This document shows, piece by piece, positions 1-64,000 of a DNA stretch of 64,000 bases (position 1 is its first letter; the number at the start of each line of letters is the position of its first letter). A model generated the notes under the pieces. That model worked only from the letters and a program-made list of their open reading frames with translations, was not told the origin of the DNA and did not search any database. The position numbers were made by a program, and so were the translations under genes. The stretch comes from Bacteroidota bacterium (lineage in GTDB: Bacteria; Bacteroidota; Bacteroidia; SXHM01): assembly GCA_947478465.1 (NCBI GenBank), contig CANJWH010000002.1:1-64000 (forward strand), in the 5' to 3' direction.

Positions 1-2599
1 GATAATGAACTTTTGCTACCGATGAAAGTGGTATCTGGCGTATGCCAAACGTAGTCATATCGCGGTAGGTAATTTTCATGTTCATCAATGCATCAATATC
101 GTTGCGCTGAGGTTCAATAAAGCGCAACATAATGGGGTAATCATCATTATCGTCACGGAATTTGGATACTTCTTTACCATACACTGCCGTGCGCACTTCA
201 GAGCCGATTTGTCCCGTAAAAATTCCTTCGCGGTTGGCGCGCTCACGGTCAATATCAATAACCAATTCGGGCTTGTTGTTTTGCAAATCCGATTTTAATT
301 CTTCTACACCGCCAATCTGTAAAGAGTCTAAATATCTTTTAATTCCATTTGAAGCATTTGCCAACTCGGTAAAGTCATCGCCATAAATTTCAATGTTTAC
401 CGGTTTGCCAACAGGTGGACCGTTACGTTCCTGATCAACTGTTATTTCAGCTCCTGGAATACCTTTTAAAGCCTCACGTATTTTGTCTAAATAAACAGCT
501 GTGCTTTGTCCGTTTCGTTTCCCAAATTCAACAAAAGAAACCGAAACTTTCCCTTTGTTGGGAGCAGTTGTGCGGTCGCCTTCAGTAGGGTCAGTTGCGC
601 CAATAGCCACATTGCTGATAATAGAAGAAACAAGAGGATTGTCTTCGCCCACAACTTCATAAACCCGGTTTTCAACAATGCGTGTAATAGAATCGGTGTA
701 AGCAACATCTGTTCCTATAGGCAGGTTAAGATAAACATATATAAAATTAGGGTCTGACTTTGGAAAGAAAACCACTTTTATATTGCTGACAGATACAACC
801 CAGAATGAAAAGAAGAGCAATCCAACGGTGCCAATAAGAAAACCAACCGGTCTCCATCCCTTTAATGCCCAGGTAACAATTGATTCGTAAATATTCTGCA
901 CAGCAGGCCACACCTTATTCTGGAAACCTTTAATTCCTCTGTCAAGAACAAAACGGTTAAGAATAACCAGCAACATAATAAACACAGTAAAATTGCCCAT
1001 GCCTGTTGATCCGCTTGCATAAAAAATAACTGCCAGCACCACAAAAAAAGCGCAGCTTATCAGCAAGCCTTTGTAACCCTTTTTCTTTTCGTGTTCGGCA
1101 TCATGCGGTTTCATAAAATCAGCCGCAAAAACAGGGTTAATAATATAAGCTACCAGCAATGAAGCAAGTAATGTTATAATAAGTGTTATGGGCAGAAAGA
1201 ACATAAACTTACCAACAATACCACCCCAGAAGGCCAGAGGGACAAAAGGTGCAAGAGTGGTCATAGTTCCTGAAAGAACGGGAAGAAAAACCTCACCTGT
1301 TGCCTGCTTGGCAGCCTGTATAATCGGGACTTTGCCGTTGTTAAAAATCCGATGCGTATTTTCAATTACAACAATGGCATCGTCTACCACAATACCCAAT
1401 GCCAGCAATAAAGAGAAAAGTACCATCATGTTCATGGTAAAGCCAATGCTGGGCATAACCAAAAATGCAATAAACATGGAGAGTGGTACAGAAAGCGCAA
1501 CAAACACAGCATTGGTTACACCCATAAAAAACATGAGCACCAACGTTACCAGAATAAATCCGATAATAATGGTGTTAATCAGTTCATGAAGTACCAAACG
1601 GGTTTGTCCGCTTTGGTCTCCTGTCATGGTAATAATAAGGTCTTTAGGAAATCCTTCCTTTTGCAAACGCGCTACGATTGCATGGATTTTGTCTGAAGCT
1701 TCAATAAGATTTTCGCCACTGCGTTTAATAACATTAAGCGTAATAACATTTTTGTGTTCAAGACGTGCATAGCTTTCCTTTTCCTTGAAACCGTCTTTTA
1801 TTTCAGCAATATCTTTCAAATAAACATGTGCACCTGTCATAGAGCGCACTACAATGTTTTCAATATCCTTCACATCTTTTATCTCGCCCGAAACACTTAT
1901 GGCACGGGTCATTCCACCCATCTTAACCTGTCCGCCTGAAATGGTTACATTCTCGTAAGCTATGGCATTGCTCACATCGCTCATGGTTAAAGTTGCGGCC
2001 TGTAATTTATACATGTCCACATTGATCTGTATTTCGCGATCAAGTGCACCCACAATATCAACACGGGTAATTTCTTTTTGAGCCTCTACCTCATCTTCAA
2101 TGCGGTCAGCAAATTTTTTCAGTTTATTCAGGTCAAAGTCGCCTGAAATATTTACATAAAGCATAGGTTGCTCAGAAAAATCCACTTCAATAACATTGGG
2201 TTCAAATGTCATGTCATTGGGCAGATCTGTGCGCGCTTTATCTACCGCGTCTTTTACTTTTTGTTTGGCAGTGGGCACATCCACATCAGTAGCAAACTCA
2301 ACAACAACAATAGAAAAATCCTGAATAGAAGAACTGGTAAGTTTCTTTACTCCCGAAATAGCCTTAATCTGTTTTTCAATTGGTTTGGTGATAAGATTTT
2401 CAATATCACTTGGTGAAGTTCCCGGGTAAATAGTATTGACATAAATAGTAGGAATAACGATTTCGGGAAACCGTTCTTTCGGCATCGTGTTATAGGAGTA
2501 AATACCCATAATACTCAGTATTGCCGCAATTACATAAATGCTGGTTCTATTATCAATAGCCCAACTGCTGGGTTTAAATTCTTTGAATTTTTCTAACAT
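1..2599 (-). CDS. RND efflux transporter permease (partial, C-terminus beyond window)
   Basis: Inner-membrane proton-driven pump of a tripartite efflux system. About 866 codons are present without a stop; the gene leaves the window at its 3' end. The ATG at 2599 gives MLEKFKEFKPSSWAIDNRTS, a usual short cytoplasmic start before the first membrane helix, followed by a large periplasmic domain. The TM4 proton-relay motif GIVVDDAIVVIENT is intact, with its Asp pair near residues 404-405, matching D407/D408 of AcrB. It is the last gene of the tetR-tolC-adaptor-permease series, separated from the adaptor gene by about 97 bases that hold a palindromic repeat. Substrate cannot be read from sequence. 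An HAE1-type drug or lipophile pump is more likely than a metal pump, because a TetR-type regulator heads the operon. Family call firm, substrate unknown. Confidence 0.93.
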   Translation of the reverse strand, partial: MLEKFKEFKPSSWAIDNRTSIYVIAAILSIMGIYSYNTMPKERFPEIVIPTIYVNTIYPGTSPSDIENLITKPIEKQIKAISGVKKLTSSSIQDFSIVVVEFATDVDVPTAKQKVKDAVDKARTDLPNDMTFEPNVIEVDFSEQPMLYVNISGDFDLNKLKKFADRIEDEVEAQKEITRVDIVGALDREIQINVDMYKLQAATLTMSDVSNAIAYENVTISGGQVKMGGMTRAISVSGEIKDVKDIENIVVRSMTGAHVYLKDIAEIKDGFKEKESYARLEHKNVITLNVIKRSGENLIEASDKIHAIVARLQKEGFPKDLIITMTGDQSGQTRLVLHELINTIIIGFILVTLVLMFFMGVTNAVFVALSVPLSMFIAFLVMPSIGFTMNMMVLFSLLLALGIVVDDAIVVIENTHRIFNNGKVPIIQAAKQATGEVFLPVLSGTMTTLAPFVPLAFWGGIVGKFMFFLPITLIITLLASLLVAYIINPVFAADFMKPHDAEHEKKKGYKGLLISCAFFVVLAVIFYASGSTGMGNFTVFIMLLVILNRFVLDRGIKGFQNKVWPAVQNIYESIVTWALKGWRPVGFLIGTVGLLFFSFWVVSVSNIKVVFFPKSDPNFIYVYLNLPIGTDVAYTDSITRIVENRVYEVVGEDNPLVSSIISNVAIGATDPTEGDRTTAPNKGKVSVSFVEFGKRNGQSTAVYLDKIREALKGIPGAEITVDQERNGPPVGKPVNIEIYGDDFTELANASNGIKRYLDSLQIGGVEELKSDLQNNKPELVIDIDRERANREGIFTGQIGSEVRTAVYGKEVSKFRDDNDDYPIMLRFIEPQRNDIDALMNMKITYRDMTTFGIRQIPLSSVAKVHY

Positions 2600-2625
2600 T
2601 ATAGTATGTTTTTTATTTGTCATCC

Positions 2626-2686
2626 GTCATGCTGAACTTGTTTCAGCATCTTTCTTACAAGACCGTGAAACAAGTTCAGGGTGACG
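2626..2686. repeat. Dispersed palindromic repeat, copy A
   Basis: Imperfect inverted repeat that opens GTCATGCTGAACTTGTTTCA and closes TGAAACAAGTTCAGGGTGAC, so the two ends can fold on each other. The same unit recurs at 17756 and 21093. It sits between the adaptor and permease genes of the efflux operon, so the transcript would carry the hairpin. No coding potential is apparent. It resembles REP-type elements. Confidence 0.85.
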
Positions 2687-2696
2687 TTATTTTTCT

Positions 2697-3809
2697 TTAG
2701 AAACTAATAAGTTCTCCGTTGTTCAACCCTTGAAATCCGGTGGTGATAATTTTATCGCCTGCTGAAATTCCCGAAAGAACTTCCGCTAATCCGCGGTAGG
2801 TATGCCCTATGGTTATTATTGTTTTTTTAGCTACCGTTTTTCCATTGTTATTTGCGGCAACCATAATGTAACTGCCTTCTTCAGAGTTTTGAATAAGGTT
2901 AATGGGAATAACAAAAGCTGAGTCGGTTTTGAAATCCACCACTTTTAAAACGGTCACCATGTTTGGGTGAAATTCTTCCTGCGAAGGCAAATCTGCTTCA
3001 ACTGAGAAAGTTCGGGTATTGGGGTTAATTGCTTTTCCAACAAAAGAAAGTTTTGAAGAAATTTCTTTTGCCAGATCAGGGAAATGAATTTCAACATCGT
3101 TTCCTTTTTTCACTTTTGATGCAAAGCCTTCTGCCACTTCTGCTTTTGCTTTCAGTGAAGAAGTATTTACAACTCTAACAGCAGGATAACCGGGCGAAAC
3201 GGTTGAACCCAATTTAAAATATACTTCATCCACCGTTCCGTTTATAGGCGATTTGATATAAGTCATTTCAATCTGTTCTTTAAGTGTTGCCATTTTTTGT
3301 TCCAGGCCTTCTTTGGTATTTTTAGCTTGCAGGTATTGAATTTCAGAACCAATTTTTTGTTCCCAAAGTTTTTTCTGCTTATTGAAAACATCCGTTGCAA
3401 ATGCAAGTCCGGTTTTCAATTCTTCCATCCCTTTCTGCATTGCAGCGTTATCGGTTTCGCCCAATATCTGACCAACTTTTACATCATCACCGGTTTCTAC
3501 ATTTACTTTGGTAATAGTGCCCGGCATTTTAGGACTGATGGTAATATTTTCATCAGCATCTACTTTGCCCTGAATATCCAAGTAGTGAACAAAAGACTGC
3601 GCTTTTGCTTCGGTAACAGCTACCGGAATTATTTTCTCAACATTGGTAGTGTCGGTTAAAGCAATTTCTGCTTCCAGTGTTTTTATTTTTTCAGTAAGGG
3701 CTGTATATTCTTTTTTCAGCGAATCAAGTTGAGCTTTTTTATCACCGCCAGCAGGTTTGCTGCAAGCTGCAATTAATATTACAAGAACGGGAATTAGTAA
3801 GTGTTTCAT
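2697..3809 (-). CDS. RND efflux periplasmic adaptor (membrane fusion) lipoprotein
   Basis: Bridges the inner-membrane permease and the outer-membrane channel. 370 residues starting MKHLLIPVLVILIAAC, a lipoprotein signal with the lipid-anchored Cys at 16. A short coiled-coil stretch follows (about 28-50). The HlyD-type biotinyl-lipoyl half-motifs are visible as KVNVETGDDVKVGQILGETD and SPINGTVDEVYFKLGS, separated by an alpha-helical hairpin (about 120-185), then a beta-barrel domain and a membrane-proximal domain ending GLNNGELISF. Length is typical. It lies 33 bases after the channel gene and upstream of the permease in one operon. Nothing is missing. Confidence 0.95.
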   Translation of the reverse strand: MKHLLIPVLVILIAACSKPAGGDKKAQLDSLKKEYTALTEKIKTLEAEIALTDTTNVEKIIPVAVTEAKAQSFVHYLDIQGKVDADENITISPKMPGTITKVNVETGDDVKVGQILGETDNAAMQKGMEELKTGLAFATDVFNKQKKLWEQKIGSEIQYLQAKNTKEGLEQKMATLKEQIEMTYIKSPINGTVDEVYFKLGSTVSPGYPAVRVVNTSSLKAKAEVAEGFASKVKKGNDVEIHFPDLAKEISSKLSFVGKAINPNTRTFSVEADLPSQEEFHPNMVTVLKVVDFKTDSAFVIPINLIQNSEEGSYIMVAANNNGKTVAKKTIITIGHTYRGLAEVLSGISAGDKIITTGFQGLNNGELISF

Positions 3810-3842
3810 ATTTATTATTTGTTTTTGTCTGTTTTCTTTTTC

Positions 3843-5195
3843 TTAGTAGGTGAGTAAAATTTTATTCAGTTCAGCTTTTGCATTCATCAATTGAAATAAA
3901 CTGTTGATGTAAGCGCCCTGTGTTTGAGTAAGCTGAGTTTCAAGCTGCATCAACTCAGTGCTGTTGGCCAAACCTTCATTGAATTTGGTAATGGTTTTAT
4001 TGCGGATACTTTCTGCCAGCTTTATGTTGCTTTCTTCTGCCCTTAATTGTTCAAATGCGCTGATATAGTTAGAGCGGGCAGTTTCACTTTGCAGTTTCAA
4101 TTGCTGAACCGTAAAATCTTTCTGATATTTTATTCTTTCAAGATTAAGTCTGGAGCGCTTAACCGAAGCAGATTTTGCAAAACTATCCCAGATAGGTATT
4201 TTAAGATTTAAACCCCAAACCGTCATTGGGAACCATTTTCCTCCGTCAGAAAAGAAACTGAAATCGTTGCTTAATGCCTGCTGCTGGTAGTTGATAAAAG
4301 CGTTAGCGGTAGGCAGGTATTTTGCTTTTTCAATTTTCAGCAAATAGTTGTTAAGCGTTTCTTCCATATCAGCTAAATAGTAGTTTACATTTTTGTTTAC
4401 ATCAAACTTTGTATTCACCAATGCCTCATGGTTGTTAAGCACCCAAAGTGATTCAAGGTCATCAGTAAGTTCAATGTTTTTATCCTGATCATAACCCATC
4501 TGAAGCTTCAGAACATTCTTGGTTATTTCTGCCTGTCTGCCGGCTTTATCAATTGCTGTTTTTGAGTTTGCTACCAAAAGACTTAACTGATCAACCGATG
4601 CCTCTTCTGCAAAACCGCTTGTAAAGTATTCTTTGGTTTCAAAAAGAATTTTCTCAAGGTTGGCAAGATTTTGTTCCATCAGTTTTTTGCTGCGCTCGGC
4701 AACCAATACAGTGTAATAAGCCTGTTCAATTGTAGCTCCTAAATCCTGATCATTCTTTTTGTCAAGGTTGCGCATTTTTTCAACATACATTTTTGCTCCC
4801 TGTACACCAATAATCCAGGTGGGGTCAAAAAGCATTTGTGATGCACTTGCGCCTGCAGTCAGATTATACTGTGTTCCGAATTTCAGCTTTGCAAACTCAC
4901 CCGGAGGGCCGCCAAAAAATTGTGCAGGTACAAGTGAGGTTGGCAATTGAAGGAAGTCCTGAAAGCTTACCGATCCGTTTATCTGAGGCAATCCGTAAGA
5001 AATAGATTCGTTTACATTGGTTTGTGCCTGACCGATACCCAGCTCATACGATTTGGCACTAAATGCATTTTCAAGAGCAAAGTCCTGAGCCTGTTTAAGC
5101 GAGAACGCCTGCGAGGTATTTTCCTGAGCATAAGCAGCAGCACCGGCAATAAGTATTGCAACTGCTGTGATTACCGGTTTAAAAAATCTGTTCAT
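3843..5195 (-). CDS. TolC-family outer-membrane efflux channel
   Basis: Outer-membrane exit duct of the efflux system. 450 residues from the ATG at 5195, which gives MNRFFKPVITAVAILIAGAA followed by AYAQ, a clear Sec signal peptide. A longer reading from 5222 would add nine residues overlapping the TetR gene and would bury the signal, so it was not used. The start ATG comes one base after the TAA of the TetR gene, so translation is probably coupled. The body is alpha-helical with the long Gln/Leu-rich helices of the OEP family, in two repeats, ending MNAKAELNKILLTY. Confidence 0.94.
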   Translation of the reverse strand: MNRFFKPVITAVAILIAGAAAYAQENTSQAFSLKQAQDFALENAFSAKSYELGIGQAQTNVNESISYGLPQINGSVSFQDFLQLPTSLVPAQFFGGPPGEFAKLKFGTQYNLTAGASASQMLFDPTWIIGVQGAKMYVEKMRNLDKKNDQDLGATIEQAYYTVLVAERSKKLMEQNLANLEKILFETKEYFTSGFAEEASVDQLSLLVANSKTAIDKAGRQAEITKNVLKLQMGYDQDKNIELTDDLESLWVLNNHEALVNTKFDVNKNVNYYLADMEETLNNYLLKIEKAKYLPTANAFINYQQQALSNDFSFFSDGGKWFPMTVWGLNLKIPIWDSFAKSASVKRSRLNLERIKYQKDFTVQQLKLQSETARSNYISAFEQLRAEESNIKLAESIRNKTITKFNEGLANSTELMQLETQLTQTQGAYINSLFQLMNAKAELNKILLTY

Positions 5196-5196
5196 A

Positions 5197-5826
5197 TTAA
5201 ATTTTGGGATTTGTTGGGTCAATGGTTTTTATTTTGTCCATAAAATATTCAATGCCTTTAGGGCTGGCAATTCCGCGGATGTGATAGCGTATCATTTCAA
5301 AAAACACCTCAGCAAAATTGAATTGGTTGGCGGGAAAAAGTTCACCGTCAAAAACAATATCAACACGTGAAATATGGATACGGGCTACAATAGGGATATT
5401 GAGATTTTCGCGGTATAAACCTTCTTTTTTCCCTTTCTCCATATTGTCAGAAACGCATTTGAGCATAAAGTTTTTGCGGTATTCCGAGAATATTTTCCAG
5501 GCTTCGGGGTAATATTTGCGCAAATCATAGTGAATGGAAGGATGAATGGTTTTCAACATTTCACTTACGTGCTTGCTTACTTCAAAAATCTCGTCAATTG
5601 CATTCAGGTTTTTGCTGACGATACGGTTTTGAAAATCTTCTTCACATCTGAAATGATGTGCAAAGGATTTAATCAATAAGTCTTCCTTGTCGCTGCAATG
5701 CTGGTAAAGGGTTTTTTTTGAAATACCAATTTCACGGGCTATATCATCCATTGTCAGGCTTTTAATGCCGCAACGCATGAATAATTTATCCACCTGCTCT
5801 AATAGTTGTATTTCCTTTTGTTCCAT
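5197..5826 (-). CDS. TetR/AcrR-family transcriptional repressor of the efflux operon
   Basis: 209-residue one-component regulator. The N-terminal helix-turn-helix is textbook: SLTMDDIAREIGISKKTLYQ near residues 25-44, followed by HCSDKEDLLIKSF. The C-terminal ligand-binding half is divergent, as usual. The ATG at 5826 (MEQKEIQLLEQ) was chosen because the upstream TTG at 5838 lies inside the -7 promoter box and could not be translated from that promoter. First gene of the efflux operon. A 46-bp perfect palindrome lies just upstream of the promoter, so autorepression and operon repression are the natural inference. Confidence 0.93.
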   Translation of the reverse strand: MEQKEIQLLEQVDKLFMRCGIKSLTMDDIAREIGISKKTLYQHCSDKEDLLIKSFAHHFRCEEDFQNRIVSKNLNAIDEIFEVSKHVSEMLKTIHPSIHYDLRKYYPEAWKIFSEYRKNFMLKCVSDNMEKGKKEGLYRENLNIPIVARIHISRVDIVFDGELFPANQFNFAEVFFEMIRYHIRGIASPKGIEYFMDKIKTIDPTNPKI

Positions 5827-5835
5827 TTCGGGGCG

Positions 5836-5843
5836 CAAAACTA
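5836..5843 (-). promoter_or_regulatory. -7 box of efflux operon promoter
   Basis: On the minus strand this reads TAGTTTTG, matching the Bacteroidota -7 consensus TAnnTTTG. It ends about 10 bases before the ATG at 5826, implying a leaderless or nearly leaderless mRNA. No good TTG is present at the -33 position, which falls inside the adjacent palindrome. Confidence 0.6.
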
Positions 5844-5851
5844 TATAAAAA

Positions 5852-5897
5852 GGAAACGATGGAAACGTTTTTAACTAAAAACGTTTCCATCGTTTCC
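5852..5897. promoter_or_regulatory. Perfect 46-bp palindromic operator candidate
   Basis: Two perfectly complementary 22-base arms (5852-5873 and 5876-5897) around a 2-base centre. Each arm contains GGAAACGATGGAAACG, i.e. the half-site GGAAAC twice at a 9-base step. The site begins about 9 bases upstream of the -7 box, covering the -33 region of the TetR-led operon. Placement and symmetry fit the binding site of the TetR-type protein encoded next to it, perhaps two dimers. Confidence 0.8.
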
Positions 5898-6016
5898 TAA
5901 GTACTTGTTATTCAGCGAGGAAAAAATATTGATATGGTTTGATTAATAAAGGTTTAGTGGAAGACAAAAGTCTTTGAGTTTTTAAAAAGGCAAATAGGGA
6001 AGGGTTATTTTCAAAC

Positions 6017-6024
6017 TATATTTG
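6017..6024 (+). promoter_or_regulatory. -7 box (TATATTTG)
   Basis: Exact match to TAnnTTTG, 20 bases before the ATG of the following gene. No TTG at the right distance upstream was found, so it is a partial promoter call. Confidence 0.5.
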
Positions 6025-6044
6025 CAGCCCGTAAACCCTGATTG

Positions 6045-7304
6045 ATGAATTTAATAAAGTTACACGCTGCTGCATTTCTCTGTCTGATTTCATTTGTTTG
6101 CTTTTCGCAGCAAAACAACTTGCTTTCGGGAGTTATTACGGATAAACGCACAGGTGAAGTCTTGCCTTTTGCAACTGTTTCGCTTAAAAAGAGCGCAACC
6201 GGAAGTCTGAGCAATGAAAAGGGTGAATTTGATATCCTGTTGCCTGCCAACAGCGAAAAAGATTCGCTTATTGTTAGCTTTCTGGGTTATGCTTCAGAGC
6301 GCATGGCTCTTTCCGGGATAAAAAACCCGGTTGCCATTCAACTTGAAAAAAGCGGAGTGCCTCTTGCCGAAGCTGTTATCCGTGCACTTACTCCCGAGCA
6401 GTATTTAGTAATGGCTATTCGCAGCATAAAAGAAAATTATGCTAACCAACCTTTTCAAACGCTGGGCTATTACCGTGAGCGGGCAAAAGAAAACAAGAAT
6501 TTTATAAAAGACGAAGAAGCCGTTTTTAAAACCTATTATCCTGACTATTGCGATACTTCTGCCAACCAGCACCAGCTTATGCTGCATCACAAAGGCGAGA
6601 CCAAACCACTACAAATTTTCAGAGATAAGCTTGATAAGGCTGTTGAAAAAGAAAACAAAGAAGCCAAAAAAAATGGTGAAGAAACGGAAGCCATGGATGC
6701 AGATGATCTGATTGATAATTTCGGAGGGCCGGAAGCCATTTTAAGTTCTGACTTTATCAGTTCACGCGAACTTTTTCTGGACAGTACTAAATTCAAACGG
6801 TTTAAATTTTCGTTCGGGGCGCCTTCCAGTTTTTTGGGTAAAGACCTAATTACCATCAATTTTGAATCGCGCAAGGTGGTGGAGTATCAATGGCAAACCG
6901 GTAAACTGTTTATGGACCCTTATACCTTTGCTATTGTATCGGTTGACTTTACCGCTTTTATTGAATTGCCCATGATTGCCCAGCCTGCTTTGTTTGCCCT
7001 GGGCGTAGGATTGGAAGAGATCAGCTACCGGAAAAAGTATAATTACTATGAAATGAACGGCCGCTGGTATCCGCAAAATTTCAGGTTAGAAGCAAGTGCC
7101 CGCATTATCCGCAAACATGTTTTTAAAGCCAATGAAGTTTCAGACTTTAATCTGGAGCAGGTATTTATGATCAGCGAAACTACTATTGAAGGTGCTACAG
7201 CTGTTGAAAAAGCAAAGCGCTACACAGCCGACAAAAAATTTGAGGAACAGGTTTTTAATGATACCAACCTTAAATGGGAGGATGTAAATAGTATTAAGCG
7301 CTAG
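6045..7304 (+). CDS. Secreted protein with carboxypeptidase-like regulatory domain
   Basis: 419 residues from the ATG at 6045 (MNLIKLHAAAFLCLISFVCF, a signal peptide ending CFSQQ). A TTG codon directly in front was rejected. Residues about 25-105 form a CarboxypepD_reg-like beta-sandwich: LSGVITDKRTGEVLPFATV, later GSLSNEKGEFDI and SFLGYASERM. The remaining 300 residues are not a family I recognise with confidence. They resemble the uncharacterised C-terminal part of many Bacteroidota envelope proteins with this N-terminal domain, and lack a TonB plug or barrel. Probably periplasmic or outer-membrane-associated. It is a single gene, divergent from the efflux operon. Confidence 0.8.
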   Translation: MNLIKLHAAAFLCLISFVCFSQQNNLLSGVITDKRTGEVLPFATVSLKKSATGSLSNEKGEFDILLPANSEKDSLIVSFLGYASERMALSGIKNPVAIQLEKSGVPLAEAVIRALTPEQYLVMAIRSIKENYANQPFQTLGYYRERAKENKNFIKDEEAVFKTYYPDYCDTSANQHQLMLHHKGETKPLQIFRDKLDKAVEKENKEAKKNGEETEAMDADDLIDNFGGPEAILSSDFISSRELFLDSTKFKRFKFSFGAPSSFLGKDLITINFESRKVVEYQWQTGKLFMDPYTFAIVSVDFTAFIELPMIAQPALFALGVGLEEISYRKKYNYYEMNGRWYPQNFRLEASARIIRKHVFKANEVSDFNLEQVFMISETTIEGATAVEKAKRYTADKKFEEQVFNDTNLKWEDVNSIKR

Positions 7305-7328
7305 AAAAAGCGCATGGAATTTCCCACT

Positions 7329-7799
7329 CTATTTGCTATCCCGTATTTTTTCCAGTTCAATTAAATCAAGCAAATCTTTTGGTCTGCCGGCAGCTTTTTT
7401 TGCTTCTATCAATTGATTCAGGTGTAAAAATTTTACAGGAATTTCTTCAATCAAAGCAGTGGGTGAAAGTTTGTAGCATTCATCAAATCTTGCTGCAGAA
7501 AATCCTTTCAAGGATGTCATAATATCCAATTCAAAACCGGAAGGAAACAAAAGAACTGTCCAGCCCGGAATTAGTTGTGTGGTTTCAATACTTTCAATAT
7601 CTCCAATTGCTGCTTCTTTTAATGTTTTCCTGAAATTTTTGCGATTTTCAGGTGTGTCCTTAATCCATAAATCAAGATCACCTGTTGTCCGTTGAAAGCC
7701 ATGGAGGTTAGTTGCAAAACCGCCTACCATGATGTATTTTACATTGTTGGAATGAAGTAACTTCCAGAAGCCAAGTATTTCTTCGTCAAGAATGTCCAT
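7329..7799 (-). CDS. Nucleotidyltransferase-fold protein (AbiEii/MNT-like)
   Basis: 156 residues of the polymerase-beta nucleotidyltransferase superfamily. Visible motifs: GGFATNLHGFQRTTGDLDLW with the GG at 26-27 and metal-binding Asp pair D41/D43, and a third acidic residue in FELDIM (D92). All three carboxylates expected for activity are present. The start ATG overlaps the stop of a 44-residue gene by one base (TAATG), so the two are probably translated together. Related small transferases act as toxins or antitoxins in two-gene modules (MNT/HEPN, AbiE), but no HEPN protein is present. Function unassigned. Confidence 0.8.
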   Translation of the reverse strand: MDILDEEILGFWKLLHSNNVKYIMVGGFATNLHGFQRTTGDLDLWIKDTPENRKNFRKTLKEAAIGDIESIETTQLIPGWTVLLFPSGFELDIMTSLKGFSAARFDECYKLSPTALIEEIPVKFLHLNQLIEAKKAAGRPKDLLDLIELEKIRDSK

Positions 7800-7933
7800 T
7801 ATTTTTCTGCAGGAATAATTTTGGCTTTGCTCAGCATTTTATTGATGCGGATAAGTCGCAGAAGAAAACGAAAACGCTGGGTGTAAACCTCATCAGGAGT
7901 TTTGTCTTTTTTATTTTTTCCAGGCGCTTTCAT
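7799..7933 (-). CDS. Small basic protein coupled to nucleotidyltransferase gene
   Basis: A 44-codon reading frame: MKAPGKNKKDKTPDEVYTQR, then a helix FRFLLRLIRINKMLSKAKII, ending PAEK. The stop TAA overlaps the ATG of the nucleotidyltransferase by one base. Lys/Arg-rich with a single amphipathic helix; no signal peptide or metal motif. Tight coupling, coding-like composition and a clean stop-start junction support it as a real gene. I know of no assigned function. It could be a partner, adaptor or antitoxin for its neighbour. Confidence 0.6.
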   Translation of the reverse strand: MKAPGKNKKDKTPDEVYTQRFRFLLRLIRINKMLSKAKIIPAEK

Positions 7934-7985
7934 AAGGCACACAAATTTATGATTTGTTTTTTAAACAGTCGTTTCTTTGCTGCGT

Positions 7986-9428
7986 TTATTCATACTCCGC
8001 TTCCAGCAATTCCCTGTGCTCGGTGTAAATTTTTACCATCAGTTCACCAAACAATGTATTTGCCCAGGCAAACCATTTGCGCGAAAAACGCTGCGGATTA
8101 TCTTTATCAAATGACTCATGCATAAAGCCCGTGCCGGCATGGGTGTGTTTCAGCATTTTCAAACACTGTTTTATTTCAGCTGTATCGGTGCTGGTAAGCG
8201 CACGCAGAATAATTCCCATGGGCCATATCTGATTATTGCCCGTATGCGGACTGCCCTGTCCTTCGGCTGCTTTGCCCTTGAAGTAATATGGGTTTTCACT
8301 GCTTAATACAAATGCCCGTGTGTTTTTATAAATAGCATCATCAGGTTTATGCGCGCCTAAATAGGTGAGCGAAATCAGCGAAGGTACATTGGCATCATCC
8401 ATTAAAAGCTGCTTGCCAAAACCATCCACTTCATAGGCATATAATTCCCCCAGGGGGGGGTGGTGTATTACCGCATTTTTTTTAATGGCGGCATCTACTT
8501 CATCGGCAAAGGATGCACATTCTCCGGCAAATGCCTCATCTTTTAACACCGTGTTATAAATTACAGAAAGTTGCCTGAGTGAGAGCACCGCAAAAATGTT
8601 GGAAGGGATTAAATACGGATAAGTAGTTGCATCATCCGATGGGCGGAACATGGAACAAATCATTCCGGTAAATTTTACAGGATTTCCTTTGCCATCGTTT
8701 ACAGGCGCATCAATGGGATTAAAAGTTTTGCGGATAAAATAATAAGGCGAGGTACCATCATTGCGCTGCTCAGTGCGGAAAGTTTTTACTACGGTGCGTG
8801 CCGCCTCATTCCATTCGCTGTCAAATACGGTTGCGTCATTTGTTAATTCATAATAGCGGTTAGAAAGTCGTATAAAATAGCAGAGTGAATCGATCTCCCA
8901 CTTGCGTTCGTGCACTCCGGGTTGGGGACTTGGTTTATCATTCTTCCATTCCGATTCTTTGTTCAGGTCTTTGTAAAACGCATTGGCATACGGGTCTTTT
9001 AAAACGCATTTTGCCTGACGGCTTACAAGGCCCTTTACCAGATTTTTCAGTTCATCATCTTTTGCAATAAGCGGAATATACGGCCATACCTGTGCCGTTG
9101 AATCGCGGAGCCACATAGCATCTATATCTCCGGTAATGATAAAGGTATCGGGTTTGCCGGCTATGGGTTCATAATCTACCGTTGTGTCCAACGTATTGGG
9201 ATAGCAATTCTCAAACATCCAGGCCAGCTCTTTATCTTTTATAGCTGCTTTTACTTGGCTCAGTTGTGCTTCAACGGCCTTGCTGGTAAAGGTTCTTTTT
9301 TCAGGAGGAGGCCGCTTGCTTATTAATTCTTCTTTCAGGAAAAAATCCAGTGCTAATGACTTAGCCGAAACCAGACTTAAGGCACCCAGAGCCAGGGTGT
9401 TTTTATTGATAAAATCTCTGCGGTGCAT
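7986..9428 (-). CDS. Glycoside hydrolase family 125 (exo-alpha-1,6-mannosidase type)
   Basis: 480 residues. The N-terminus MHRRDFINKNTLALGALSLV has the RRDF-type twin-arginine start common in Bacteroidota glycosidases, so export is expected. GH125 hallmarks: GDIDAMWLRDSTAQVWPY (about 100-117), HERKWEIDSLCYF with D180 as the likely general acid, and TGFMHESF with E438 as the likely base; the last two are assigned by analogy to the characterised streptococcal enzyme. The family releases alpha-1,6-linked mannose without a metal ion. No SusC/SusD or other glycosidase genes lie next to it, so it is not inside an obvious polysaccharide utilisation locus. A run of eight C residues (8453-8460) lies in the HHPPLGEL coding stretch; the frame is intact. 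Confidence 0.92.
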   Translation of the reverse strand: MHRRDFINKNTLALGALSLVSAKSLALDFFLKEELISKRPPPEKRTFTSKAVEAQLSQVKAAIKDKELAWMFENCYPNTLDTTVDYEPIAGKPDTFIITGDIDAMWLRDSTAQVWPYIPLIAKDDELKNLVKGLVSRQAKCVLKDPYANAFYKDLNKESEWKNDKPSPQPGVHERKWEIDSLCYFIRLSNRYYELTNDATVFDSEWNEAARTVVKTFRTEQRNDGTSPYYFIRKTFNPIDAPVNDGKGNPVKFTGMICSMFRPSDDATTYPYLIPSNIFAVLSLRQLSVIYNTVLKDEAFAGECASFADEVDAAIKKNAVIHHPPLGELYAYEVDGFGKQLLMDDANVPSLISLTYLGAHKPDDAIYKNTRAFVLSSENPYYFKGKAAEGQGSPHTGNNQIWPMGIILRALTSTDTAEIKQCLKMLKHTHAGTGFMHESFDKDNPQRFSRKWFAWANTLFGELMVKIYTEHRELLEAEYE

Positions 9429-9469
9429 GAAAGAAGTTTATAAAAATTTTTGCGGAGAAGGTGATAACA

Positions 9470-9477
9470 CAAAACTA
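9470..9477 (-). promoter_or_regulatory. -7 box for GH125 gene
   Basis: Minus strand TAGTTTTG, about 41 bases upstream of the ATG. No convincing -33 TTG. Tentative. Confidence 0.35.
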
Positions 9478-9570
9478 CTAAAAGTAAGAGATAAGGAAAC
9501 AGAAAACCCCTTTTACTGCTTCTCAATTTTTCATTCCTTTACAGCCCCGCAACACACATCTTAAATAACT

Positions 9571-10695
9571 ATGTCTTCCGCTAAACTGTTTACCCCTTTC
9601 CATTTTCCTGATACAGACAAAACAATGCCCAACCGCATTGCGCTGGCTCCCCTTACCAATCTGCAGAGTAATACTGACGGCACCTTAAGCGATGACGAAT
9701 TTAAATGGCTTCAACGCAGGGCTAAAGAAGGCTTTGGATTGATAAGCACCTGTGCCGCTTATGTAGCAGAAGACGGCAAAGGCTGGGACGGAGAACTGGG
9801 CATTGCTCACGATAGTCATCTTCCCGGCCTTACCCGCCTTGCAGCAGGTATTCACAGCTATAACAGTCTTGCCCTTGTTCAGATTTTTCATGGAGGAGCC
9901 CGCAGCCCGCAGGAATGTACGGGCACACAACCCTGGAGTGCGAGCGCACACACGATGCCTCACCCCAAAAAACCGGTTGAGGTAAGGGCAGCAACAAGCG
10001 ATGACATTAACCGTGCGATAGCCGATTTTGTATCAGCCGCTAAAAGGGCCGAACACGCAGGCTTTGACGGCATAGAACTGCACGGAGCCCACGGCTACCT
10101 GCTGCATCAGTTTTTAAGTACGGCTACCAACATGCGCAGCGATGAGTGGGGTGGCTCGCTTGAAAACCGCAGCCGCCTGCTGCGCACCATTCTTCAAAAG
10201 ATAAAAGCCGTTACCTCCAAAAACTTTCTGGTAGGCGTGCGCCTTTCGCCCGAAGATAAATACACCTTTAAAGGAATTGATTTTGACGAAAGTCTGCAGG
10301 TTGCGCAATGGCTGGCTGCCGATGGTGCCGCTTTTATCCACCTCTCGCCCTGGGATGCCTTTAAAAAACCAGATAAATATGCTGATGGCGATAAAGCCCT
10401 TATCACGTATTTCCGTGAGGCGCTGCCCCATACACCCATTATTGTTGCCGGTATTATCCGTAGCCGCAGCGATGCCGAAAAAGCAATTGAACTGGGTGCC
10501 GATATAGTAGCCATAGGCATGGCAGCCATAGCCCATGCCAACTGGCCCACGCTGGTAAAAGATTTTACCGTGCAGCCTGCTCCGCAACCTTACTCTGTGC
10601 AGCATCTTAAAGAACAAGACCTGAGCCCCGTTTTTATCAATTACATGAAAAGATGGAAGGGTTTTGTGGAAGAAACGGAAACGGAGAAGAAATAG
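9571..10695 (+). CDS. NADH:flavin oxidoreductase, old yellow enzyme family
   Basis: 374-residue FMN-dependent TIM barrel. It opens KLFTPFHFPDTDKTMPNRIA and LAPLTNLQSNTDG, the usual OYE start. Visible landmarks are ALVQIFHGGARS, the FDGIELHGAHGYLLHQFLS strand (active-site HGAH, where many members have H-x-x-H/N) and MRSDEWGGSLENRSRLL, which binds the phosphate region; GADIVAIGMAAIAHANWP closes the barrel. Such enzymes reduce activated alkenes with NAD(P)H; the natural substrate is rarely known. Divergent from the GH125 gene and convergent with the following lipoprotein gene. Cytoplasmic: no signal peptide. Confidence 0.92.
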   Translation: MSSAKLFTPFHFPDTDKTMPNRIALAPLTNLQSNTDGTLSDDEFKWLQRRAKEGFGLISTCAAYVAEDGKGWDGELGIAHDSHLPGLTRLAAGIHSYNSLALVQIFHGGARSPQECTGTQPWSASAHTMPHPKKPVEVRAATSDDINRAIADFVSAAKRAEHAGFDGIELHGAHGYLLHQFLSTATNMRSDEWGGSLENRSRLLRTILQKIKAVTSKNFLVGVRLSPEDKYTFKGIDFDESLQVAQWLAADGAAFIHLSPWDAFKKPDKYADGDKALITYFREALPHTPIIVAGIIRSRSDAEKAIELGADIVAIGMAAIAHANWPTLVKDFTVQPAPQPYSVQHLKEQDLSPVFINYMKRWKGFVEETETEKK

Positions 10696-10751
10696 CAGCT
10701 AGCATTTAAGATAAAACAGATTTTTATTTTAAAAACAAAACCGCGTTTACA

Positions 10752-11624
10752 CTACTCGTGTGTATTATCCAGGCTAATGGTATACGTTTGTCCGTTTACA
10801 GTAACCGTAGCAATATCATCACAAACCTGAGGCGAAGGGCTGCCATAGTTAATGGTGCGCATAGGCTTGTTCTGGGGAGTAATATAAGCAGTGCCGGCAT
10901 AAAAATATTTACGGCAGCCTATTGAAAAATCCTGCATCAGAGCAGCACTAGAATCAATATCAGCGGTATAGGTTTCGCCTGTCTGGGTAGTGCCGGTGCT
11001 TCCTCCCTGAATGGCAATTTTATCGTCAAGGCGGGTATTGGGAGTATTAAAACCAGAAAGGTATGCCTTCACCTGATGGCTTTCCCAAGATATTGTTCCC
11101 GAACCGTTGGCCAGCTCAAGACCGCCAACTACATCCCATTTAAAATGCGGGTCGCCAAGGGGACTAAATCCTATATTGGTAACATCAATATAGCCCAGCA
11201 TCTTGTTATCGTTTACATAAAAGTCAATAAACTCATGATGAAAAAGCGCTCCCGAATCTCTGGCCATAGAAGGCGGTGGATGGTTCATCACAATTTTACC
11301 TCTGCGGTTTTTGCCATCGTTACACAAGCAATTGGTGCTGCCAAAATCAATGGTGGTTACATTAGGCAAATCATTGGTATCGCCTTTAATAATGGTAGCA
11401 CAGGGCGAAGAAATTTTTTCCATGTCCTCCATTTTAAAAGAACTAAGGTCATCATCAATAACCGACTCGTCACCAATACTTGCCACATCGTTATAGGCAG
11501 TTTGTGAAGCAGCGTTATTGTAAACGGCATTCAGGTCATCTGTATCATTATTATTTTTATTGCACGAAATAATCACAACCGAGAGGCCTAATACCAGAGA
11601 TGTTATATGAAATAGCTTATTCAT
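10752..11624 (-). CDS. Lipoprotein of unknown function
   Basis: 290 residues starting MNKLFHITSLVLGLSVVIIS then CNKNNN, a lipoprotein signal followed by an Asn/Asp-rich linker. The mature part is beta-rich, with the pattern TIDFGSTNCLCNDGKNRRGK, GYIDVTNIG, GTISWESHQVKAYL, and ends in TVTVNGQTYTISLDNTHE. This layout recurs in uncharacterised Bacteroidota lipoproteins. I do not recognise a catalytic motif. Own promoter, monocistronic. Confidence 0.75.
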   Translation of the reverse strand: MNKLFHITSLVLGLSVVIISCNKNNNDTDDLNAVYNNAASQTAYNDVASIGDESVIDDDLSSFKMEDMEKISSPCATIIKGDTNDLPNVTTIDFGSTNCLCNDGKNRRGKIVMNHPPPSMARDSGALFHHEFIDFYVNDNKMLGYIDVTNIGFSPLGDPHFKWDVVGGLELANGSGTISWESHQVKAYLSGFNTPNTRLDDKIAIQGGSTGTTQTGETYTADIDSSAALMQDFSIGCRKYFYAGTAYITPQNKPMRTINYGSPSPQVCDDIATVTVNGQTYTISLDNTHE

Positions 11625-11688
11625 GACAATATGTTTTTGGGATTTTGATACTTTTGACTTTGATAAAATGAATTGGTTTAATCCGCTG

Positions 11689-11719
11689 CAAAAGTAAACG
11701 AAAGCGGCATTTTGTACAA
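11689..11719 (-). promoter_or_regulatory. Promoter of the lipoprotein gene (TTG-20-TACTTTTG)
   Basis: On the minus strand a TTG (11717-11719), a 20-base spacer and TACTTTTG (11689-11696). Both boxes and spacing match the Bacteroidota housekeeping promoter. It lies within 20 bases of the start of the divergent cyclase gene. Confidence 0.75.
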
Positions 11720-11735
11720 TTTGTTTTTAATATTT

Positions 11736-13526
11736 ATGACAGAAAAGAAGACCTATCTGAAGCCCGAGATAAAGAAAACCAACCCCGATGTTGACGGGCT
11801 TATTAAACAGGCCATTCAGCTTCGTCAGGAAAATGCGGCACAAAGCATTGAACTGGCACTTGCGGCTTTAGCTCAATCCGAAAAAAAGGGATACAGAAAA
11901 GGAGCGGCCGAATGTCATTACAATTTAGGTATAGCCTATTTCAACCAAAGTAATATCAACTCTGCATTAGACCATTTACACAAAGCCATCGATTATTATT
12001 CTGGACTGAACATGAAAAAGCAGATGGCCGAATCGCTTAATGCCAGCGGGGTGGTAAACAAGAGTAAAGGTTCCATGGACGGCTCGCTGGATGCACACAT
12101 GAAAGCGCTTAAACTGTTTGAAGAGATTGATGACAAAAAAGGAATGGCATCGGCCAATAACAACCTGGGAGTATTGTATAAAGTGCAGGGCGAGTTTAAC
12201 AAAGCACTGCAGTATTTTGAAAAAGCACTGGAAATAAATAACAAAGCAAAAGAAACCCCGGGACTCATAACGGTGTTGGGAAATATTGCCAACATCCACC
12301 GCCAGACCGGTAACGAAACAAAAGCCATTGAATACAACAAAAAAGCACTGGAAATAGCTGAAAGCATTGGCGATAAAAAAAACCTCTCACTCATTACCAA
12401 CAACATTGGTCTGGTATATGAGAAGCAGGGAAAGTTTGATGATGCACTCAAGTATTTTATGAAATCGGTAATGCTGAAAGAAAGCATTGGTGATACCAAA
12501 GGAATAGCATCAACTTACAGCAACATCGGAAATCTGTATCGCGCAAAAGGCGATCAGAAAAATGCGGTGAAGTATCAGAAAATTGCCTTAGACCTGATTG
12601 CCGACTCTAATGCAAAACCACTGGAAAAAGATATTTACAAAGAGATTTCGCAGAGCTATGCAAAGGTGGGCGACTATGAAGAAGCGTATAAAAACCATTT
12701 GAAATTTTTTCAGCTGCACGATGAGTTATTCAGTCAGGAAGCGCGCAACCGCCTGAATGAACTGGTAACAGGATATGAAACGGAAAAGAGCCGCAGAGAA
12801 GCAGAAATTTTCAAGCTTCGTAATGTGGAGTTGAAAAAACGGAATGATAAAATTCAGAAACAAAGCAAAGTTATTGCCGAAGAAAAACGCAAGTCGGATG
12901 AATTGCTGCTGAATATTCTTCCGGCTGAAGTGGCAGAAGAGTTGAAGAAAAATGCAAAAGTTGCTCCCCGTAAATACAAACAGGTAACAGTTCTGTTCAC
13001 CGATTTTAAAGGCTTTACCGAGCAGGCCGAAAAATTATCGGCCGAAGAACTGGTAAGCGAACTGGATATGATTTTTGGTGCGTTTGACCGCATTTTGCCA
13101 AAGTATAATGTGGAGAAAATAAAAACCATTGGCGACAGTTATATGTGTGCCGGAGGGTTGCCAACACCCAATAAAACCAATGCTGCAGATGTTGTGAACG
13201 CAGCATTTGAAATGCTGGAGTTTTTAAACAAAGTAAAAAAGGAACGGCAGAAAAAAAGACAATCGTTTTTTGAAGTACGTATTGGAATCCACACAGGACC
13301 AGTAGTTGCCGGAGTGGTGGGCACTAAAAAATTTGCTTACGATATATGGGGCGATACGGTAAACACCGCATCACGCATGGAAAGCAGCGGAACAGCCGGA
13401 AAAATAAATATATCGGGTTCTACGTATGAGTTGGTGAAAAAGAAATTTAAATGCAGCCACCGAGGAAAGGTAGATGCAAAAGGGAAAGGGAAAGTGTATA
13501 TGTATTTTGTGGAAGGGAAAATCTAA
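11736..13526 (+). CDS. TPR-repeat class III adenylate cyclase
   Basis: 596 residues from the ATG at 11736; the earlier TTG at 11712 was rejected. Residues about 20-330 are TPR units of the NLGxxYxxQGxxxxALxYxxKALE type. A charged coiled coil (about 335-400) follows, with SDELLLNILPAEVAEELKKN, the usual linker before cyclase domains. The catalytic domain shows both metal Asp residues (FTDFKGF, D423; TIGDSY, D467). The adenine-specifying Lys (EKIKTIG) and Asp (YDIWGD) and the transition-state Asn/Arg (NTASRME) are also present, so it should make cAMP rather than cGMP. No signal peptide or membrane helix: a soluble enzyme, unlike the two-helix versions common in the phylum. Its stop overlaps the convergent next gene by four bases. 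Confidence 0.92.
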   Translation: MTEKKTYLKPEIKKTNPDVDGLIKQAIQLRQENAAQSIELALAALAQSEKKGYRKGAAECHYNLGIAYFNQSNINSALDHLHKAIDYYSGLNMKKQMAESLNASGVVNKSKGSMDGSLDAHMKALKLFEEIDDKKGMASANNNLGVLYKVQGEFNKALQYFEKALEINNKAKETPGLITVLGNIANIHRQTGNETKAIEYNKKALEIAESIGDKKNLSLITNNIGLVYEKQGKFDDALKYFMKSVMLKESIGDTKGIASTYSNIGNLYRAKGDQKNAVKYQKIALDLIADSNAKPLEKDIYKEISQSYAKVGDYEEAYKNHLKFFQLHDELFSQEARNRLNELVTGYETEKSRREAEIFKLRNVELKKRNDKIQKQSKVIAEEKRKSDELLLNILPAEVAEELKKNAKVAPRKYKQVTVLFTDFKGFTEQAEKLSAEELVSELDMIFGAFDRILPKYNVEKIKTIGDSYMCAGGLPTPNKTNAADVVNAAFEMLEFLNKVKKERQKKRQSFFEVRIGIHTGPVVAGVVGTKKFAYDIWGDTVNTASRMESSGTAGKINISGSTYELVKKKFKCSHRGKVDAKGKGKVYMYFVEGKI

Positions 13527-14188
13527 AACTTTACCCCGAGATTTACCGAACCTAGCATGGCAAAATAATAGGTTTGCGTATCACCGGTTTTAACACCCGC
13601 ATGCACAATCAGTGAAAGGCAGAAACGTTTTCCGTAATTCATGCTGACCCCGCCTTTGCCCAGAAAATAAAAATACAAACCCTGATAAACGCCATGGTTT
13701 TCATCTACCTGAACATCCACATCGCGTTTCAGGTAAGCGCCCTGAATGGAGACTCCGGTTACGGGAGTATATTTTTTCTGACCAATGGGATAATAATTGA
13801 AATCAAACCCTGCACGGATATACGATGCAAGACTCTCGTGATATTTTCCCATATCGCTGCTGTTATAATTTTGAATTGCTTTTCCCAGGGGACTGTAAAA
13901 ACTAAGGGGCATGGTAAGCCCTACCTTTCCTCCACCTGGCACAAAGTCAACGCTTAATGAAATGTTCTTCAGCATCAGGTCAAGCACATTGAATGAAATA
14001 GTATTGCGCTTTAACTCAACCGGCTCAGGCCTTATCTTCTTTTGATGCGAACGGGGTTCTTTAACTTCTTTAGCTGTTTTGTAGTGGATGGTATCGGCAT
14101 GTTCTTTCAACCAAAGAGTATCCTGCTCCTGCGCGCTGGAAGCAAAAGCAATAAAAAGAAAAAAGAGACCAACTATTTGTGCCTTCAT
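13523..14188 (-). CDS. Secreted beta-rich envelope protein, unknown function
   Basis: 221 residues with a signal peptide (MKAQIVGLFFLFIAFASSAQ). A short charged segment rich in His/Lys follows, then alternating hydrophobic strands such as NTISFNVLDLMLKNISLSVD, GGGKVGLTMPLSFYSPLG and YIRAGFDFNYYPIG, ending MLGSVNLGVKF with a terminal Phe. That suggests a small outer-membrane beta-barrel. No family recognised with certainty. Its 3' end overlaps the cyclase gene tail to tail. Confidence 0.7.
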   Translation of the reverse strand: MKAQIVGLFFLFIAFASSAQEQDTLWLKEHADTIHYKTAKEVKEPRSHQKKIRPEPVELKRNTISFNVLDLMLKNISLSVDFVPGGGKVGLTMPLSFYSPLGKAIQNYNSSDMGKYHESLASYIRAGFDFNYYPIGQKKYTPVTGVSIQGAYLKRDVDVQVDENHGVYQGLYFYFLGKGGVSMNYGKRFCLSLIVHAGVKTGDTQTYYFAMLGSVNLGVKF

Positions 14189-14323
14189 TAAATGTTAAGG
14201 TGCAATTTATGGAATATTCCATAATCCTGCATCTACCTGTTGCTTTTAACACTTTTTAACACACGATTTGGTATCTAAAAATTTTTTTGCTTAATTTTAT
14301 TCACGTTTTAAAAATCAAATACT

Positions 14324-15925
14324 ATGAAAAACACATTACTAAAATCATCAGCATTTGCATTGCTGCTTGCAGGATTTTCCGCAACAGCGCAAACAACAGT
14401 TAACTCCGATGTTCTTGACATCAACAACATCCGGGCAACCATCAACGCCAACGGTCGCCTCTTCGGCAACATGATTGATGCTCCCGACATGGAAAAGAAA
14501 GGATTTGAAATTAAGAACACGCACGGAAAACACGCGGTGCACATAGCAGGAATATGGATGGGCGCCAAAGAAACAAGCAAGTATCATATTTATGCACCCA
14601 CCTTCGGACAATGGGGAACCGACATTTTTGCGGGGCCTGTAATGAAAGAAGAATTTTATTCCGCTGCCGAAGATGAGAAATGGAACCGCGTCTGGAAAAT
14701 CACAAAAGAAGAAGTGAAAAACCATATTGCCAATTTCTCAAATCCTGACTACAGCATGCCCGAAGTTATTGCCAACTGGCCTGCTTCAGGCGATATTGAA
14801 AAAGGACAATCACCTAACCTTGCTCCGTTTGCAGATGCCAATGGCAACGGAATTTACGATCCGCAAAATGGTGATTATCCTTCTATAAAAGGTGATGAAG
14901 CGGTGTTGTTTATTTTTAACGATCACCGCGGTGAGCACAGCGAATCAAACACCTACAAAATGGGCGTAGAGGTAATTGGTCTGGCTTATGCTTTTGATTC
15001 AAGAGTTAAAACTTACAACAATACTGTATTTGTTGATTTCACTATTATCAACCGTTCGGGCTTTGATTACACCGATGCAAAACTGGGAGTGTTTACTGAT
15101 ATTGATCTGGGCAGTAATGTCTATGACGAGTATGCAGGTGTGGATGTAAAACGTAACACGTATTACGGCTACAATGCTGATGAAAGCAAAGACGCAGAAG
15201 TTTTTGGAAAAACACAAACACCTTATATGTCGGTTACTTTGCTTACCGAAAAGTTTAACAACTACATGACGTATAATAATGACTGGTCGCTGACAGGAAA
15301 TCCTTATTTCGCTGAAGATTATTATCACTACCTGAATGGGTACTGGAGAGACGGAATGATGATTACAAACGGAGGAATTGCCAAAGGCGGAACAGAGCGT
15401 TGCACCTTTATGTATGACGGAAATCCGACAACCAAAACAGGATGGAATGAAAGGTCACTGGAGAATGTTCCGGGCGACAGAAGAGGTTTAGGTTTGGTTG
15501 GTCCGTTTGATTTTAAAGCGGGAGCAATTAAAAAGATTTCAGTTGCCTATCACCTTGCCGGAGGCTTTGATGAGATGCAGAAAGAAGTTGACCGCTACTC
15601 AAAAGATTTTACTGAAAATACAGGACCATTTGCTCCTGAAGCACCTGCGTTTGCAAACAATTCAGATCTGAACACTTCGGTTCCGTTGGATATAATTTTA
15701 TATCCTAATCCTGCAAAAGATAATGCTACAATGCTTTTCACAAATCCTGATAACGAAACGTTCAACGTTACGGTTTATGACATTGCAGGACGTAACGTTT
15801 TTTCGGCAGCAAATCTTACAGGTACACGATTTGAAATTGCTGCGAATAAATTTGAGCGCGGAGTTTATGTTGTTGAATTGGCGTTTAAAGACAGAAGAAA
15901 CAGTATGAGATTGGTGGTGCAATAA
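14324..15925 (+). CDS. T9SS-secreted protein with C-terminal sorting domain
   Basis: 533 residues. Signal peptide MKNTLLKSSAFALLLAGFSA then TAQ. The central part contains FADANGNGIYDPQNGDYPSI, an Asp/Asn loop like a calcium-binding thrombospondin-type or dockerin-like motif, and aromatic-rich beta regions. Residues about 452-533 form a type A T9SS sorting domain: ILYPNPAKDNATMLF, VTVYDIAGRNVF and RGVYVVELAF. It should cross the outer membrane through T9SS and be anchored or released after tail cleavage. Monocistronic, followed by a strong terminator. Biological role unknown. Confidence 0.87.
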   Translation: MKNTLLKSSAFALLLAGFSATAQTTVNSDVLDINNIRATINANGRLFGNMIDAPDMEKKGFEIKNTHGKHAVHIAGIWMGAKETSKYHIYAPTFGQWGTDIFAGPVMKEEFYSAAEDEKWNRVWKITKEEVKNHIANFSNPDYSMPEVIANWPASGDIEKGQSPNLAPFADANGNGIYDPQNGDYPSIKGDEAVLFIFNDHRGEHSESNTYKMGVEVIGLAYAFDSRVKTYNNTVFVDFTIINRSGFDYTDAKLGVFTDIDLGSNVYDEYAGVDVKRNTYYGYNADESKDAEVFGKTQTPYMSVTLLTEKFNNYMTYNNDWSLTGNPYFAEDYYHYLNGYWRDGMMITNGGIAKGGTERCTFMYDGNPTTKTGWNERSLENVPGDRRGLGLVGPFDFKAGAIKKISVAYHLAGGFDEMQKEVDRYSKDFTENTGPFAPEAPAFANNSDLNTSVPLDIILYPNPAKDNATMLFTNPDNETFNVTVYDIAGRNVFSAANLTGTRFEIAANKFERGVYVVELAFKDRRNSMRLVVQ

Positions 15926-15940
15926 TGCATTTATCTTTCT

Positions 15941-15973
15941 AAAAAAAGCCGCTCAAACCTGAGCGGCTTTTTT
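15941..15973 (+). terminator. Rho-independent terminator
   Basis: GCCGCTCA (15948-15955), a 4-base loop and TGAGCGGC (15960-15967), preceded by seven A residues and followed by six T. It ends transcription of the T9SS gene and immediately abuts the next promoter. Confidence 0.92.
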
Positions 15974-15977
15974 ATTT

Positions 15978-15985
15978 TACTTTTG
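15978..15985 (+). promoter_or_regulatory. -7 box (TACTTTTG) for the cystathionine enzyme gene
   Basis: Exact TAnnTTTG match 21 bases before the ATG at 16007. The -33 region would fall inside the preceding terminator stem, which lacks TTG. The TTG within this box is also the first possible start codon of the frame and was rejected. Confidence 0.55.
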
Positions 15986-16006
15986 TCGCGCAAAAAAAAT
16001 CACATT

Positions 16007-17146
16007 ATGAAATTCGCAACCAAAGCAATACACGCGGGAGTGGAGCCTGATCCAACTACAGGAGCCATTATGACTCCTATTTACCAAACCTCAACCTATG
16101 TTCAGGCAAGTCCGGGCGACCACAAAGGCTATGAGTATTCGCGCACGCAAAATCCAACACGCACAGCATTGCAGAAAAACCTTGCGGCATTGGAAAATGC
16201 GAAACACGGTTTGTGTTTCAGCAGCGGAATGGGAGCAATTGATTGTGTTGTAAAATTACTGAAGCCCGGTGATGAGGTAATTTCTACCAATGATTTGTAT
16301 GGCGGAACGTATCGCATCTTCACCAAAATATTTGAAGCTTATGGAATAAAATTTCACTTTGTTCCTATGACTGATATTGCTGCTGCAGAAGCATTAGTAA
16401 ATAAAAACACAAAACTTTTCTGGATTGAAACACCTACCAATCCTATGCTGAATGTGGTTGATATTGCTGCCTATTCTGCGTTAGCAAAAAAACATAACAT
16501 CCTGCTGGCGGTTGACAATACGTTTGCAACTCCCTACCTGCAAACTCCAATAAATTTAGGTGCTGATATTGTAATGCACAGTGTTACAAAATATCTGGGC
16601 GGACATTCTGATGTGGTGATGGGAGCGCTTTGCGTAAACGATGATGAACTGGCACAACGCTTGGCGTTTATTCAGAATAGTTGTGGTGCAGTTCCGGGTC
16701 CCCAGGATTGTTTTCTTGTTTTGCGCGGAATAAAAACCTTGCATCTGCGCATGGAACGTCATTGTCAGAACGGTGAAATTATTGCAAACTGGCTGGTGAA
16801 ACAACCTAAAGTTGATAAAGTGTATTGGCCGGGTTTTCCAACTCATCCCGGACATGCTGTTGCCAAAAAACAAATGTGTGGTTTTGGCGGAATGGTTTCG
16901 TTTACGCTTAAAGACAACAGCATTGCAGCAGCCACAAAAGCTTTGTCAGGGACAAAACTATTTTCACTTGCCGAATCATTGGGCGGAGTGGAATCATTGA
17001 TTGGCCATCCCGCAACAATGACACATGCATCCATTCCAAAAGCTGAACGCGAAAAAACAGGAGTTGTAGATTCGTTGATACGTTTGAGTATTGGAATTGA
17101 AGACGCTGAAGATTTAATTGAAGATTTAAAAAATAGTTTTTCGTAA
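16007..17146 (+). CDS. Cystathionine gamma-synthase/lyase-family PLP enzyme
   Basis: 379 residues of the Cys/Met metabolism PLP family (metB/mccB/metC type). Starts MKFATKAIHAGVEPDPTTGA. Landmarks: YEYSRTQNPTR, which contacts the phosphate in the neighbouring subunit, CFSSGMGAID, LAVDNTFATPYLQTP and the PLP-binding Lys in HSVTKYLGGHSD (K195). The C-terminus shows SLGGVESLIGHPATMTHASI and IRLSIGIED. The family either joins homoserine esters to cysteine or splits cystathionine; sequence alone does not settle which, so no gene symbol is given. Cytoplasmic and monocistronic. Confidence 0.92.
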   Translation: MKFATKAIHAGVEPDPTTGAIMTPIYQTSTYVQASPGDHKGYEYSRTQNPTRTALQKNLAALENAKHGLCFSSGMGAIDCVVKLLKPGDEVISTNDLYGGTYRIFTKIFEAYGIKFHFVPMTDIAAAEALVNKNTKLFWIETPTNPMLNVVDIAAYSALAKKHNILLAVDNTFATPYLQTPINLGADIVMHSVTKYLGGHSDVVMGALCVNDDELAQRLAFIQNSCGAVPGPQDCFLVLRGIKTLHLRMERHCQNGEIIANWLVKQPKVDKVYWPGFPTHPGHAVAKKQMCGFGGMVSFTLKDNSIAAATKALSGTKLFSLAESLGGVESLIGHPATMTHASIPKAEREKTGVVDSLIRLSIGIEDAEDLIEDLKNSFS

Positions 17147-17154
17147 ATTTTTTT

Positions 17155-17162
17155 ACATTTGA
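17155..17162 (+). promoter_or_regulatory. -7 box (TACATTTG) for lemA
   Basis: Exact -7 consensus 25 bases upstream of the LemA ATG; no clear -33 TTG. Confidence 0.5.
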
Positions 17163-17187
17163 ACAAATAAACTAAAACCACATAGCC

Positions 17188-17751
17188 ATGCCATTTTTAA
17201 TTCTTGCCGCATTAATTCTTATTCCTGTTTTTATTTTCATTGTTATTTACAATGGACTTATTTCAAAGAAAAACAATGTTGAATATGCTTTCAGCAGCAT
17301 TGATGTGATGCTGAAAAAGCGCAGAGACTTAATTCCAAATTTGATCGAGTCAGTGAAACAATACATGCAACATGAGCGTGGCTTGCTTACTCAAATTACC
17401 GAGCTTCGTAATTCAGTTATGAAAGCCCCTGATGGCAGCTCTGAGCGTTTTGATCTGGAAAATAAATTAGGTTCTGCATTAGGACAAATTCGTGTTGCTG
17501 TAGAAAATTACCCAGACCTGAAAGCCAACACAAATTTTCTTCAACTGCAAGCAGCGTTGAATGAAGTGGAAGAGCAGATTTCTGCTTCACGCAGAGCATT
17601 CAATGCTTCGGTTTTTGAATACAATAACGGAGTGGAAATGTTTCCTTCAAATCTTGTTGCCGGCATGCTTGCCTATAAACGCAAAGCATCGTTCGAAATT
17701 CCTGAGGGAGAGCGCGAGAATGTGAATGTAGGGGATATGTTTAAGAAGTAG
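17188..17751 (+). CDS. lemA: LemA family protein
   Basis: 187 residues: one N-terminal membrane helix (about 2-24, LILAALILIPVFIFIVIY) followed by a helical-bundle domain. Family signatures are NGLISKKNNVEYAFSSIDVM, LKKRRDLIPNLIESVKQY and YPDLKANTNFLQLQ. LemA proteins are membrane-tethered and often sit with DUF3137 or TPM-domain proteins; their molecular role is unsettled. The next gene is indeed DUF3137, separated only by a palindromic repeat. Length normal. Confidence 0.95.
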   Translation: MPFLILAALILIPVFIFIVIYNGLISKKNNVEYAFSSIDVMLKKRRDLIPNLIESVKQYMQHERGLLTQITELRNSVMKAPDGSSERFDLENKLGSALGQIRVAVENYPDLKANTNFLQLQAALNEVEEQISASRRAFNASVFEYNNGVEMFPSNLVAGMLAYKRKASFEIPEGERENVNVGDMFKK

Positions 17752-17755
17752 TATC

Positions 17756-17817
17756 GTCATGCTGAACTTGTTTCAGCATCTCTGAATTTAAGACCCTGAA
17801 ACAAGTTCAGGGTGACG
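17756..17817. repeat. Dispersed palindromic repeat, copy B
   Basis: Same unit as at 2626: opens GTCATGCTGAACTTGTTTCA, closes CTGAAACAAGTTCAGGGTGA. It fills nearly the whole space between lemA and the DUF3137 gene. The GTG inside its right end (17812) is an in-frame false start for the next gene. Confidence 0.85.
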
Positions 17818-17826
17818 CGCTGTAAA

Positions 17827-18777
17827 ATGAAACCCTTTGAGCAAATCTTTTCTGAACTTCTTCCGCAACTGGAAGAACTGGAACTTTCGCGTCAACAGCA
17901 ATATAAGGGTGCGAAAAAGTGGCTGAACATTGCTATTGGAATTGGTATTACAAGTCTTGTTCTATTAATTGTAATAAAACATCCGGCAGTAATTATTGTG
18001 GGAGGAATTATTGCTGCCGCATCCTATTTTGGAGGTTATTATCTCGCTGCCAAAAAATATAAAAACGAATTTAAAGACACCGTTTTTACAAAAATTCTTC
18101 ATGCCGTTAATCCCGGTTTAGGTTATAACAAATCAGGATTTATTTCAAAAGACAAATTTTTTGAAAGCCGCATTTTTACCGAGCGAGCCGATCGTTATTC
18201 GGGTGAAGACTATATCAGCGGATTGGTGGATAAAACTCAGATTGAATTTTCTGAACTTCATACACAGGAAAGGAGGGTAACCAGCAATGGGAAAACTACA
18301 ACAGTGCATTACGTTACCATTTTCAAAGGTCTTTTTATGATTGCTGATTTTCATAAAAATTTTCATGGGCATACCATTGTTTTGCCTGATACTGCTGAAA
18401 AATTATTCGGTTTTATAGGAAAAAAATTACAGGACTGGAATTTTACCCGTGATGAGGTTGTGCACATGGAAAATGCTGAATTTGAAAAAGAATTTGTGGT
18501 GTATAGTAACGACCAGGTTGAGGCCAGATACATTCTGAGCACATCGATGATACAGCGTATTCTTGATTTGAAAAAGAAATACAACACGAGCGTTTATTTG
18601 TCGTTTATCAATTCAAAAGTGTTTGTTGCAATGCAATACAATAAACAGCTTTTTGAGCCGGCCTTTAAAGAAAGCATCACCAACTCGGATTACATCAGGA
18701 CTTTTTATAATGAGCTTAGTGCATGCCTTAGTATTGTTGATGATTTGAACCTGAATACCCGCATTTGGTCAAAATAA
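17827..18777 (+). CDS. DUF3137-domain membrane protein
   Basis: 316 residues from the ATG at 17827 (MKPFEQIFSELLPQLEELEL). Two adjacent membrane helices (about 35-75: IAIGIGITSLVLLIVI and AVIIVGGIIAAASYFGGYYL), then a soluble domain with DKFFESRIFTERADRYSGED, FKGLFMIADFHKNFHGHTIV and SFINSKVFVAMQYNK. This matches DUF3137, a family of unknown function regularly found beside LemA. An upstream GTG at 17812 belongs to the repeat and was rejected. Confidence 0.88.
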   Translation: MKPFEQIFSELLPQLEELELSRQQQYKGAKKWLNIAIGIGITSLVLLIVIKHPAVIIVGGIIAAASYFGGYYLAAKKYKNEFKDTVFTKILHAVNPGLGYNKSGFISKDKFFESRIFTERADRYSGEDYISGLVDKTQIEFSELHTQERRVTSNGKTTTVHYVTIFKGLFMIADFHKNFHGHTIVLPDTAEKLFGFIGKKLQDWNFTRDEVVHMENAEFEKEFVVYSNDQVEARYILSTSMIQRILDLKKKYNTSVYLSFINSKVFVAMQYNKQLFEPAFKESITNSDYIRTFYNELSACLSIVDDLNLNTRIWSK

Positions 18778-18795
18778 AGGCAGAATTGTGCCTTT
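18776..18795 (+). terminator. Terminator after DUF3137 gene
   Basis: AAAGGCA, a 6-base loop and TGCCTTT, overlapping the stop codon and ending in TTTT. A short stem but well placed. Confidence 0.55.
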
Positions 18796-18799
18796 TGGC

Positions 18800-18829
18800 T
18801 TGCGTCATTACAGTTTTTCCCTATCTTCG
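18800..18829 (+). promoter_or_regulatory. Promoter of prs (TTG-19-TATCTTCG)
   Basis: TTG at 18800-18802, 19-base spacer, TATCTTCG at 18822-18829 (one change from TAnnTTTG), 19 bases before the prs ATG. Confidence 0.6.
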
Positions 18830-18848
18830 CGTCCCTTTTTGAATAAAC

Positions 18849-19781
18849 ATGCCGTTTGAAGTAAAAATATTTTCGTGCGAGTCCTCGCTTTACTTAGGTA
18901 AGCAAATAGTTGAGGCTTATGGTATTCCGCTTGGAAAATCATCGGTAGCGCGCTTTAAAGACGGAGAGTTTGAACCGGCTTTTGGAGAGAGTATCCGTGG
19001 CGAAGACGTTTTTATTGTTCAAAGCACCTTTCCGCCTGCAGATAACCTGTTTGAGTTGCTTTTGATGGTTGATGCCGCTAAACGCGCTTCGGCCAAACAG
19101 ATTGTTGCGGTTATCCCTTATTTCGGGTTTGCCCGTCAGGACAGAAAGGATAAACCCCGTGTTTCAATTGGCGCAAAATTAGTTGCCGACCTTTTAGGTA
19201 CAGCAGGTGTTACCCGCATAATTACCATGGATTTGCATGCCGACCAGATACAAGGCTTTTTCAATGTTCCGGTTGACCATTTATACTCTTCATACCTTTT
19301 TCTGGATTACCTGAGAAATCTTAACCTTCCTAATCTGATTATGGCTACTCCCGATGTTGGAGGAACCCGCAGAGCCAATGCATACGCTAAAAACCTGAAT
19401 GTTGATTTAGCGATTTGCTACAAACAACGCAAGGTGGCTAATGAGGTGCACAGCATGACCGTAATCGGTGATATTGTTGGCAAAGATGTGGTGCTGGTAG
19501 ATGATATTATTGACACCGGAGGAACACTAGTAAAAGCTGCCGATATGATGATGGAAAAAGGGGCTGCCAGTGTTCGTGCTTGCATTACTCATCCATTGCT
19601 TTCGGGCGATGCTTATGAAAAATTAGAAAACTCAAAAATTACGGAACTAATAGTTACCAATACCATTCCGCTTAAGAAGCAAAGCAATAAAATTAAAGCA
19701 TTATCAGTAGCTCCGCTGTTTGCAGATGTTATCCGCAAGGTGCATAACTATGAATCGATAAGCACAAACTTCATATTTTAA
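18849..19781 (+). CDS. prs: Ribose-phosphate pyrophosphokinase
   Basis: 310 residues. Makes PRPP from ribose 5-phosphate and ATP for purine, pyrimidine, His and Trp synthesis. Landmarks: ARFKDGEFEPAFGESIRGED, IPYFGFARQDRK, the metal/flexible loop ITMDLHADQIQGFF and the PRPP-binding loop VVLVDDIIDTGGTL. Full length and cytoplasmic. First of three co-directional genes prs-rplY-pth, a common order in the phylum, although a repeat remnant lies between prs and rplY. Confidence 0.97.
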   Translation: MPFEVKIFSCESSLYLGKQIVEAYGIPLGKSSVARFKDGEFEPAFGESIRGEDVFIVQSTFPPADNLFELLLMVDAAKRASAKQIVAVIPYFGFARQDRKDKPRVSIGAKLVADLLGTAGVTRIITMDLHADQIQGFFNVPVDHLYSSYLFLDYLRNLNLPNLIMATPDVGGTRRANAYAKNLNVDLAICYKQRKVANEVHSMTVIGDIVGKDVVLVDDIIDTGGTLVKAADMMMEKGAASVRACITHPLLSGDAYEKLENSKITELIVTNTIPLKKQSNKIKALSVAPLFADVIRKVHNYESISTNFIF

Positions 19782-19782
19782 C

Positions 19783-19806
19783 CCTTCGACTACGCTCAGG
19801 GTGACA
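19783..19806. repeat. Short dispersed repeat unit after prs
   Basis: Contains CCTTCGACTACGCTCAGGGT followed by GACA. Its right end (CTCAGGGTGACA) matches the right end of the longer palindromes (TTCAGGGTGACG), so it appears to be a half-unit of a related family. A diverged version with 20 of 24 positions identical lies in sufD at 45295-45318. Confidence 0.65.
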
Positions 19807-19852
19807 ACGAGAATCAATTCAAATCAATCAATAACTAAACAAAAACAAAACA

Positions 19853-20512
19853 ATGAAATCAGTATCTATTAGCGGTTCGCCAAGAGCGAACGTAGGGAAA
19901 AAAGATGCAAAGGCTTCACGCAGAAACGGACTTATTCCTTGCGTGATCTATGGCGGAAAAGAACAAATCCACTTTGTGGCAGATGAAAAAGAGTTCAAAA
20001 AACTCGTTTACACTCCTGAAGTTTTCAAAGCAGAAATTAGCGTAGGAGACAAACAGTATTCTGCAATCATGCAGGAAATACAAATGCACCCTATCAATGA
20101 CATGGTTATCCATATTGACTTCCGTGAATTAGTTCCGGGAAAATATGTAACCATTGAACTTCCTGTGAAAATTACAGGAACATCACCCGGAGTGCGTGAC
20201 GGAGGTTTGCTGAAACAAAATTTCCGCAAATTGAAAGTGAGTGCAAAACCGGAAGATTTTCTTGAAAACATCACCGTTGATATTTCAGGATTAAAAGTTG
20301 GTCAGGGAATAAAAATTGCTGATTTGAACTACCCCGGAGTTAAATTTTTAGATATTCTTTCAAGCGAAGTAGTGGGTGTTAAACACAAACGCGGAGTTGT
20401 AGAAGAAGACAAAGGAGCAGCGGCAGCAGCACCGGCTAAAGCAGCAGCACCTGCAGCGGCTAAAGCGGCAGCACCTGCGGCAGCAGCAGCTAAAGCACCG
20501 GCTAAAAAGTAA
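19853..20512 (+). CDS. rplY: 50S ribosomal protein L25 (general stress protein Ctc type)
   Basis: 219 residues, the long two-domain bacterial L25 that binds 5S rRNA. N-terminal L25 domain: SISGSPRANVGKKDAKASRR and NGLIPCVIYGGKEQ. The C-terminal TL5 beta domain includes FRELVPGKYVTIELPVKITG and GGLLKQNFRKLKV. From about residue 188 the tail is a low-complexity stretch of Ala, Lys and Pro made of GCA/GCG-rich codons, typical of Bacteroidota L25. Followed after only 11 bases by pth. Confidence 0.96.
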   Translation: MKSVSISGSPRANVGKKDAKASRRNGLIPCVIYGGKEQIHFVADEKEFKKLVYTPEVFKAEISVGDKQYSAIMQEIQMHPINDMVIHIDFRELVPGKYVTIELPVKITGTSPGVRDGGLLKQNFRKLKVSAKPEDFLENITVDISGLKVGQGIKIADLNYPGVKFLDILSSEVVGVKHKRGVVEEDKGAAAAAPAKAAAPAAAKAAAPAAAAAKAPAKK

Positions 20513-20523
20513 ATCTTTAGGTC

Positions 20524-21087
20524 TTGAAATACCTGATAGCCGGTCTTGGTAATATCGGAAGCGAGTATGCCGAGACCCGCCATAATATAGGTTTTAAAGT
20601 AGTGGATGCCCTTGCAAAGGCGTCCACTACTGCTTTTAAGCCCGACCGTTTGGCCGATGTATGTGAAGTAAAACACAAAGGCCGCACGTTTATTCTTATA
20701 AAGCCTACCACTTTTATGAACCTGAGTGGTAAAGCCATTAAATACTGGCTTACGGCAGAAAAGATTTCAATCAGAAATCTGTTGGTGATTACCGATGACC
20801 TTGCTTTGCCATGTGGTGAACTTCGCCTGAGAGCCAAAGGTAGCGATGGAGGACACAACGGATTAAAAAGCATACAGTTTGAACTGAACACAAATGAATA
20901 TCCCCGCCTGCGCTTTGGTGTAGGAAACAATTTTGCAAAAGGCCGTCAGGTTGATTATGTCTTAGGAGAATGGACGGCTGAAGAAAAGCCCATTATCAAC
21001 GAAAGTATCCTTAAATCCGTGGAACTGATTAAAGATTTTGGTTCTATGGATATCGCTTTTGTGATGAATAAATTCAATAAGAAGTAG
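20524..21087 (+). CDS. pth: Peptidyl-tRNA hydrolase
   Basis: 187 residues; recycles peptidyl-tRNAs dropped by ribosomes. Active-site residues are all visible: N10 (GLGNIG), H20 (TRHNIGF), N66 (TFMNLSG) and D92 (ITDDLALP), plus the glycine-rich GSDGGHNGLKSI. The start is TTG at 20524: MKYLIAGLGN must be the N-terminus of this family and no in-frame ATG precedes it. Probably cotranscribed with rplY. Confidence 0.96.
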   Translation: MKYLIAGLGNIGSEYAETRHNIGFKVVDALAKASTTAFKPDRLADVCEVKHKGRTFILIKPTTFMNLSGKAIKYWLTAEKISIRNLLVITDDLALPCGELRLRAKGSDGGHNGLKSIQFELNTNEYPRLRFGVGNNFAKGRQVDYVLGEWTAEEKPIINESILKSVELIKDFGSMDIAFVMNKFNKK

Positions 21088-21092
21088 AAAAC

Positions 21093-21153
21093 ATCATGCT
21101 GAACTTCTTTCAGCATCTCAATAAACAGACCCTGAAACAAGTTCAGGGTGACG
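21093..21153. repeat. Dispersed palindromic repeat, copy C
   Basis: Third copy: opens ATCATGCTGAACTTCTTTCA (one base differs from A and B in the arm), closes CTGAAACAAGTTCAGGGTGA. It fills the gap between the convergent genes pth and folB and may act as their shared terminator hairpin. Confidence 0.85.
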
Positions 21154-21507
21154 TTATTTTATAACCTCCCAGGTAACACTTGCATTCCCCACCATGCCGT
21201 TTACAGGCGGGTTGTATTTGGTAAGTTTTACTTCACACTTTTCTATTGTTGAGATTTCCGCAGCAAGCGCTTCGCAAATTCTGCGGCAAACATGCTCAAT
21301 CAGTTTTGAGCGGATTGACATTTCACGTTTTACGATTTCATACACTTGTGTATAGTCAACCGTTTTAGTAAGGTCGTCTGTTTGGGCAGCTTCTGAATAA
21401 TCGGTGGTGATATGTACATCCACACGGTAGTTTTGTCCTATCAGGGCTTCTTCTTCAAGGCAGCCGTGGTAGGCGTATAGTTGGATGTTTTCGAGGGTTA
21501 CTTGCAT
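21154..21507 (-). CDS. folB: Dihydroneopterin aldolase
   Basis: 117 residues; makes 6-hydroxymethyl-dihydropterin in folate synthesis. Landmarks: QLYAYHGCLEEEALIGQNYR with the substrate-side Glu cluster, DLTKTVDYTQVYEIVK, and the conserved Lys in EVKLTKYNPPV (K96). Full length, cytoplasmic. Its upstream region is occupied by a palindromic repeat. Confidence 0.95.
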   Translation of the reverse strand: MQVTLENIQLYAYHGCLEEEALIGQNYRVDVHITTDYSEAAQTDDLTKTVDYTQVYEIVKREMSIRSKLIEHVCRRICEALAAEISTIEKCEVKLTKYNPPVNGMVGNASVTWEVIK

Positions 21508-21519
21508 ATTTTATTTTTT

Positions 21520-21577
21520 ACCACTAAGGGCACTAAGCACACTAAGGTTTTCTAAGTGACCTTGTGTCCTTAGTGGT
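21520..21577. repeat. Inverted repeat with ACTAAG units
   Basis: ACCACTAAGG (21520-21529) and its exact complement CCTTAGTGGT (21568-21577) enclose two further ACTAAG units and a CTAAGTG. Lies between folB and glnS. A dispersed intergenic palindrome of a different family from that at 21093. Confidence 0.7.
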
Positions 21578-21581
21578 GAAA

Positions 21582-23258
21582 TCATTTCTTCTGCTCCTTC
21601 GCCCAGTTATCCTTTAACGTAACCGTTCTGTTAAATACCAATTTTTCAGGTGTTGAGGTTTTGTCCAGACAAAAATATCCTTTGCGCAAAAACTGGAAAC
21701 GTTCATCTGCTTTTGCTTCTTTAATAACTGGTTCAGCATATGCAACAGGAATTACAGTCAAACTATTTTCATTGATATAATCTTTGAAGTCACCTTCTTC
21801 ACTTGCAGGGTTTTCTACCTTAAACAGGCGGTCATATTCAAGAACTTTCACTGGCACAGCATCAGCAATATTTACCCAATGCAGCGTGCCTTTTACTTTT
21901 AAGCCGGAGGTATCGCTTCCGCTGCGGCTTTCAGGAATGTAAGTGCAGTGCAGTTCGGTAATGTTACCATTTGCATCTTTTACCGCATCGGTGCAGGTAA
22001 TGATGTAAGCGCTTTTCAGTCGCACTTGTTTGCCAACGCTGAGGCGAAAAAATTTGCTCGGTGCGTTTTCCATATAATCATCGCGCTCAATGTAAATCTC
22101 GCGGCTGAACGGAATAGCATGTGTTCCTGAATTTTCTACTTCAGGATTATTTTCTCCTGAAAGTTGTTCGGTTTGTCCTTCAGGGTAATTGGTGATGACC
22201 ACTTTCAAAGGGTCAAAAACCACCATTCTGCGCAGTGAAGTTTTGTTCAAATCTTCGCGCACAAAAAATTCGAGCAGGCCAATGTCAATCAGATTTTCAC
22301 GCTTTTGCACACCTACACGCTCTGCAAAATCACGGATAGCTTTTGCGGTATAACCCCTTCTACGCATTCCTGAAATGGTAGGCATGCGGGGGTCGTCCCA
22401 GCCGTTCACATGTTTCTCATTTACCAATTGTAAAAATTTGCGTTTGCTCATTACCGTGTAATTCACATTCAGTCGCGCAAACTCATATTGTTTTGAAGGA
22501 AAGATTTCTAATTTTTCAATGCACCAATCATACAACGCACGGTGCGGAACAAACTCCAGTGTGCAAATGCTGTGTGTAATATTTTCAATGGAATCGCTTT
22601 GTCCATGGGCGAAATCATACATCGGGTAAATGCACCACGTATTGCCGGTGCGGTGGTGATGTGCAAATTTTATACGATACAACAATGGGTCCCGCAGAAT
22701 CATATTAGGGGATGCCATATCAATTTTTGCGCGTAATGTTTTTGAACCTTCAGGAAATTCTCCGTTTTTCATCTTCACAAAAAGCTCTTCATTTTCCTGT
22801 GGCGTGCGGTCGCGATACGGACTATTTTTTCCGGGCTCGGTAGGTGTTCCTTTCATCGCGGCAATTTCTTCGGAAGTAGAATCATCCACATAGGCTAATC
22901 CTTTGCGGATAAGCTTCAGCGCGAATTCATAAATCTGCGGGAAATAATCACTGGCATAAAATTCATTTGCCCATTCGAATCCTAACCATTTGATGTCGGC
23001 CTTAATGCTGTCAACATATTCCACATCTTCGGTGGTGGGATTTGTATCATCAAAACGCAGGTTGGTTTTGCCTCCGTATTTTTTTGCTAACCCAAAATTG
23101 ATGCAGATAGATTTGCTGTGACCAATGTGCAAATAACCATTCGGCTCAGGCGGAAAACGCGTGAGAATGCTTGTATATTTTCCTGATTTTAAATCAGCCT
23201 CAACAATTTCCTCGAGGAAATTGAGACCTTTTTCATCTTCTTTTTTTAACTCTTCCAT
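21582..23258 (-). CDS. glnS: Glutaminyl-tRNA synthetase
   Basis: 558 residues, class I. HIGH motif in PPEPNGYLHIGHSKS, KMSKS-like VMSKRKFLQLV, and the GlnRS-type signature RFDDTNPTTEDVEYVDSI. The C-terminal anticodon-binding beta-barrels include FFRLSVGKQVRLKSAYIITC and HWVNIADAVPVKVLEYDRLF. Charges tRNA-Gln directly. Starts one base after the end of gltX, so the two paralogous synthetases form an operon. Confidence 0.97.
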   Translation of the reverse strand: MEELKKEDEKGLNFLEEIVEADLKSGKYTSILTRFPPEPNGYLHIGHSKSICINFGLAKKYGGKTNLRFDDTNPTTEDVEYVDSIKADIKWLGFEWANEFYASDYFPQIYEFALKLIRKGLAYVDDSTSEEIAAMKGTPTEPGKNSPYRDRTPQENEELFVKMKNGEFPEGSKTLRAKIDMASPNMILRDPLLYRIKFAHHHRTGNTWCIYPMYDFAHGQSDSIENITHSICTLEFVPHRALYDWCIEKLEIFPSKQYEFARLNVNYTVMSKRKFLQLVNEKHVNGWDDPRMPTISGMRRRGYTAKAIRDFAERVGVQKRENLIDIGLLEFFVREDLNKTSLRRMVVFDPLKVVITNYPEGQTEQLSGENNPEVENSGTHAIPFSREIYIERDDYMENAPSKFFRLSVGKQVRLKSAYIITCTDAVKDANGNITELHCTYIPESRSGSDTSGLKVKGTLHWVNIADAVPVKVLEYDRLFKVENPASEEGDFKDYINENSLTVIPVAYAEPVIKEAKADERFQFLRKGYFCLDKTSTPEKLVFNRTVTLKDNWAKEQKK

Positions 23259-23259
23259 A

Positions 23260-24789
23260 CTATTTAAAAGTTTGTAAAAACTGATTTACTCTTTTTATTG
23301 TTTCTTCTTTTCCCAACAACACCATCAGGTCGGGAACACCCGGACCGCTCAAATCGCCAACAATGCTTAGGCGCGTGAACTTCATCAAATCTCCCAATTT
23401 CAGTTGTTGTGTTTCTGCAAATTCTTTAAGTGAGTTTTCAATATTTGTTGCAGAAAAATCTGAAACAGAATGAATAGAATCTGCAAGTTCTGAAAGAGCA
23501 GCCACATTAACCACTCCTAATTTCTTAACCGCATCAGGACTGAAGTTTGCAGGGGAAGCAAAAACAAAAGCGTTTGCCAAAACAATATCATTCACAAAAG
23601 AAACACGGTCTTTTAACAATGCACACACTTTTTTCAGAAATTCTAAATCCGTTACTCCGAATTTTTCTTTTGCAAGTGGAAGAATATGATTTGCCAAACG
23701 TTCATCCGAAGCAGTTTTGATGTAGTGCTCATTGAACCACTTCGCTTTTTCAAAATTGAATTTTGCTCCGGCTTTATGCACGTGCTCCATCGAAAAGGCC
23801 TGAACTAATTCTTCTAAAGAATAAATCTCCTGCTCCGTTCCGGGGTTCCAGCCTAGGAATGCAATTATATTAATCACCGCTTCAGGCAAATATCCTTTTT
23901 CGCGGTAGCCAGAGGAAATTTCACCGGTCTTAGGGTCTTTGAATTCCAATGGAAAAACAGGGAAACCCAGTTTATCTCCATCGCGCTTACTTAGCTTTCC
24001 ATTACCATCGGGTTTTAATAATAAAGGTAAGTGAGCAAATTGCGGCATCTTGTCTTCCCATCCTAAATAGCGGTATAATAATACATGCAAAGGAGCAGAT
24101 GACAACCACTCCTCTCCACGGATAACATGCGTAATTTGCATGGCATAATCATCCGCAACATTGGCAAGATGGTAAGTAGGCATTCCATCGCTTTTGAATA
24201 AAACTTTATCATCCATCAGTGATGTGTTGAATACAACTTCACCGCGAATTAAATCCTGAACTTTTACCTCTTCGTTTTCTGAAATCCTGATACGGATAAC
24301 ATATTGCTCACCTGAGTTGAGTTTTGCTGCAACTTCATCAGCAGAAAGGGTGAGAGAGTTTTTCATTTCCATACGCACAGCAGAACCGTAAGCAGTAACA
24401 GGAGCTTTCGCTGTTTCCAGTTTTTTGCGCAACGTTTCCAGTTCTTCAGAGGTATCAAATGCATAATAAGCATGTCCGCTTTTTACCAATTGCTCGGCAT
24501 ACTGGCGGTAAGTATCTTTTCGCTCGCTCTGGCGATAAGGAGCGTGAGGACCGTCACCAAAACCAAGGCCTTCGTTAGGTTCAATACCCACCCATTTCAA
24601 TGATTGAATTATATAATCTTCTGCGCCTTCAACATAGCGCCCCTGATCGGTATCTTCAATGCGGAGAATGAAATCACCACCAAGTTTTTTAGCAAAAAGG
24701 TAATTGTATAAAGCAGTGCGTACACCGCCAATATGTAAAGGCCCTGTTGGACTGGGCGCAAAGCGAACACGTATTTTCCTATCAGACAT
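23260..24789 (-). CDS. gltX: Glutamyl-tRNA synthetase
   Basis: 509 residues from the ATG at 24789 (MSDRKIRVRFAPSPTG). A TTG 21 bases upstream lies in the -7 box and was rejected. HIGH motif PTGPLHIGGVRTALYN, KMSKS region KLSKRDGDKLG, bacterial GluRS signature ILRIEDTDQGRYVEGAEDYI, and a helical anticodon-binding C-terminus. Full length. First gene of the gltX-glnS operon. Confidence 0.96.
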   Translation of the reverse strand: MSDRKIRVRFAPSPTGPLHIGGVRTALYNYLFAKKLGGDFILRIEDTDQGRYVEGAEDYIIQSLKWVGIEPNEGLGFGDGPHAPYRQSERKDTYRQYAEQLVKSGHAYYAFDTSEELETLRKKLETAKAPVTAYGSAVRMEMKNSLTLSADEVAAKLNSGEQYVIRIRISENEEVKVQDLIRGEVVFNTSLMDDKVLFKSDGMPTYHLANVADDYAMQITHVIRGEEWLSSAPLHVLLYRYLGWEDKMPQFAHLPLLLKPDGNGKLSKRDGDKLGFPVFPLEFKDPKTGEISSGYREKGYLPEAVINIIAFLGWNPGTEQEIYSLEELVQAFSMEHVHKAGAKFNFEKAKWFNEHYIKTASDERLANHILPLAKEKFGVTDLEFLKKVCALLKDRVSFVNDIVLANAFVFASPANFSPDAVKKLGVVNVAALSELADSIHSVSDFSATNIENSLKEFAETQQLKLGDLMKFTRLSIVGDLSGPGVPDLMVLLGKEETIKRVNQFLQTFK

Positions 24790-24807
24790 TTTTATTGATT
24801 GAACGCG

Positions 24808-24815
24808 CAAAGATA
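24808..24815 (-). promoter_or_regulatory. -7 box of gltX-glnS (TATCTTTG)
   Basis: Exact TAnnTTTG match 18 bases before the gltX ATG on the minus strand. No clear -33 element. Confidence 0.5.
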
Positions 24816-24868
24816 TAACAAGCCCTGTAAGAGCTTCACTCCATCACAACAGATATTTTGTTGAGGGT

Positions 24869-26569
24869 TTATTCAACAACCGTCATCCGGATACTCTGCG
24901 TTCCCTGCGAAGTATTCAGACGGGCAAGATAAATTCCCTGTGCTAAGTTCAACTCCTTTGACGAAAACTCAAAGCGATGCTGTCCTGGACCAAACTGCGC
25001 ATTGGCAAGTGTGGAGATTTTTTCGCCAGCCATGTTGAATACGTCTAACTGAATTCTGTCAGATGCAGGAAGAGTGACATAAATCTGAGTACTTTCTCTG
25101 AATGGATTTGGGAAACTGATGAAAGAAACGGGATTTGTATGTTCATTAACTGAAGAGGCGGTATCAGGAAGCGCTTCTTGTGTATACTGAACATAAAACA
25201 ACATCATTTCATCCTGAGTAGTGTTGCCCCAAAAGAGTGTATCATCTGTAAAATTCTGGTAAGTGGCCTCAAGGATTATACCTGTTTGAATAGAAACTTC
25301 ATACAGCGGATCAAAGATGCGGACTGCAGGGTGTTCCCAATCATAAAAGCCTTGATTAAATGAATAATCACGGTTGTAAAACCCTTCATAAAACTGTTCG
25401 CCCTTTTCACCATTTGCAGTGCTTTTGTAAAGATCAAAATCTTTTCCGCGTGCATGTGTATGGCCTTGCAGCGACCAGATGTGCCATGTAGGAGCCTGAG
25501 GATAAAAAGGGAAACCAAAACGGTAAGTAAATGTATGGTCAAGCCCATCATTAGGAATTATTAAATCCTGACCAAAAGAACCGGTTCCTAAAATAAACTC
25601 AACTGCATTGATAGGAATTAAGACTGAAAACATTTCAATCTTATTTGTATCAGGCATAGCAGTATAAACATTTGTATAGGCTTCTGCTGCAATAATTGAA
25701 TCCGTGTCATAGTTTACAATGTGGTAATTCATATCCAGAACACCATCACCTTTCCAGCGGAAAGCAGTATTTGAAGGCAGGTCATAAGAAAAAGCATCCT
25801 GCCAGGTGGCAACCATTTGGTTTACACCAAGTGAACTTCCTTCAGGGTCATTTATATTTCTTAATCCGGCAGGGTAGTCTGCATCAGTGCTCTGATCAAA
25901 TTTATAGATGATGAAGTGGTGTGATTCATCATTAAACCAGGTTTCAAGTTTTCCAACATCAACACTGTCGGCAAATAAGGAGATGTCTTGTTTTTTAAAA
26001 TACTCAACCTCTTGTTGCGGAGCAAGAAAGAATGGTCCCATGCGCAACTGAAAACCTTCTCCTTCGGCAGGTGCAGGTGGTGTTGCCTGACGAGGTTTAC
26101 CATTTACATGGTAGTAATTATATAAAAGTTGAGGGTCAACTGCTTGTCCGGTTTCCTTTGCACCGAAAAGTATCCATTGGCGTATAAGTTCTACTTCTTC
26201 CAGCTGAAGTTGTTGCCCGTAAACTGAAGGCATTTGATTGCCTTCATCCATACCAAGCGGATAATAAGTATCCCACGCATCATAAGAACATTTGCGGAGC
26301 AGGAAACTTTTCTCAGGATGCCCCGGATAAATGCGTTTGTAGCCTTTTGCTAAAGCTTCGGCATTTGCAGGAGCTGCATTTACAAGGTTGGCATAAACAA
26401 CAGATGCATCGCCTCCGCCATACAAATCAAGACTGTCGGGATTGCCGGCTGTGTTGTGGCACGAAGTAGTACAATTTGTCTGAAAAAGTGAATACACCTG
26501 TTGATAGGTGTCTTGTGCTGTTGCGTTTAAACTGATAAGCGCAATGGCGCCAACTACTAACTTTTTCAT
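24869..26569 (-). CDS. Secreted haem c / dicopper (PHM-like) monooxygenase-type protein with T9SS tail, paralogue 2
   Basis: 566 residues. Signal peptide MKKLVVGAIALISLNATAQ; haem c site CTTSCH (33-38) with candidate axial Met in GNQMP (M113). The middle matches the two-copper fold of peptidylglycine/dopamine monooxygenases: ESHHFIIYKF (H217/H218), MNYHIVNY (H283), QGHTHARGKDFDLY (H370/H372) and DEMMLFYVQY (M455). All ligands expected for CuH (three His) and CuM (two His, one Met) are present. The C-terminal type A sorting domain begins near SFPNPFRE. Starts 7 bases after its paralogue ends: one operon. Substrate unknown; copper-dependent hydroxylation fed by the haem is an inference. Confidence 0.85.
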   Translation of the reverse strand: MKKLVVGAIALISLNATAQDTYQQVYSLFQTNCTTSCHNTAGNPDSLDLYGGGDASVVYANLVNAAPANAEALAKGYKRIYPGHPEKSFLLRKCSYDAWDTYYPLGMDEGNQMPSVYGQQLQLEEVELIRQWILFGAKETGQAVDPQLLYNYYHVNGKPRQATPPAPAEGEGFQLRMGPFFLAPQQEVEYFKKQDISLFADSVDVGKLETWFNDESHHFIIYKFDQSTDADYPAGLRNINDPEGSSLGVNQMVATWQDAFSYDLPSNTAFRWKGDGVLDMNYHIVNYDTDSIIAAEAYTNVYTAMPDTNKIEMFSVLIPINAVEFILGTGSFGQDLIIPNDGLDHTFTYRFGFPFYPQAPTWHIWSLQGHTHARGKDFDLYKSTANGEKGEQFYEGFYNRDYSFNQGFYDWEHPAVRIFDPLYEVSIQTGIILEATYQNFTDDTLFWGNTTQDEMMLFYVQYTQEALPDTASSVNEHTNPVSFISFPNPFRESTQIYVTLPASDRIQLDVFNMAGEKISTLANAQFGPGQHRFEFSSKELNLAQGIYLARLNTSQGTQSIRMTVVE

Positions 26570-26576
26570 AAGAGTA

Positions 26577-28235
26577 TTAATCTATTTTTACAATTTGTTT
26601 AGAAACACTTTCTCCATTAACACTCAGGCGAACATAATAGGTTCCGCTTGTCCAGCCCGGAGCATTGGTGTTAATCTGGGCGAATTTTTTTCCGGGAGTT
26701 TCAGTTTTGTTCATAAGGTTGGCAACCAGTTTCCCGCTGATGTCATAAATATCAATTGCCACAGTTGATGACTCTTTCAGTTCGTAAGAGAAGTTAAGAA
26801 CATCACTAACCGGATTTGGATAAGCAGAAATGGTTGAAGCAGCAGTAATTGCCTCGTTAATGCCGATAGGCTCGCTTACGGTGTATTGCATGAAAATAAG
26901 CATCATTTCATCTGCAGTGGTTAAACCGAAAGTGATAACAAATGCCTGCTCGTCAGGATTACTGATTTTGTATTTTGCTTCATGAATAATTCCTTTTGAA
27001 GCCTCAATGGTTTCCATCGGATCAAAATATCTGTCAGCCGGGTGCTGCCAATCATAATAGCCCTGATTGAATGTGTAGTCTCTATTGTAATTTCCGTCAT
27101 AAATAATATCGCCTTTGCTACCGTTTGCATTGCGTTTATAGATGTTGTAGGATGTTCCGTATTTATGGGTGTGAGTTGAAAGAAACCAGATATTCCAGTT
27201 GTCGGGATTACCAGCTTCAAACTTTGAACCTGTAAAAGTTTGCTCGTTTCCGTTGTTTATAATAATTAATGCAGGAGGATTGTAAATTACCAGTTCTGAT
27301 TTCATTTCTTTATCAGCAGTTCCAGAAGGCTGTGTGTAGATGTTAGAGTATGCCTCTGCAGCAAGAATCGAGTCCTGAGAGTAATTAATGGTGTGGTAAT
27401 TTAAATCAAGATAGGCATCCTGATTTAGGAAATAGGCGGTACCATCGGGTAAATCAGTTGTGTCGGTGTCAACCCAGCCTACCAGGTATTTGGTTTGGTC
27501 AGGAAAAACATTTGAAACATCAACCTGACGCAGCCCTTCTGCAAGCTGGTTTTGTCCACCCGGAACAAAGCCAAACAGCAGGAAATGGTGTGAATCATCA
27601 TTAATGTTGCAGGTAAGCTTATTTACTTCAAAAGCATCAGCATTAAAAATCCCTTCTTTCTTATAAAACTCAATTTCTTCTCCCGGATTAAGAAAAATAG
27701 GTCCAATGTGTACCTGAAAGCCTTCGCCTGTTGCAGGTGCAGGAGGAACGGGTATTCTTGGTCTTCCGTTTACGTGGTAATAATTATAAAGTGTTTGTGT
27801 GCTTACCACTTGCCCTGTTTGTGGTGCGCCATACATAATCCATTGGCGGATTAATTCAATTTCTTCTTTTTCCATTGAAGGTTGATTCTTAGGCATGCTG
27901 TTTTCTTCGGTGACATCTAATGAGTAGGCAGCATCCCAGTCTGCAGATGCGCATTTGCGGAGCAGAAAACTTCTTTCGGGGTAGCCGGGCATGATTACTT
28001 TTTGGCCTTTTGCCAGAGCTGCAGCGTTTATGGGGTCAACATTAATCAGGTTGTTGTAAACCGTTGCTGCGCTTCCGCCTCCATATAAGTCAAGACTATC
28101 AGCATTGCCGGCTGTATTATGGCAGGAGGCGGTGCAGTTTGTTTGTAAGAGATTGTAAACGCGCTGGTAGGTTGATTGTGCCGATGCGCTTAAAGCAGAA
28201 AATGCAAGCGCTGTTAAAATGTAAAAATGCTTCAT
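26577..28235 (-). CDS. Secreted haem c / dicopper (PHM-like) monooxygenase-type protein with T9SS tail, paralogue 1
   Basis: 552 residues, same architecture as the downstream gene. Signal peptide (MKHFYILTALAFSALSASAQ), CTASCH haem c motif (34-39), axial Met candidate ENSMP (M114). Copper ligands: DDSHHFLLFGF (H216/H217), LNYHTINY (H281), STHTHKYGTSYNIYK (H355/H357), DEMMLIFMQY (M444). The HHxLLFG, HTHxxG and DEMx patterns closely mirror rat PHM and dopamine beta-hydroxylase. The sorting domain starts near SAYPNPVSD and ends VSKQIVKID. First gene of the pair. Products should be exported by Sec, receive haem in the periplasm and reach the cell surface by T9SS. Function inferred from ligand conservation only. 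Confidence 0.85.
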   Translation of the reverse strand: MKHFYILTALAFSALSASAQSTYQRVYNLLQTNCTASCHNTAGNADSLDLYGGGSAATVYNNLINVDPINAAALAKGQKVIMPGYPERSFLLRKCASADWDAAYSLDVTEENSMPKNQPSMEKEEIELIRQWIMYGAPQTGQVVSTQTLYNYYHVNGRPRIPVPPAPATGEGFQVHIGPIFLNPGEEIEFYKKEGIFNADAFEVNKLTCNINDDSHHFLLFGFVPGGQNQLAEGLRQVDVSNVFPDQTKYLVGWVDTDTTDLPDGTAYFLNQDAYLDLNYHTINYSQDSILAAEAYSNIYTQPSGTADKEMKSELVIYNPPALIIINNGNEQTFTGSKFEAGNPDNWNIWFLSTHTHKYGTSYNIYKRNANGSKGDIIYDGNYNRDYTFNQGYYDWQHPADRYFDPMETIEASKGIIHEAKYKISNPDEQAFVITFGLTTADEMMLIFMQYTVSEPIGINEAITAASTISAYPNPVSDVLNFSYELKESSTVAIDIYDISGKLVANLMNKTETPGKKFAQINTNAPGWTSGTYYVRLSVNGESVSKQIVKID

Positions 28236-28442
28236 TTGTGTAATGGGGAAATTAGTGTAATCGCCTTTTTTTGAGGAGGCTAAAGGTAATTAAATCAACA
28301 GGTAACACCGCTTATTATCTTTCAAGCACTCTAAAAATAGACGAAACACGGATTTATACCGATAAACAAGGTTATTGTTACGCTTTATATTTGATGTGAA
28401 AAAAATCATAAAAATCAATGGTTTTGCGAACATCAATTAGTA

Positions 28443-28450
28443 TACATTTG
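28443..28450 (+). promoter_or_regulatory. -7 box (TACATTTG) for the HMA lipoprotein gene
   Basis: Exact -7 consensus 23 bases before the ATG. A TTTG lies at 28423-28426, leaving a 16-base spacer, shorter than usual. Confidence 0.5.
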
Positions 28451-28473
28451 CGCGATTTTAAAAAAACCAGAAG

Positions 28474-28878
28474 ATGAAAAAGGTATTATTTTTTATTCTT
28501 GCTTTTGTTGGCATGCAGGTTTATTATTCATGTTCATCGGGTGGAAAAGATGCGGGAGTTGCTACAGCCGAAATGAATATTACACTTGATGGAATGACCT
28601 GTGCCGAAGGTTGTGCTAAGACCATTGAAAAAACTGTTGGCGCAATACCGGGCGTTACTTACAGCAAAGTAAACTTTGACGAAAAGACAGCCACTTTTAA
28701 ATATGATGATACAAAGACAACTGAAAAAGATATTCTTGCCGCTATTGCCGCCCTTAACGAAGGACAATATAAAGTAAGCAATGTAGAAGTAAAAATCCAG
28801 AAGAATGCAACCGAAGGAGAAGAAGATACCGAAGTAGAAGCCATTGAAGAAGAATTAATGATAGATACTGCTGTTTAA
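28474..28878 (+). CDS. Heavy-metal-associated (HMA) domain lipoprotein
   Basis: 134 residues. Signal peptide with lipobox-like VYYSCSSGG (lipid Cys at 20). Residues about 34-105 are an HMA ferredoxin-like fold: MNITLDGMTCAEGCAKTIEK, VGAIPGVTYSKVNFDEKTAT, EKDILAAIAAL. The metal loop is C43-A-E-G-C47, i.e. CxxxC instead of the usual CxxC. The tail (about 108-134) is very acidic. A periplasm-facing copper or other soft-metal carrier is a reasonable inference, fitting the dicopper proteins encoded next to it on the other strand. Full length. Confidence 0.82.
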   Translation: MKKVLFFILAFVGMQVYYSCSSGGKDAGVATAEMNITLDGMTCAEGCAKTIEKTVGAIPGVTYSKVNFDEKTATFKYDDTKTTEKDILAAIAALNEGQYKVSNVEVKIQKNATEGEEDTEVEAIEEELMIDTAV

Positions 28879-28934
28879 ACCTTGACCATTAAAAACCACT
28901 CCAATATAAAAACCAATCAACATTATTAACCTAC

Positions 28935-29309
28935 ATGTTCAACATTAAAACCTATACCGTAATTCTGTTATCTGCATTTTTTATGAGTGCAATAACAGCA
29001 AAGCCGGCATTTTCACAAAATAATGGAGGAGACCAGTTTAAATTAACGGCTTTTCCAAATCCTTCGTCAAGTTCCATTACTATTAAATATGAGTTGCCTC
29101 AAAATACAGTTGTTAAGCTGATGATTTTTAGTGTTGACGGCAGCGTAGGCAAAGTTTTATTTGCAGGTAACCGTACAGCAGGTGAGTATTCTGAAACTTA
29201 TGATATTTCAACGCTTGCTCCGGGGCAATATTTTTATCAGTTGCAAACAGAAAGCGATTTGGTTACTAAACCTATCAGCATGTTAAGCGGGGCTGCGAAA
29301 CAGAATTAA
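28935..29309 (+). CDS. Mini-protein consisting of a signal peptide and a T9SS sorting-type domain
   Basis: 124 residues: a signal region (MFNIKTYTVILLSAFFMSAI to AFSQ), a five-residue linker, then a type A sorting-like domain (FKLTAFPNPSSSSITIKYEL, VVKLMIFSVDGSVGKVLFAG, STLAPGQYFYQLQTES). There is no cargo domain. The tail resembles that of the T9SS protein at 36457-37530. It follows the HMA lipoprotein gene by 56 bases on the same strand and ends at a bidirectional terminator. It could be a stand-alone surface protein or a remnant of a longer gene. Confidence 0.78.
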   Translation: MFNIKTYTVILLSAFFMSAITAKPAFSQNNGGDQFKLTAFPNPSSSSITIKYELPQNTVVKLMIFSVDGSVGKVLFAGNRTAGEYSETYDISTLAPGQYFYQLQTESDLVTKPISMLSGAAKQN

Positions 29310-29326
29310 TAGTTTCAAATTTTTGT

Positions 29327-29363
29327 AATAAAAAACCCCTCGCTAGAGGCGAGGGGTTTTTTA
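29327..29363. terminator. Bidirectional terminator
   Basis: CCCCTCGC (29336-29343), a 5-base loop and GCGAGGGG (29349-29356), flanked by A-runs on the left and T-runs on the right. It serves the mini-protein gene on the plus strand and secA on the minus strand. Confidence 0.93.
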
Positions 29364-32300
29364 TTATTGTCCGTGGCAATTCTTATACTTCTTGCCACTT
29401 CCACAAGGACAAGGGTCGTTGCGGCCAATTTTATCGTCCACTTTTACAGGCATTGGTTTTTCCTGCTCGGTGTTAGGCACTCCGGGTTGGCGGGGTGCAC
29501 CAATTTCATCTCTTCCTGTTTTAAGGTTAGTCTCGGGTTTTGGCGGTGCTAAATTTCTTTTGAAACTGGTGGGTGCTTGTTCCGGCAAGGTGCCTTTGAA
29601 AAGGAATGGAACAATCTCACGGTTGATTTTGCCAAGTAAGGTTTTGAATAATTCAAACGACTCGAATTTGTAAATCAGCAGGGGGTCTTTTTGTTCGTAG
29701 GCCGCATTCTGCACCGATGATTTCAATTCATCCATTTCGCGCAGGTGCTCTTTCCAGATGTCGTCAATAATGGCGAGCACAATGTTTTTTTCAAACGATG
29801 TGGCCAGCACTTTTCCCCGTGTTTCGTATGCTTTTTTAAGATTTGTAACAACGTTCAGGGTTTTTATTCCGTCACTGAAAGGAATTACAATGTTCTCAAA
29901 ACTTTGTCCTTCGTTTTCATACACTTGTTTGATAACAGGAAAGGCACGTTCGGCACTGAACTCTTTTTTCTGCTTGTATTTTTCTTCTAAGAACTGGAAC
30001 ACTTTTTCGCTCAGCACCGGTGTGTTGGTGGATGCAAATTCTTCAGCCGTAACAGGTGATTCAACGGAGAAGGTGCGGATGAGTTCAATTTTAAATCCTT
30101 CGAAATCTTTTGTTTCGCGGTATTGTTCCACCACGCTTTCGCAGGTATCGTAAATCATGTTCGAGATGTCAACCGACAGGCGGTCGCCATACAAGGCATG
30201 ACGTCTGCGTTTGTAAATAACCTCGCGTTGCGAGTTCATTACGTCATCGTATTCCAGCAAACGTTTACGTGTTCCGAAGTTATTTTCTTCCACTTTTTTC
30301 TGCGCACGTTCGATTGATTTTGTCATCACCGAATGTTGAATAACCTCGCCTTCTTTGTGTCCGAGGCGGTCCATCCATTTGGTCATTCTGTCGCCACCAA
30401 AAAGGCGCATCAGGTTATCTTCCAACGAAACAAAGAACTGCGAAGAACCGGGGTCACCCTGTCTTCCCGCACGACCGCGTAACTGGCGGTCAACGCGTCT
30501 TGATTCGTGGCGCTCGGTACCTACAATTGCCAAACCACCTACTTCTTTCACGCCCGCACCAAGCTTGATATCCGTTCCGCGACCTGCCATGTTGGTGGCG
30601 ATGGTAACAGCGCCTTTTTGTCCTGCGCCTGCAACAATTTCAGCTTCGCGTTGGTGCAACTTCGCATTCAAAACATTGTGTTTAATGTTTTTCATTTTCA
30701 ACATGCGCGAAAGCAATTCAGAAATTTCAACCGAGGTTGTTCCCACCAACACAGGTCTGCCCTGTTCGGTCAATTTTACAATTTCTTCAATCACTGCTCC
30801 GTATTTTTCACGTGCAGTTTTGTAAACTAAATCTTCTCTGTCGTTACGTGCAATCGGGCGGTTGGTAGGTATTACCATCACATCCAATTTGTAAATATCC
30901 CAAAACTCGCCTGCTTCTGTTTCGGCAGTTCCGGTCATACCCGCCAGTTTGTTATACATGCGGAAATAGTTCTGCAAAGTGATGGTTGCATACGTTTGCG
31001 TTGCAGCTTCTACTTTTACATTTTCCTTTGCTTCAATTGCCTGATGTAGACCATCGGAATACCTGCGGCCTTCCATGATACGGCCAGTTTGCTCGTCCAC
31101 AATTTTTACTTTGTTTTCAATCACCACATACTCTACATCCAGTTCAAAAAGCGTGTAGGCTTTCAGTAATTGGTTGATGGTATGAATGCGCTCTGACTTG
31201 ATAGCAAAATCACGCATCAGGTCTTCTTTCTTCTTTGCTTTTTCGTGGTCGTCAACGGGCAGGTGTTCTATCTCCGCCACTTTTGTTCCCATATCGGGAA
31301 GTACGAAGAACTCAGCATCATCAGAGTTCCCGGTGATTAGGTCAATACCTTTTTCAGTTAATTCTATAGAGTTGTTTTTCTCATCAATCACAAAAAACAG
31401 TTCTGCATCTACCTTGTGCATTTCCTTGTTCTGGTCCTGCATATAGTAGTTCTCTGTTTTCTGCATGATGGTTTTTACACCCGGCTCACTCAGGTATTTA
31501 ATGTGTGCCTTATTTTTAGGCAAACCGCGTTGTGAGCGGAATAACAACAAACCACCTTCTTCTTCTTTTCCTTCTTTGAGTAAACGCTTTGATTCCGAGA
31601 GTGCATTGTTAACGTAATTACGTTGCGCCTGAATCAGTCGTTCAATTTTGGGTTTCATTTCTGTAAACTCCTGTTTATCGCCTTTTGGAGTTGGACCTGA
31701 AATAATGAGGGGAGTTCGTGCATCGTCAATCAATACCGAGTCAACCTCATCGACAATTGCATAGTTGTGTTTGCGTTGCACCAGATCTTCGGGGCTACGC
31801 GCCATGTTGTCGCGCAGGTAATCGAAACCAAACTCGTTGTTGGTTCCGTAGGTAATGTCGGCTAAATAAGCTTTTCTGCGTGCTTCGGAATTGGGTTGGT
31901 GGTTATCTATGCAATCAACGGTTATTCCGTGAAACTCAAATAAAGGACCCATCCACTCGCTATCCCTCCGGCTGAGGTAATTGTTTACGGTAACAAGGTG
32001 CACGCCTTTTCCGGTTAAGGCATTGAGGTAAACAGGAAGTGTGCCTACTAGGGTTTTTCCTTCACCTGTTCCCATCTCGGCAATTTTGCCTGAGTGCAGG
32101 GCAATACCGCCAATGAGTTGCACATCGTAGTGTACCATATCCCATTTTATTTCGGTGCCGCCCGCAATCCAGCGGCTGCTCCAAACGGCATAGTTGCCTT
32201 CAATTGCTATATGTTGTTTATGTACTGACAGGTCGCGGTCCATTTGGCTAGCAGTAACACGCAACGTATCATTTTCGGTAAAACGTTTTGCTGTTTCTTT

Positions 32301-32657
32301 CACCACCGCAAATGCTTCGGGAAGTAGTTCGAGCAGAACTTCTTTTGTTTTTTCTTTTATGATTTCTTCCAGCTTGTCGATGCGTTCATAAAGGGCTTCC
32401 TTTTCATGAGCATCTATTTCGTTATTGGTTTCAATCTTTTCGCGGATGGAAGCAATCTCATCGTTTTCGGTTTTCAGGAAATCCAGAATGCGTTTGCGGA
32501 AGTCATCTGATTTTGCGCGAAGCTGGTCGTGAGAAAGCGAAGCAAGCTTCGGGAATTCGATTTTAATTTTTTCAACCAGGGGCATCACTTCTTTGATGTC
32601 GCGGTCGGCTTTACTTCCGAATATTTTTCCGGCTAAGCCGCTAATGAAGTTTATCAT
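29364..32657 (-). CDS. secA: Preprotein translocase ATPase SecA
   Basis: 1097 residues, the long Bacteroidota form. Drives Sec export across the inner membrane. Walker A in [19 protein letters not shown]-like box [18 protein letters not shown], helicase motifs [16 protein letters not shown] and [18 protein letters not shown], and a C-terminal SEC-C zinc motif ([17 protein letters not shown]) for SecB or ribosome contact. Start [16 protein letters not shown] is typical. Shares its terminator with the convergent mini-protein gene. Confidence 0.98.
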
Positions 32658-32787
32658 CTCTATGCGTTTATGTTTTCAGGTTTTAATGAAAAAACCTGTG
32701 TTTGTCAATTATTAAACCAATGCTGAAACTCTGACAGGGTGTCAGCAAAAGGCGTGCGAAGGTAGAAAAATTAGTTACCACCCCCTG

Positions 32788-32812
32788 CCCCCTCCTTGAA
32801 AAAAGGAGGGGG
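32788..32812. repeat. GC-rich intergenic hairpin
   Basis: CCCCCTCCTT (32788-32797), 5-base loop, AAGGAGGGGG (32803-32812): perfect 10-bp stem between rpoN and secA. No T-run follows on the minus strand, so a classical terminator is unlikely. It looks like another dispersed palindrome. Confidence 0.65.
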
Positions 32813-32833
32813 TGGAGTTGAGCAGTTTTGACT

Positions 32834-34348
32834 TTATAATTCTTTTCTGAGCCTTGCCACAGGAATATTGAGCATTTCGCGGTATTTGGCAACGGTTCTG
32901 CGGGCAATGTTGTAGCCTTTTTCTTTCAGTATCTGGGCGAGTTTGTCGTCAGCTACGGGTTTGCGCTTGTCTTCTGCGGCAATGGTTTCAGAAAGTATCT
33001 TCTTTACCTCGCGTGACGAAACTTCTTCGCCTTCGTCATTAGAAAGCGACTCGGAAAAGAATGATTTTATTAAAAACGTTCCAAACTGGGTTTGCACATA
33101 TTTGCTTTTGGATACACGGGAGATGGTGGAAATATCCAGACCTACAATTTCTGAAATATCTTTCAAAATCATAGGCTTCAGCTTGGTTTCATCGCCTGTT
33201 AGAAAATACTCGGTCTGGAAAGTCATGATGGAATCCATGGTAACCAGCAACGTTTGCTGACGCTGAAGTATGGCATCAATAAACCATTTTGCCGAATCTA
33301 TTTTCTGTTTGATGAATACGGTGGCATCCTTCATTTCTTTGGGATGATTTTTTTTGTTGCCGCCATATTCTTTCAGCATTTCTTTGTATTCCTTGCTTAC
33401 TTTCAGAGCAGGTGCGTTGCGTTGGTTGAGCGAAAGTTCGAGAACACCCTCGTTGTTGGTGATGATAAAATCGGGAACTACATTGGAAACGCTTTTCACG
33501 TTATCGGCCATGGTATTTCCGGGGCGTGGATTCAGTTTCAGTATTTCACCGATGGCATCTTTTAAATCTTCCGGTTCCAGTTCAAGGTCTTTGGAGATTT
33601 TATCGTAATGTTTTTTTATGAACTCGTCCATCATCTTATCAATGATTACGATGGCGGTGTGATTGGTAATGCTGTGTTCTCTGCGTTTGAGCTGCAGTAA
33701 AAGACACTCACGCAAATCGCGGGCACCCACTCCAGGCGGGTCGAATTGCTGAATGATGTGGAGCAACTCGTCTAATTCTTTTTCAGTAGTGGTTATGTTT
33801 TGACCGAACGCCAAATCGTCACTCATTGCAGAGAGTTCTCTGCGCAGATAGCCATCGTCATCAATGTTTCCGAGAATGTGTACCGCTATGTTATGCTGGC
33901 GGTCGTCCAATCTGCGCATGCCTAACTGCTCAATTAATGCATCCTGAAAACCGGCTGTGCCAACTATAGGAACTTCTTTGCGTTCGTCATCAGGGCTGGT
34001 GTTGTTTGCTGATAGTTTGTAGTCGGGAATTCCGTCATCGTCTTCATCAAAAAAATCGTCAATATCGTGGTCTTCTACATCTTTTATTTCTTCCTGTTTT
34101 TCTTCTTCCAGTTCCTCTTCATTGTCGGCATTTTCTTCCTCGTCTTTTATTTCGTCATCTAAATCTTCAGGCAATTCATCTAACTCTTCATCCGTTTCTT
34201 CACCTTCTTCCAGGGCAGGATTTATTTCCATCTCTTCTTTAATGCGCTGCTCTAATTCCATAGTAGGAATTTGAAGCAACTTCATCAACTGAATTTGTTG
34301 AGGACTGAGTTTTTGCTGAAGTTTTAGTTGTAGCCGTTGGTTAAGCAT
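32834..34348 (-). CDS. rpoN: RNA polymerase sigma-54 factor
   Basis: 504 residues. Region I is the Gln/Leu-rich activator domain (LKLQQKLSPQQIQLMKLLQI). Region II is an exceptionally acidic linker (about 45-110). The core-binding region includes FDPPGVGARDLRECLLLQLK. The DNA-binding end has the -24-recognising helix and the RpoN box ARRTVAKYRE (482-491), ending RLRKEL. Complete. It lies 3 bases after asnS, so it is probably cotranscribed with it. Confidence 0.97.
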   Translation of the reverse strand: MLNQRLQLKLQQKLSPQQIQLMKLLQIPTMELEQRIKEEMEINPALEEGEETDEELDELPEDLDDEIKDEEENADNEEELEEEKQEEIKDVEDHDIDDFFDEDDDGIPDYKLSANNTSPDDERKEVPIVGTAGFQDALIEQLGMRRLDDRQHNIAVHILGNIDDDGYLRRELSAMSDDLAFGQNITTTEKELDELLHIIQQFDPPGVGARDLRECLLLQLKRREHSITNHTAIVIIDKMMDEFIKKHYDKISKDLELEPEDLKDAIGEILKLNPRPGNTMADNVKSVSNVVPDFIITNNEGVLELSLNQRNAPALKVSKEYKEMLKEYGGNKKNHPKEMKDATVFIKQKIDSAKWFIDAILQRQQTLLVTMDSIMTFQTEYFLTGDETKLKPMILKDISEIVGLDISTISRVSKSKYVQTQFGTFLIKSFFSESLSNDEGEEVSSREVKKILSETIAAEDKRKPVADDKLAQILKEKGYNIARRTVAKYREMLNIPVARLRKEL

Positions 34349-34351
34349 ACA

Positions 34352-35803
34352 TCAAAATTCGGCATTTTTCGGGAAACGCGGAAATGGAATTACATCACGG
34401 ATATTGGTCATACCGGTAACAAACATCATCAAACGCTCGAAGCCGAGACCAAAGCCTGCGTGGGGAACGGTACCGAATTGGCGTGTTTCGAGATACCACC
34501 ACAAACTTTTTTCTTCAATTCCTACTTCTGTAATTCTTCGGTGAAGTTTTTCATACACTTCTTCTCTTTGTGATCCGCCAACAATTTCTCCAATGCCGGG
34601 AAATAAAATATCCATTGCAGCAACGGTTTTGCCATCATCGTTTTGCTTCATGTAAAACGCTTTGATTGCAGCAGGGTAGTTGTAAAGTATAACCGGTTTT
34701 TTGAAATGTTTTTCTACCAGAAAACGTTCGTGCTCGCTTTGTAAATCGGCACCCCATTCATTAATAAGGTAGTTGAACTGTTTTTTTTTATTTGGTTTTG
34801 ATTCGCGAAGAATTTCAATTGCTTCGGTGTAAGTTAAACGGACAAAATCGTTTTCTGTAACAAACTTCAGCTTTTCAATTAGCTCAAGCGGGCTGCGCTC
34901 TGCCTCGGGTTTTGATTTTTCTTCGTCCAGCAATCTTCCGCTCAGGAATTTTAAATCGTCTTCGCAGTTTTCGAGAATGTATTTTACAACTGATACGAGC
35001 ATATCCTGCGCCAAGGTCATGTTATCATTGATGTCCGCAAAAGCCACTTCGGGTTCTATCATCCAGAACTCGGCAAGGTGGCGCGAGGTATTTGAGTTTT
35101 CGGCACGGAAAGTCGGCCCAAAGGTGTAAACCTTTGAAAGTGCCAACGCACCCAGTTCAGCTTCCAGTTGTCCGGAAACAGTAAGGTTGGTTTCTTTGCC
35201 AAAGAAGTCCTGGCTGTAATCAACTGTGCCATCTTCTTTGAGCGGAGGATTTTTTGCATTCAATAAAGTAACACGAAACATTTCGCCAGCACCTTCAGCA
35301 TCGGAGCCGGTAATGATTGGAGAGTGAATGTTGTAAAATCCGCGATCATTAAAAAACTTGTGAATGGCGAAAGTGAGCGCATGGCGGATTCGGAACACTG
35401 CACTGAACGTGCTGGTACGGAAACGCAGGTGAGCTATTTCGCGCAAAAATTCCAGGGAATGTTTTTTGGGTTGCAATGGAAACTTTTCAGGGTCGGCAAC
35501 ACCATAAACAAATACTTGTGTTGCCTGAATTTCCACAGTTTGCCCTGCACCGGTTGATTTTACCAATGTTCCGGCAACTCCAACTGCAGCGCCTGTTGTA
35601 AACTGTTTCAAATCTTCTTCCGAGAAAATTTTCATGTCGGCAACAACTTGGATATTGTTGATGGTAGAGCCATCATTAAGTGCAATAAATTGCACAAATG
35701 CATTTCCGCGTTTGGTGCGTACCCAACCTTTTACAGTTACTTCAAGGTCAACTTCGGTTGATGCTAATAATTCTTTTACTGGTGTGTGTTTTCTGTCTTG
35801 CAC
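34352..35803 (-). CDS. asnS: Asparaginyl-tRNA synthetase
   Basis: 483 residues, class IIb. OB-fold N-terminus ([20 protein letters not shown]), motif 2 [20 protein letters not shown] with [11 protein letters not shown], and motif 3 [16 protein letters not shown]. Start is GTG at 35803 ([16 protein letters not shown]), preceded by the purine-rich AAGAAGAGAA; an ATG would lie too far inside. First gene of asnS-rpoN. Confidence 0.96.
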
Positions 35804-35874
35804 GTTCTCTTCTTTGTTTTATTTGTGGCGCAAAGTAAATCAAAATTCACCTAATTTCGTGCGCTTCTGAATAT

Positions 35875-36456
35875 ATGCCTGTTCAAACTTTTTACATTCG
35901 CAATATGGTTAGTTCGCGCTGCATACGGTCGGTAGGCGATGCAATAAAACTTGCCGGTGCTCATGAAGAAGAAAAAACCACTTTAGGTAAAGCAGTAATT
36001 TCATTTGAGAGGGGAAAATTTAAAAAAGAAGAATTTGTAAGGGCCTTGCGTGAAGAAGGTTTTGAACTTATTGAAAGTAAAGAAGAGCAAGCCGTTGAGC
36101 AAATAAAAGTGGCGGCAATTGAGTTGGTGTATCATGCAAACAATGCCAATTCACTTATCCGAAACTCAGATTACCTGAGTGAAAAAGTAGGAATGACTTA
36201 TAATTCACTGAGCAAACTTTTTTCGGAACGCACCGGACATACTTTGGAAAAATACATCATTCTTTTGAAGATTGAAAAAGCAAAAGAACTACTGAGTTAT
36301 AATGAATATACATTAAGCGAAATTGCTTATATGATGGGATACAGCAGTGTACAATACTTAAGCAATCAGTTCCGACAGATTACAGGCTATACCGTTTCTG
36401 AATATAAAACAAAAGGTATTAACGACCGCAGGCCGTTGGATAAGTTGCTGGAATAA
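35875..36456 (+). CDS. AraC-type regulator with HMA-like N-terminal domain
   Basis: 193 residues. The C-terminal half is an AraC helix-turn-helix pair: YLSEKVGMTYNSLSKLFSER and LSEIAYMMGYSSVQYLSNQF, then RQITGYTVSEYK. The N-terminal 75 residues resemble the ferredoxin-like heavy-metal-associated module found in a Bacteroidota AraC subgroup, where the loop normally reads NMVCxRC. Here it is NMVSSRC, with Ser13 in place of the first Cys, so metal binding is doubtful. Divergent from asnS. Targets unknown. Confidence 0.85.
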   Translation: MPVQTFYIRNMVSSRCIRSVGDAIKLAGAHEEEKTTLGKAVISFERGKFKKEEFVRALREEGFELIESKEEQAVEQIKVAAIELVYHANNANSLIRNSDYLSEKVGMTYNSLSKLFSERTGHTLEKYIILLKIEKAKELLSYNEYTLSEIAYMMGYSSVQYLSNQFRQITGYTVSEYKTKGINDRRPLDKLLE

Positions 36457-37530
36457 TTATTTCCCCGTAATTACAAGATTGCCTCTGTAAATTTTATTCT
36501 CTTTCTGAAGCAGATAAGAATATTGTCCCGCAGCAAGACCTGAAGTATTGAAAGGAACTTTGTGTTCGCCAGTAGGTTGGTTTTCGTTCACTACAATTTT
36601 ATCCATACCCCCATCCAAACTATAAATCATCAAACGCACTTTTGATGGTGAGGAAAGAGAATATTGGAAAACTGTGGTTTCATTCATTGGATTTGGAAAA
36701 ACTTTTATTTCATCTTTTGTTCCTTCTGCAATTGAAACCGTTGTTCCAACATAATGAAAAGTAACCGTGTTGTTACCTGCATTAGGTACAGCAATGGTAT
36801 CGTTCAGTGTGTTGTAGTAAATATCGGCAGGATTTGAGAGCCCGCTGACAATGCCAAGAGGTGAGCCAAAATTGCTGTCGTACTTATAAATAGATTGTTG
36901 TCCCCATGATGAAATAAAATAGTTGCCTGCGGCATCACGGCCTATGCCATCACAACTTCCTTGTGAAGTAGTAACAACAGTTGTTACGGTTGAATCTGCA
37001 AGACTGATGGCTTTTACAGGCGCATTGCTACCCCAGTTAACAAAGAGTACACGGTTGTTTGCTCCGTCATACCACATGCCGTTAGGTGAAGTTACGGTGT
37101 TGCTTACCATGGTATAAAAAGCATTTGTATTTGTATTAATGCGATAAATCTTTTTTGCACTGTAATCACTTACAAATAAAAAATGCCCTCCATCACTTGT
37201 TATTCCGTTTAGAAAAGTGCCGCTGAGATTAATGTTGTTAACCAATGCTCCTGAGGTTAAATCAAAACTTTTCATCCGTCCGCCATCGCAAACCCAAAGT
37301 TTATTTCCGAGAATTTCTAGTCCGGCAGGGCTGGTAACACCGGAAGTAAAAAGTGTTGGTGATTGCCCCGGAATCAAAGACTGAATACTTATAGGATTAG
37401 ATCTGTTAGAAACAAGGTAACGATTATTGACAACATCATATTCCACACTCTCAGGGCCATTGATGGTTTGAGCAATTAGCCCCAGCGAGCAGGATGTAAG
37501 AAAAAAGAATAGCGTAAAAAGTTTTTGCAT
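36457..37530 (-). CDS. T9SS-secreted SMP-30/NHL-like beta-propeller protein
   Basis: 357 residues from the ATG at 37530 (MQKLFTLFFFLTSCSLGLIA, signal peptide); a longer frame upstream was rejected because it buries the signal. Residues about 25-270 are six or so propeller-like repeats: PESVEYDVVNNRYLVSNRS, SPAGLEILGNKLWVCDGG, LNGITSDGGHFLFVSDYSAK, SPNGMWYDGANNRVLFVNWG, DGIGRDAAGNYFISSWGQQ, NPADIYYNTLNDTIAVPNAG. The sorting domain starts at VFPNPMNE and ends GNLVITGK. Converges with the AraC gene end to end. Ligand or enzyme activity unknown. Confidence 0.85.
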   Translation of the reverse strand: MQKLFTLFFFLTSCSLGLIAQTINGPESVEYDVVNNRYLVSNRSNPISIQSLIPGQSPTLFTSGVTSPAGLEILGNKLWVCDGGRMKSFDLTSGALVNNINLSGTFLNGITSDGGHFLFVSDYSAKKIYRINTNTNAFYTMVSNTVTSPNGMWYDGANNRVLFVNWGSNAPVKAISLADSTVTTVVTTSQGSCDGIGRDAAGNYFISSWGQQSIYKYDSNFGSPLGIVSGLSNPADIYYNTLNDTIAVPNAGNNTVTFHYVGTTVSIAEGTKDEIKVFPNPMNETTVFQYSLSSPSKVRLMIYSLDGGMDKIVVNENQPTGEHKVPFNTSGLAAGQYSYLLQKENKIYRGNLVITGK

Positions 37531-37602
37531 GGTTTTGGTTTTGAGGGAGTAAACATAAATAAAAAACAAAACCCCATCTTTGAAACCCAAAACTAATTTC
37601 AG

Positions 37603-38334
37603 TTGAAAGGTATAGCTCTTTTTCTTTTTCTCTCGTTACTTGCTGAAATATTGGGCACAGTAGGAGGTTTTGGTTCTTCATTATTTTTTGTTCCTATTGC
37701 CGGTTTCTTTCTTGATTTTCATTCTGTGCTGGGTATTACAGCACTGTTTCACCTTTCAAGCAATCTTTCTAAAATAGTTTTATTCAGAAAAGGGGTTGAC
37801 AAAAAACTGGTTTTGTACATGGGAATCCCTGCCGTGATTTTTGTTATTGCCGGAGCTTATCTGAGCAAATTTATTGATGGGAAAATACTTGAACTTTCAC
37901 TGGGAATTTTTTTAGTAGCTCTTAGTTCTGTTCTTCTTATTTTTAAAAATATAGCTTTTAAACCTACGTTCTCAACTTCATTGGGAAGCGGGGCAATGTC
38001 AGGAATTGTTGCGGGTTTACTGGGTACAGGCGGAGCTATTCGTGGGCTTGCATTGGCAGCGTTTAGTTTACCTAAAGATGCATTTATTGCTACATCAGCA
38101 ATTATTGATCTGGCTATTGATGCAAGTAGAACGGTAGTTTATATTTTCAATGGTTATGTGCATGCACACGACTTGTATCTTATTGCGGCCTTGTTTGTAA
38201 TCGGTTTTATTGGAAGTTACATTGGCAAAAGAGTATTGGAAAAAATTTCGGAAACACAGTTTAAAAATATTGTTTTAGTATTAATTCTGTTGGTTGGATT
38301 GGCTACGTTGACAAAACTTTTTGTTCAGGCCTGA
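37603..38334 (+). CDS. TauE/SafE-family membrane permease
   Basis: 243 residues, about eight membrane helices. Family signatures: LLAEILGTVGGFGSSLFFVP at the N-terminus and its inverted counterpart SGIVAGLLGTGGAIRGLALA in the second half. The family exports sulphite, sulphoacetate or related organosulphur anions, but most members are uncharacterised. Start is TTG at 37603; an in-frame TAA lies three codons upstream and no ATG is available near the first helix. Followed by the TonB receptor gene after 90 bases. Confidence 0.9.
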   Translation: MKGIALFLFLSLLAEILGTVGGFGSSLFFVPIAGFFLDFHSVLGITALFHLSSNLSKIVLFRKGVDKKLVLYMGIPAVIFVIAGAYLSKFIDGKILELSLGIFLVALSSVLLIFKNIAFKPTFSTSLGSGAMSGIVAGLLGTGGAIRGLALAAFSLPKDAFIATSAIIDLAIDASRTVVYIFNGYVHAHDLYLIAALFVIGFIGSYIGKRVLEKISETQFKNIVLVLILLVGLATLTKLFVQA

Positions 38335-38424
38335 GGCTTATTAATGCAATTAATATTATTTCAGCTGCAATCTGTTTTATTTTATTATTCTATATTCGGC
38401 AATTCCAAACCCAATCCATTGCTT

Positions 38425-40743
38425 ATGAAAAAGCGTTTACTTTTTTTCTTTCTTACATTTTTGCTGTCAACTATTTCATCTTTTGCACAAGATATAATTA
38501 TCCGAGGAAAAGTAACTGATGCCTCAAATGATGAAACCATTCCCGGTGTAAATGTTGTACTTGAAAATCAGAAAGGCACTGTTACTGATCTTAAAGGGAA
38601 TTACACCTTGCAGGCTGCAGAGGGCAAGCATACCATCACGTTCAGTTTTTTAGGTTATAAAATAAAAACCAAAGACATAACACTTGAACAAGGCAAAGAC
38701 CTTGTTCTGAATGTTCAGTTGAAAACAGATGCAAAAGTGTTGCAGATTTCTACGGTTACTGGAAGCCAGTATGAGAAAAATCTGAGTCAGGAAACAGTAT
38801 CGATGGATGTTATTTCATCAAGCCTTATTAAGAATACAAACTCCAGAGAACTGAGTGAAATAGTTTACAAAACACCTGGAGTGCAAGTAACGGATGGGCA
38901 AGTAAGCATAAGAGGAGGAAGCGGATTTTCTTATGGTGTGGGTAGCCGTGTTGCTATTCTTATTGATAACCAAAGTGCCACCAGCGGTGACATGGGAGAT
39001 GGCAAATGGAAATTTGTCCCTATTGAAAATGCAGAACAGGTTGAGGTGATTAAAGGTGCTTCATCTGTGTTATATGGATCCTCAGCATTGAACGGTGTTA
39101 TAAATGTACAAACCGGGTGGGCAAAAGAAACTCCGCAAACAGAAATCAATCTTTTTTCAGGATATTATGACAATCCAAAACGGAAAGAGCTAATTTGGTG
39201 GAATAGCGGTTACGTGCCTATGTTCATGGGTGGCTCATTAAACCACCGCCAGCGCTTTGGTAATTGGGATTTAGTGGTAGGAGCTAACTATAATTTTAAT
39301 CATAATTATTTACAGGATGCCGATGAATCACGAGGTCGTATTTCTTTTAAAACAAAATACACAGACCCCAAAACCAAGCGAACCAATTATGGATTAAACG
39401 GAACAATTATGAAAGAAAACAGCACACGTTTCTTTCTGCCCATTGACCTTAATGATAGCGCTTACAGAAAGTTGGATGGTTCAAATGATCATTACACGAT
39501 GACCATGATTGACCCGCATTATATGCACTTTGACAAAAATAACAACCGTCATATTGTTCGCGGCAGATGGTTTAATGTATTTCGCAAAGGAGGCGGAACA
39601 GACCCTAATGCAAACTCTAACTTGTTCAACGGTGAATATCAGTTTCAGAGTAATGTAAAAAACAAAGTTTTTATAACCAGTGGATTGATGGGGTCTTTTG
39701 GTTTTAACACCAGCAATCTTTTTGCAGGAACCCGAATAACATATGCCGCTGCTGTTTATAGTCAGCTTGAATACAAGCCAAAACCTACGCTTACACTTGT
39801 TGGTGGTTTGCGATACGAACTAAGCGCAGTAGACACATTTATTCAGGCAACCAAACCTGTGTTCCGAACCGGACTTAATTGGGAAGTGAGTAAAACTACC
39901 AACATCCGGGCCTCATGGGGGCAAGCGTACCGTTTGCCAAGTGTAGCAGAACGTTATGTTGATGCTACGTTTGCCAATTTTATTTTCATTATTCCCAATC
40001 CAACTCTTAAGCCCGAAACAGGATGGAGCGCAGAGGTTGGAGTTAAGCAGGGTTTGAAAGTGGGCAACTGGATGGGTTATTTTGATGCATGCCTTTTCTG
40101 GATGGAATATCAGAACCAGGTTATCTACCAGTTGGGCTCATGGCCACATTACCCGGCTACTTTTAAACCTAATGGCGATACCATTAAAGTTCCGGGCTTG
40201 AAACCGCTTAATGTCAGCAATAGCCGTGTTGCAGGTTTTGAAATTTCACTTATCGGAAAAGGGAAGATGGGGCCTATTGGTGTTACTGCTTTTGGAGGTT
40301 ATACTTATTCCTATCCGGGAGATCTGGATAAAGATCCTTCTCAGAAAAATGTTGGTACTTACGTTTCAAACATGTTTAAATATTATGGAAGAATGGATAG
40401 TGCCGATGCTCACAAAGTAATGCAACTCATTAACAAGCATATTTTTCGGTTTGATTTACAGTTGGACTACAAAATACTTTCAGTCGGAACCAGTATGTAT
40501 TATAACAGTTTTGCCGACAGGATTGACCCGATGTATTACTTTATTTTGCCTGGTTTAGACAAGTTTGTGGAGAAAAGAAAACACGGAGATTTTGTTGTGG
40601 ATGCCCGCATAGCTGTTAAGGTTAATAAGAATATTCAGGTTTCTTTTATGGCAAAAAATCTCACTAATCTTGAATATGCAAATCGTCCGGGAGTTTTGAA
40701 TCCACCACGAAACTATACGCTGCAATTACGCTACACTTTCTAA
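38425..40743 (+). CDS. TonB-dependent outer-membrane receptor
   Basis: 772 residues from the ATG at 38425 (MKKRLLFFFLTFLLSTISSF, signal peptide); an earlier ATG-initiated extension of 27 residues is not signal-like. Residues about 22-105 form a CarboxypepD_reg-like domain (IIRGKVTDASNDETIPGVNV). The plug follows: QVSIRGGSGFSYGVGSRVAI, AEQVEVIKGASSVLYGSSAL, NGVINVQT. The barrel ends in LQLRYTF, with the C-terminal Phe needed for assembly. No SusD partner adjoins it, so siderophore, cobalamin or metal uptake is as likely as glycan uptake. Stop and next start overlap (TAATG). Confidence 0.95.
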   Translation: MKKRLLFFFLTFLLSTISSFAQDIIIRGKVTDASNDETIPGVNVVLENQKGTVTDLKGNYTLQAAEGKHTITFSFLGYKIKTKDITLEQGKDLVLNVQLKTDAKVLQISTVTGSQYEKNLSQETVSMDVISSSLIKNTNSRELSEIVYKTPGVQVTDGQVSIRGGSGFSYGVGSRVAILIDNQSATSGDMGDGKWKFVPIENAEQVEVIKGASSVLYGSSALNGVINVQTGWAKETPQTEINLFSGYYDNPKRKELIWWNSGYVPMFMGGSLNHRQRFGNWDLVVGANYNFNHNYLQDADESRGRISFKTKYTDPKTKRTNYGLNGTIMKENSTRFFLPIDLNDSAYRKLDGSNDHYTMTMIDPHYMHFDKNNNRHIVRGRWFNVFRKGGGTDPNANSNLFNGEYQFQSNVKNKVFITSGLMGSFGFNTSNLFAGTRITYAAAVYSQLEYKPKPTLTLVGGLRYELSAVDTFIQATKPVFRTGLNWEVSKTTNIRASWGQAYRLPSVAERYVDATFANFIFIIPNPTLKPETGWSAEVGVKQGLKVGNWMGYFDACLFWMEYQNQVIYQLGSWPHYPATFKPNGDTIKVPGLKPLNVSNSRVAGFEISLIGKGKMGPIGVTAFGGYTYSYPGDLDKDPSQKNVGTYVSNMFKYYGRMDSADAHKVMQLINKHIFRFDLQLDYKILSVGTSMYYNSFADRIDPMYYFILPGLDKFVEKRKHGDFVVDARIAVKVNKNIQVSFMAKNLTNLEYANRPGVLNPPRNYTLQLRYTF

Positions 40744-41648
40744 TGAAAAACTCTGCGCCTCTGCGTCTTTGCGCGAAACTGTTTTTAGTTTTTAGTTGTG
40801 CTTTTTTTCTCATTCCAGAAATTCCTGCAATAGCGCAGCCCGCAGAAACAGGTAAAGAATTAAAAATCCTCAGCTGGAATATTTACATGCTTCCCCGTTT
40901 TGCACTGCATACAGGTAAACGCAAACGTGCTCGTGAAATTGTAAAAGTATTGCCAAAAGAAAACTATGATGTTATTGTTTTCCAGGAAGCCTTTCATGGT
41001 GATGCACGAAGAATAATTAAGCGAAGTTTTAAGAAATTATATCCTTATAGGCTTGGCCCTGCTAACCGCAGACCTTTCTGGATAAAAACAAACAGCGGTG
41101 TTTGGATGCTGAGTAAAATTCCGTTAACTAAAATCAAACAAATAAAATACAAAGACTGCGATGGTTTTACAGATTGCTTTGCACACAAAGGTGCTTTACT
41201 GGTAGAAGGTGAATTTGATGGACAAAAGTTTCAGTTGCTTGGAACACATATTCAGGCTGGCGGGCCATATCCGGTAAGACAATCGCAATATGAAGAAATA
41301 AGAAATCTGATTGATACCTATAAGCAAGAAGGAGTTCCGCAACTTTTGGCAGGTGATTTTAATATGGGAATAGATAGAGGAGAGCATTATTACCAAATGT
41401 TGAAGACTTTAGATGTAGAAGAATATGTACCTGATGGAGAACTCAAGTTTACCGCGTCTATACTAAATGATATTCGCGGAGGAGATGACGACCGCCTGAT
41501 AGATTTTATTTTTTACCGACCGAATGGAACGCAACCGACAAAATTAATTCGCAACGTAAGGCGTTTTGCAACACCACAGCCCTGCTTCAAAAACTTTTGC
41601 GACTTGAGCGACCACTTTGCAGTGGAAGCAATAGTAAGATTTAAGTAA
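40743..41648 (+). CDS. Secreted sphingomyelinase-like endonuclease/exonuclease/phosphatase-family phosphodiesterase
   Basis: 301 residues of the EEP superfamily. Signature strands: ILSWNIYMLPRF, IVFQEAFHGDA with the metal Glu, SGVWMLSKIPL, LLGTHIQAG, LLAGDFNMGIDRG with the catalytic Asp-x-Asn, and LSDHFAVEAIV with the Ser-Asp-His. SWNIYMLP and the spacing resemble bacterial neutral sphingomyelinases more than nucleases. A hydrophobic N-terminus (LFLVFSCAFFLIPEIPAIAQ) indicates export. Translationally coupled to the TonB receptor by a TAATG overlap. Residues 4-11 are encoded by three 8-base tandem repeats. A phospholipid or sphingolipid substrate is inferred. Confidence 0.85.
   Translation: MKNSAPLRLCAKLFLVFSCAFFLIPEIPAIAQPAETGKELKILSWNIYMLPRFALHTGKRKRAREIVKVLPKENYDVIVFQEAFHGDARRIIKRSFKKLYPYRLGPANRRPFWIKTNSGVWMLSKIPLTKIKQIKYKDCDGFTDCFAHKGALLVEGEFDGQKFQLLGTHIQAGGPYPVRQSQYEEIRNLIDTYKQEGVPQLLAGDFNMGIDRGEHYYQMLKTLDVEEYVPDGELKFTASILNDIRGGDDDRLIDFIFYRPNGTQPTKLIRNVRRFATPQPCFKNFCDLSDHFAVEAIVRFK
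40751..40774 (+). repeat. Three 8-base tandem repeats in coding sequence
   Basis: CTCTGCGC, CTCTGCGT and CTTTGCGC in immediate succession, encoding SAPLRLCA near the N-terminus of the phosphodiesterase. The unit resembles dispersed CTCTGCG-type repeats I recall from Bacteroidota intergenic regions. Confidence 0.6.
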
Positions 41649-41654
41649 GAGACA

Positions 41655-42164
41655 TTAATCCTTCGTTTTATAAAGTGGTACCGTAGAACACGCCTCGCCA
41701 TACATAATACTTTTGGCTACAGGACGAAGCAGACGGGTAATTTCAACATAAGCAGATTCCGGAACCGGATATTTACTGCAACCTTTGATGATGATTTTTT
41801 CTCCTCTGAATTTTTCAATATCCAGTTTTGAAAGTGCATCATTGAACAAAATAGTTTCTAATGTTTCAGGATTACCAAACACTACGCGTTTTGCATAAGG
41901 CTCCAAGTGAACGGCAGCCAGCATAAATGCCCACGAAGGCACAATGGCATCAGCAGAGCAAAGTACCGCAACATATTTATTTTGGAAATTGGACCAGTCA
42001 AAAGTTTTCAGTGCTTCACGAAAATCTTTTTCTTTCAGTACTAATCCCTGAAATAAAAAATCTTTCAGGTCAAAAACAGCACGTTCACCTTTAGGATAAA
42101 AATCTTCCAGGTTAAATTCTGTTAACCCGCTTGATGCTACTTTATTTATGATCTCGTTTTCCAC
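41655..42164 (-). CDS. DUF2480 family protein of the suf operon
   Basis: 169 residues, cytoplasmic, with no recognised catalytic motif. Family-like stretches: LTEFNLEDFYPKGERAVFDL, KYVAVLCSADAIVPSWAFML, IIIKGCSKYPVPESAYVEIT and IMYGEACSTVP. The two Cys-containing segments could contact metal or persulphide, but this is not shown. It is the last gene of the suf operon, one base after sufT. DUF2480 is regularly linked to suf genes in this phylum, so a role in iron-sulphur maturation is inferred from context. Confidence 0.88.
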   Translation of the reverse strand: MENEIINKVASSGLTEFNLEDFYPKGERAVFDLKDFLFQGLVLKEKDFREALKTFDWSNFQNKYVAVLCSADAIVPSWAFMLAAVHLEPYAKRVVFGNPETLETILFNDALSKLDIEKFRGEKIIIKGCSKYPVPESAYVEITRLLRPVAKSIMYGEACSTVPLYKTKD

Positions 42165-42165
42165 T

Positions 42166-42519
42166 TTACATAAATCCTAATTCCAATTGTGCGGCTTCGC
42201 TCATCATTTCTTTTTCCCAGGGCGGCTCAAATGTGAGTGTGATTTTTGCAGTGCGTACACCCTGCACAGAATTTACTTTTTGTTCCACTTCAATCGGTAA
42301 TGATTCGGCAACGGGACAAGAAGGTGAAGTTAAAGTCATCACCACTTCCACGCCATATTCATCATCAATCTTGATTTCGTAAATCAAACCCAATTCATAA
42401 ATATCCACTGGAATCTCAGGGTCATAAACCGTACGCAGAATATCTATAATGCGCCCTTCCAGTTCTTTTTTATCTGTGTGCGTTGGTGGTGTTGGGTTGT
42501 CTTTTTCAGTTGCTTCCAT
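42166..42519 (-). CDS. sufT: SufT-type DUF59 (MIP18) iron-sulphur assembly protein
   Basis: 117 residues. The MIP18/DUF59 core is plain: ILRTVYDPEIPVDIYELGLI, then VVMTLTSPSCPVAESLPIEV with the reactive Cys, and TAKITLTFEPPWEKEMMSEA. SufT proteins help load or transfer Fe-S clusters to client proteins. Lies 4 bases after sufE and 1 base before the DUF2480 gene. Confidence 0.92.
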   Translation of the reverse strand: MEATEKDNPTPPTHTDKKELEGRIIDILRTVYDPEIPVDIYELGLIYEIKIDDEYGVEVVMTLTSPSCPVAESLPIEVEQKVNSVQGVRTAKITLTFEPPWEKEMMSEAAQLELGFM

Positions 42520-42523
42520 GTTG

Positions 42524-42949
42524 TTAAAGCATTTTTGTTTTTAAAGCAAGAGCATAGAGTTTCATTTGTTTAACCATTGATACCAAGCCATTTGAACGGG
42601 TTGGCGAAAGATGTTCCTTTAATCCGATGCGGTCAATAAAACTGAGATTTGTATTAATAATATCATCAGGTGTTTGGTGCGAAAGCACACGAATAAGTAA
42701 ACCAATAATTCCTTTGGTTATGATTGCATCGCTGTCTGCCGTGTAAATAATTTTATCACCTTCGAGTTCGGCATACAACCAAACACGGCTCTGACAGCCT
42801 TTGATTAAATTTTCTTCTGTTTTGTATTTTTCATCAACCAGAGGCAATGACTTTCCTAATTCAATAATGTATTCGTATTTCCCCATCCAGTCATCATAAT
42901 AACCGAACTCTTCAACAATAGTCTCTTCTATTTCTTTTATCGCTGCCAT
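42524..42949 (-). CDS. sufE: Cysteine desulphuration protein SufE
   Basis: 141 residues. Accepts persulphide sulphur from SufS and stimulates it. The acceptor Cys is C52 in NLIKGCQSRVWLYAEL. The rest of the fold (IEETIVEEFGYYDDWMGKYE, IITKGIIGLLIRVLS, SPTRSNGLVSMVKQMKLYA) is complete. Starts 5 bases after sufS. Confidence 0.95.
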   Translation of the reverse strand: MAAIKEIEETIVEEFGYYDDWMGKYEYIIELGKSLPLVDEKYKTEENLIKGCQSRVWLYAELEGDKIIYTADSDAIITKGIIGLLIRVLSHQTPDDIINTNLSFIDRIGLKEHLSPTRSNGLVSMVKQMKLYALALKTKML

Positions 42950-42954
42950 TTATT

Positions 42955-44199
42955 TTATTTGAACAGGTCAATCACTTTGTGCAATCCTGTTACCAGCACA
43001 TCCACTTCCTCTTTTGTGTTGTAAAATGCAAATGATGCACGCACAGTTCCCGGAATTCCAAATCTATCCATGAGCGGTTGTGTGCAGTGATGCCCTGTTC
43101 TAACGGCAATTCCCATCTTATCTAAAATCACACCCGCATCATACGGATGAATGTTATCTAACAGAAAAGAAATTACAGAAGCGCGTTCATTTGCATTGCC
43201 GATAAATTTTATTCCCGGCACTGTCTTAAGTTGCTCTAGTGCATATTGTGTAAGCTCATGTTCATACGCTGCAATAGTTTCAATTCCGATAGAATTGATG
43301 TAATCTATAGCTGCACCAAATGCAATTCCCCCTGCGATGTTAGGAGTTCCGGCTTCAAATTTATGAGGCAACTCGTTGTACGTTGTCTTTTCAAACGTCA
43401 CGGTTTTTATCATATCACCTCCACCCTGATAAGGTGGAATAGAGTTTAGTAATTCTTCTTTTCCGTATAACACTCCAACTCCTGTTGGTCCGTATATTTT
43501 GTGTGCAGAGAAAACATAAAAATCACAGTCTAATTCTTTTACATCCACTGTTGTGTGATGAATTGCCTGTGCACCATCAATCAAAACGGGAATGCCTTTT
43601 TCATGCGCAGCTGCAATAATTTCTTTTACGGGATTTAAAGTGCCCAGTGAATTTGAAATGTGTGTAACTGCAACTATTTTGGTTTTTTTAGAAAGCAATT
43701 TATGGAATTCATCCATCATCAGTTCACCGTCATCATTGATGGGAATAACTTTCAGTTTTGCTTTCTTTTCTTCACAAATCATTTGCCACGGAACAATGTT
43801 GGAATGATGCTCCATCGCAGAAATCAGCACTTCATCACCTTCACCAATATTGGTTTTTCCAAAGGAAGAAGCAACCAGATTAATGCTATCGGTTGTTCCT
43901 TTTGTAAAAATAATTTCGTGTGATTTTTCTGCGTTAATAAATGCACGAACTTTTTCCCTCACTACTTCATAAGCCGAAGTTGCTTCCTGACTTAATGTAT
44001 GAACACCACGATGGATGTTTGCGTTTTCAAACGAGTAGTATTTATTGGTTGCATCAATAACGCTTTGCGGCTTTTGCGAAGAAGCAGCGTTATCAAAATA
44101 TACCAATGGTTTTCCGTTTACTTTACGTGTAAGAATTGGAAAGTCTTTTCTGATTTTCTGAATATCTAAAACGGTTTTATGTTGTGTGACAGTAGTCAT
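42955..44199 (-). CDS. sufS: Cysteine desulphurase SufS
   Basis: 414 residues, PLP-dependent group II desulphurase. Landmarks: LVYFDNAASSQKP, HRGVHTLS, the PLP Lys in FSAHKIYGPTGVG (K234) and the persulphide-bearing Cys in VRTGHHCTQPL (C372). Liberates sulphur from cysteine for Fe-S clusters. Its ATG overlaps the sufD stop by one base (TAATG). Confidence 0.97.
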   Translation of the reverse strand: MTTVTQHKTVLDIQKIRKDFPILTRKVNGKPLVYFDNAASSQKPQSVIDATNKYYSFENANIHRGVHTLSQEATSAYEVVREKVRAFINAEKSHEIIFTKGTTDSINLVASSFGKTNIGEGDEVLISAMEHHSNIVPWQMICEEKKAKLKVIPINDDGELMMDEFHKLLSKKTKIVAVTHISNSLGTLNPVKEIIAAAHEKGIPVLIDGAQAIHHTTVDVKELDCDFYVFSAHKIYGPTGVGVLYGKEELLNSIPPYQGGGDMIKTVTFEKTTYNELPHKFEAGTPNIAGGIAFGAAIDYINSIGIETIAAYEHELTQYALEQLKTVPGIKFIGNANERASVISFLLDNIHPYDAGVILDKMGIAVRTGHHCTQPLMDRFGIPGTVRASFAFYNTKEEVDVLVTGLHKVIDLFK

Positions 44200-45515
44200 T
44201 ATTCTCCTAATTTTTTATGAATTAATGTTTCGAGGTATTCTCTCAAAGCATTGATTCTTATGGTTTGCATTACATCATTAACAAACGCATGCAATAAAAG
44301 TTTTCGCGCACTTGCTATTCCCAACCCGCGTGCTCGCAGGTAAAACAAAGCATCGTCATCAATCTTACCTGTTGAAGAACCATGCGAACATTTTACATCA
44401 TCAGCATAAATTTCCAGTTGAGGTTTTGTATTGATGGTGGCATCATCACTGAGCAAAATATTTTTTGAACTTTGGTAGGCATTTGTCTTTTGTGCATCAC
44501 GCTGCACAAAAATTTTTCCGTTGAAAATGCCTGTTGACTTTTCATCAAGAATCCCTTTGTAAGTTTGATTGCTTTCGCAATGTGGTTTGCGGTGGTCAAC
44601 CAAGGTGTGATTATCAACATGCTGTGTATCTGAAGTGATAAACAATCCATTCAAATGCGTTTCACAATTTTCTCCGTTTAATGCAATGTTCAGATTATTC
44701 CTAATCCAGCCACCACTCAGCGTTACAGTATTGGTATCGAAATGAGAATTTTTTTGTTGCGATGCACAAACTGTATTAATCTGTTGTCCGTTCTCGCAAT
44801 CATTTTGTAAACGGTAATACTGAACTTTTGCGTTCTCGTCAACTGCAATTTCTGTTACCGAATCTGAAATGGCTTTAACAGGAAGGTCATGTGTTTCAAA
44901 TGTTTCAACCAATTGCACCTGTGCATTTTTTCCAACAACAAAAAGATTTCTTGGGAAAAATAATGTGCTCTCTTTCGCAGCAATTAAATTGATAATATGA
45001 ATAGGTTTTTCAACTAAGATATTGTCGGGAACACTAATGAAAATGCCATCCGCAGCATAAGCAGTATTCAATGCAATGAATGCATCAGAATTAATATCAG
45101 CACACTTTGAAAAACACTTTTCAATTAATTCAGGATGTTTTTCAAATGCATTTTGCAGTGATGAAACAACAATTGATTTGTCCAGATTTTTTAATGATGA
45201 TAATTCTTCAGAAAAAACCCCATTTGCCAAAACAACTGTGTGAGCATCAAGATTTGGTATTAAATATTTTTGAATGGAGATATTTGAAAATGGAGCTTCG
45301 GCTACGCTCAGCGTAACAGTATCGGCAAATAATTTCTGGACGTTTGAATATTTGTATTCCTCGTTTTTCCTTGCAGGAATGCCGAGTTCAGCAAATGATT
45401 CAATAGCTTTTTGACGGATGTTCTGAACAAATGAATTACCCGGAAGCGTTTTTTTTACTTCTTCAAAATCCGAAACTAATTTTCCGGTTGATGATATTTT
45501 TTCAGCAGCAATCAT
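44199..45515 (-). CDS. sufD: Fe-S scaffold subunit SufD
   Basis: 438 residues. Beta-helix core typical of SufB/SufD: VETFETHDLPVKAISDSVTE, the HVDNHTLVDHRKPHCESNQT to YKGILDEKSTGIFNGKIFV stretch, and DDVKCSHGSSTGKIDDDALFYLRARG. Forms SufBC2D. Residues about 67-74 (VTLSVAEA) are encoded by a segment resembling the dispersed repeat found after prs; the frame is unbroken. Start overlaps the sufC stop (ATGA). Confidence 0.96.
   Translation of the reverse strand: MIAAEKISSTGKLVSDFEEVKKTLPGNSFVQNIRQKAIESFAELGIPARKNEEYKYSNVQKLFADTVTLSVAEAPFSNISIQKYLIPNLDAHTVVLANGVFSEELSSLKNLDKSIVVSSLQNAFEKHPELIEKCFSKCADINSDAFIALNTAYAADGIFISVPDNILVEKPIHIINLIAAKESTLFFPRNLFVVGKNAQVQLVETFETHDLPVKAISDSVTEIAVDENAKVQYYRLQNDCENGQQINTVCASQQKNSHFDTNTVTLSGGWIRNNLNIALNGENCETHLNGLFITSDTQHVDNHTLVDHRKPHCESNQTYKGILDEKSTGIFNGKIFVQRDAQKTNAYQSSKNILLSDDATINTKPQLEIYADDVKCSHGSSTGKIDDDALFYLRARGLGIASARKLLLHAFVNDVMQTIRINALREYLETLIHKKLGE
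45295..45318. repeat. Repeat-like segment inside sufD
   Basis: Reads GCTTCGGCTACGCTCAGCGT then AACA on the plus strand; 20 of 24 positions equal the intergenic unit at 19783-19806. On the coding strand it yields VTLSVAEA near residue 67 of SufD. Confidence 0.5.
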
Positions 45516-46267
45516 GCTTCAACAACTTCTTTTTTTATCCAGTCGTAGCCTTTTTCTTCCAATTCCAAAGCAAGTTCTTTTGTTCCCGATTTCACAATTA
45601 CTCCGTCATATAATACATGAACAAAATCAGGAACTATATAATCCAAAAGCCTTTGGTAGTGAGTTATAACAATGAACGAACGGTCTGCTGAGCGCAGTTT
45701 GTTTACGCCATTTGCTACAATACGTAGTGCATCAATATCAAGCCCGCTGTCAGTTTCATCAAGGATAGCAAGTGTTGGCTCAAGCACAGCCATCTGGAAA
45801 ATTTCATTGCGTTTTTTCTCGCCACCTGAAAAACCTTCGTTTACTGAACGACCTGCTAATGACCCTTGCAATTCAACCAAAGCCTGTTTTTCTTTTATAA
45901 GTTTTAAAAAATCTTTTGCTTCCATCGGACCAAGTCCTTTGTAAGCACGGATTTCATTGATAGCAGTTTTCAGAAAATTAATATTGCTCACTCCCGGAAT
46001 CTCAATCGGGTATTGAAAAGCAAGAAACAAACCTTCTCTTGCTCTATCTTCAGGTGACATATCCAGAAGATCTTTTCCGTTGAAAGAAACCTCCCCACTT
46101 GAGACAAGATAATCTTCTCTGCCCGCCAAAATATTTGATAACGTGCTTTTTCCTGAACCATTGGGACCCATGATGGCATGGACTTCTCCGGCTTTTACTT
46201 CCAGGTTAAACCCTTTGATAATTTCTTTTCCTTCTATTCCTGCACGCAGGTTTTTAATTGATAACAT
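45512..46267 (-). CDS. sufC: Fe-S assembly ATPase SufC
   Basis: 251 residues, ABC-type ATPase. Walker A GPNGSGKST (34-42), ABC signature FSGGEKKRNEIFQ, Walker B PTLAILDETDSGLDIDALR, and the switch His in VITHYQRLLDYI. Powers rearrangement of the SufB-SufD scaffold. Four-base overlap with sufD and 16 bases after sufB. Confidence 0.97.
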   Translation of the reverse strand: MLSIKNLRAGIEGKEIIKGFNLEVKAGEVHAIMGPNGSGKSTLSNILAGREDYLVSSGEVSFNGKDLLDMSPEDRAREGLFLAFQYPIEIPGVSNINFLKTAINEIRAYKGLGPMEAKDFLKLIKEKQALVELQGSLAGRSVNEGFSGGEKKRNEIFQMAVLEPTLAILDETDSGLDIDALRIVANGVNKLRSADRSFIVITHYQRLLDYIVPDFVHVLYDGVIVKSGTKELALELEEKGYDWIKKEVVEA

Positions 46268-46283
46268 TTTGTTCTTTTTGATT

Positions 46284-47744
46284 TTATCCTACACTTCCTT
46301 CTAAACTTACCGCCAATAATTTCTGTGCCTCTACAGCAAACTCCATTGGCAATTGATTAAAGACTTCTTTGCAATAACCGTTCACAATAAGTCTGATTGC
46401 TTTTTCAGTATCAATTCCTCTTTGCTTGCAATAAAAAATCTGGTCTTCGCCAATTTTTGAAGTGGTTGCTTCATGTTCTACCACAGCAGATTTATCTTTT
46501 ATCTCAATGTATGGAAAAGTGTGTGCACCGCAAAGAGGACCCATCAGCAAAGAATCGCATTGCGAAAAGTTACGGGCATTTTTTGCGCCTTTATTTATAC
46601 GCACTAATCCGCGATAGCTGTTGTTGCTATGTCCGGCAGAAATACCTTTTGAGATAATCGTACTGCGTGTGTTTTTCCCGATGTGCGTCATTTTGGTTCC
46701 GGTATCGGCTTGCTGATAGTTATTGGTAACAGCAACGGAATAAAATTCTCCTACTGAGTTATCGCCTTTCAAAATTACACTTGGATATTTCCAGGTAATT
46801 GAAGAGCCTGTCTCCACTTGCGTCCAAGAAATTTTTGAATTTTCTTCTAAGCAAATTCCTCGCTTGGTAACGAAATTGTAAATCCCGCCTTTCCCGTTTT
46901 TATCACCGGGATACCAGTTCTGAACAGTTGAATATTTTACTTCCGCATTTTTGTGCGAAACGATTTCTACCACAGCTGCGTGCAACTGATTTTCATCACG
47001 CATAGGTGCTGTGCAGCCTTCAAGGTAACTGACATACGAATGCTCATCAGCAACAATCAGTGTTCTCTCAAATTGTCCTGTTCCTGAAGTATTGATTCGG
47101 AAATAGGTGCTTAATTCCATGGGGCAACGAACCCCTTTTGGAATGTAACAAAATGAACCATCACTGAAAACAGCAGCGTTAAGAGCCGCATAAAAATTAT
47201 CGGTGTAAGGCACTACCGAGCCCATGTATTTTTTAATCAATTCGGGATGTTCCTGCACTGCTTCGCTGAATGAGCAGAAAACAATTCCCTTCTCTGCTAA
47301 CACTTCTTTAAAAGTAGTTTTCACAGAAACGCTATCAATCACTGCATCAATTGCTATATTAGATTGCACTCCCGTTAAGCGTTTTTGTTCCTCCAACGAA
47401 ATTCCCAGCTTTTCAAATGTAGCCAACAACTCAGGGTCAACCTCACTTAAATCTTTCAATTCGGGTTTTTGTTTTGGAGCAGCGTAATAGATAATATTTT
47501 GAAAATTAATTTCAGGATATTGAAGATGTGCCCAATAACGTGGCTCTTCCATTGTTTTCCAATGACGATAAGCCTTAAGACGATATTCCAACATCCATTC
47601 CGGCTCATTTTTCTTCGCAGAAATAAATCGTACAATATCTTCGCTCAGCCCTGGGGGGGCTGTTTCGGTTTCAATATCTGAACTGAAACCGTATTTGTAT
47701 TCGGAAGAGATGTGCTCTTCTAATATGTCGTTTTGCTCTGCCAT
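46284..47744 (-). CDS. sufB: Fe-S scaffold subunit SufB
   Basis: 486 residues. Typical start [39 protein letters not shown], and beta-helix motifs: [52 protein letters not shown] and [20 protein letters not shown]. The main cluster scaffold and SufC partner. Starts 6 bases after sufA. Confidence 0.97.
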
Positions 47745-47750
47745 TTTGTT

Positions 47751-48077
47751 TTAGACAGCAAAGCTTTCGCCACAGCCGCAAGTTCTGGAAGCGTTCGGAT
47801 TATTGAAAACAAAGCCTTTTCCATTCAGCCCACCTGAGTAATCCAGTTCGGTGCCAACGAGGTAGAGAAAACTTTTTTTATCAACTACTATTTTAATGCC
47901 TTTGTCTTCAAAAACCTGATCGCCATCTTTCATCTGGTTATCAAATTCCAATTTGTAAGAAAGTCCTGAGCAGCCACCACCTTCAACGCCAACCCGGATG
48001 AAAGAACCTTCAGGCTTATTATCTTCGCGCATCAAATTGATGGCTTTTTGCTTTGCATTTTCTGAAACGGTAATCAT
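47751..48077 (-). CDS. sufA: A-type Fe-S carrier (SufA/IscA family)
   Basis: 108 residues. HesB/IscA fold with all three cluster-ligating Cys: GGGCSGLSYKLEF (C36) and SRTCGCGESFAV (C100, C102). Carries clusters from the SufBCD scaffold to targets. First gene of the suf operon, directly behind the promoter and operator candidate. Confidence 0.94.
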   Translation of the reverse strand: MITVSENAKQKAINLMREDNKPEGSFIRVGVEGGGCSGLSYKLEFDNQMKDGDQVFEDKGIKIVVDKKSFLYLVGTELDYSGGLNGKGFVFNNPNASRTCGCGESFAV

Positions 48078-48113
48078 TGATTTTAAATATTTTATCTATA
48101 AAACAACGCTTAC

Positions 48114-48128
48114 TTAGAATTGTTCTAA
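48114..48128. promoter_or_regulatory. Palindromic operator candidate in suf leader
   Basis: TTAGAA, three bases, TTCTAA: perfect 6-bp arms. It lies about 17 bases downstream of the -7 box, i.e. in the early transcribed leader, where a bound repressor would block elongation. Iron-responsive regulation is a guess from the operon's function. Confidence 0.55.
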
Positions 48129-48144
48129 ATAAGAATTTTCCGCA

Positions 48145-48176
48145 CAAATATAGCGTATTAAAGGCATCCGGACAAA
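48145..48176 (-). promoter_or_regulatory. suf operon promoter (TTTG-20-TATATTTG)
   Basis: Minus strand: TTTG at 48173-48176, 20-base spacer, TATATTTG at 48145-48152. The clearest promoter in the window, about 67 bases upstream of sufA. Confidence 0.82.
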
Positions 48177-48200
48177 TAATTATTTAGGAAAACTTAGGTT

Positions 48201-49070
48201 TTAAAGGATGTTGAGCAGTTGTTCTTTTATTTTTTCCAGTTCATCCTTCATCTGAACAACCAGGCGCTGAATTTCTGCATGGTTGGCTTTTGAGCCAATG
48301 GTATTGATTTCACGACCGATTTCCTGAGAGATAAACCCGAGTTTTCGTCCGGCAGAATCTTCTTTCATCGTGGAAATAAAATAGTCGCAATGTGTTTTCA
48401 GGCGTAACTTTTCTTCGGTGATGTCAATCTTTTCTAAGAAATAAATCATTTCCTGTTCAAATCGGTTTTTATCGATTTTGTCAGGCGGAATAACCTCTGC
48501 AAGGTTATTTGAAATCCGTGCTTTTATAGTTTGCATCCGTTCGCCTTCGCAGGCAGCAATTTTTTCAAGCAGACCCATAATTTTCCCAATGCGCATAGTG
48601 AAATCTATTCCCAGTTCTTTCCCCTCTGAAAGCCTGAAATTATTAGCTGCTACAAGAGCTTCAACAAATGCTTCTTTCACAACTCCCCATTCATTCTCAT
48701 CAGGTTCTTCGCGTTCAGCTGAGATTACATCCGGTAACTTCAGCAGCGTTGCGAGAATATCTTTTTGGTCAAGATTCAATTCATTTGCCAGTGATTTTAT
48801 TTCATGATAATATGCTTTGGCAACTTCTTTATCAAGAGATACTTTTTTTACTGTGGCAGCAGCTTCGGTGAAAAGCAGAAAATCAATTTTTCCGCGTTCA
48901 AGTGTGGTAAGAATCTCTTTGCGTATGTCTGATTCTTTTTCGCGGTAAGAGGAAGGCATCCGTAAATTCAGATCAAATTGCTTGCTGTTAATGCTGCGTA
49001 TCTCAACAGTAATTTTTTTGCCTGAAAACTCTTTTGTTGCTTTGCCAAAGCCGGTCATTGATTTTATCAT
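48201..49070 (-). CDS. yicC: YicC/YloC-family endoribonuclease
   Basis: 289 residues from the ATG at 49070 (MIKSMTGFGKATKEF, the family's invariable start); a longer frame upstream was rejected. Signatures: VEIRSINSKQFDLNLRMPSS, YREKESDIRKEI, RFEQEMIYFLEKIDITEEKL, HCDYFISTMKEDSAGRKLGF, ISQEIGREINTIGSKANHAE. The family includes ribonucleases acting on small RNAs in E. coli. The -7 box ends only 5 bases before the ATG, so the mRNA is probably leaderless. Confidence 0.94.
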   Translation of the reverse strand: MIKSMTGFGKATKEFSGKKITVEIRSINSKQFDLNLRMPSSYREKESDIRKEILTTLERGKIDFLLFTEAAATVKKVSLDKEVAKAYYHEIKSLANELNLDQKDILATLLKLPDVISAEREEPDENEWGVVKEAFVEALVAANNFRLSEGKELGIDFTMRIGKIMGLLEKIAACEGERMQTIKARISNNLAEVIPPDKIDKNRFEQEMIYFLEKIDITEEKLRLKTHCDYFISTMKEDSAGRKLGFISQEIGREINTIGSKANHAEIQRLVVQMKDELEKIKEQLLNIL

Positions 49071-49075
49071 GGAGG

Positions 49076-49083
49076 CAAAAGTA
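49076..49083 (-). promoter_or_regulatory. -7 box of yicC (TACTTTTG)
   Basis: Exact consensus on the minus strand, 5 bases from the ATG. Confidence 0.55.
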
Positions 49084-49159
49084 AGAATATTGAGGGGTTG
49101 AATAATTTTCAATTATTTAGCCGCATGATACAGGTAAAATCTTCATTAAATTTCTTTTT

Positions 49160-49167
49160 TACCTTTG
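49160..49167 (+). promoter_or_regulatory. -7 box of the polysaccharide locus (TACCTTTG)
   Basis: Exact TAnnTTTG match 29 bases before the first gene of the locus; no TTG at the -33 distance. It could drive the whole plus-strand cluster. Confidence 0.55.
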
Positions 49168-49196
49168 CGCGGCTTTAAAAAAGCTCTTGATAAAGG

Positions 49197-49991
49197 ATGA
49201 GATTTATAAATAAATTTTGGCTATTGATATTAGTGGTGTTTTTCACCTCTTGTATTTCGCGCAAGCAAATCACTTATTTTCAGGATATACCCGGTTCAGA
49301 CACTACAAAAAGTTCCCCTAATTCAGGTTTAAGAACTGCTTTATATGAGCCGACAATTAAGCCTGGAGATATTTTGAATATTACTGTTATGAGTTTGAGC
49401 GCAGAGTCAAATGCACTCATTAACTATCCTTTTACCAGTCAAAATATGTCGGCACCTGAAAAAACCTTAACACAATCAACACCGGGTTTTTTGGTTGATA
49501 ATGAGGGTAATATTCAAGTTCCAATGTTAGGTAACATAAAGGTTGACGGACTTACCCCATCTCAAATCAGAAAATACCTTACAGAACAACTAGAAAAATA
49601 TTTACAGTCGCCTACTGTAAGTGTTCGTTTTTCAAATTTTAAAATCACTATTCTTGGAGACGTTGCCCGCCCAGGTGTTTATCCGGTTCCTAATGAAAGA
49701 ATTACAATAATGGAGGCTTTAGGTTTAGCTGGCGATTTAACAGTCTTTGGCTTACGTAATGGAGTAAAGCTTATTCGTGAAGAAAATGGTAAAAACAAGA
49801 TGCATAAAATTGATTTAACATCAAAAGAGATACTCAACTCGCCCTACATGTATTTGCAGCCCAATGATGTAATATATGTTGATCCATCCAGCGGGAAAGC
49901 TGCAAATGCTGATAATGCTTACAGAATTTGGCCGATTGTAATTAGTGCTGTTAGCGCCTTAACCGTTATATTGCTTTATTTTAAAAAATGA
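49197..49991 (+). CDS. Polysaccharide export outer-membrane lipoprotein (Wza-like)
   Basis: 264 residues. Lipoprotein signal MRFINKFWLLILVVFFTSC (Cys 19). Poly_export domain: YEPTIKPGDILNITVMSLS, GFLVDNEGNIQVPMLGNIKV, DGLTPSQIRKYLTEQLEKYL. One SLBB domain follows: FKITILGDVARPGVYPVPNE and RITIMEALGLAGDLTVFG. A C-terminal helix (WPIVISAVSALTVILLYF) ends the protein. Forms the secretion channel for the surface polysaccharide. Overlaps the copolymerase gene by four bases. Confidence 0.94.
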   Translation: MRFINKFWLLILVVFFTSCISRKQITYFQDIPGSDTTKSSPNSGLRTALYEPTIKPGDILNITVMSLSAESNALINYPFTSQNMSAPEKTLTQSTPGFLVDNEGNIQVPMLGNIKVDGLTPSQIRKYLTEQLEKYLQSPTVSVRFSNFKITILGDVARPGVYPVPNERITIMEALGLAGDLTVFGLRNGVKLIREENGKNKMHKIDLTSKEILNSPYMYLQPNDVIYVDPSSGKAANADNAYRIWPIVISAVSALTVILLYFKK

Positions 49992-52378
49992 TGGAAGATC
50001 AAGCAGAAAAAGGCTTTGATAACACAGGCGAGGATGATTTTGATATCCGGGAATTGTTTTTCCGTTATCTGCGATATTGGTATTTATTTGCAATAACAAT
50101 TGTTTTATGTGTAACAGGCGCTTATCTGTATAACAGATATTCTCATAGTATGTACCTTGTATCTTCTAAAATTTTGGTGCAGGATGAAAAAAAATCACCA
50201 GCAGGTGCAGAAATGCTTAAAGAGCTTGATATTTTTAAAGATGCCGGAATTGTAGAAAATGAAATAGAGATAATCCATTCAAGGCCAGTAATTTCAAAAG
50301 CCCTTGACAAATTAAAATTTGATATTACTTATTTTGAAATAGGGGATGTTAAAACATCAGAAATTTATGGAAATAAAATTCCCTTTAGAGTATTTTATGA
50401 TTCATTGTCACAAAGAAACAATGCGATATTGTTTAAGTTGTTTTTTAAACAAAATGGTCAGATTGAATTAAACTTCAATGAACAGAAGTTGACAATTAAG
50501 TATAATGAGTTAGTTCAAACCCCATTTGGATCATTTACTATAGTACCTAACTTAGGGTTTAATCAAAAATTATTTCTAAGCGATGATTATACCGATCGGA
50601 ACTATATGTTTTTACCGAAAAGTAAAGATGCATTAGTTGAACAATTCTATGGAGCATTTAAGGTCTCCGCAATAAATAAACTTGCCACAGTTATTGAGCT
50701 ATCTATTGTTACAGAGGTTCCTGAAAAGGGGAAAGATTTTTTAGATCAGGTCACCAATGTTTATATACAGAACGGTATTGACCAAAAAAATGAAATGGCT
50801 GCCAATACATTAGATTTTATAAAAGAAAGGTTAAAATTTGTTTCAGTTGATTTAGAGAATATAGAATCAGAAGTAGAAGAGTATAAAATAACTAAGGGTA
50901 TAGCAGACATTTCTGAAGAGGCAAAATATCTTTTAGAAGCGGCAAAGGAATATGATTTTGAGTTGGCAAAAATCAATATGGAATTGGCTTATGTTGATGA
51001 AATAGATAAAAATTTATCTCATCAGGAGTTTAAAGCCCCTGTAATTGGAGGATTGGTTGATCCTGCATTAGAAAAATTAGTTGGCGAGTTATACAATTTA
51101 GAAGCCTTAAATATCAACTATAAAAACACTGTAAAGATTGACAATCCTCTAAAGGTTATTATAGAGCAGCAATTAGTATCCACTAAAAATAATATCCGTG
51201 AAAATGTTACTGCAATAAAGCAATCGCTTGATACCCGACAAAAATTAATAAAAAATAAACTTTCCGGTTTTGAAAATGAGATAAAGAAAGTTCCAACTTT
51301 TGAGAGAGATTTGGTTGGAATTGAAAGACAAAAAAAAATAAAAGAAAATCTTTTTTTGTACCTGTTGCAGAAGCAGGAAGAATCGGCAATAGCATTGGCA
51401 TCAACTGTTTCAGACAATAAAATAATTGAACCTGCTATTTTTTCTGATGAACCGATAAAGCCTGTTAAATTCCGTGCCTACCTCATTGCTTTTGTAATCG
51501 GAATCTTAATTCCGGCCTTATTTCTTTTTTTTAAAGAATTATTTAACGACAAAATTATTTCAAAAACAGTTATTGAAAAAAGTGCCAAAGCCCCTATTCT
51601 TGGTTTGGTTGGTCAAAGTGATGATGAATCGGTTATTGCTGTTCATACTAAAGCAAGAACTGCAATATCAGAAGAGTTCCGTTCTATAAGAACAAATCTT
51701 CAGTTTATGGGAATTGGAGTTAAAGATAAAACGATGTTAATAACCTCCTCTGTCAGTGGAGAAGGAAAAACCTTTATTTCAATAAATCTAGCTTTAACAT
51801 TTGCGATCTCGGGTAAAAAAACAGTTGTTCTGGAGATGGATCTGAGAAAGCCTAAACTTACTAAAAACATAGAAAATTTCAATCCGATTGGTATCAGTAA
51901 TTATCTCATTGGAATGGCAACTGCTGAAGAAATTATAACTCCTTCAACAATCAATGAGCATTTGTCCTTTATTTCATCAGGACCAATTCCACCCAATCCG
52001 GCAGAATTACTTATGACCGAAAAACTTAAAGAACTTATATTACATCTCAGAGAGAAGTTTGATATTGTAATTATTGACTCACCACCGATAGGGCTTGTTA
52101 CAGACAGTTTAATTATAGCTGAGCATGTTGACACAAGCATTTACATTATTCGTCAGAATAAGACGCCAAAGATTTATTTAAGCATGATAGCCGATATTTA
52201 TCAGAAAAAGAAGATGAAAAATCTGTCCATTATTTTTAATGGTATAAATAAACGATTGGGAGGCTATGGTTACGGCTATGGTTACGGCTATGGCTATGGT
52301 TACGGTTATTACTCAGAGGATAAAAAGAAAGAGAATTCTTTTTATAAGAAAACTTTAAAATTGTTTTCCAGAACATAA
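49988..52378 (+). CDS. Wzc-like polysaccharide copolymerase / tyrosine autokinase
   Basis: 796 residues. Wzz-type N-terminus with a first membrane helix (about 30-50), a long periplasmic coiled coil (about 255-470) and a second helix (RAYLIAFVIGILIPALFLFF). The cytoplasmic BY-kinase has Walker A SGEGKTFISINLA (GEGKT 591-595), Walker A' VVLEMDLRKPKL and Walker B FDIVIIDSPPIG. The C-terminal tyrosine cluster is eight Gly-Tyr pairs plus one Tyr (759-775), then SEDKKK. Autophosphorylation of the cluster should control chain length and export. The ATG at 49988 is followed directly by a second ATG (49991); either could start. Confidence 0.95.
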   Translation: MMEDQAEKGFDNTGEDDFDIRELFFRYLRYWYLFAITIVLCVTGAYLYNRYSHSMYLVSSKILVQDEKKSPAGAEMLKELDIFKDAGIVENEIEIIHSRPVISKALDKLKFDITYFEIGDVKTSEIYGNKIPFRVFYDSLSQRNNAILFKLFFKQNGQIELNFNEQKLTIKYNELVQTPFGSFTIVPNLGFNQKLFLSDDYTDRNYMFLPKSKDALVEQFYGAFKVSAINKLATVIELSIVTEVPEKGKDFLDQVTNVYIQNGIDQKNEMAANTLDFIKERLKFVSVDLENIESEVEEYKITKGIADISEEAKYLLEAAKEYDFELAKINMELAYVDEIDKNLSHQEFKAPVIGGLVDPALEKLVGELYNLEALNINYKNTVKIDNPLKVIIEQQLVSTKNNIRENVTAIKQSLDTRQKLIKNKLSGFENEIKKVPTFERDLVGIERQKKIKENLFLYLLQKQEESAIALASTVSDNKIIEPAIFSDEPIKPVKFRAYLIAFVIGILIPALFLFFKELFNDKIISKTVIEKSAKAPILGLVGQSDDESVIAVHTKARTAISEEFRSIRTNLQFMGIGVKDKTMLITSSVSGEGKTFISINLALTFAISGKKTVVLEMDLRKPKLTKNIENFNPIGISNYLIGMATAEEIITPSTINEHLSFISSGPIPPNPAELLMTEKLKELILHLREKFDIVIIDSPPIGLVTDSLIIAEHVDTSIYIIRQNKTPKIYLSMIADIYQKKKMKNLSIIFNGINKRLGGYGYGYGYGYGYGYGYYSEDKKKENSFYKKTLKLFSRT
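52262..52312 (+). repeat. Gly-Tyr codon repeat at the Wzc-like C-terminus
   Basis: Alternating GGC/GGT and TAT/TAC codons for eight Gly-Tyr pairs plus a Tyr. Base-level period is 6 with partial 12-base periodicity (GGCTATGGTTAC), so slippage could change tyrosine number. Confidence 0.9.
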
Positions 52379-52381
52379 AAA

Positions 52382-53374
52382 TTGGAAATTCTATCAATAA
52401 TTCCCGCCAGAAGCGGGTCAAAATCAATTCCTGATAAAAATATTATGTCAATTATGGGTAAACCCTTGTTGGCATATTCAATAGAACATTCTTTATCTTC
52501 AAACCTTATTACCAGAACAATTGTAAGCACTGACAGCACGTATTACGCAGAAATTGCAAAATCATTCGGTGCTGAAACTCCTTTTCTTCGTCCCGTAGAA
52601 ATTGCACAGGATTTATCAACTGATTTTGAAGTTTTTTTTCATGCCTTAAATCATTTACAGAAGAGCGAAAATTATTTGCCTGAAATTGTTGTTCATTTAA
52701 GACCCACTCATCCCGTTCGTAATCCCGAACATATAGACAAAATGATTGAATTACTTAAAGCAAACCCACATTGGGATTCTATTCGTTCAGTTGCCCCTGC
52801 CCCTGAAACTCCATACAAAATGTGGTTTATAGAGAATGATGTCTTAAAACCTGTAATTGGAAATACAAACATTAATGAGCCCTATAATCAGCCACGACAA
52901 TCATTGCCGCCAACGTTTCTGCAAAACGCTTCAATAGATGTAATGTGGTCAAAAACCATATTGAATAAGCATTCAATGACAGGAGATATAATAGGCGCCT
53001 TTATCATGACTGATAATTATGATATAGATACTTATTCTGATTTGCAAAAATTAAATATCACTAATGGTGAAAATTTTTCGGGCAAAACATTTTGCTTTGA
53101 TATTGATGGAGTAGTTGCTCAGTTATCACCTGGGAATGATTATAACTTATCAAAGCCAAATAAAACTGTTATTGAAAAAGTAAATAGTCTTTATGAAAAA
53201 GGTAATTACATAATCCTTTTTACTGCCAGAGGTTCAAAAACCGGAATTGATTGGCAAGAAATTACAAAAAATCAAATGCAGGAATGGGGAGTAAATTATC
53301 ATGAATTGAAATTTGGTAAACCTGCTGCAGATTTTTATATTGACGATAGATTAATAAACATTGAACAATTATAA
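52382..53374 (+). CDS. CMP-nonulosonate synthetase fused to a HAD-type domain
   Basis: 330 residues. Residues 1-225 are a NeuA-type cytidylyltransferase: IPARSGSKSIPDKN (CTP loop), GKPLLAYSIE, TIVSTDSTYYAEIAKSFGAE, HLRPTHPVRNPEHIDKMIEL, PYNQPRQSLPPTFLQNASID, MTDNYDIDTYSDL. Residues about 234-330 carry HAD motifs: CFDIDGVV (D240/D242), LFTARGS, K313 and YIDDRLI. The fused HAD is short and cap-less. Start is TTG at 52382; an in-frame stop lies just upstream and no ATG precedes SIIPARSGSK. Activates a sialic-type acid with CTP; the HAD could be a sugar-acid 9-phosphatase or an unrelated capsule-type HAD. Confidence 0.9.
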   Translation: MEILSIIPARSGSKSIPDKNIMSIMGKPLLAYSIEHSLSSNLITRTIVSTDSTYYAEIAKSFGAETPFLRPVEIAQDLSTDFEVFFHALNHLQKSENYLPEIVVHLRPTHPVRNPEHIDKMIELLKANPHWDSIRSVAPAPETPYKMWFIENDVLKPVIGNTNINEPYNQPRQSLPPTFLQNASIDVMWSKTILNKHSMTGDIIGAFIMTDNYDIDTYSDLQKLNITNGENFSGKTFCFDIDGVVAQLSPGNDYNLSKPNKTVIEKVNSLYEKGNYIILFTARGSKTGIDWQEITKNQMQEWGVNYHELKFGKPAADFYIDDRLINIEQL

Positions 53375-53387
53375 ATTCAGATAGAAG

Positions 53388-54887
53388 ATGAAAACAGATA
53401 ATTCTTTTAAAAAGCTATTCATATTTGAAATGGCGAATAATCATCAGGGAGATGTTGCTCATGGTATTAATATCATAAAAGAAATGGGCAAAATTGCCCG
53501 TAAGCATAAAATTAATGCTGCTGTAAAATTGCAATACAGGCAATTGGATACTTTTATTCATCCTGATTTTAGAAATGATACAAAAGCGAAACATATCAGT
53601 AGATTTTTATCAACGGAATTAAAACCATCGCAATTTTTAGAACTGATAAAGGCAATTAAAGCCGAAGGGCTTATAAGTATGTGCACTCCTTTTGATGAAG
53701 AATCGGTTGACCTTATATTAGAACATGATATTGATATTATTAAAGTTGCAAGCTGTAGTGCTGACGATTGGCCGCTTCTGTCAAAAATAGTAAGTACAAA
53801 TAAGCCGATTATTGCTTCAACTGGAGGGCTCTCACTTCTTGAAATTGACAACCTTGTAACGTATCTTAGTCACAGAGATTCCAACTTTGCGGTTTTACAT
53901 TGTGTGGGAATTTACCCTAGCCCAAATCAGGTATTGAACCTTAATTTCATTGCTAAATTAAAGAAACGTTATTCGGATGTTACTATTGGTTATTCTGGAC
54001 ACGAAGCGCCAGATAATTATGATGTAATTAAAGTAGCAATTGCAAAAGGCGCAGAAATTTATGAGCGACACGTTGGCTTACCGACAGATAAAGTTACGCT
54101 GAATAATTATTCCATGAATCCTGATGAAACGGATAAATGGATTCAGGCTGCACTTGTGGCTGACGAAATATTGGGTAACAACGAAAAGAATATCACTAAA
54201 GAAGAGGCAGATTCTCTTCTGTCATTAAAGAGAGGCGTTTTTGCAAAACGACCAATTAAAAAAGGAACTAAACTTAAACAGGAAGATGTGTTTTTTGCTA
54301 TGCCCAGTAAAGAGGGACAGCTCAACAGTAGCCAGTTTGGTCGTGTAAGAGCTGCGTTTAAAGCCACAAAAGATTACAAAGAAAACGAAGCTGTTTTCGA
54401 ATCATCTGAAACAGACACCTATTACAAAACCCGCCAAATTATCCATGAGGCAAAAGGAATGCTTTCAGAAGCAGGTATTATTTTAAATGATAAAGCGGAA
54501 ATAGAATTATCACATCATTATGGAATCGAAAAATTTCATCAATATGGAATTTTAATAGTAAACCTTATTAATCGTGAATACTGTAAAAAAATAATCATTG
54601 TTTTTCCTGGTCAGCATCATCCCGAACAACATCATATTAAAAAAGAAGAAACATTTCATATTCTTTCGGGAGAATTGGGAGTAAGTCTTAATGGAATTAA
54701 ATCAGTTGCTAAAAAAGGACATATACTTACCGTAGAGCGTGGTGTAAAACATGCCTTCTGGAGTGATAAAGGCGCAATCATTGAAGAGGTTTCAACAACA
54801 CACTACCGAAACGATTCGTTTTACACAGACCCAAAAATCAGTGAACTTGATCCCATGCAGCGCAAAACGATAATTGAACATTTTTAA
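53388..54887 (+). CDS. NeuB-type nonulosonic acid synthase with SAF and cupin domains
   Basis: 499 residues, far longer than the usual 340-350. Domain 1 (about 10-270) is the NeuB TIM barrel: FIFEMANNHQGD, AAVKLQYRQLDTF, MCTPFDEESVDLI, IIKVASCSADDWPLL, STGGLSLLEID, HCVGIYPSPN, GYSGHEAPD. Domain 2 (about 280-345) is the SAF antifreeze-like domain (RGVFAKRPIKKGTKLKQEDV). Domain 3 (about 390-485) is a cupin with HHPEQHHIKKEETFHILSGE and ERGVKHAFWS, giving the His/Glu/His set of a metal site, and EEVSTTHYRNDSFYTD like sugar isomerase cupins. It condenses PEP with an N-acyl-mannosamine-type or mannose-type substrate. The cupin may supply or modify that substrate (inference). Confidence 0.9.
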   Translation: MKTDNSFKKLFIFEMANNHQGDVAHGINIIKEMGKIARKHKINAAVKLQYRQLDTFIHPDFRNDTKAKHISRFLSTELKPSQFLELIKAIKAEGLISMCTPFDEESVDLILEHDIDIIKVASCSADDWPLLSKIVSTNKPIIASTGGLSLLEIDNLVTYLSHRDSNFAVLHCVGIYPSPNQVLNLNFIAKLKKRYSDVTIGYSGHEAPDNYDVIKVAIAKGAEIYERHVGLPTDKVTLNNYSMNPDETDKWIQAALVADEILGNNEKNITKEEADSLLSLKRGVFAKRPIKKGTKLKQEDVFFAMPSKEGQLNSSQFGRVRAAFKATKDYKENEAVFESSETDTYYKTRQIIHEAKGMLSEAGIILNDKAEIELSHHYGIEKFHQYGILIVNLINREYCKKIIIVFPGQHHPEQHHIKKEETFHILSGELGVSLNGIKSVAKKGHILTVERGVKHAFWSDKGAIIEEVSTTHYRNDSFYTDPKISELDPMQRKTIIEHF

Positions 54888-54899
54888 GAGTAAGAAGAG

Positions 54900-55595
54900 A
54901 TGGAGAAGTTAATAGAGTTTGAAACAAATCACAACCCCGAAATAGATGAAAAATTTCATCAGTTGAATATTGGGAATATCGGGAATGTACTTTACTGGTA
55001 TAAATTTTTTGAAATGGTTTCAAATGTACCGGGCGATATCGTTGAATGTGGTATAGGCAGAGGGCGCTCATTATTGGTGCTTTCTGCTTTGAATAGTCTT
55101 CTGAATAAAGAAGAAGGTGGTAAAAGAGATATTTACGGATATGATAGTTTTGAAGGATTTCCTGACCCATCAACTGAAGATAATTCCTTTAGAAATCCTA
55201 AAAAAGGTGAATGGTCGCACTCGCCAACAGGAAAATATAAATACTCAGAAGATTTTATAAAACTTGTTTTAGCAGAAGCTAAAATTCCCGTAAATCAATT
55301 CAAGACAGAATTAGGAAAAGGTTACTTCAGTGATTCACTGAAACATCATCACGACAAACCGATAGCAATTTTGCATGTTGACGGAGACCTTTATCAATCC
55401 TATAAAGACACGCTTGAAAATCTTTACCCAAAAGTTAGTAAAGGCGGAGTAGTGGTTTTTGATGATTTTTTAGCCGAAAAATCTGAAGAAGATAGATGGC
55501 CCGGAGCAAGACGAGCAGTAGAAGAATTTTTAGGTGATGATATTAAAAATCTGAAAATTAGCAGTAGGGGAACACCTTATTTTATCAAGGGTTAG
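54900..55595 (+). CDS. TylF/MycF-family methyltransferase-like protein
   Basis: 231 residues. SAM-binding start VPGDIVECGIGRGRSLLVLS, then DIYGYDSFEGFPDPSTEDNS, and the metal-site region ILHVDGDLYQSYKDTLENLY with GGVVVFDDF. The family includes macrocin O-methyltransferase, and relatives in surface-glycan loci methylate sugars. Probably O-methylates a residue of the glycan made by this locus. No signal peptide. Starts 12 bases after the synthase gene. Confidence 0.88.
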   Translation: MEKLIEFETNHNPEIDEKFHQLNIGNIGNVLYWYKFFEMVSNVPGDIVECGIGRGRSLLVLSALNSLLNKEEGGKRDIYGYDSFEGFPDPSTEDNSFRNPKKGEWSHSPTGKYKYSEDFIKLVLAEAKIPVNQFKTELGKGYFSDSLKHHHDKPIAILHVDGDLYQSYKDTLENLYPKVSKGGVVVFDDFLAEKSEEDRWPGARRAVEEFLGDDIKNLKISSRGTPYFIKG

Positions 55596-55604
55596 TATGC
55601 AGGG

Positions 55605-57149
55605 ATGAAAAAAAACATCAAGAATTCCCCCAAAATAATAAAAGCAGAATTAGAACGCACACTTGGAAAAGACATTAAGGATGCCATAACTCCAAGGCAA
55701 GCATTAGAGCAATGGATAAAAGATTTAAAACCTTCTCCTGATGTTAAAGGCAGGGTTTTAATCACTGCTTTCAGAAACCGCACATGGATTGAGTGGGCAA
55801 TATATTGTGCTGCTGTAATAAGGCAAATGGGTTTTGAAAGTACAATACTTTTTAAACAAGACGAAATAAGGAAATTTTACAATGAACCTTCTTATTTCAA
55901 TTTTTGGGAAGGAGTAAAAAAACTACCAGGAATTGAATTAGTAAATATTGATGACCTACCCTTCAAAGAAGAAGATTATAATAAATATATTAATACTTAT
56001 GATAAAGATTTAATAGCTGCGCTAGCATATGACCATCACTTAGAATCGTCTGACATAATTGAACAAACCGAAAAATTTGGAACGGAAATAACTGAACTTA
56101 AAATTGAAGCTGCTAAAAATGGTGCAAGAGTGTATCAGTATTGCAAAAACAATAAATTTCATTTGTTTATTTGTTACAGTGGCATAATAAGAGACACAAA
56201 ATTAATTTTACAGGGAGCGTTAGACGCAGGTCAGCAAACGGTTTGTGTTGAAGGCTGGGGATGGAGACCCGGACACATGATATATAATTTTAATGCCCCA
56301 TCTCTTGAATATAATGTGAAAGGTTGGATGAAATATTTTGGAAAATGGGATGAGAAGAAAAATGCTTTAATGTCAAAATATTTTAGTTTTCTGGATGGAG
56401 ATAAAGCCGATACAGACTGGCTTAAAAATTTTCAGACAGTTCAAAAAGCTAAAAAGGGAGAAAAGATTCCCGAGTACATACACGGATTTTTAAATGGGCA
56501 GCAAAAAATTTTTCTTTTAGCATGTAATGTTATTGGAGATAGCTCTTTGCTTAACCGCGAAACCATATTCAAAAGTCATAGAGATTTTGTAAAGCAAAAC
56601 ATTGAATATTTTGCAAGCAGACCAGACTTGAAACTTATAGTCAGGGCTCACCCGGGCGAAGGATTAGTCAAAGCTAAAGTTGCAATAAAAATGGGTGAGT
56701 TTGCTAAACAAATAAGCAAAGAAATTTCAAATGTTTTAGTTATAGATGATACGGAAAAGCTAAATACCTTTTCTCTTATTCCATTTGTTCATGCAGGGTT
56801 GGTCTGGATTACTTCTGCCGGTGCCGATATGGTTGTGCGTGGCATACCTGTTATTTCAGGTGCTATGCCAAAATATACCGGGCTTGGAATTGTTGATGAG
56901 CCAAAAACTCAGGAAGAATATTTTAGCCTGATTGACAATTATTCCAAATCAGAAATAAAGCCAACTGCAGAACAGATTTTGAAAGCAAAAGAATATTTAC
57001 ATCTGGTTTTTAAAGGTTTTTCATTTGAAGCACAGGGAAGAACATTCAGAGCCAATTCATGCAAACTGAATAAGATGCCTTCGCAGGCTGAGCATGATCG
57101 TTTTTATAAAATATTACTTGGGTTAGAACCTGCACCCGACCAAATCTGA
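55605..57149 (+). CDS. GT-B-like capsule/surface glycan protein, candidate glycosyltransferase
   Basis: 514 residues with no signal peptide or membrane helix. The N-terminal half opens VKGRVLITAFRNRTWIEWAI. The C-terminal half has features of capsule or Kdo-type GT-B transferases: DLKLIVRAHPGEGLVKAKVA (the RxHPGE loop), VLVIDDTEKLNTFSLIPFV and WITSAGADMVVRGIPVISGA, the donor-binding end. I cannot place it in a named CAZy family. Next to the CMP-nonulosonate genes it is a candidate transferase for that sugar. Confidence 0.7.
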   Translation: MKKNIKNSPKIIKAELERTLGKDIKDAITPRQALEQWIKDLKPSPDVKGRVLITAFRNRTWIEWAIYCAAVIRQMGFESTILFKQDEIRKFYNEPSYFNFWEGVKKLPGIELVNIDDLPFKEEDYNKYINTYDKDLIAALAYDHHLESSDIIEQTEKFGTEITELKIEAAKNGARVYQYCKNNKFHLFICYSGIIRDTKLILQGALDAGQQTVCVEGWGWRPGHMIYNFNAPSLEYNVKGWMKYFGKWDEKKNALMSKYFSFLDGDKADTDWLKNFQTVQKAKKGEKIPEYIHGFLNGQQKIFLLACNVIGDSSLLNRETIFKSHRDFVKQNIEYFASRPDLKLIVRAHPGEGLVKAKVAIKMGEFAKQISKEISNVLVIDDTEKLNTFSLIPFVHAGLVWITSAGADMVVRGIPVISGAMPKYTGLGIVDEPKTQEEYFSLIDNYSKSEIKPTAEQILKAKEYLHLVFKGFSFEAQGRTFRANSCKLNKMPSQAEHDRFYKILLGLEPAPDQI

Positions 57150-57221
57150 TAAGAAATCAAAGAGAAGTTAAACAAAGTTTATATTTGGTTAATAAAACGG
57201 ATGGGGTATTGATAAAATGAG

Positions 57222-58142
57222 ATGGGAAAACTAATTCAATTCATTCGTAAGAAATCCAATCGGTTTACGATTAATTATTTCCCGCTCACGAAATATCGTT
57301 TTAATATGTTTAGATATGCCGGAAAAGGAAAACGGTTATCTCTTGAATATAAACTTGCTCCGGGAAGCAAGTTTTATGATATTGTTCAAACAATTAAGAA
57401 AGATGGAATTGCCGTTGTAAAAATCGAAGATCTGTTTCCGGATAAAACTGTTTTAAATGATTTACTGGAAGAGTTTCAGGCTTTTTCCAATACAAAAGAT
57501 TTTAAAGACGCATTGCAAAAAGGAGAATCAAAGGACAACAAAAATTATCTTATAAGGTCTGGCTATTTTAACAAAACACTAGCCGTTGAAACAAGGTTAT
57601 TTAAAATGGCTGTTTCCAGCCCCTTTTTATCAATAGTTACTAACTATCTGGGCTCTGTTCCACGATTACAGTTTGCCGAATATTGGTATACTATACCTCA
57701 AAAAGATTCCGGCTCTAAAAATTCACAGAGTTGGCATAGAGATCCGGAGTTTAGTATGATAAAGGTATTTCTTTATTTAAATGAAGTGGATAACAATGCA
57801 GGTCCGTTTTGCTATATTAAAGGAACACATCAGCAAGGCGAGCTAGGAAACATTTTGCCGCGCAAAACTCCGAATGGTCCCTTCTATCCTTCAGAAAAAG
57901 AAATTTTTGACAAAATAGACAAGTCTAATATAGTAGTAAATACAGGAAGCTTAGGAACGCTGATATTTTGCGACACCAATGGTTTTCATAAAGGAGGTGA
58001 TGCAAAATTAAATCCCAGAATTTTTGCTTATTGGACTTATGGAGGACCCGGAACTCTGTTCGGACTTTATTTCAAACCAACCGGTGATTTAACTAAGTTA
58101 TCGCCTGCTCAGAAATTCGTTGTAGAAAAAATAAATTTATAA
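57222..58142 (+). CDS. Phytanoyl-CoA dioxygenase-family (2-oxoglutarate/Fe(II)) oxygenase
   Basis: 306 residues. The iron facial triad is visible: H172 and D174 in SQSWHRDPEF, H256 in TNGFHKGGD; R266 in KLNPRIFAY is the likely 2-oxoglutarate-binding residue. Surrounding motif IKVFLYLNEVDNNAGPFCYI is typical of PhyH proteins. Cytoplasmic. In a glycan locus it might hydroxylate a sugar, acyl group or lipid carrier intermediate; the substrate is unknown. Confidence 0.87.
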   Translation: MGKLIQFIRKKSNRFTINYFPLTKYRFNMFRYAGKGKRLSLEYKLAPGSKFYDIVQTIKKDGIAVVKIEDLFPDKTVLNDLLEEFQAFSNTKDFKDALQKGESKDNKNYLIRSGYFNKTLAVETRLFKMAVSSPFLSIVTNYLGSVPRLQFAEYWYTIPQKDSGSKNSQSWHRDPEFSMIKVFLYLNEVDNNAGPFCYIKGTHQQGELGNILPRKTPNGPFYPSEKEIFDKIDKSNIVVNTGSLGTLIFCDTNGFHKGGDAKLNPRIFAYWTYGGPGTLFGLYFKPTGDLTKLSPAQKFVVEKINL

Positions 58143-58197
58143 GAACTGCTTACCTTTTAATAGGTAGAGAATTATTAAAATCTGTTGAGCTCGGTTT

Positions 58198-59463
58198 ATG
58201 ATCCGCAATTTTCTTTCCCTTTTCAAGAATAAAGTACTGTTTAAATACATTTCTTCTTCTTTCCTTTCCATACCAGTATCTTTAATTACAGGCTTTATTT
58301 CATTCCGGTCTATTGACCCTTATTTTATGGGTATATGGGCTACATTAATAATGTTTGAAACGTATGCTTCATTTCTAAGATTAGGGGTAGTAAATGGTAT
58401 GAACAGAGAATTGCCGCATGCTTTAGGTGCAGGCAAAAAAGATACCGCTGAAAAATATGCCGAAACAACTTTTGCTTTCACAATAATAGATATTGCTTTT
58501 GTTTTGATAATAAGCATAGCAATCTTGTGGTACCACCCTTTTAATAAAATGTATGTTGCCGGAATTATTGTTTGCGCATCGCGAATAGCACTCTCTTTTT
58601 ACATCAGCTATCTGACAGGAACATTTCGCTCTGATGACAACTTTAATAAGCTGAGTAATATTCAGTTTGCATTATTGGTCTTAAAATTAATTTTATGTCC
58701 CTTGGTTTTGATGGGGTTTTATGGGTTTTTGGTTTATGAACTGCTTCTTTTTCTGATAAACGCACTCTTGCTTCATAAATTCAGGCCACTAAAGGTGTTA
58801 CCTAAGTTTCATTTTGTACAATTCAAGGAGCTGATAAAAGTAGGGATGCCAATCTTTATCACCTCATACCTCTTAAGTTTTATTGATACTTTTCCTCGAT
58901 TGTTTATTATCAGATATAGCAACGAAAATATGCTGGGGCTTTATGCACCGGTAATTCTATTGCTCAGCACCGTATCAATATTACCAAATACTCTAACAGC
59001 ATATTTATACCCTAAATTTTCTTATCAGGTTGGTAAGTCAAGTGATATAAAATTTATATGGCAGAGTTTCTTGAAAATATACGCAGTTTCATTTTTATTT
59101 ATTGTATTCTCCTGTATAGTAGTTTATTTTTTAATTGATTATTTTGTACTGATTTTTCCAAAATATGCTTCATCACTTCCTTACCTGAAAATAGCGTTAT
59201 TGATATGCCCGTTTGTTTTTTTTAAAATGGGGAATATGCTTAATACTGTTTTTAAAAAATATAATTACATGGTATATTTTGCCATTATCTATGGAATAAT
59301 TCAAATAATTTCTCTTGCAGTTTTTTCCTCTCTTTTCAGTGATGTGTTGGAAATTGCAATATATTCACAGATAGTAACAGCTTTCTTATTATTAGTAATA
59401 AGTTTATTTATGAACTATATATTGATATCAGAAGAGGTTAATAAAAATACAGTGTTAAATTAA
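58198..59463 (+). CDS. Polysaccharide flippase (Wzx-like, MOP superfamily)
   Basis: 421 residues with about twelve to fourteen membrane helices. N-terminus NKVLFKYISSSFLSIPVSLI then SFRSIDPYFMGIWATLIMFE, and LRLGVVNGMNRELPHALGAG, as in the Polysacc_synt family. Moves undecaprenyl-linked repeat units to the periplasm. Followed after 26 bases by the Wzy-like gene. Confidence 0.88.
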   Translation: MIRNFLSLFKNKVLFKYISSSFLSIPVSLITGFISFRSIDPYFMGIWATLIMFETYASFLRLGVVNGMNRELPHALGAGKKDTAEKYAETTFAFTIIDIAFVLIISIAILWYHPFNKMYVAGIIVCASRIALSFYISYLTGTFRSDDNFNKLSNIQFALLVLKLILCPLVLMGFYGFLVYELLLFLINALLLHKFRPLKVLPKFHFVQFKELIKVGMPIFITSYLLSFIDTFPRLFIIRYSNENMLGLYAPVILLLSTVSILPNTLTAYLYPKFSYQVGKSSDIKFIWQSFLKIYAVSFLFIVFSCIVVYFLIDYFVLIFPKYASSLPYLKIALLICPFVFFKMGNMLNTVFKKYNYMVYFAIIYGIIQIISLAVFSSLFSDVLEIAIYSQIVTAFLLLVISLFMNYILISEEVNKNTVLN

Positions 59464-59489
59464 ACGGAACACTTAATAGAACAGGAGCG

Positions 59490-60764
59490 GTGCAGCCTAA
59501 GAATCAAAGATTATTTATCTTATCAAATTATCTGATTGTCATTTTCTCATTAATGGCTGTGAGCCCCTTTTTTAATACTGCTACAAATCAGTTGTTGTTA
59601 TTTTTTTTATTTTTTTTACTGGTTGTTGGAATAAGAAGAAAAGTAAAATTGATGGATAATAAAATTGCTGGAATTCTGATAGCGCTTTATGTATTAATTG
59701 CCATCCAGGGTGTTCTTTTTCAAGGGTTTTCTTATGCCGTATTTTATTTCCCTTTAATAACCTTTTATATTCCATATTTGATTTACAGACTGTCGGGGGT
59801 TACTTTTTTTACCTACTTCAACAAAGTTCTGTTTGTTATGGCACTTTTTACGTTGCCGTTATGGATTCTGCAATCAGTTTATCCTCCTTTTGACCAATTT
59901 TTGAGGGTGGCTATTGAATTGGTTCAGCCTTTAAGTTGGGGTTCTGTTCCCCGCTCCTTACTTTTTTATACCGCAGCCTGGACAGATGATATATTTAACG
60001 CCAGCCTTGGAATATACAGAAACTCCGGCTTTTTTCATGAACCCGGGGCTTATGGTGTTTTTTTAGCACTGGGTATAGCCACAAACACTTTGCTGACCGG
60101 AAAAATGTTTGACAATAAGAATAAAGTTTTTATAGCATGTTTATTGACTACCCTTTCCACTACGGCATACATAGTATTGTTTATAGTATTAAGCACTTAT
60201 TTAATTAAGGTAAAAATTAATCCGGCATTTAAAATGATGGTGTTTTTCTCGTTTATAATCATTTCGATTCAGGTTTATCAAAGTGAAGAATTTTTACAGT
60301 CTAAAATACAATCACAATATAAAGATCAGACGTATGCTGCTCAGAATAATTTTGGGAGATCTGAAGCATATTCAGGAAGGTTTTATGCCTTTTTTACATC
60401 GGTAAATCTGTTTATGGAAAACCCTGTTTTTGGAAGAGGTATTGTTTATGCAACAAGCGAAAAAGCAAGTGGCGAAATGCATGCCGAAGCAAGTTATACC
60501 TACGGCTTTATGGGCGTGTTGGCCACCTACGGTATTTTTTTCGGTATTTTTTACCTTTTTTATTTTTTTCGAGGTATAAAAAGAATTGGTTTACTAAGCA
60601 GGCAACCTGCCTATTTTATTGTTGCAATTTTTATAGCAATAAACCTTTCGTTATTAACGCAGATTTTTATTACGTCCACAATTATTGTGTTAATTTTTAT
60701 CATCGGAATTTATTCGGGCAATAAAAAGAATAACCCCCATTTAAGTCCTATTTACATTAAATAA
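59490..60764 (+). CDS. O-antigen polymerase-like membrane protein (Wzy-type)
   Basis: 424 residues, about ten to twelve membrane helices with one large periplasmic loop. Contains RNSGFFHEPGAYGVFLALGI and ENPVFGRGIVYA, both common in Wzy_C/O-antigen ligase-type proteins. Start is GTG at 59490 (MQPKNQRLFILSNYLI); an AGGAG lies 2 bases before it, but no ATG precedes the first helix. Expected to polymerise repeat units. Confidence 0.82.
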   Translation: MQPKNQRLFILSNYLIVIFSLMAVSPFFNTATNQLLLFFLFFLLVVGIRRKVKLMDNKIAGILIALYVLIAIQGVLFQGFSYAVFYFPLITFYIPYLIYRLSGVTFFTYFNKVLFVMALFTLPLWILQSVYPPFDQFLRVAIELVQPLSWGSVPRSLLFYTAAWTDDIFNASLGIYRNSGFFHEPGAYGVFLALGIATNTLLTGKMFDNKNKVFIACLLTTLSTTAYIVLFIVLSTYLIKVKINPAFKMMVFFSFIIISIQVYQSEEFLQSKIQSQYKDQTYAAQNNFGRSEAYSGRFYAFFTSVNLFMENPVFGRGIVYATSEKASGEMHAEASYTYGFMGVLATYGIFFGIFYLFYFFRGIKRIGLLSRQPAYFIVAIFIAINLSLLTQIFITSTIIVLIFIIGIYSGNKKNNPHLSPIYIK

Positions 60765-60768
60765 TTTC

Positions 60769-61362
60769 ATGAGCGATTTAATAAACAGTGTTGCAAACAG
60801 AGTTCAAAGCAGTTGTAATAATATTTACTTTTTAAACACAACCTTCTTCAATGTTTTCTATTGCTTTATCAGAGGCATAAAGCTCGGAAACAATAATCAG
60901 TTTTTTGGTTTTGCTTTTTTTAAACGGACAGTTGGTTCAACTATTATTATAGGTGATAATTGCCGTTTTCGCTCAACCGCTACATCAAATTTAATAGGCG
61001 TAAATCATAAGTGTATTATTGCCACCCATGCTCCCGGAGCAAGTATTAAAATTGGTAACGGAAGTGGTTTTAGCGGAACAACAATTGGCGCATTTTGCCA
61101 AATCACAATCGGAGATAATGTAAAATGCGGGGCAAACACACTTATTACAGATTCTGACTGGCATGCAGATGATGCACGCTCGGCAAAACCTAAAGCTGTA
61201 TTTATTGACGACAATGTATGGCTTGGCTATGGAGCTATTGTTATGAAAGGTGTTACGATTGGAAAAAATTCAGTCATTGGTGCGGGTAGTGTTGTAACTA
61301 AAGATATTCCTCCAAATGTGGTTGCAGCCGGCAATCCCTGCAAAGTAATAAAGCCGCTATGA
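60769..61362 (+). CDS. Hexapeptide-repeat acyltransferase
   Basis: 197 residues of left-handed beta-helix type. Repeats such as IKIGNGSGFSGTTIGAFCQI and ITIGDNVKCGANTLITD, the likely catalytic His in DSDWHADDARS, then VWLGYGAIVMKGVTIGKNSV and a capping segment PPNVVAAGNPCKVIKPL. Acetylates a sugar of the surface glycan or its precursor. Overlaps the next gene by four bases (ATGA). Confidence 0.88.
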   Translation: MSDLINSVANRVQSSCNNIYFLNTTFFNVFYCFIRGIKLGNNNQFFGFAFFKRTVGSTIIIGDNCRFRSTATSNLIGVNHKCIIATHAPGASIKIGNGSGFSGTTIGAFCQITIGDNVKCGANTLITDSDWHADDARSAKPKAVFIDDNVWLGYGAIVMKGVTIGKNSVIGAGSVVTKDIPPNVVAAGNPCKVIKPL

Positions 61363-62528
61363 AATCTGATCACGCGGTATTTATAGGTTTGTCAGGTTTT
61401 CCCTATGGTATGGCAGCTGTTCAAAGACAAAAACTATTGGCAAAGGCTTTAATTGATGCAGGTTGGAGAGTAACCATTGTTTGTCCGCGTTCGATTCATC
61501 AGCAAGGGACTAATGTGATAAGAGTTGGACACAGAGAAGGCATCAGGTATATTTATGTATTTAAACCCGAAAGAATAGATGCCTTTTTTTTGAGAAATCT
61601 TCAGAAGTTTTTTTCTCCCCTTTTTGAGTTCTTTATTCTTATTAAACTCAAAAAAAAATATCAATTAACAGCAGCAATTGTATCAAATAAAAACTCTTAC
61701 ACTCAGGCATTACGGTATTCAATTATTTCAAAGATCTTAAACTTTAGATTGCTGATTAATCTGGTAGAAATTTATGAAGGACGTTCAGGAACCCCCTTTA
61801 TCGAACGAATAAATAACTTCTTTTTCAACCGTTCTGGCTTGATTTTTTTCGATGCATTTCTGCCCATCAGCCAAACCATTATTGAATATTTTAAGCCCTC
61901 CGGAAAGAAATATCATTACCTGCCGGTGGTAGTTGATGTTGATTTGTTTAAAAACATTCAACCCGGCAATGAAAACAAAAAGTATTTCCTTTTCTGCGGT
62001 TCTGCATCCTATTTCCATTCAATAGAATTTATTCTTCAATCGTTTTTAAAAATAAAAGATAAGAATTGCAATCTTACTCTGGTTACAAACGGTACGCAAG
62101 AACAGTTAGAAAAAATACATAAATCAGTCAACGATAAAAATCTTGCAGATAGAGTAGCGTTCAAAAAAAATTTAACCGAACATCAACTTTATACACTTTA
62201 TAAGTCGTCTATTGGATTACTTTTGCCATTGTTTGATACTATTCAGGACAAGGCAAGATTTCCGCATAAGTTGGCAGAATACCTTGCCTCAGGCACAATA
62301 GTTTTATCAAATCCTGTGGGCGAAATAATAAATTACCTGAATGACAAAGAAACAGTATTGTATTCCGCTTCCGGAAATATTCAGGCATTTGCAGATAACA
62401 TGCAATGGGTTATTGAGCATGAAAGCCAGTCAGTTGAAATCGGAAATGCCGGAAGCATGGTAAGCCATAAATTTTTTCATTACAAAAGCATGAGTACCGA
62501 TTTCAGTAAATTTATTCTGAGCATATAA
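61359..62528 (+). CDS. Glycosyltransferase family 4 protein
   Basis: 389 residues, GT-B fold. N-terminal half GLSGFPYGMAAVQRQKLLAK and ALIDAGWRVTIVCPRS. C-terminal donor half FLFCGSASYFHSIEFILQSF, ADRVAFKKNLTEHQLYTLYK and FPHKLAEYLASGTIVLSNPV with GEIINYL (the ExxxxxxE-type region). Adds a sugar on the cytoplasmic face; the donor is unknown. Translationally coupled to the acyltransferase. Confidence 0.9.
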   Translation: MKSDHAVFIGLSGFPYGMAAVQRQKLLAKALIDAGWRVTIVCPRSIHQQGTNVIRVGHREGIRYIYVFKPERIDAFFLRNLQKFFSPLFEFFILIKLKKKYQLTAAIVSNKNSYTQALRYSIISKILNFRLLINLVEIYEGRSGTPFIERINNFFFNRSGLIFFDAFLPISQTIIEYFKPSGKKYHYLPVVVDVDLFKNIQPGNENKKYFLFCGSASYFHSIEFILQSFLKIKDKNCNLTLVTNGTQEQLEKIHKSVNDKNLADRVAFKKNLTEHQLYTLYKSSIGLLLPLFDTIQDKARFPHKLAEYLASGTIVLSNPVGEIINYLNDKETVLYSASGNIQAFADNMQWVIEHESQSVEIGNAGSMVSHKFFHYKSMSTDFSKFILSI

Positions 62529-62532
62529 TTTT

Positions 62533-63099
62533 ATGGACTTACGCTCTGTCATACGCTCCTTATATTACAAATGGCTTATTTACAAGGCTGACTCATATAC
62601 TGTTGGCAAACTCTTTTCAAAATTATATGGAATAAAAATTGGCGAGAACTCCAGGTTTACCGGCAAAAAAATTTCTTTTGGAAGCGAACCTTTTTTAATT
62701 GAAATAGGAGATAATGTAACCATCACACCCGGTGTTAAATTTCAAACGCACGATGGAGGAGTGGCATTATTCAGAAAAGAATATCCGGGAATGAATGTGT
62801 ATGGAAAAATAAAAATTGGGAACAATGTTTTTATTGGTGAAGATGCTATGATAATGTATGGAGTTACAATTGGAGATAATGTGGTTATTGGCGCGCGAAG
62901 TGTTGTAACGCATGATGTTGCGCCAAACTCCCTTGCAGTTGGCGTTCCGGCAAGGGTAATTAAATCGCTTGACGAGTATAGAAAATCTTCTTTGGAAAAG
63001 GCGCTCTTCATAACGGAAACAAACAATGCTGAGAGAAAAAATAAAATCATAACCGGGTTATCAGCTAAAGAACAGGTTTCATTAAAAAATAAAAGGTAG
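62533..63099 (+). CDS. Hexapeptide-repeat acyltransferase (second)
   Basis: 188 residues. Beta-helix turns: IGENSRFTGKKISFGSEPFL, IEIGDNVTITPGVKFQTHDG (His in the usual catalytic place), IKIGNNVFIGEDAMIMYGVT and IGDNVVIGARSVVTHDVAPN, capped by SLAVGVPARVIKSLDEY. The charged C-terminal 40 residues extend beyond the fold. Starts 4 bases after the GT4 gene. A role in O-acetylation of the glycan is inferred. Confidence 0.88.
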   Translation: MDLRSVIRSLYYKWLIYKADSYTVGKLFSKLYGIKIGENSRFTGKKISFGSEPFLIEIGDNVTITPGVKFQTHDGGVALFRKEYPGMNVYGKIKIGNNVFIGEDAMIMYGVTIGDNVVIGARSVVTHDVAPNSLAVGVPARVIKSLDEYRKSSLEKALFITETNNAERKNKIITGLSAKEQVSLKNKR

Positions 63100-63176
63100 A
63101 TGCCTGTAATCTTAATTACCCTATGTGCCTGTTTTATTAGTTCAGATATGTCCGGAGAAAATCTAAATGCTGATTA

Positions 63177-64000
63177 ATGAAGGTGCTGATTTTTAAGGAC
63201 AGCCTTCAATCCGGTGGTGCAGAAAGAAGACTGGTTGAGTTATTAAAAGGACTTTCTACAACAGGCAAATTTCATTTTGATCTGGTGTTGATGAACAAAG
63301 AAGTTCATTATACCGATGTTTTCAGAATTAAAAATATTACTATTCATTATCTGGTCAGAGATACAAAACGCGACTTGAAAATATTCGGTAAATTCTTCAG
63401 GCTGTGTAAACAATTAAAGCCCGATGTGGTGCATACCTGGGATTTAATGACCTCGTTCTATACCTTGCCGGTTGTTGCGCTATCACGTATTCCCTGGATT
63501 AACGGACGTATTACAATAGCCCCGCTAACTATCAAACCATTCAGTCCCGATTGGTTTTTTACAAAAATCACCTACTATTTCTCTGATGTGGTATTGGCAA
63601 ATTCAAAAGCCGGATTAAAAGTATTTCGTGTTCCTGAAAAGAAAGCGTTATGTATTTACAACGGTTTTGATTTTAACAGGCTTGCGAATCTTAAAAATAC
63701 AGAAACGGTAAAAAATGAATTTGATATAAAAACTCCTTTTGCTGTTTGCATGGTTGCAAGTTTTACAAAGGTTAAAGATTACAACACATTTTTTGCTGCA
63801 GCCGAAATTATTACCGGCAAAAGAAATGACATTACATTTCTGGCAATAGGTGAGGGCGACAACTATCTTTTTTATAAAAATAAATACCAAAATTCATCTT
63901 TAATAAAACTTCTTGGCAGGCAAAAAGATGTTGAGTCAATTGTAAACTGTTGCGATATTTCTGTTTTATGCTCTGCAGCCGAGGGTATTTCTAATTCACT
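63177..64000 (+). CDS. Glycosyltransferase family 4 protein (partial, C-terminus beyond window)
   Basis: The frame is open from the ATG at 63177 to the window end (about 274 codons). Starts MKVLIFKDSLQSGGAERRLV, the SGGAE loop of GT4 enzymes. Further on: LKPDVVHTWDLMTSFYTLPV, DVVLANSKAGLKVFRV, CIYNGFDFNRL, FLAIGEGDN and LLGRQKDVESIVNCCDISVL, then CSAAEGISNS at the donor site. The truncation is only the window edge. The ATG overlaps the stop of a possible 25-codon frame (63100-63177). Confidence 0.88.
   Translation, partial: MKVLIFKDSLQSGGAERRLVELLKGLSTTGKFHFDLVLMNKEVHYTDVFRIKNITIHYLVRDTKRDLKIFGKFFRLCKQLKPDVVHTWDLMTSFYTLPVVALSRIPWINGRITIAPLTIKPFSPDWFFTKITYYFSDVVLANSKAGLKVFRVPEKKALCIYNGFDFNRLANLKNTETVKNEFDIKTPFAVCMVASFTKVKDYNTFFAAAEIITGKRNDITFLAIGEGDNYLFYKNKYQNSSLIKLLGRQKDVESIVNCCDISVLCSAAEGISNS

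Follow-up and report, generated by a model that had tools for sequence, protein, structure and literature searches.

In animals, the two-copper domain of the PHM/DBH type makes peptide hormones and noradrenaline, with ascorbate (vitamin C) as the source of electrons, and the electron transfer between the two coppers is a step that has long been debated for both PHM and DBH. In PHM, the residues R240, N316, and Y318 anchor the carboxylate of the substrate. Cytochrome b561 is believed to regenerate the ascorbate that DBH uses in the chromaffin granules (PMC10691727), and a review of the metalloproteome lists PHM and DBM as copper proteins of eukaryotes only (PMC7435645). Both the fold and the type of cytochrome considered here are already known, and no description of their combination, i.e., a haem-PHM fusion, was found in the literature searched, with most subscription journals falling outside its scope.

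The window, that is, the whole stretch of DNA that was analyzed, comprises 64,000 nucleotides from the genome of a freshwater-type Bacteroidota bacterium (3.41 Mb in 131 contigs, about 91% complete), and contains a pair of tandem genes on the reverse strand, to which all the coordinates of the pair given below refer. The gene transcribed first (P0002, 26577-28235) encodes a protein of 552 aa and lies upstream of the second (P0001, 24869-26569), which encodes a protein of 566 aa, with an intergenic gap of 7 bp and 46% identity between the two products. Both proteins have the same domain order, in which a Sec signal and an N-terminal haem-c-like domain precede a PHM/DBH-type dicopper module, with a T9SS tail at the C-terminus. 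The 552-aa protein is 70-80% identical to its orthologues within the genus, where the tandem arrangement is maintained at five named loci, and the dN/dS values among the genus members (0.07-0.14) indicate purifying selection. Three further full-length paralogues, two of them in tandem, bring the total in this genome to five. One member of the genus, represented by a MAG, has an interrupted copy of the second gene (L074:9607-11301), which reflects either decay or an assembly error.

On balance, we favor the interpretation that the two proteins are surface, haem-fed, O2-dependent dicopper monooxygenases, belonging to an extracytoplasmic haem c-dicopper family of the Bacteroidota. The PHM/DBH-type dicopper fold and its ligand set are well supported by the sequence profiles and the predicted model. 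In the 552-aa protein, the module (26877-27758), located through the family profile against PHM (1opm), includes the CuH ligands H216-H217 (27585-27590) and H281 (27393-27395), together with the CuM ligands H355-T-H357 (27165-27173) and M444 (26904-26906). In the 566-aa protein, the module (25172-26056), recognized through the AlphaFold2 model and its Foldseek matches to 4zel and 1phm, includes H217-H218 (25916-25921) and H283 (25721-25723) for CuH, and H370-T-H372 (25454-25462) and M455 (25205-25207) for CuM. These are precisely the residues that an earlier sequence-only reading of this DNA had named as the copper ligands, and they follow the arrangement of PHM (1phm, 1opm), which shares the two-domain dicopper fold, the HH pair and single histidine of CuH, the HxH motif and methionine of CuM, and the DEM that surrounds this methionine.

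All six ligands are invariant in the 92 aligned relatives, rather than varying freely among the homologues, and are retained across the wider phylum, with N286, P265, and E454 being likewise invariant in the alignment, the first and last of these as second-shell residues. Given this invariance and the dN/dS values, the pattern of the ligands is not due to chance, an origin that was ruled out. The AlphaFold2 model, built with 62 alignment rows (pLDDT 90.7, pTM 0.77), retrieved human DBH as its best match in a Foldseek search of the PDB (E 3.2e-13), and ranks 1-31 were all PHM or DBH entries (E 3e-13 to 4e-9, probability 1.00), the next fold being weaker by about three orders of magnitude, so that the predicted structure is the PHM-related one that had been proposed. 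The profile comparisons lead to the same fold, given that the Pfam model Cu2_monoox_C, which reached 18.3 bits in the 566-aa protein (cut-off of 23) and had no match in the 552-aa protein, is matched by 18 of 27 family members, with several relatives exceeding the cut-off. In the other direction, a search of the PDB sequences with the family profile retrieved PHM (E 0.03), in an alignment that spans the entire module and has the six ligands in register.

The window proteins nevertheless differ from the animal enzymes in adding a fused haem-c domain and a T9SS tail to the PHM-type module. DBH (4zel), the best structural match, also has an N-terminal domain preceding the dicopper module, although this is a DOMON domain, for which no match was found in the window proteins, whereas theirs is cytochrome-like. 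In the register of the family profile with PHM, the equivalents of R240, N316, and Y318 are mostly Ser/Thr, Leu/Ile, and Phe/Tyr in 107 sequences. As this carboxylate anchor is not conserved, the substrate differs from that of PHM, and the identification of the proteins as peptide-amidating PHM was rejected.

The placement of the proteins at the cell surface is based on their C-terminal T9SS type A sorting tails (26589-26822 in the 552-aa protein and 24881-25114 in the 566-aa protein), which had been suggested from the sequence and were confirmed by the NCBIfam model TIGR04183, with 46.5 and 32.5 bits, respectively, for a cut-off of 23 bits. The Pfam model Por_Secre_tail scored 50 bits in the former (3.8e-13) and 25.5 in the latter, slightly below its 27-bit cut-off. 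In a tree of the dicopper part, 84 proteins form a clade apart from 23 others, which are mostly lipoprotein-like, and Por_Secre_tail is found in 61 of the 62 proteins of the larger group that were aligned.

The haem-c-like domain occupies approximately residues 21-145 of the 552-aa protein (27801-28175) and residues 20-145 of the 566-aa protein (26135-26512), and, judging from the sequence comparisons and modelling, it is likely that this domain carries haem. An N-terminal CxxCH with an MP axial candidate had been proposed for both proteins, and while the motif and the MP are indeed present, the spacing was incorrect, being CX3CH in both cases, as CTASCH in the 552-aa protein (residues 34-39, 28119-28136) and CTTSCH in the 566-aa protein (residues 33-38, 26456-26473). 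This is a non-canonical motif, which counts against the haem-fed interpretation; CX3CH and CX4CH are counted among the haem motifs (PMC10734462). The candidate distal ligands are Met114 (27894-27896), which is conserved and aligns with the "AMP" of cytochrome c6, and Met113 (26231-26233), in the first and second proteins, respectively.

The domain was recognized by profile and Pfam matches in both proteins, to Cytochrome_CBB3, PSCyt1, and cytochrome c6 in the 552-aa protein, which also has a match to the TIGR03806 region of NCBIfam (4.9e-9), with weak Foldseek matches in addition for the 566-aa protein. The model of the isolated domain (pLDDT 92) returned five Foldseek matches, all of them weak (best E 0.41) and all to c-type cytochromes (hydrazine synthase, c6A). 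As in the PSCyt1, cbb3-type subunit III, and TIGR03806 domains, a CXnCH lies near the N-terminus, and the MP is followed by a C-terminal helix, although the window family differs from these in being mostly below the curated cut-offs, in its variable spacing, and in its fusion with the dicopper module.

The earlier suggestion that the haem acts as a built-in electron donor fits the outcomes of the fold, profile, and co-conservation analyses, and this putative role is the core of the mechanism that we infer for catalysis, the direction of the electrons, and the substrate. Haem would be attached in the periplasm by the CcmBCEF system of the genome, copper would be loaded into both sites, and the T9SS would carry the folded protein to the cell surface. 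There, CuM would bind O2 and then hydroxylate an external substrate at a C-H bond, this substrate being other than a PHM-type C-terminal glycine carboxylate, while electrons would arrive one at a time via the haem to CuH, in place of the ascorbate of the animal enzymes.

The genes of CcmB, CcmC, CcmE, and CcmF are found together (L142:2607-7045), whereas neither CcmH nor ResB was found in this genome, of which the assembly is about 91% complete, and a system II cytochrome maturation was rejected given that no ResB was found. The CcmE has a CPSKY, a variant of the CXXXY type that has been documented in Desulfovibrio (PMC3884852). This CcmH-less cluster shares its genome with haem-dicopper proteins that use CX3CH and CX4CH, and it might be conjectured that a variant Ccm system accepts a loose spacing of the haem motif. 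Within the genome, the haem domain is confined to the five haem-dicopper proteins, and no outer-membrane conduit of the MtrB type was found. One possible donor to the surface haem is an extracellular reductant, while the lipoprotein forms of the family may have a periplasm-facing role, which is another possible answer to the question of the donor.

The lack of an evident donor to the surface haem, and of a conduit in the genome, also leads to the alternative that survives best, albeit as an unlikely one, in which the electrons flow in reverse, the dicopper site oxidizing a surface reductant, a metal ion, or a small nitrogen or sulfur compound, and the haem passing the electrons on. The proteins would then be oxidases or electron-transfer proteins rather than hydroxylases, as the unconserved peptide-carboxylate anchor would also allow, although the invariance of both full PHM-type sites, including the CuM methionine that is characteristic of an O2-activating center, argues for the monooxygenase.

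Somewhat less probable again is the use of H2O2 by the dicopper site, as a peroxygenase, a mode that is a matter of debate for the LPMOs, with the haem only priming the copper or scavenging peroxide. A surface site would have access to environmental H2O2 and has no known steady donor, but the two axial candidates, His and Met, are typical of electron transfer rather than of a peroxidase haem, and the haem is retained across very diverged members, both of which speak against this mode.

The conservation of the haem motif across the family bears on whether the domain binds haem at all. In the 92 aligned relatives, the first Cys is present in 92, the second in 91, and the His in 91, alongside the six invariant copper ligands, which is the co-conservation that the sequence-only reading had proposed as a check. 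The spacing is CX2 in 25 of these proteins, CX3 in 32, CX4 in 33, and CX6 in one, with at least 19 changes on the tree. The Met of the MP is found in 84 of the 92, while two of the remaining eight have a Cys at this site and six have a His within two residues, a pattern of replacement (six changes on the tree) that is expected of a distal haem ligand. A CXnCH domain devoid of haem, forming a disulfide or another metal site on a plain dicopper enzyme, might account for a spacing that ranges from 2 to 6, for the CX3CH of the window proteins, and for the Pfam cytochrome models falling below their cut-offs on them. It is, however, improbable, given that the His and the distal Met (or its Cys or His substitute) are conserved together, that ordinary CX2CH members are scattered throughout the tree, that Cytochrome_CBB3 matches 37 of 62 members and PSCyt1 25 of 62, and that the PDB profile matches are c-type cytochromes or cytochrome domains, including cytochrome c6.

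As for the neighboring genes, an HMA lipoprotein had been reported next to the pair, and this was borne out by a divergent gene on the forward strand (28474-28878, HMA 8.2e-14), which encodes a heavy-metal-binding lipoprotein, a possible copper partner of the pair. An HMA gene also lies near four relatives of a second bacterial family (L079, L080, L082, and L099), which weakly suggests that this neighbor supplies copper. Its metal motif is MTCAEGC, that is, CX3C and not CXXC. Outside the genus and one further family, a clustering of the neighbors of 67 loci revealed no functional partner that is conserved, the shared clusters being housekeeping genes around closely related loci, and no substrate-linked gene was found among the neighbors, the flanking genes being housekeeping ones. 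A non-catalytic copper- or haem-binding surface protein, such as a metal scavenger or adhesin on a PHM fold, would be in line with the five paralogues, the HMA neighbor, and the lack of a linked pathway, but is the least probable of the alternatives, as two distinct invariant sites with different ligands, plus N286 and E454, exceed the needs of storage.

The named relatives are Bacteroidota MAGs, with labels such as Chitinophagales, Flavobacteriales, Saprospiraceae, and Sphingobacteriales. Conservation in the broad alignment was too low throughout to scan the collection with it, and a narrower one was used. In the class, at least 42 of 295 genomes have a strong relative, with an E value below 1e-45, and at least eight more have weaker ones, numbers that are lower bounds because four candidates were scored per genome. 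In the survey of the phylum (393 genomes), based on a tail-free profile, a full-length member was found in 22 genomes, the haem domain alone in 18, and the dicopper and haem parts at separate loci, on different contigs, in one (G554). The plasmid matches were limited to T9SS-tail-like regions, the phage search returned no match, all the matches in a viral fold library were of low TM, and the PADLOC search returned nothing.

The other Cu2_monoox_C proteins of the phylum also have an N-terminal haem motif, in agreement with the survey of homologues that had been suggested. This second family, which includes four genes of the genome studied here, has an N-terminal CxxCH and an MP in all 15 proteins sampled (L067-L069, L174, L176-L178, L181-L184, and L190-L192) and a dicopper module, with a T9SS tail in L069 as well, and differs from the window family in its shorter haem region (the MP lies about 36 residues past the CxxCH), its uniform CX2CH (15 of 15), and its weak similarity to the profile of the window family. 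Taken with the window family, it makes haem plus dicopper the rule among the proteins sampled. At one of its loci in the genome studied here (L068:3427-6550), two tandem CxxCH-dicopper genes have a redoxin-like gene directly upstream.

The two halves can also be found apart. At L059 and L064, haem and dicopper are encoded by two neighboring genes instead of one, and a lipoprotein-type signal is present in each product. This adjacency, the separate loci in G554, and the motif in the whole sample of the second family argue for a functional link between haem and copper. On the other hand, the dicopper gene of L072 has no adjoining haem gene, and in the protein at L123:7860-9977 the motif has lost its second Cys and its His, while all the copper ligands and the T9SS tail are kept, which suggests that haem is not always needed. 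The same join is seen in nearly all the copper-domain relatives that were examined across the phylum, so that in these bacteria haem may take the place of the vitamin C of animals. More broadly, we tentatively propose that the Bacteroidota have a whole class of dicopper monooxygenases that are self-reducing and independent of ascorbate, their copper pair being fed by a c-type haem that is either fused or operon-paired, with many members displayed on the outer surface through the T9SS.

If this were the case, the PHM/DBH superfamily would as a rule be coupled to haem in the Bacteroidota, and not by way of exception. A haem that feeds the coppers would also act as an optical reporter within the same protein chain, with which both the electron delivery to CuH and the transfer between the two coppers could be timed. 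The same property would make these proteins surface enzymes of C-H oxidation in widespread aquatic bacteria, and possible biocatalysts with no need of ascorbate.

Finally, some small genes accompany these loci. In the window, a protein of 124 aa on the forward strand (28935-29309), with 79-90% identity across the genus, consists of little beyond a signal peptide and a T9SS tail, an odd case of a sorting tail with almost no cargo. A small secreted protein of about 205 aa, of which the L059 copy has no Pfam match, is encoded by the gene that immediately follows each separate dicopper gene (L059:2475-3101, L064:1530-2144, and L072:7859-8467), and the copies of L059 and L064, the third genes of their loci, each resemble that of L072.
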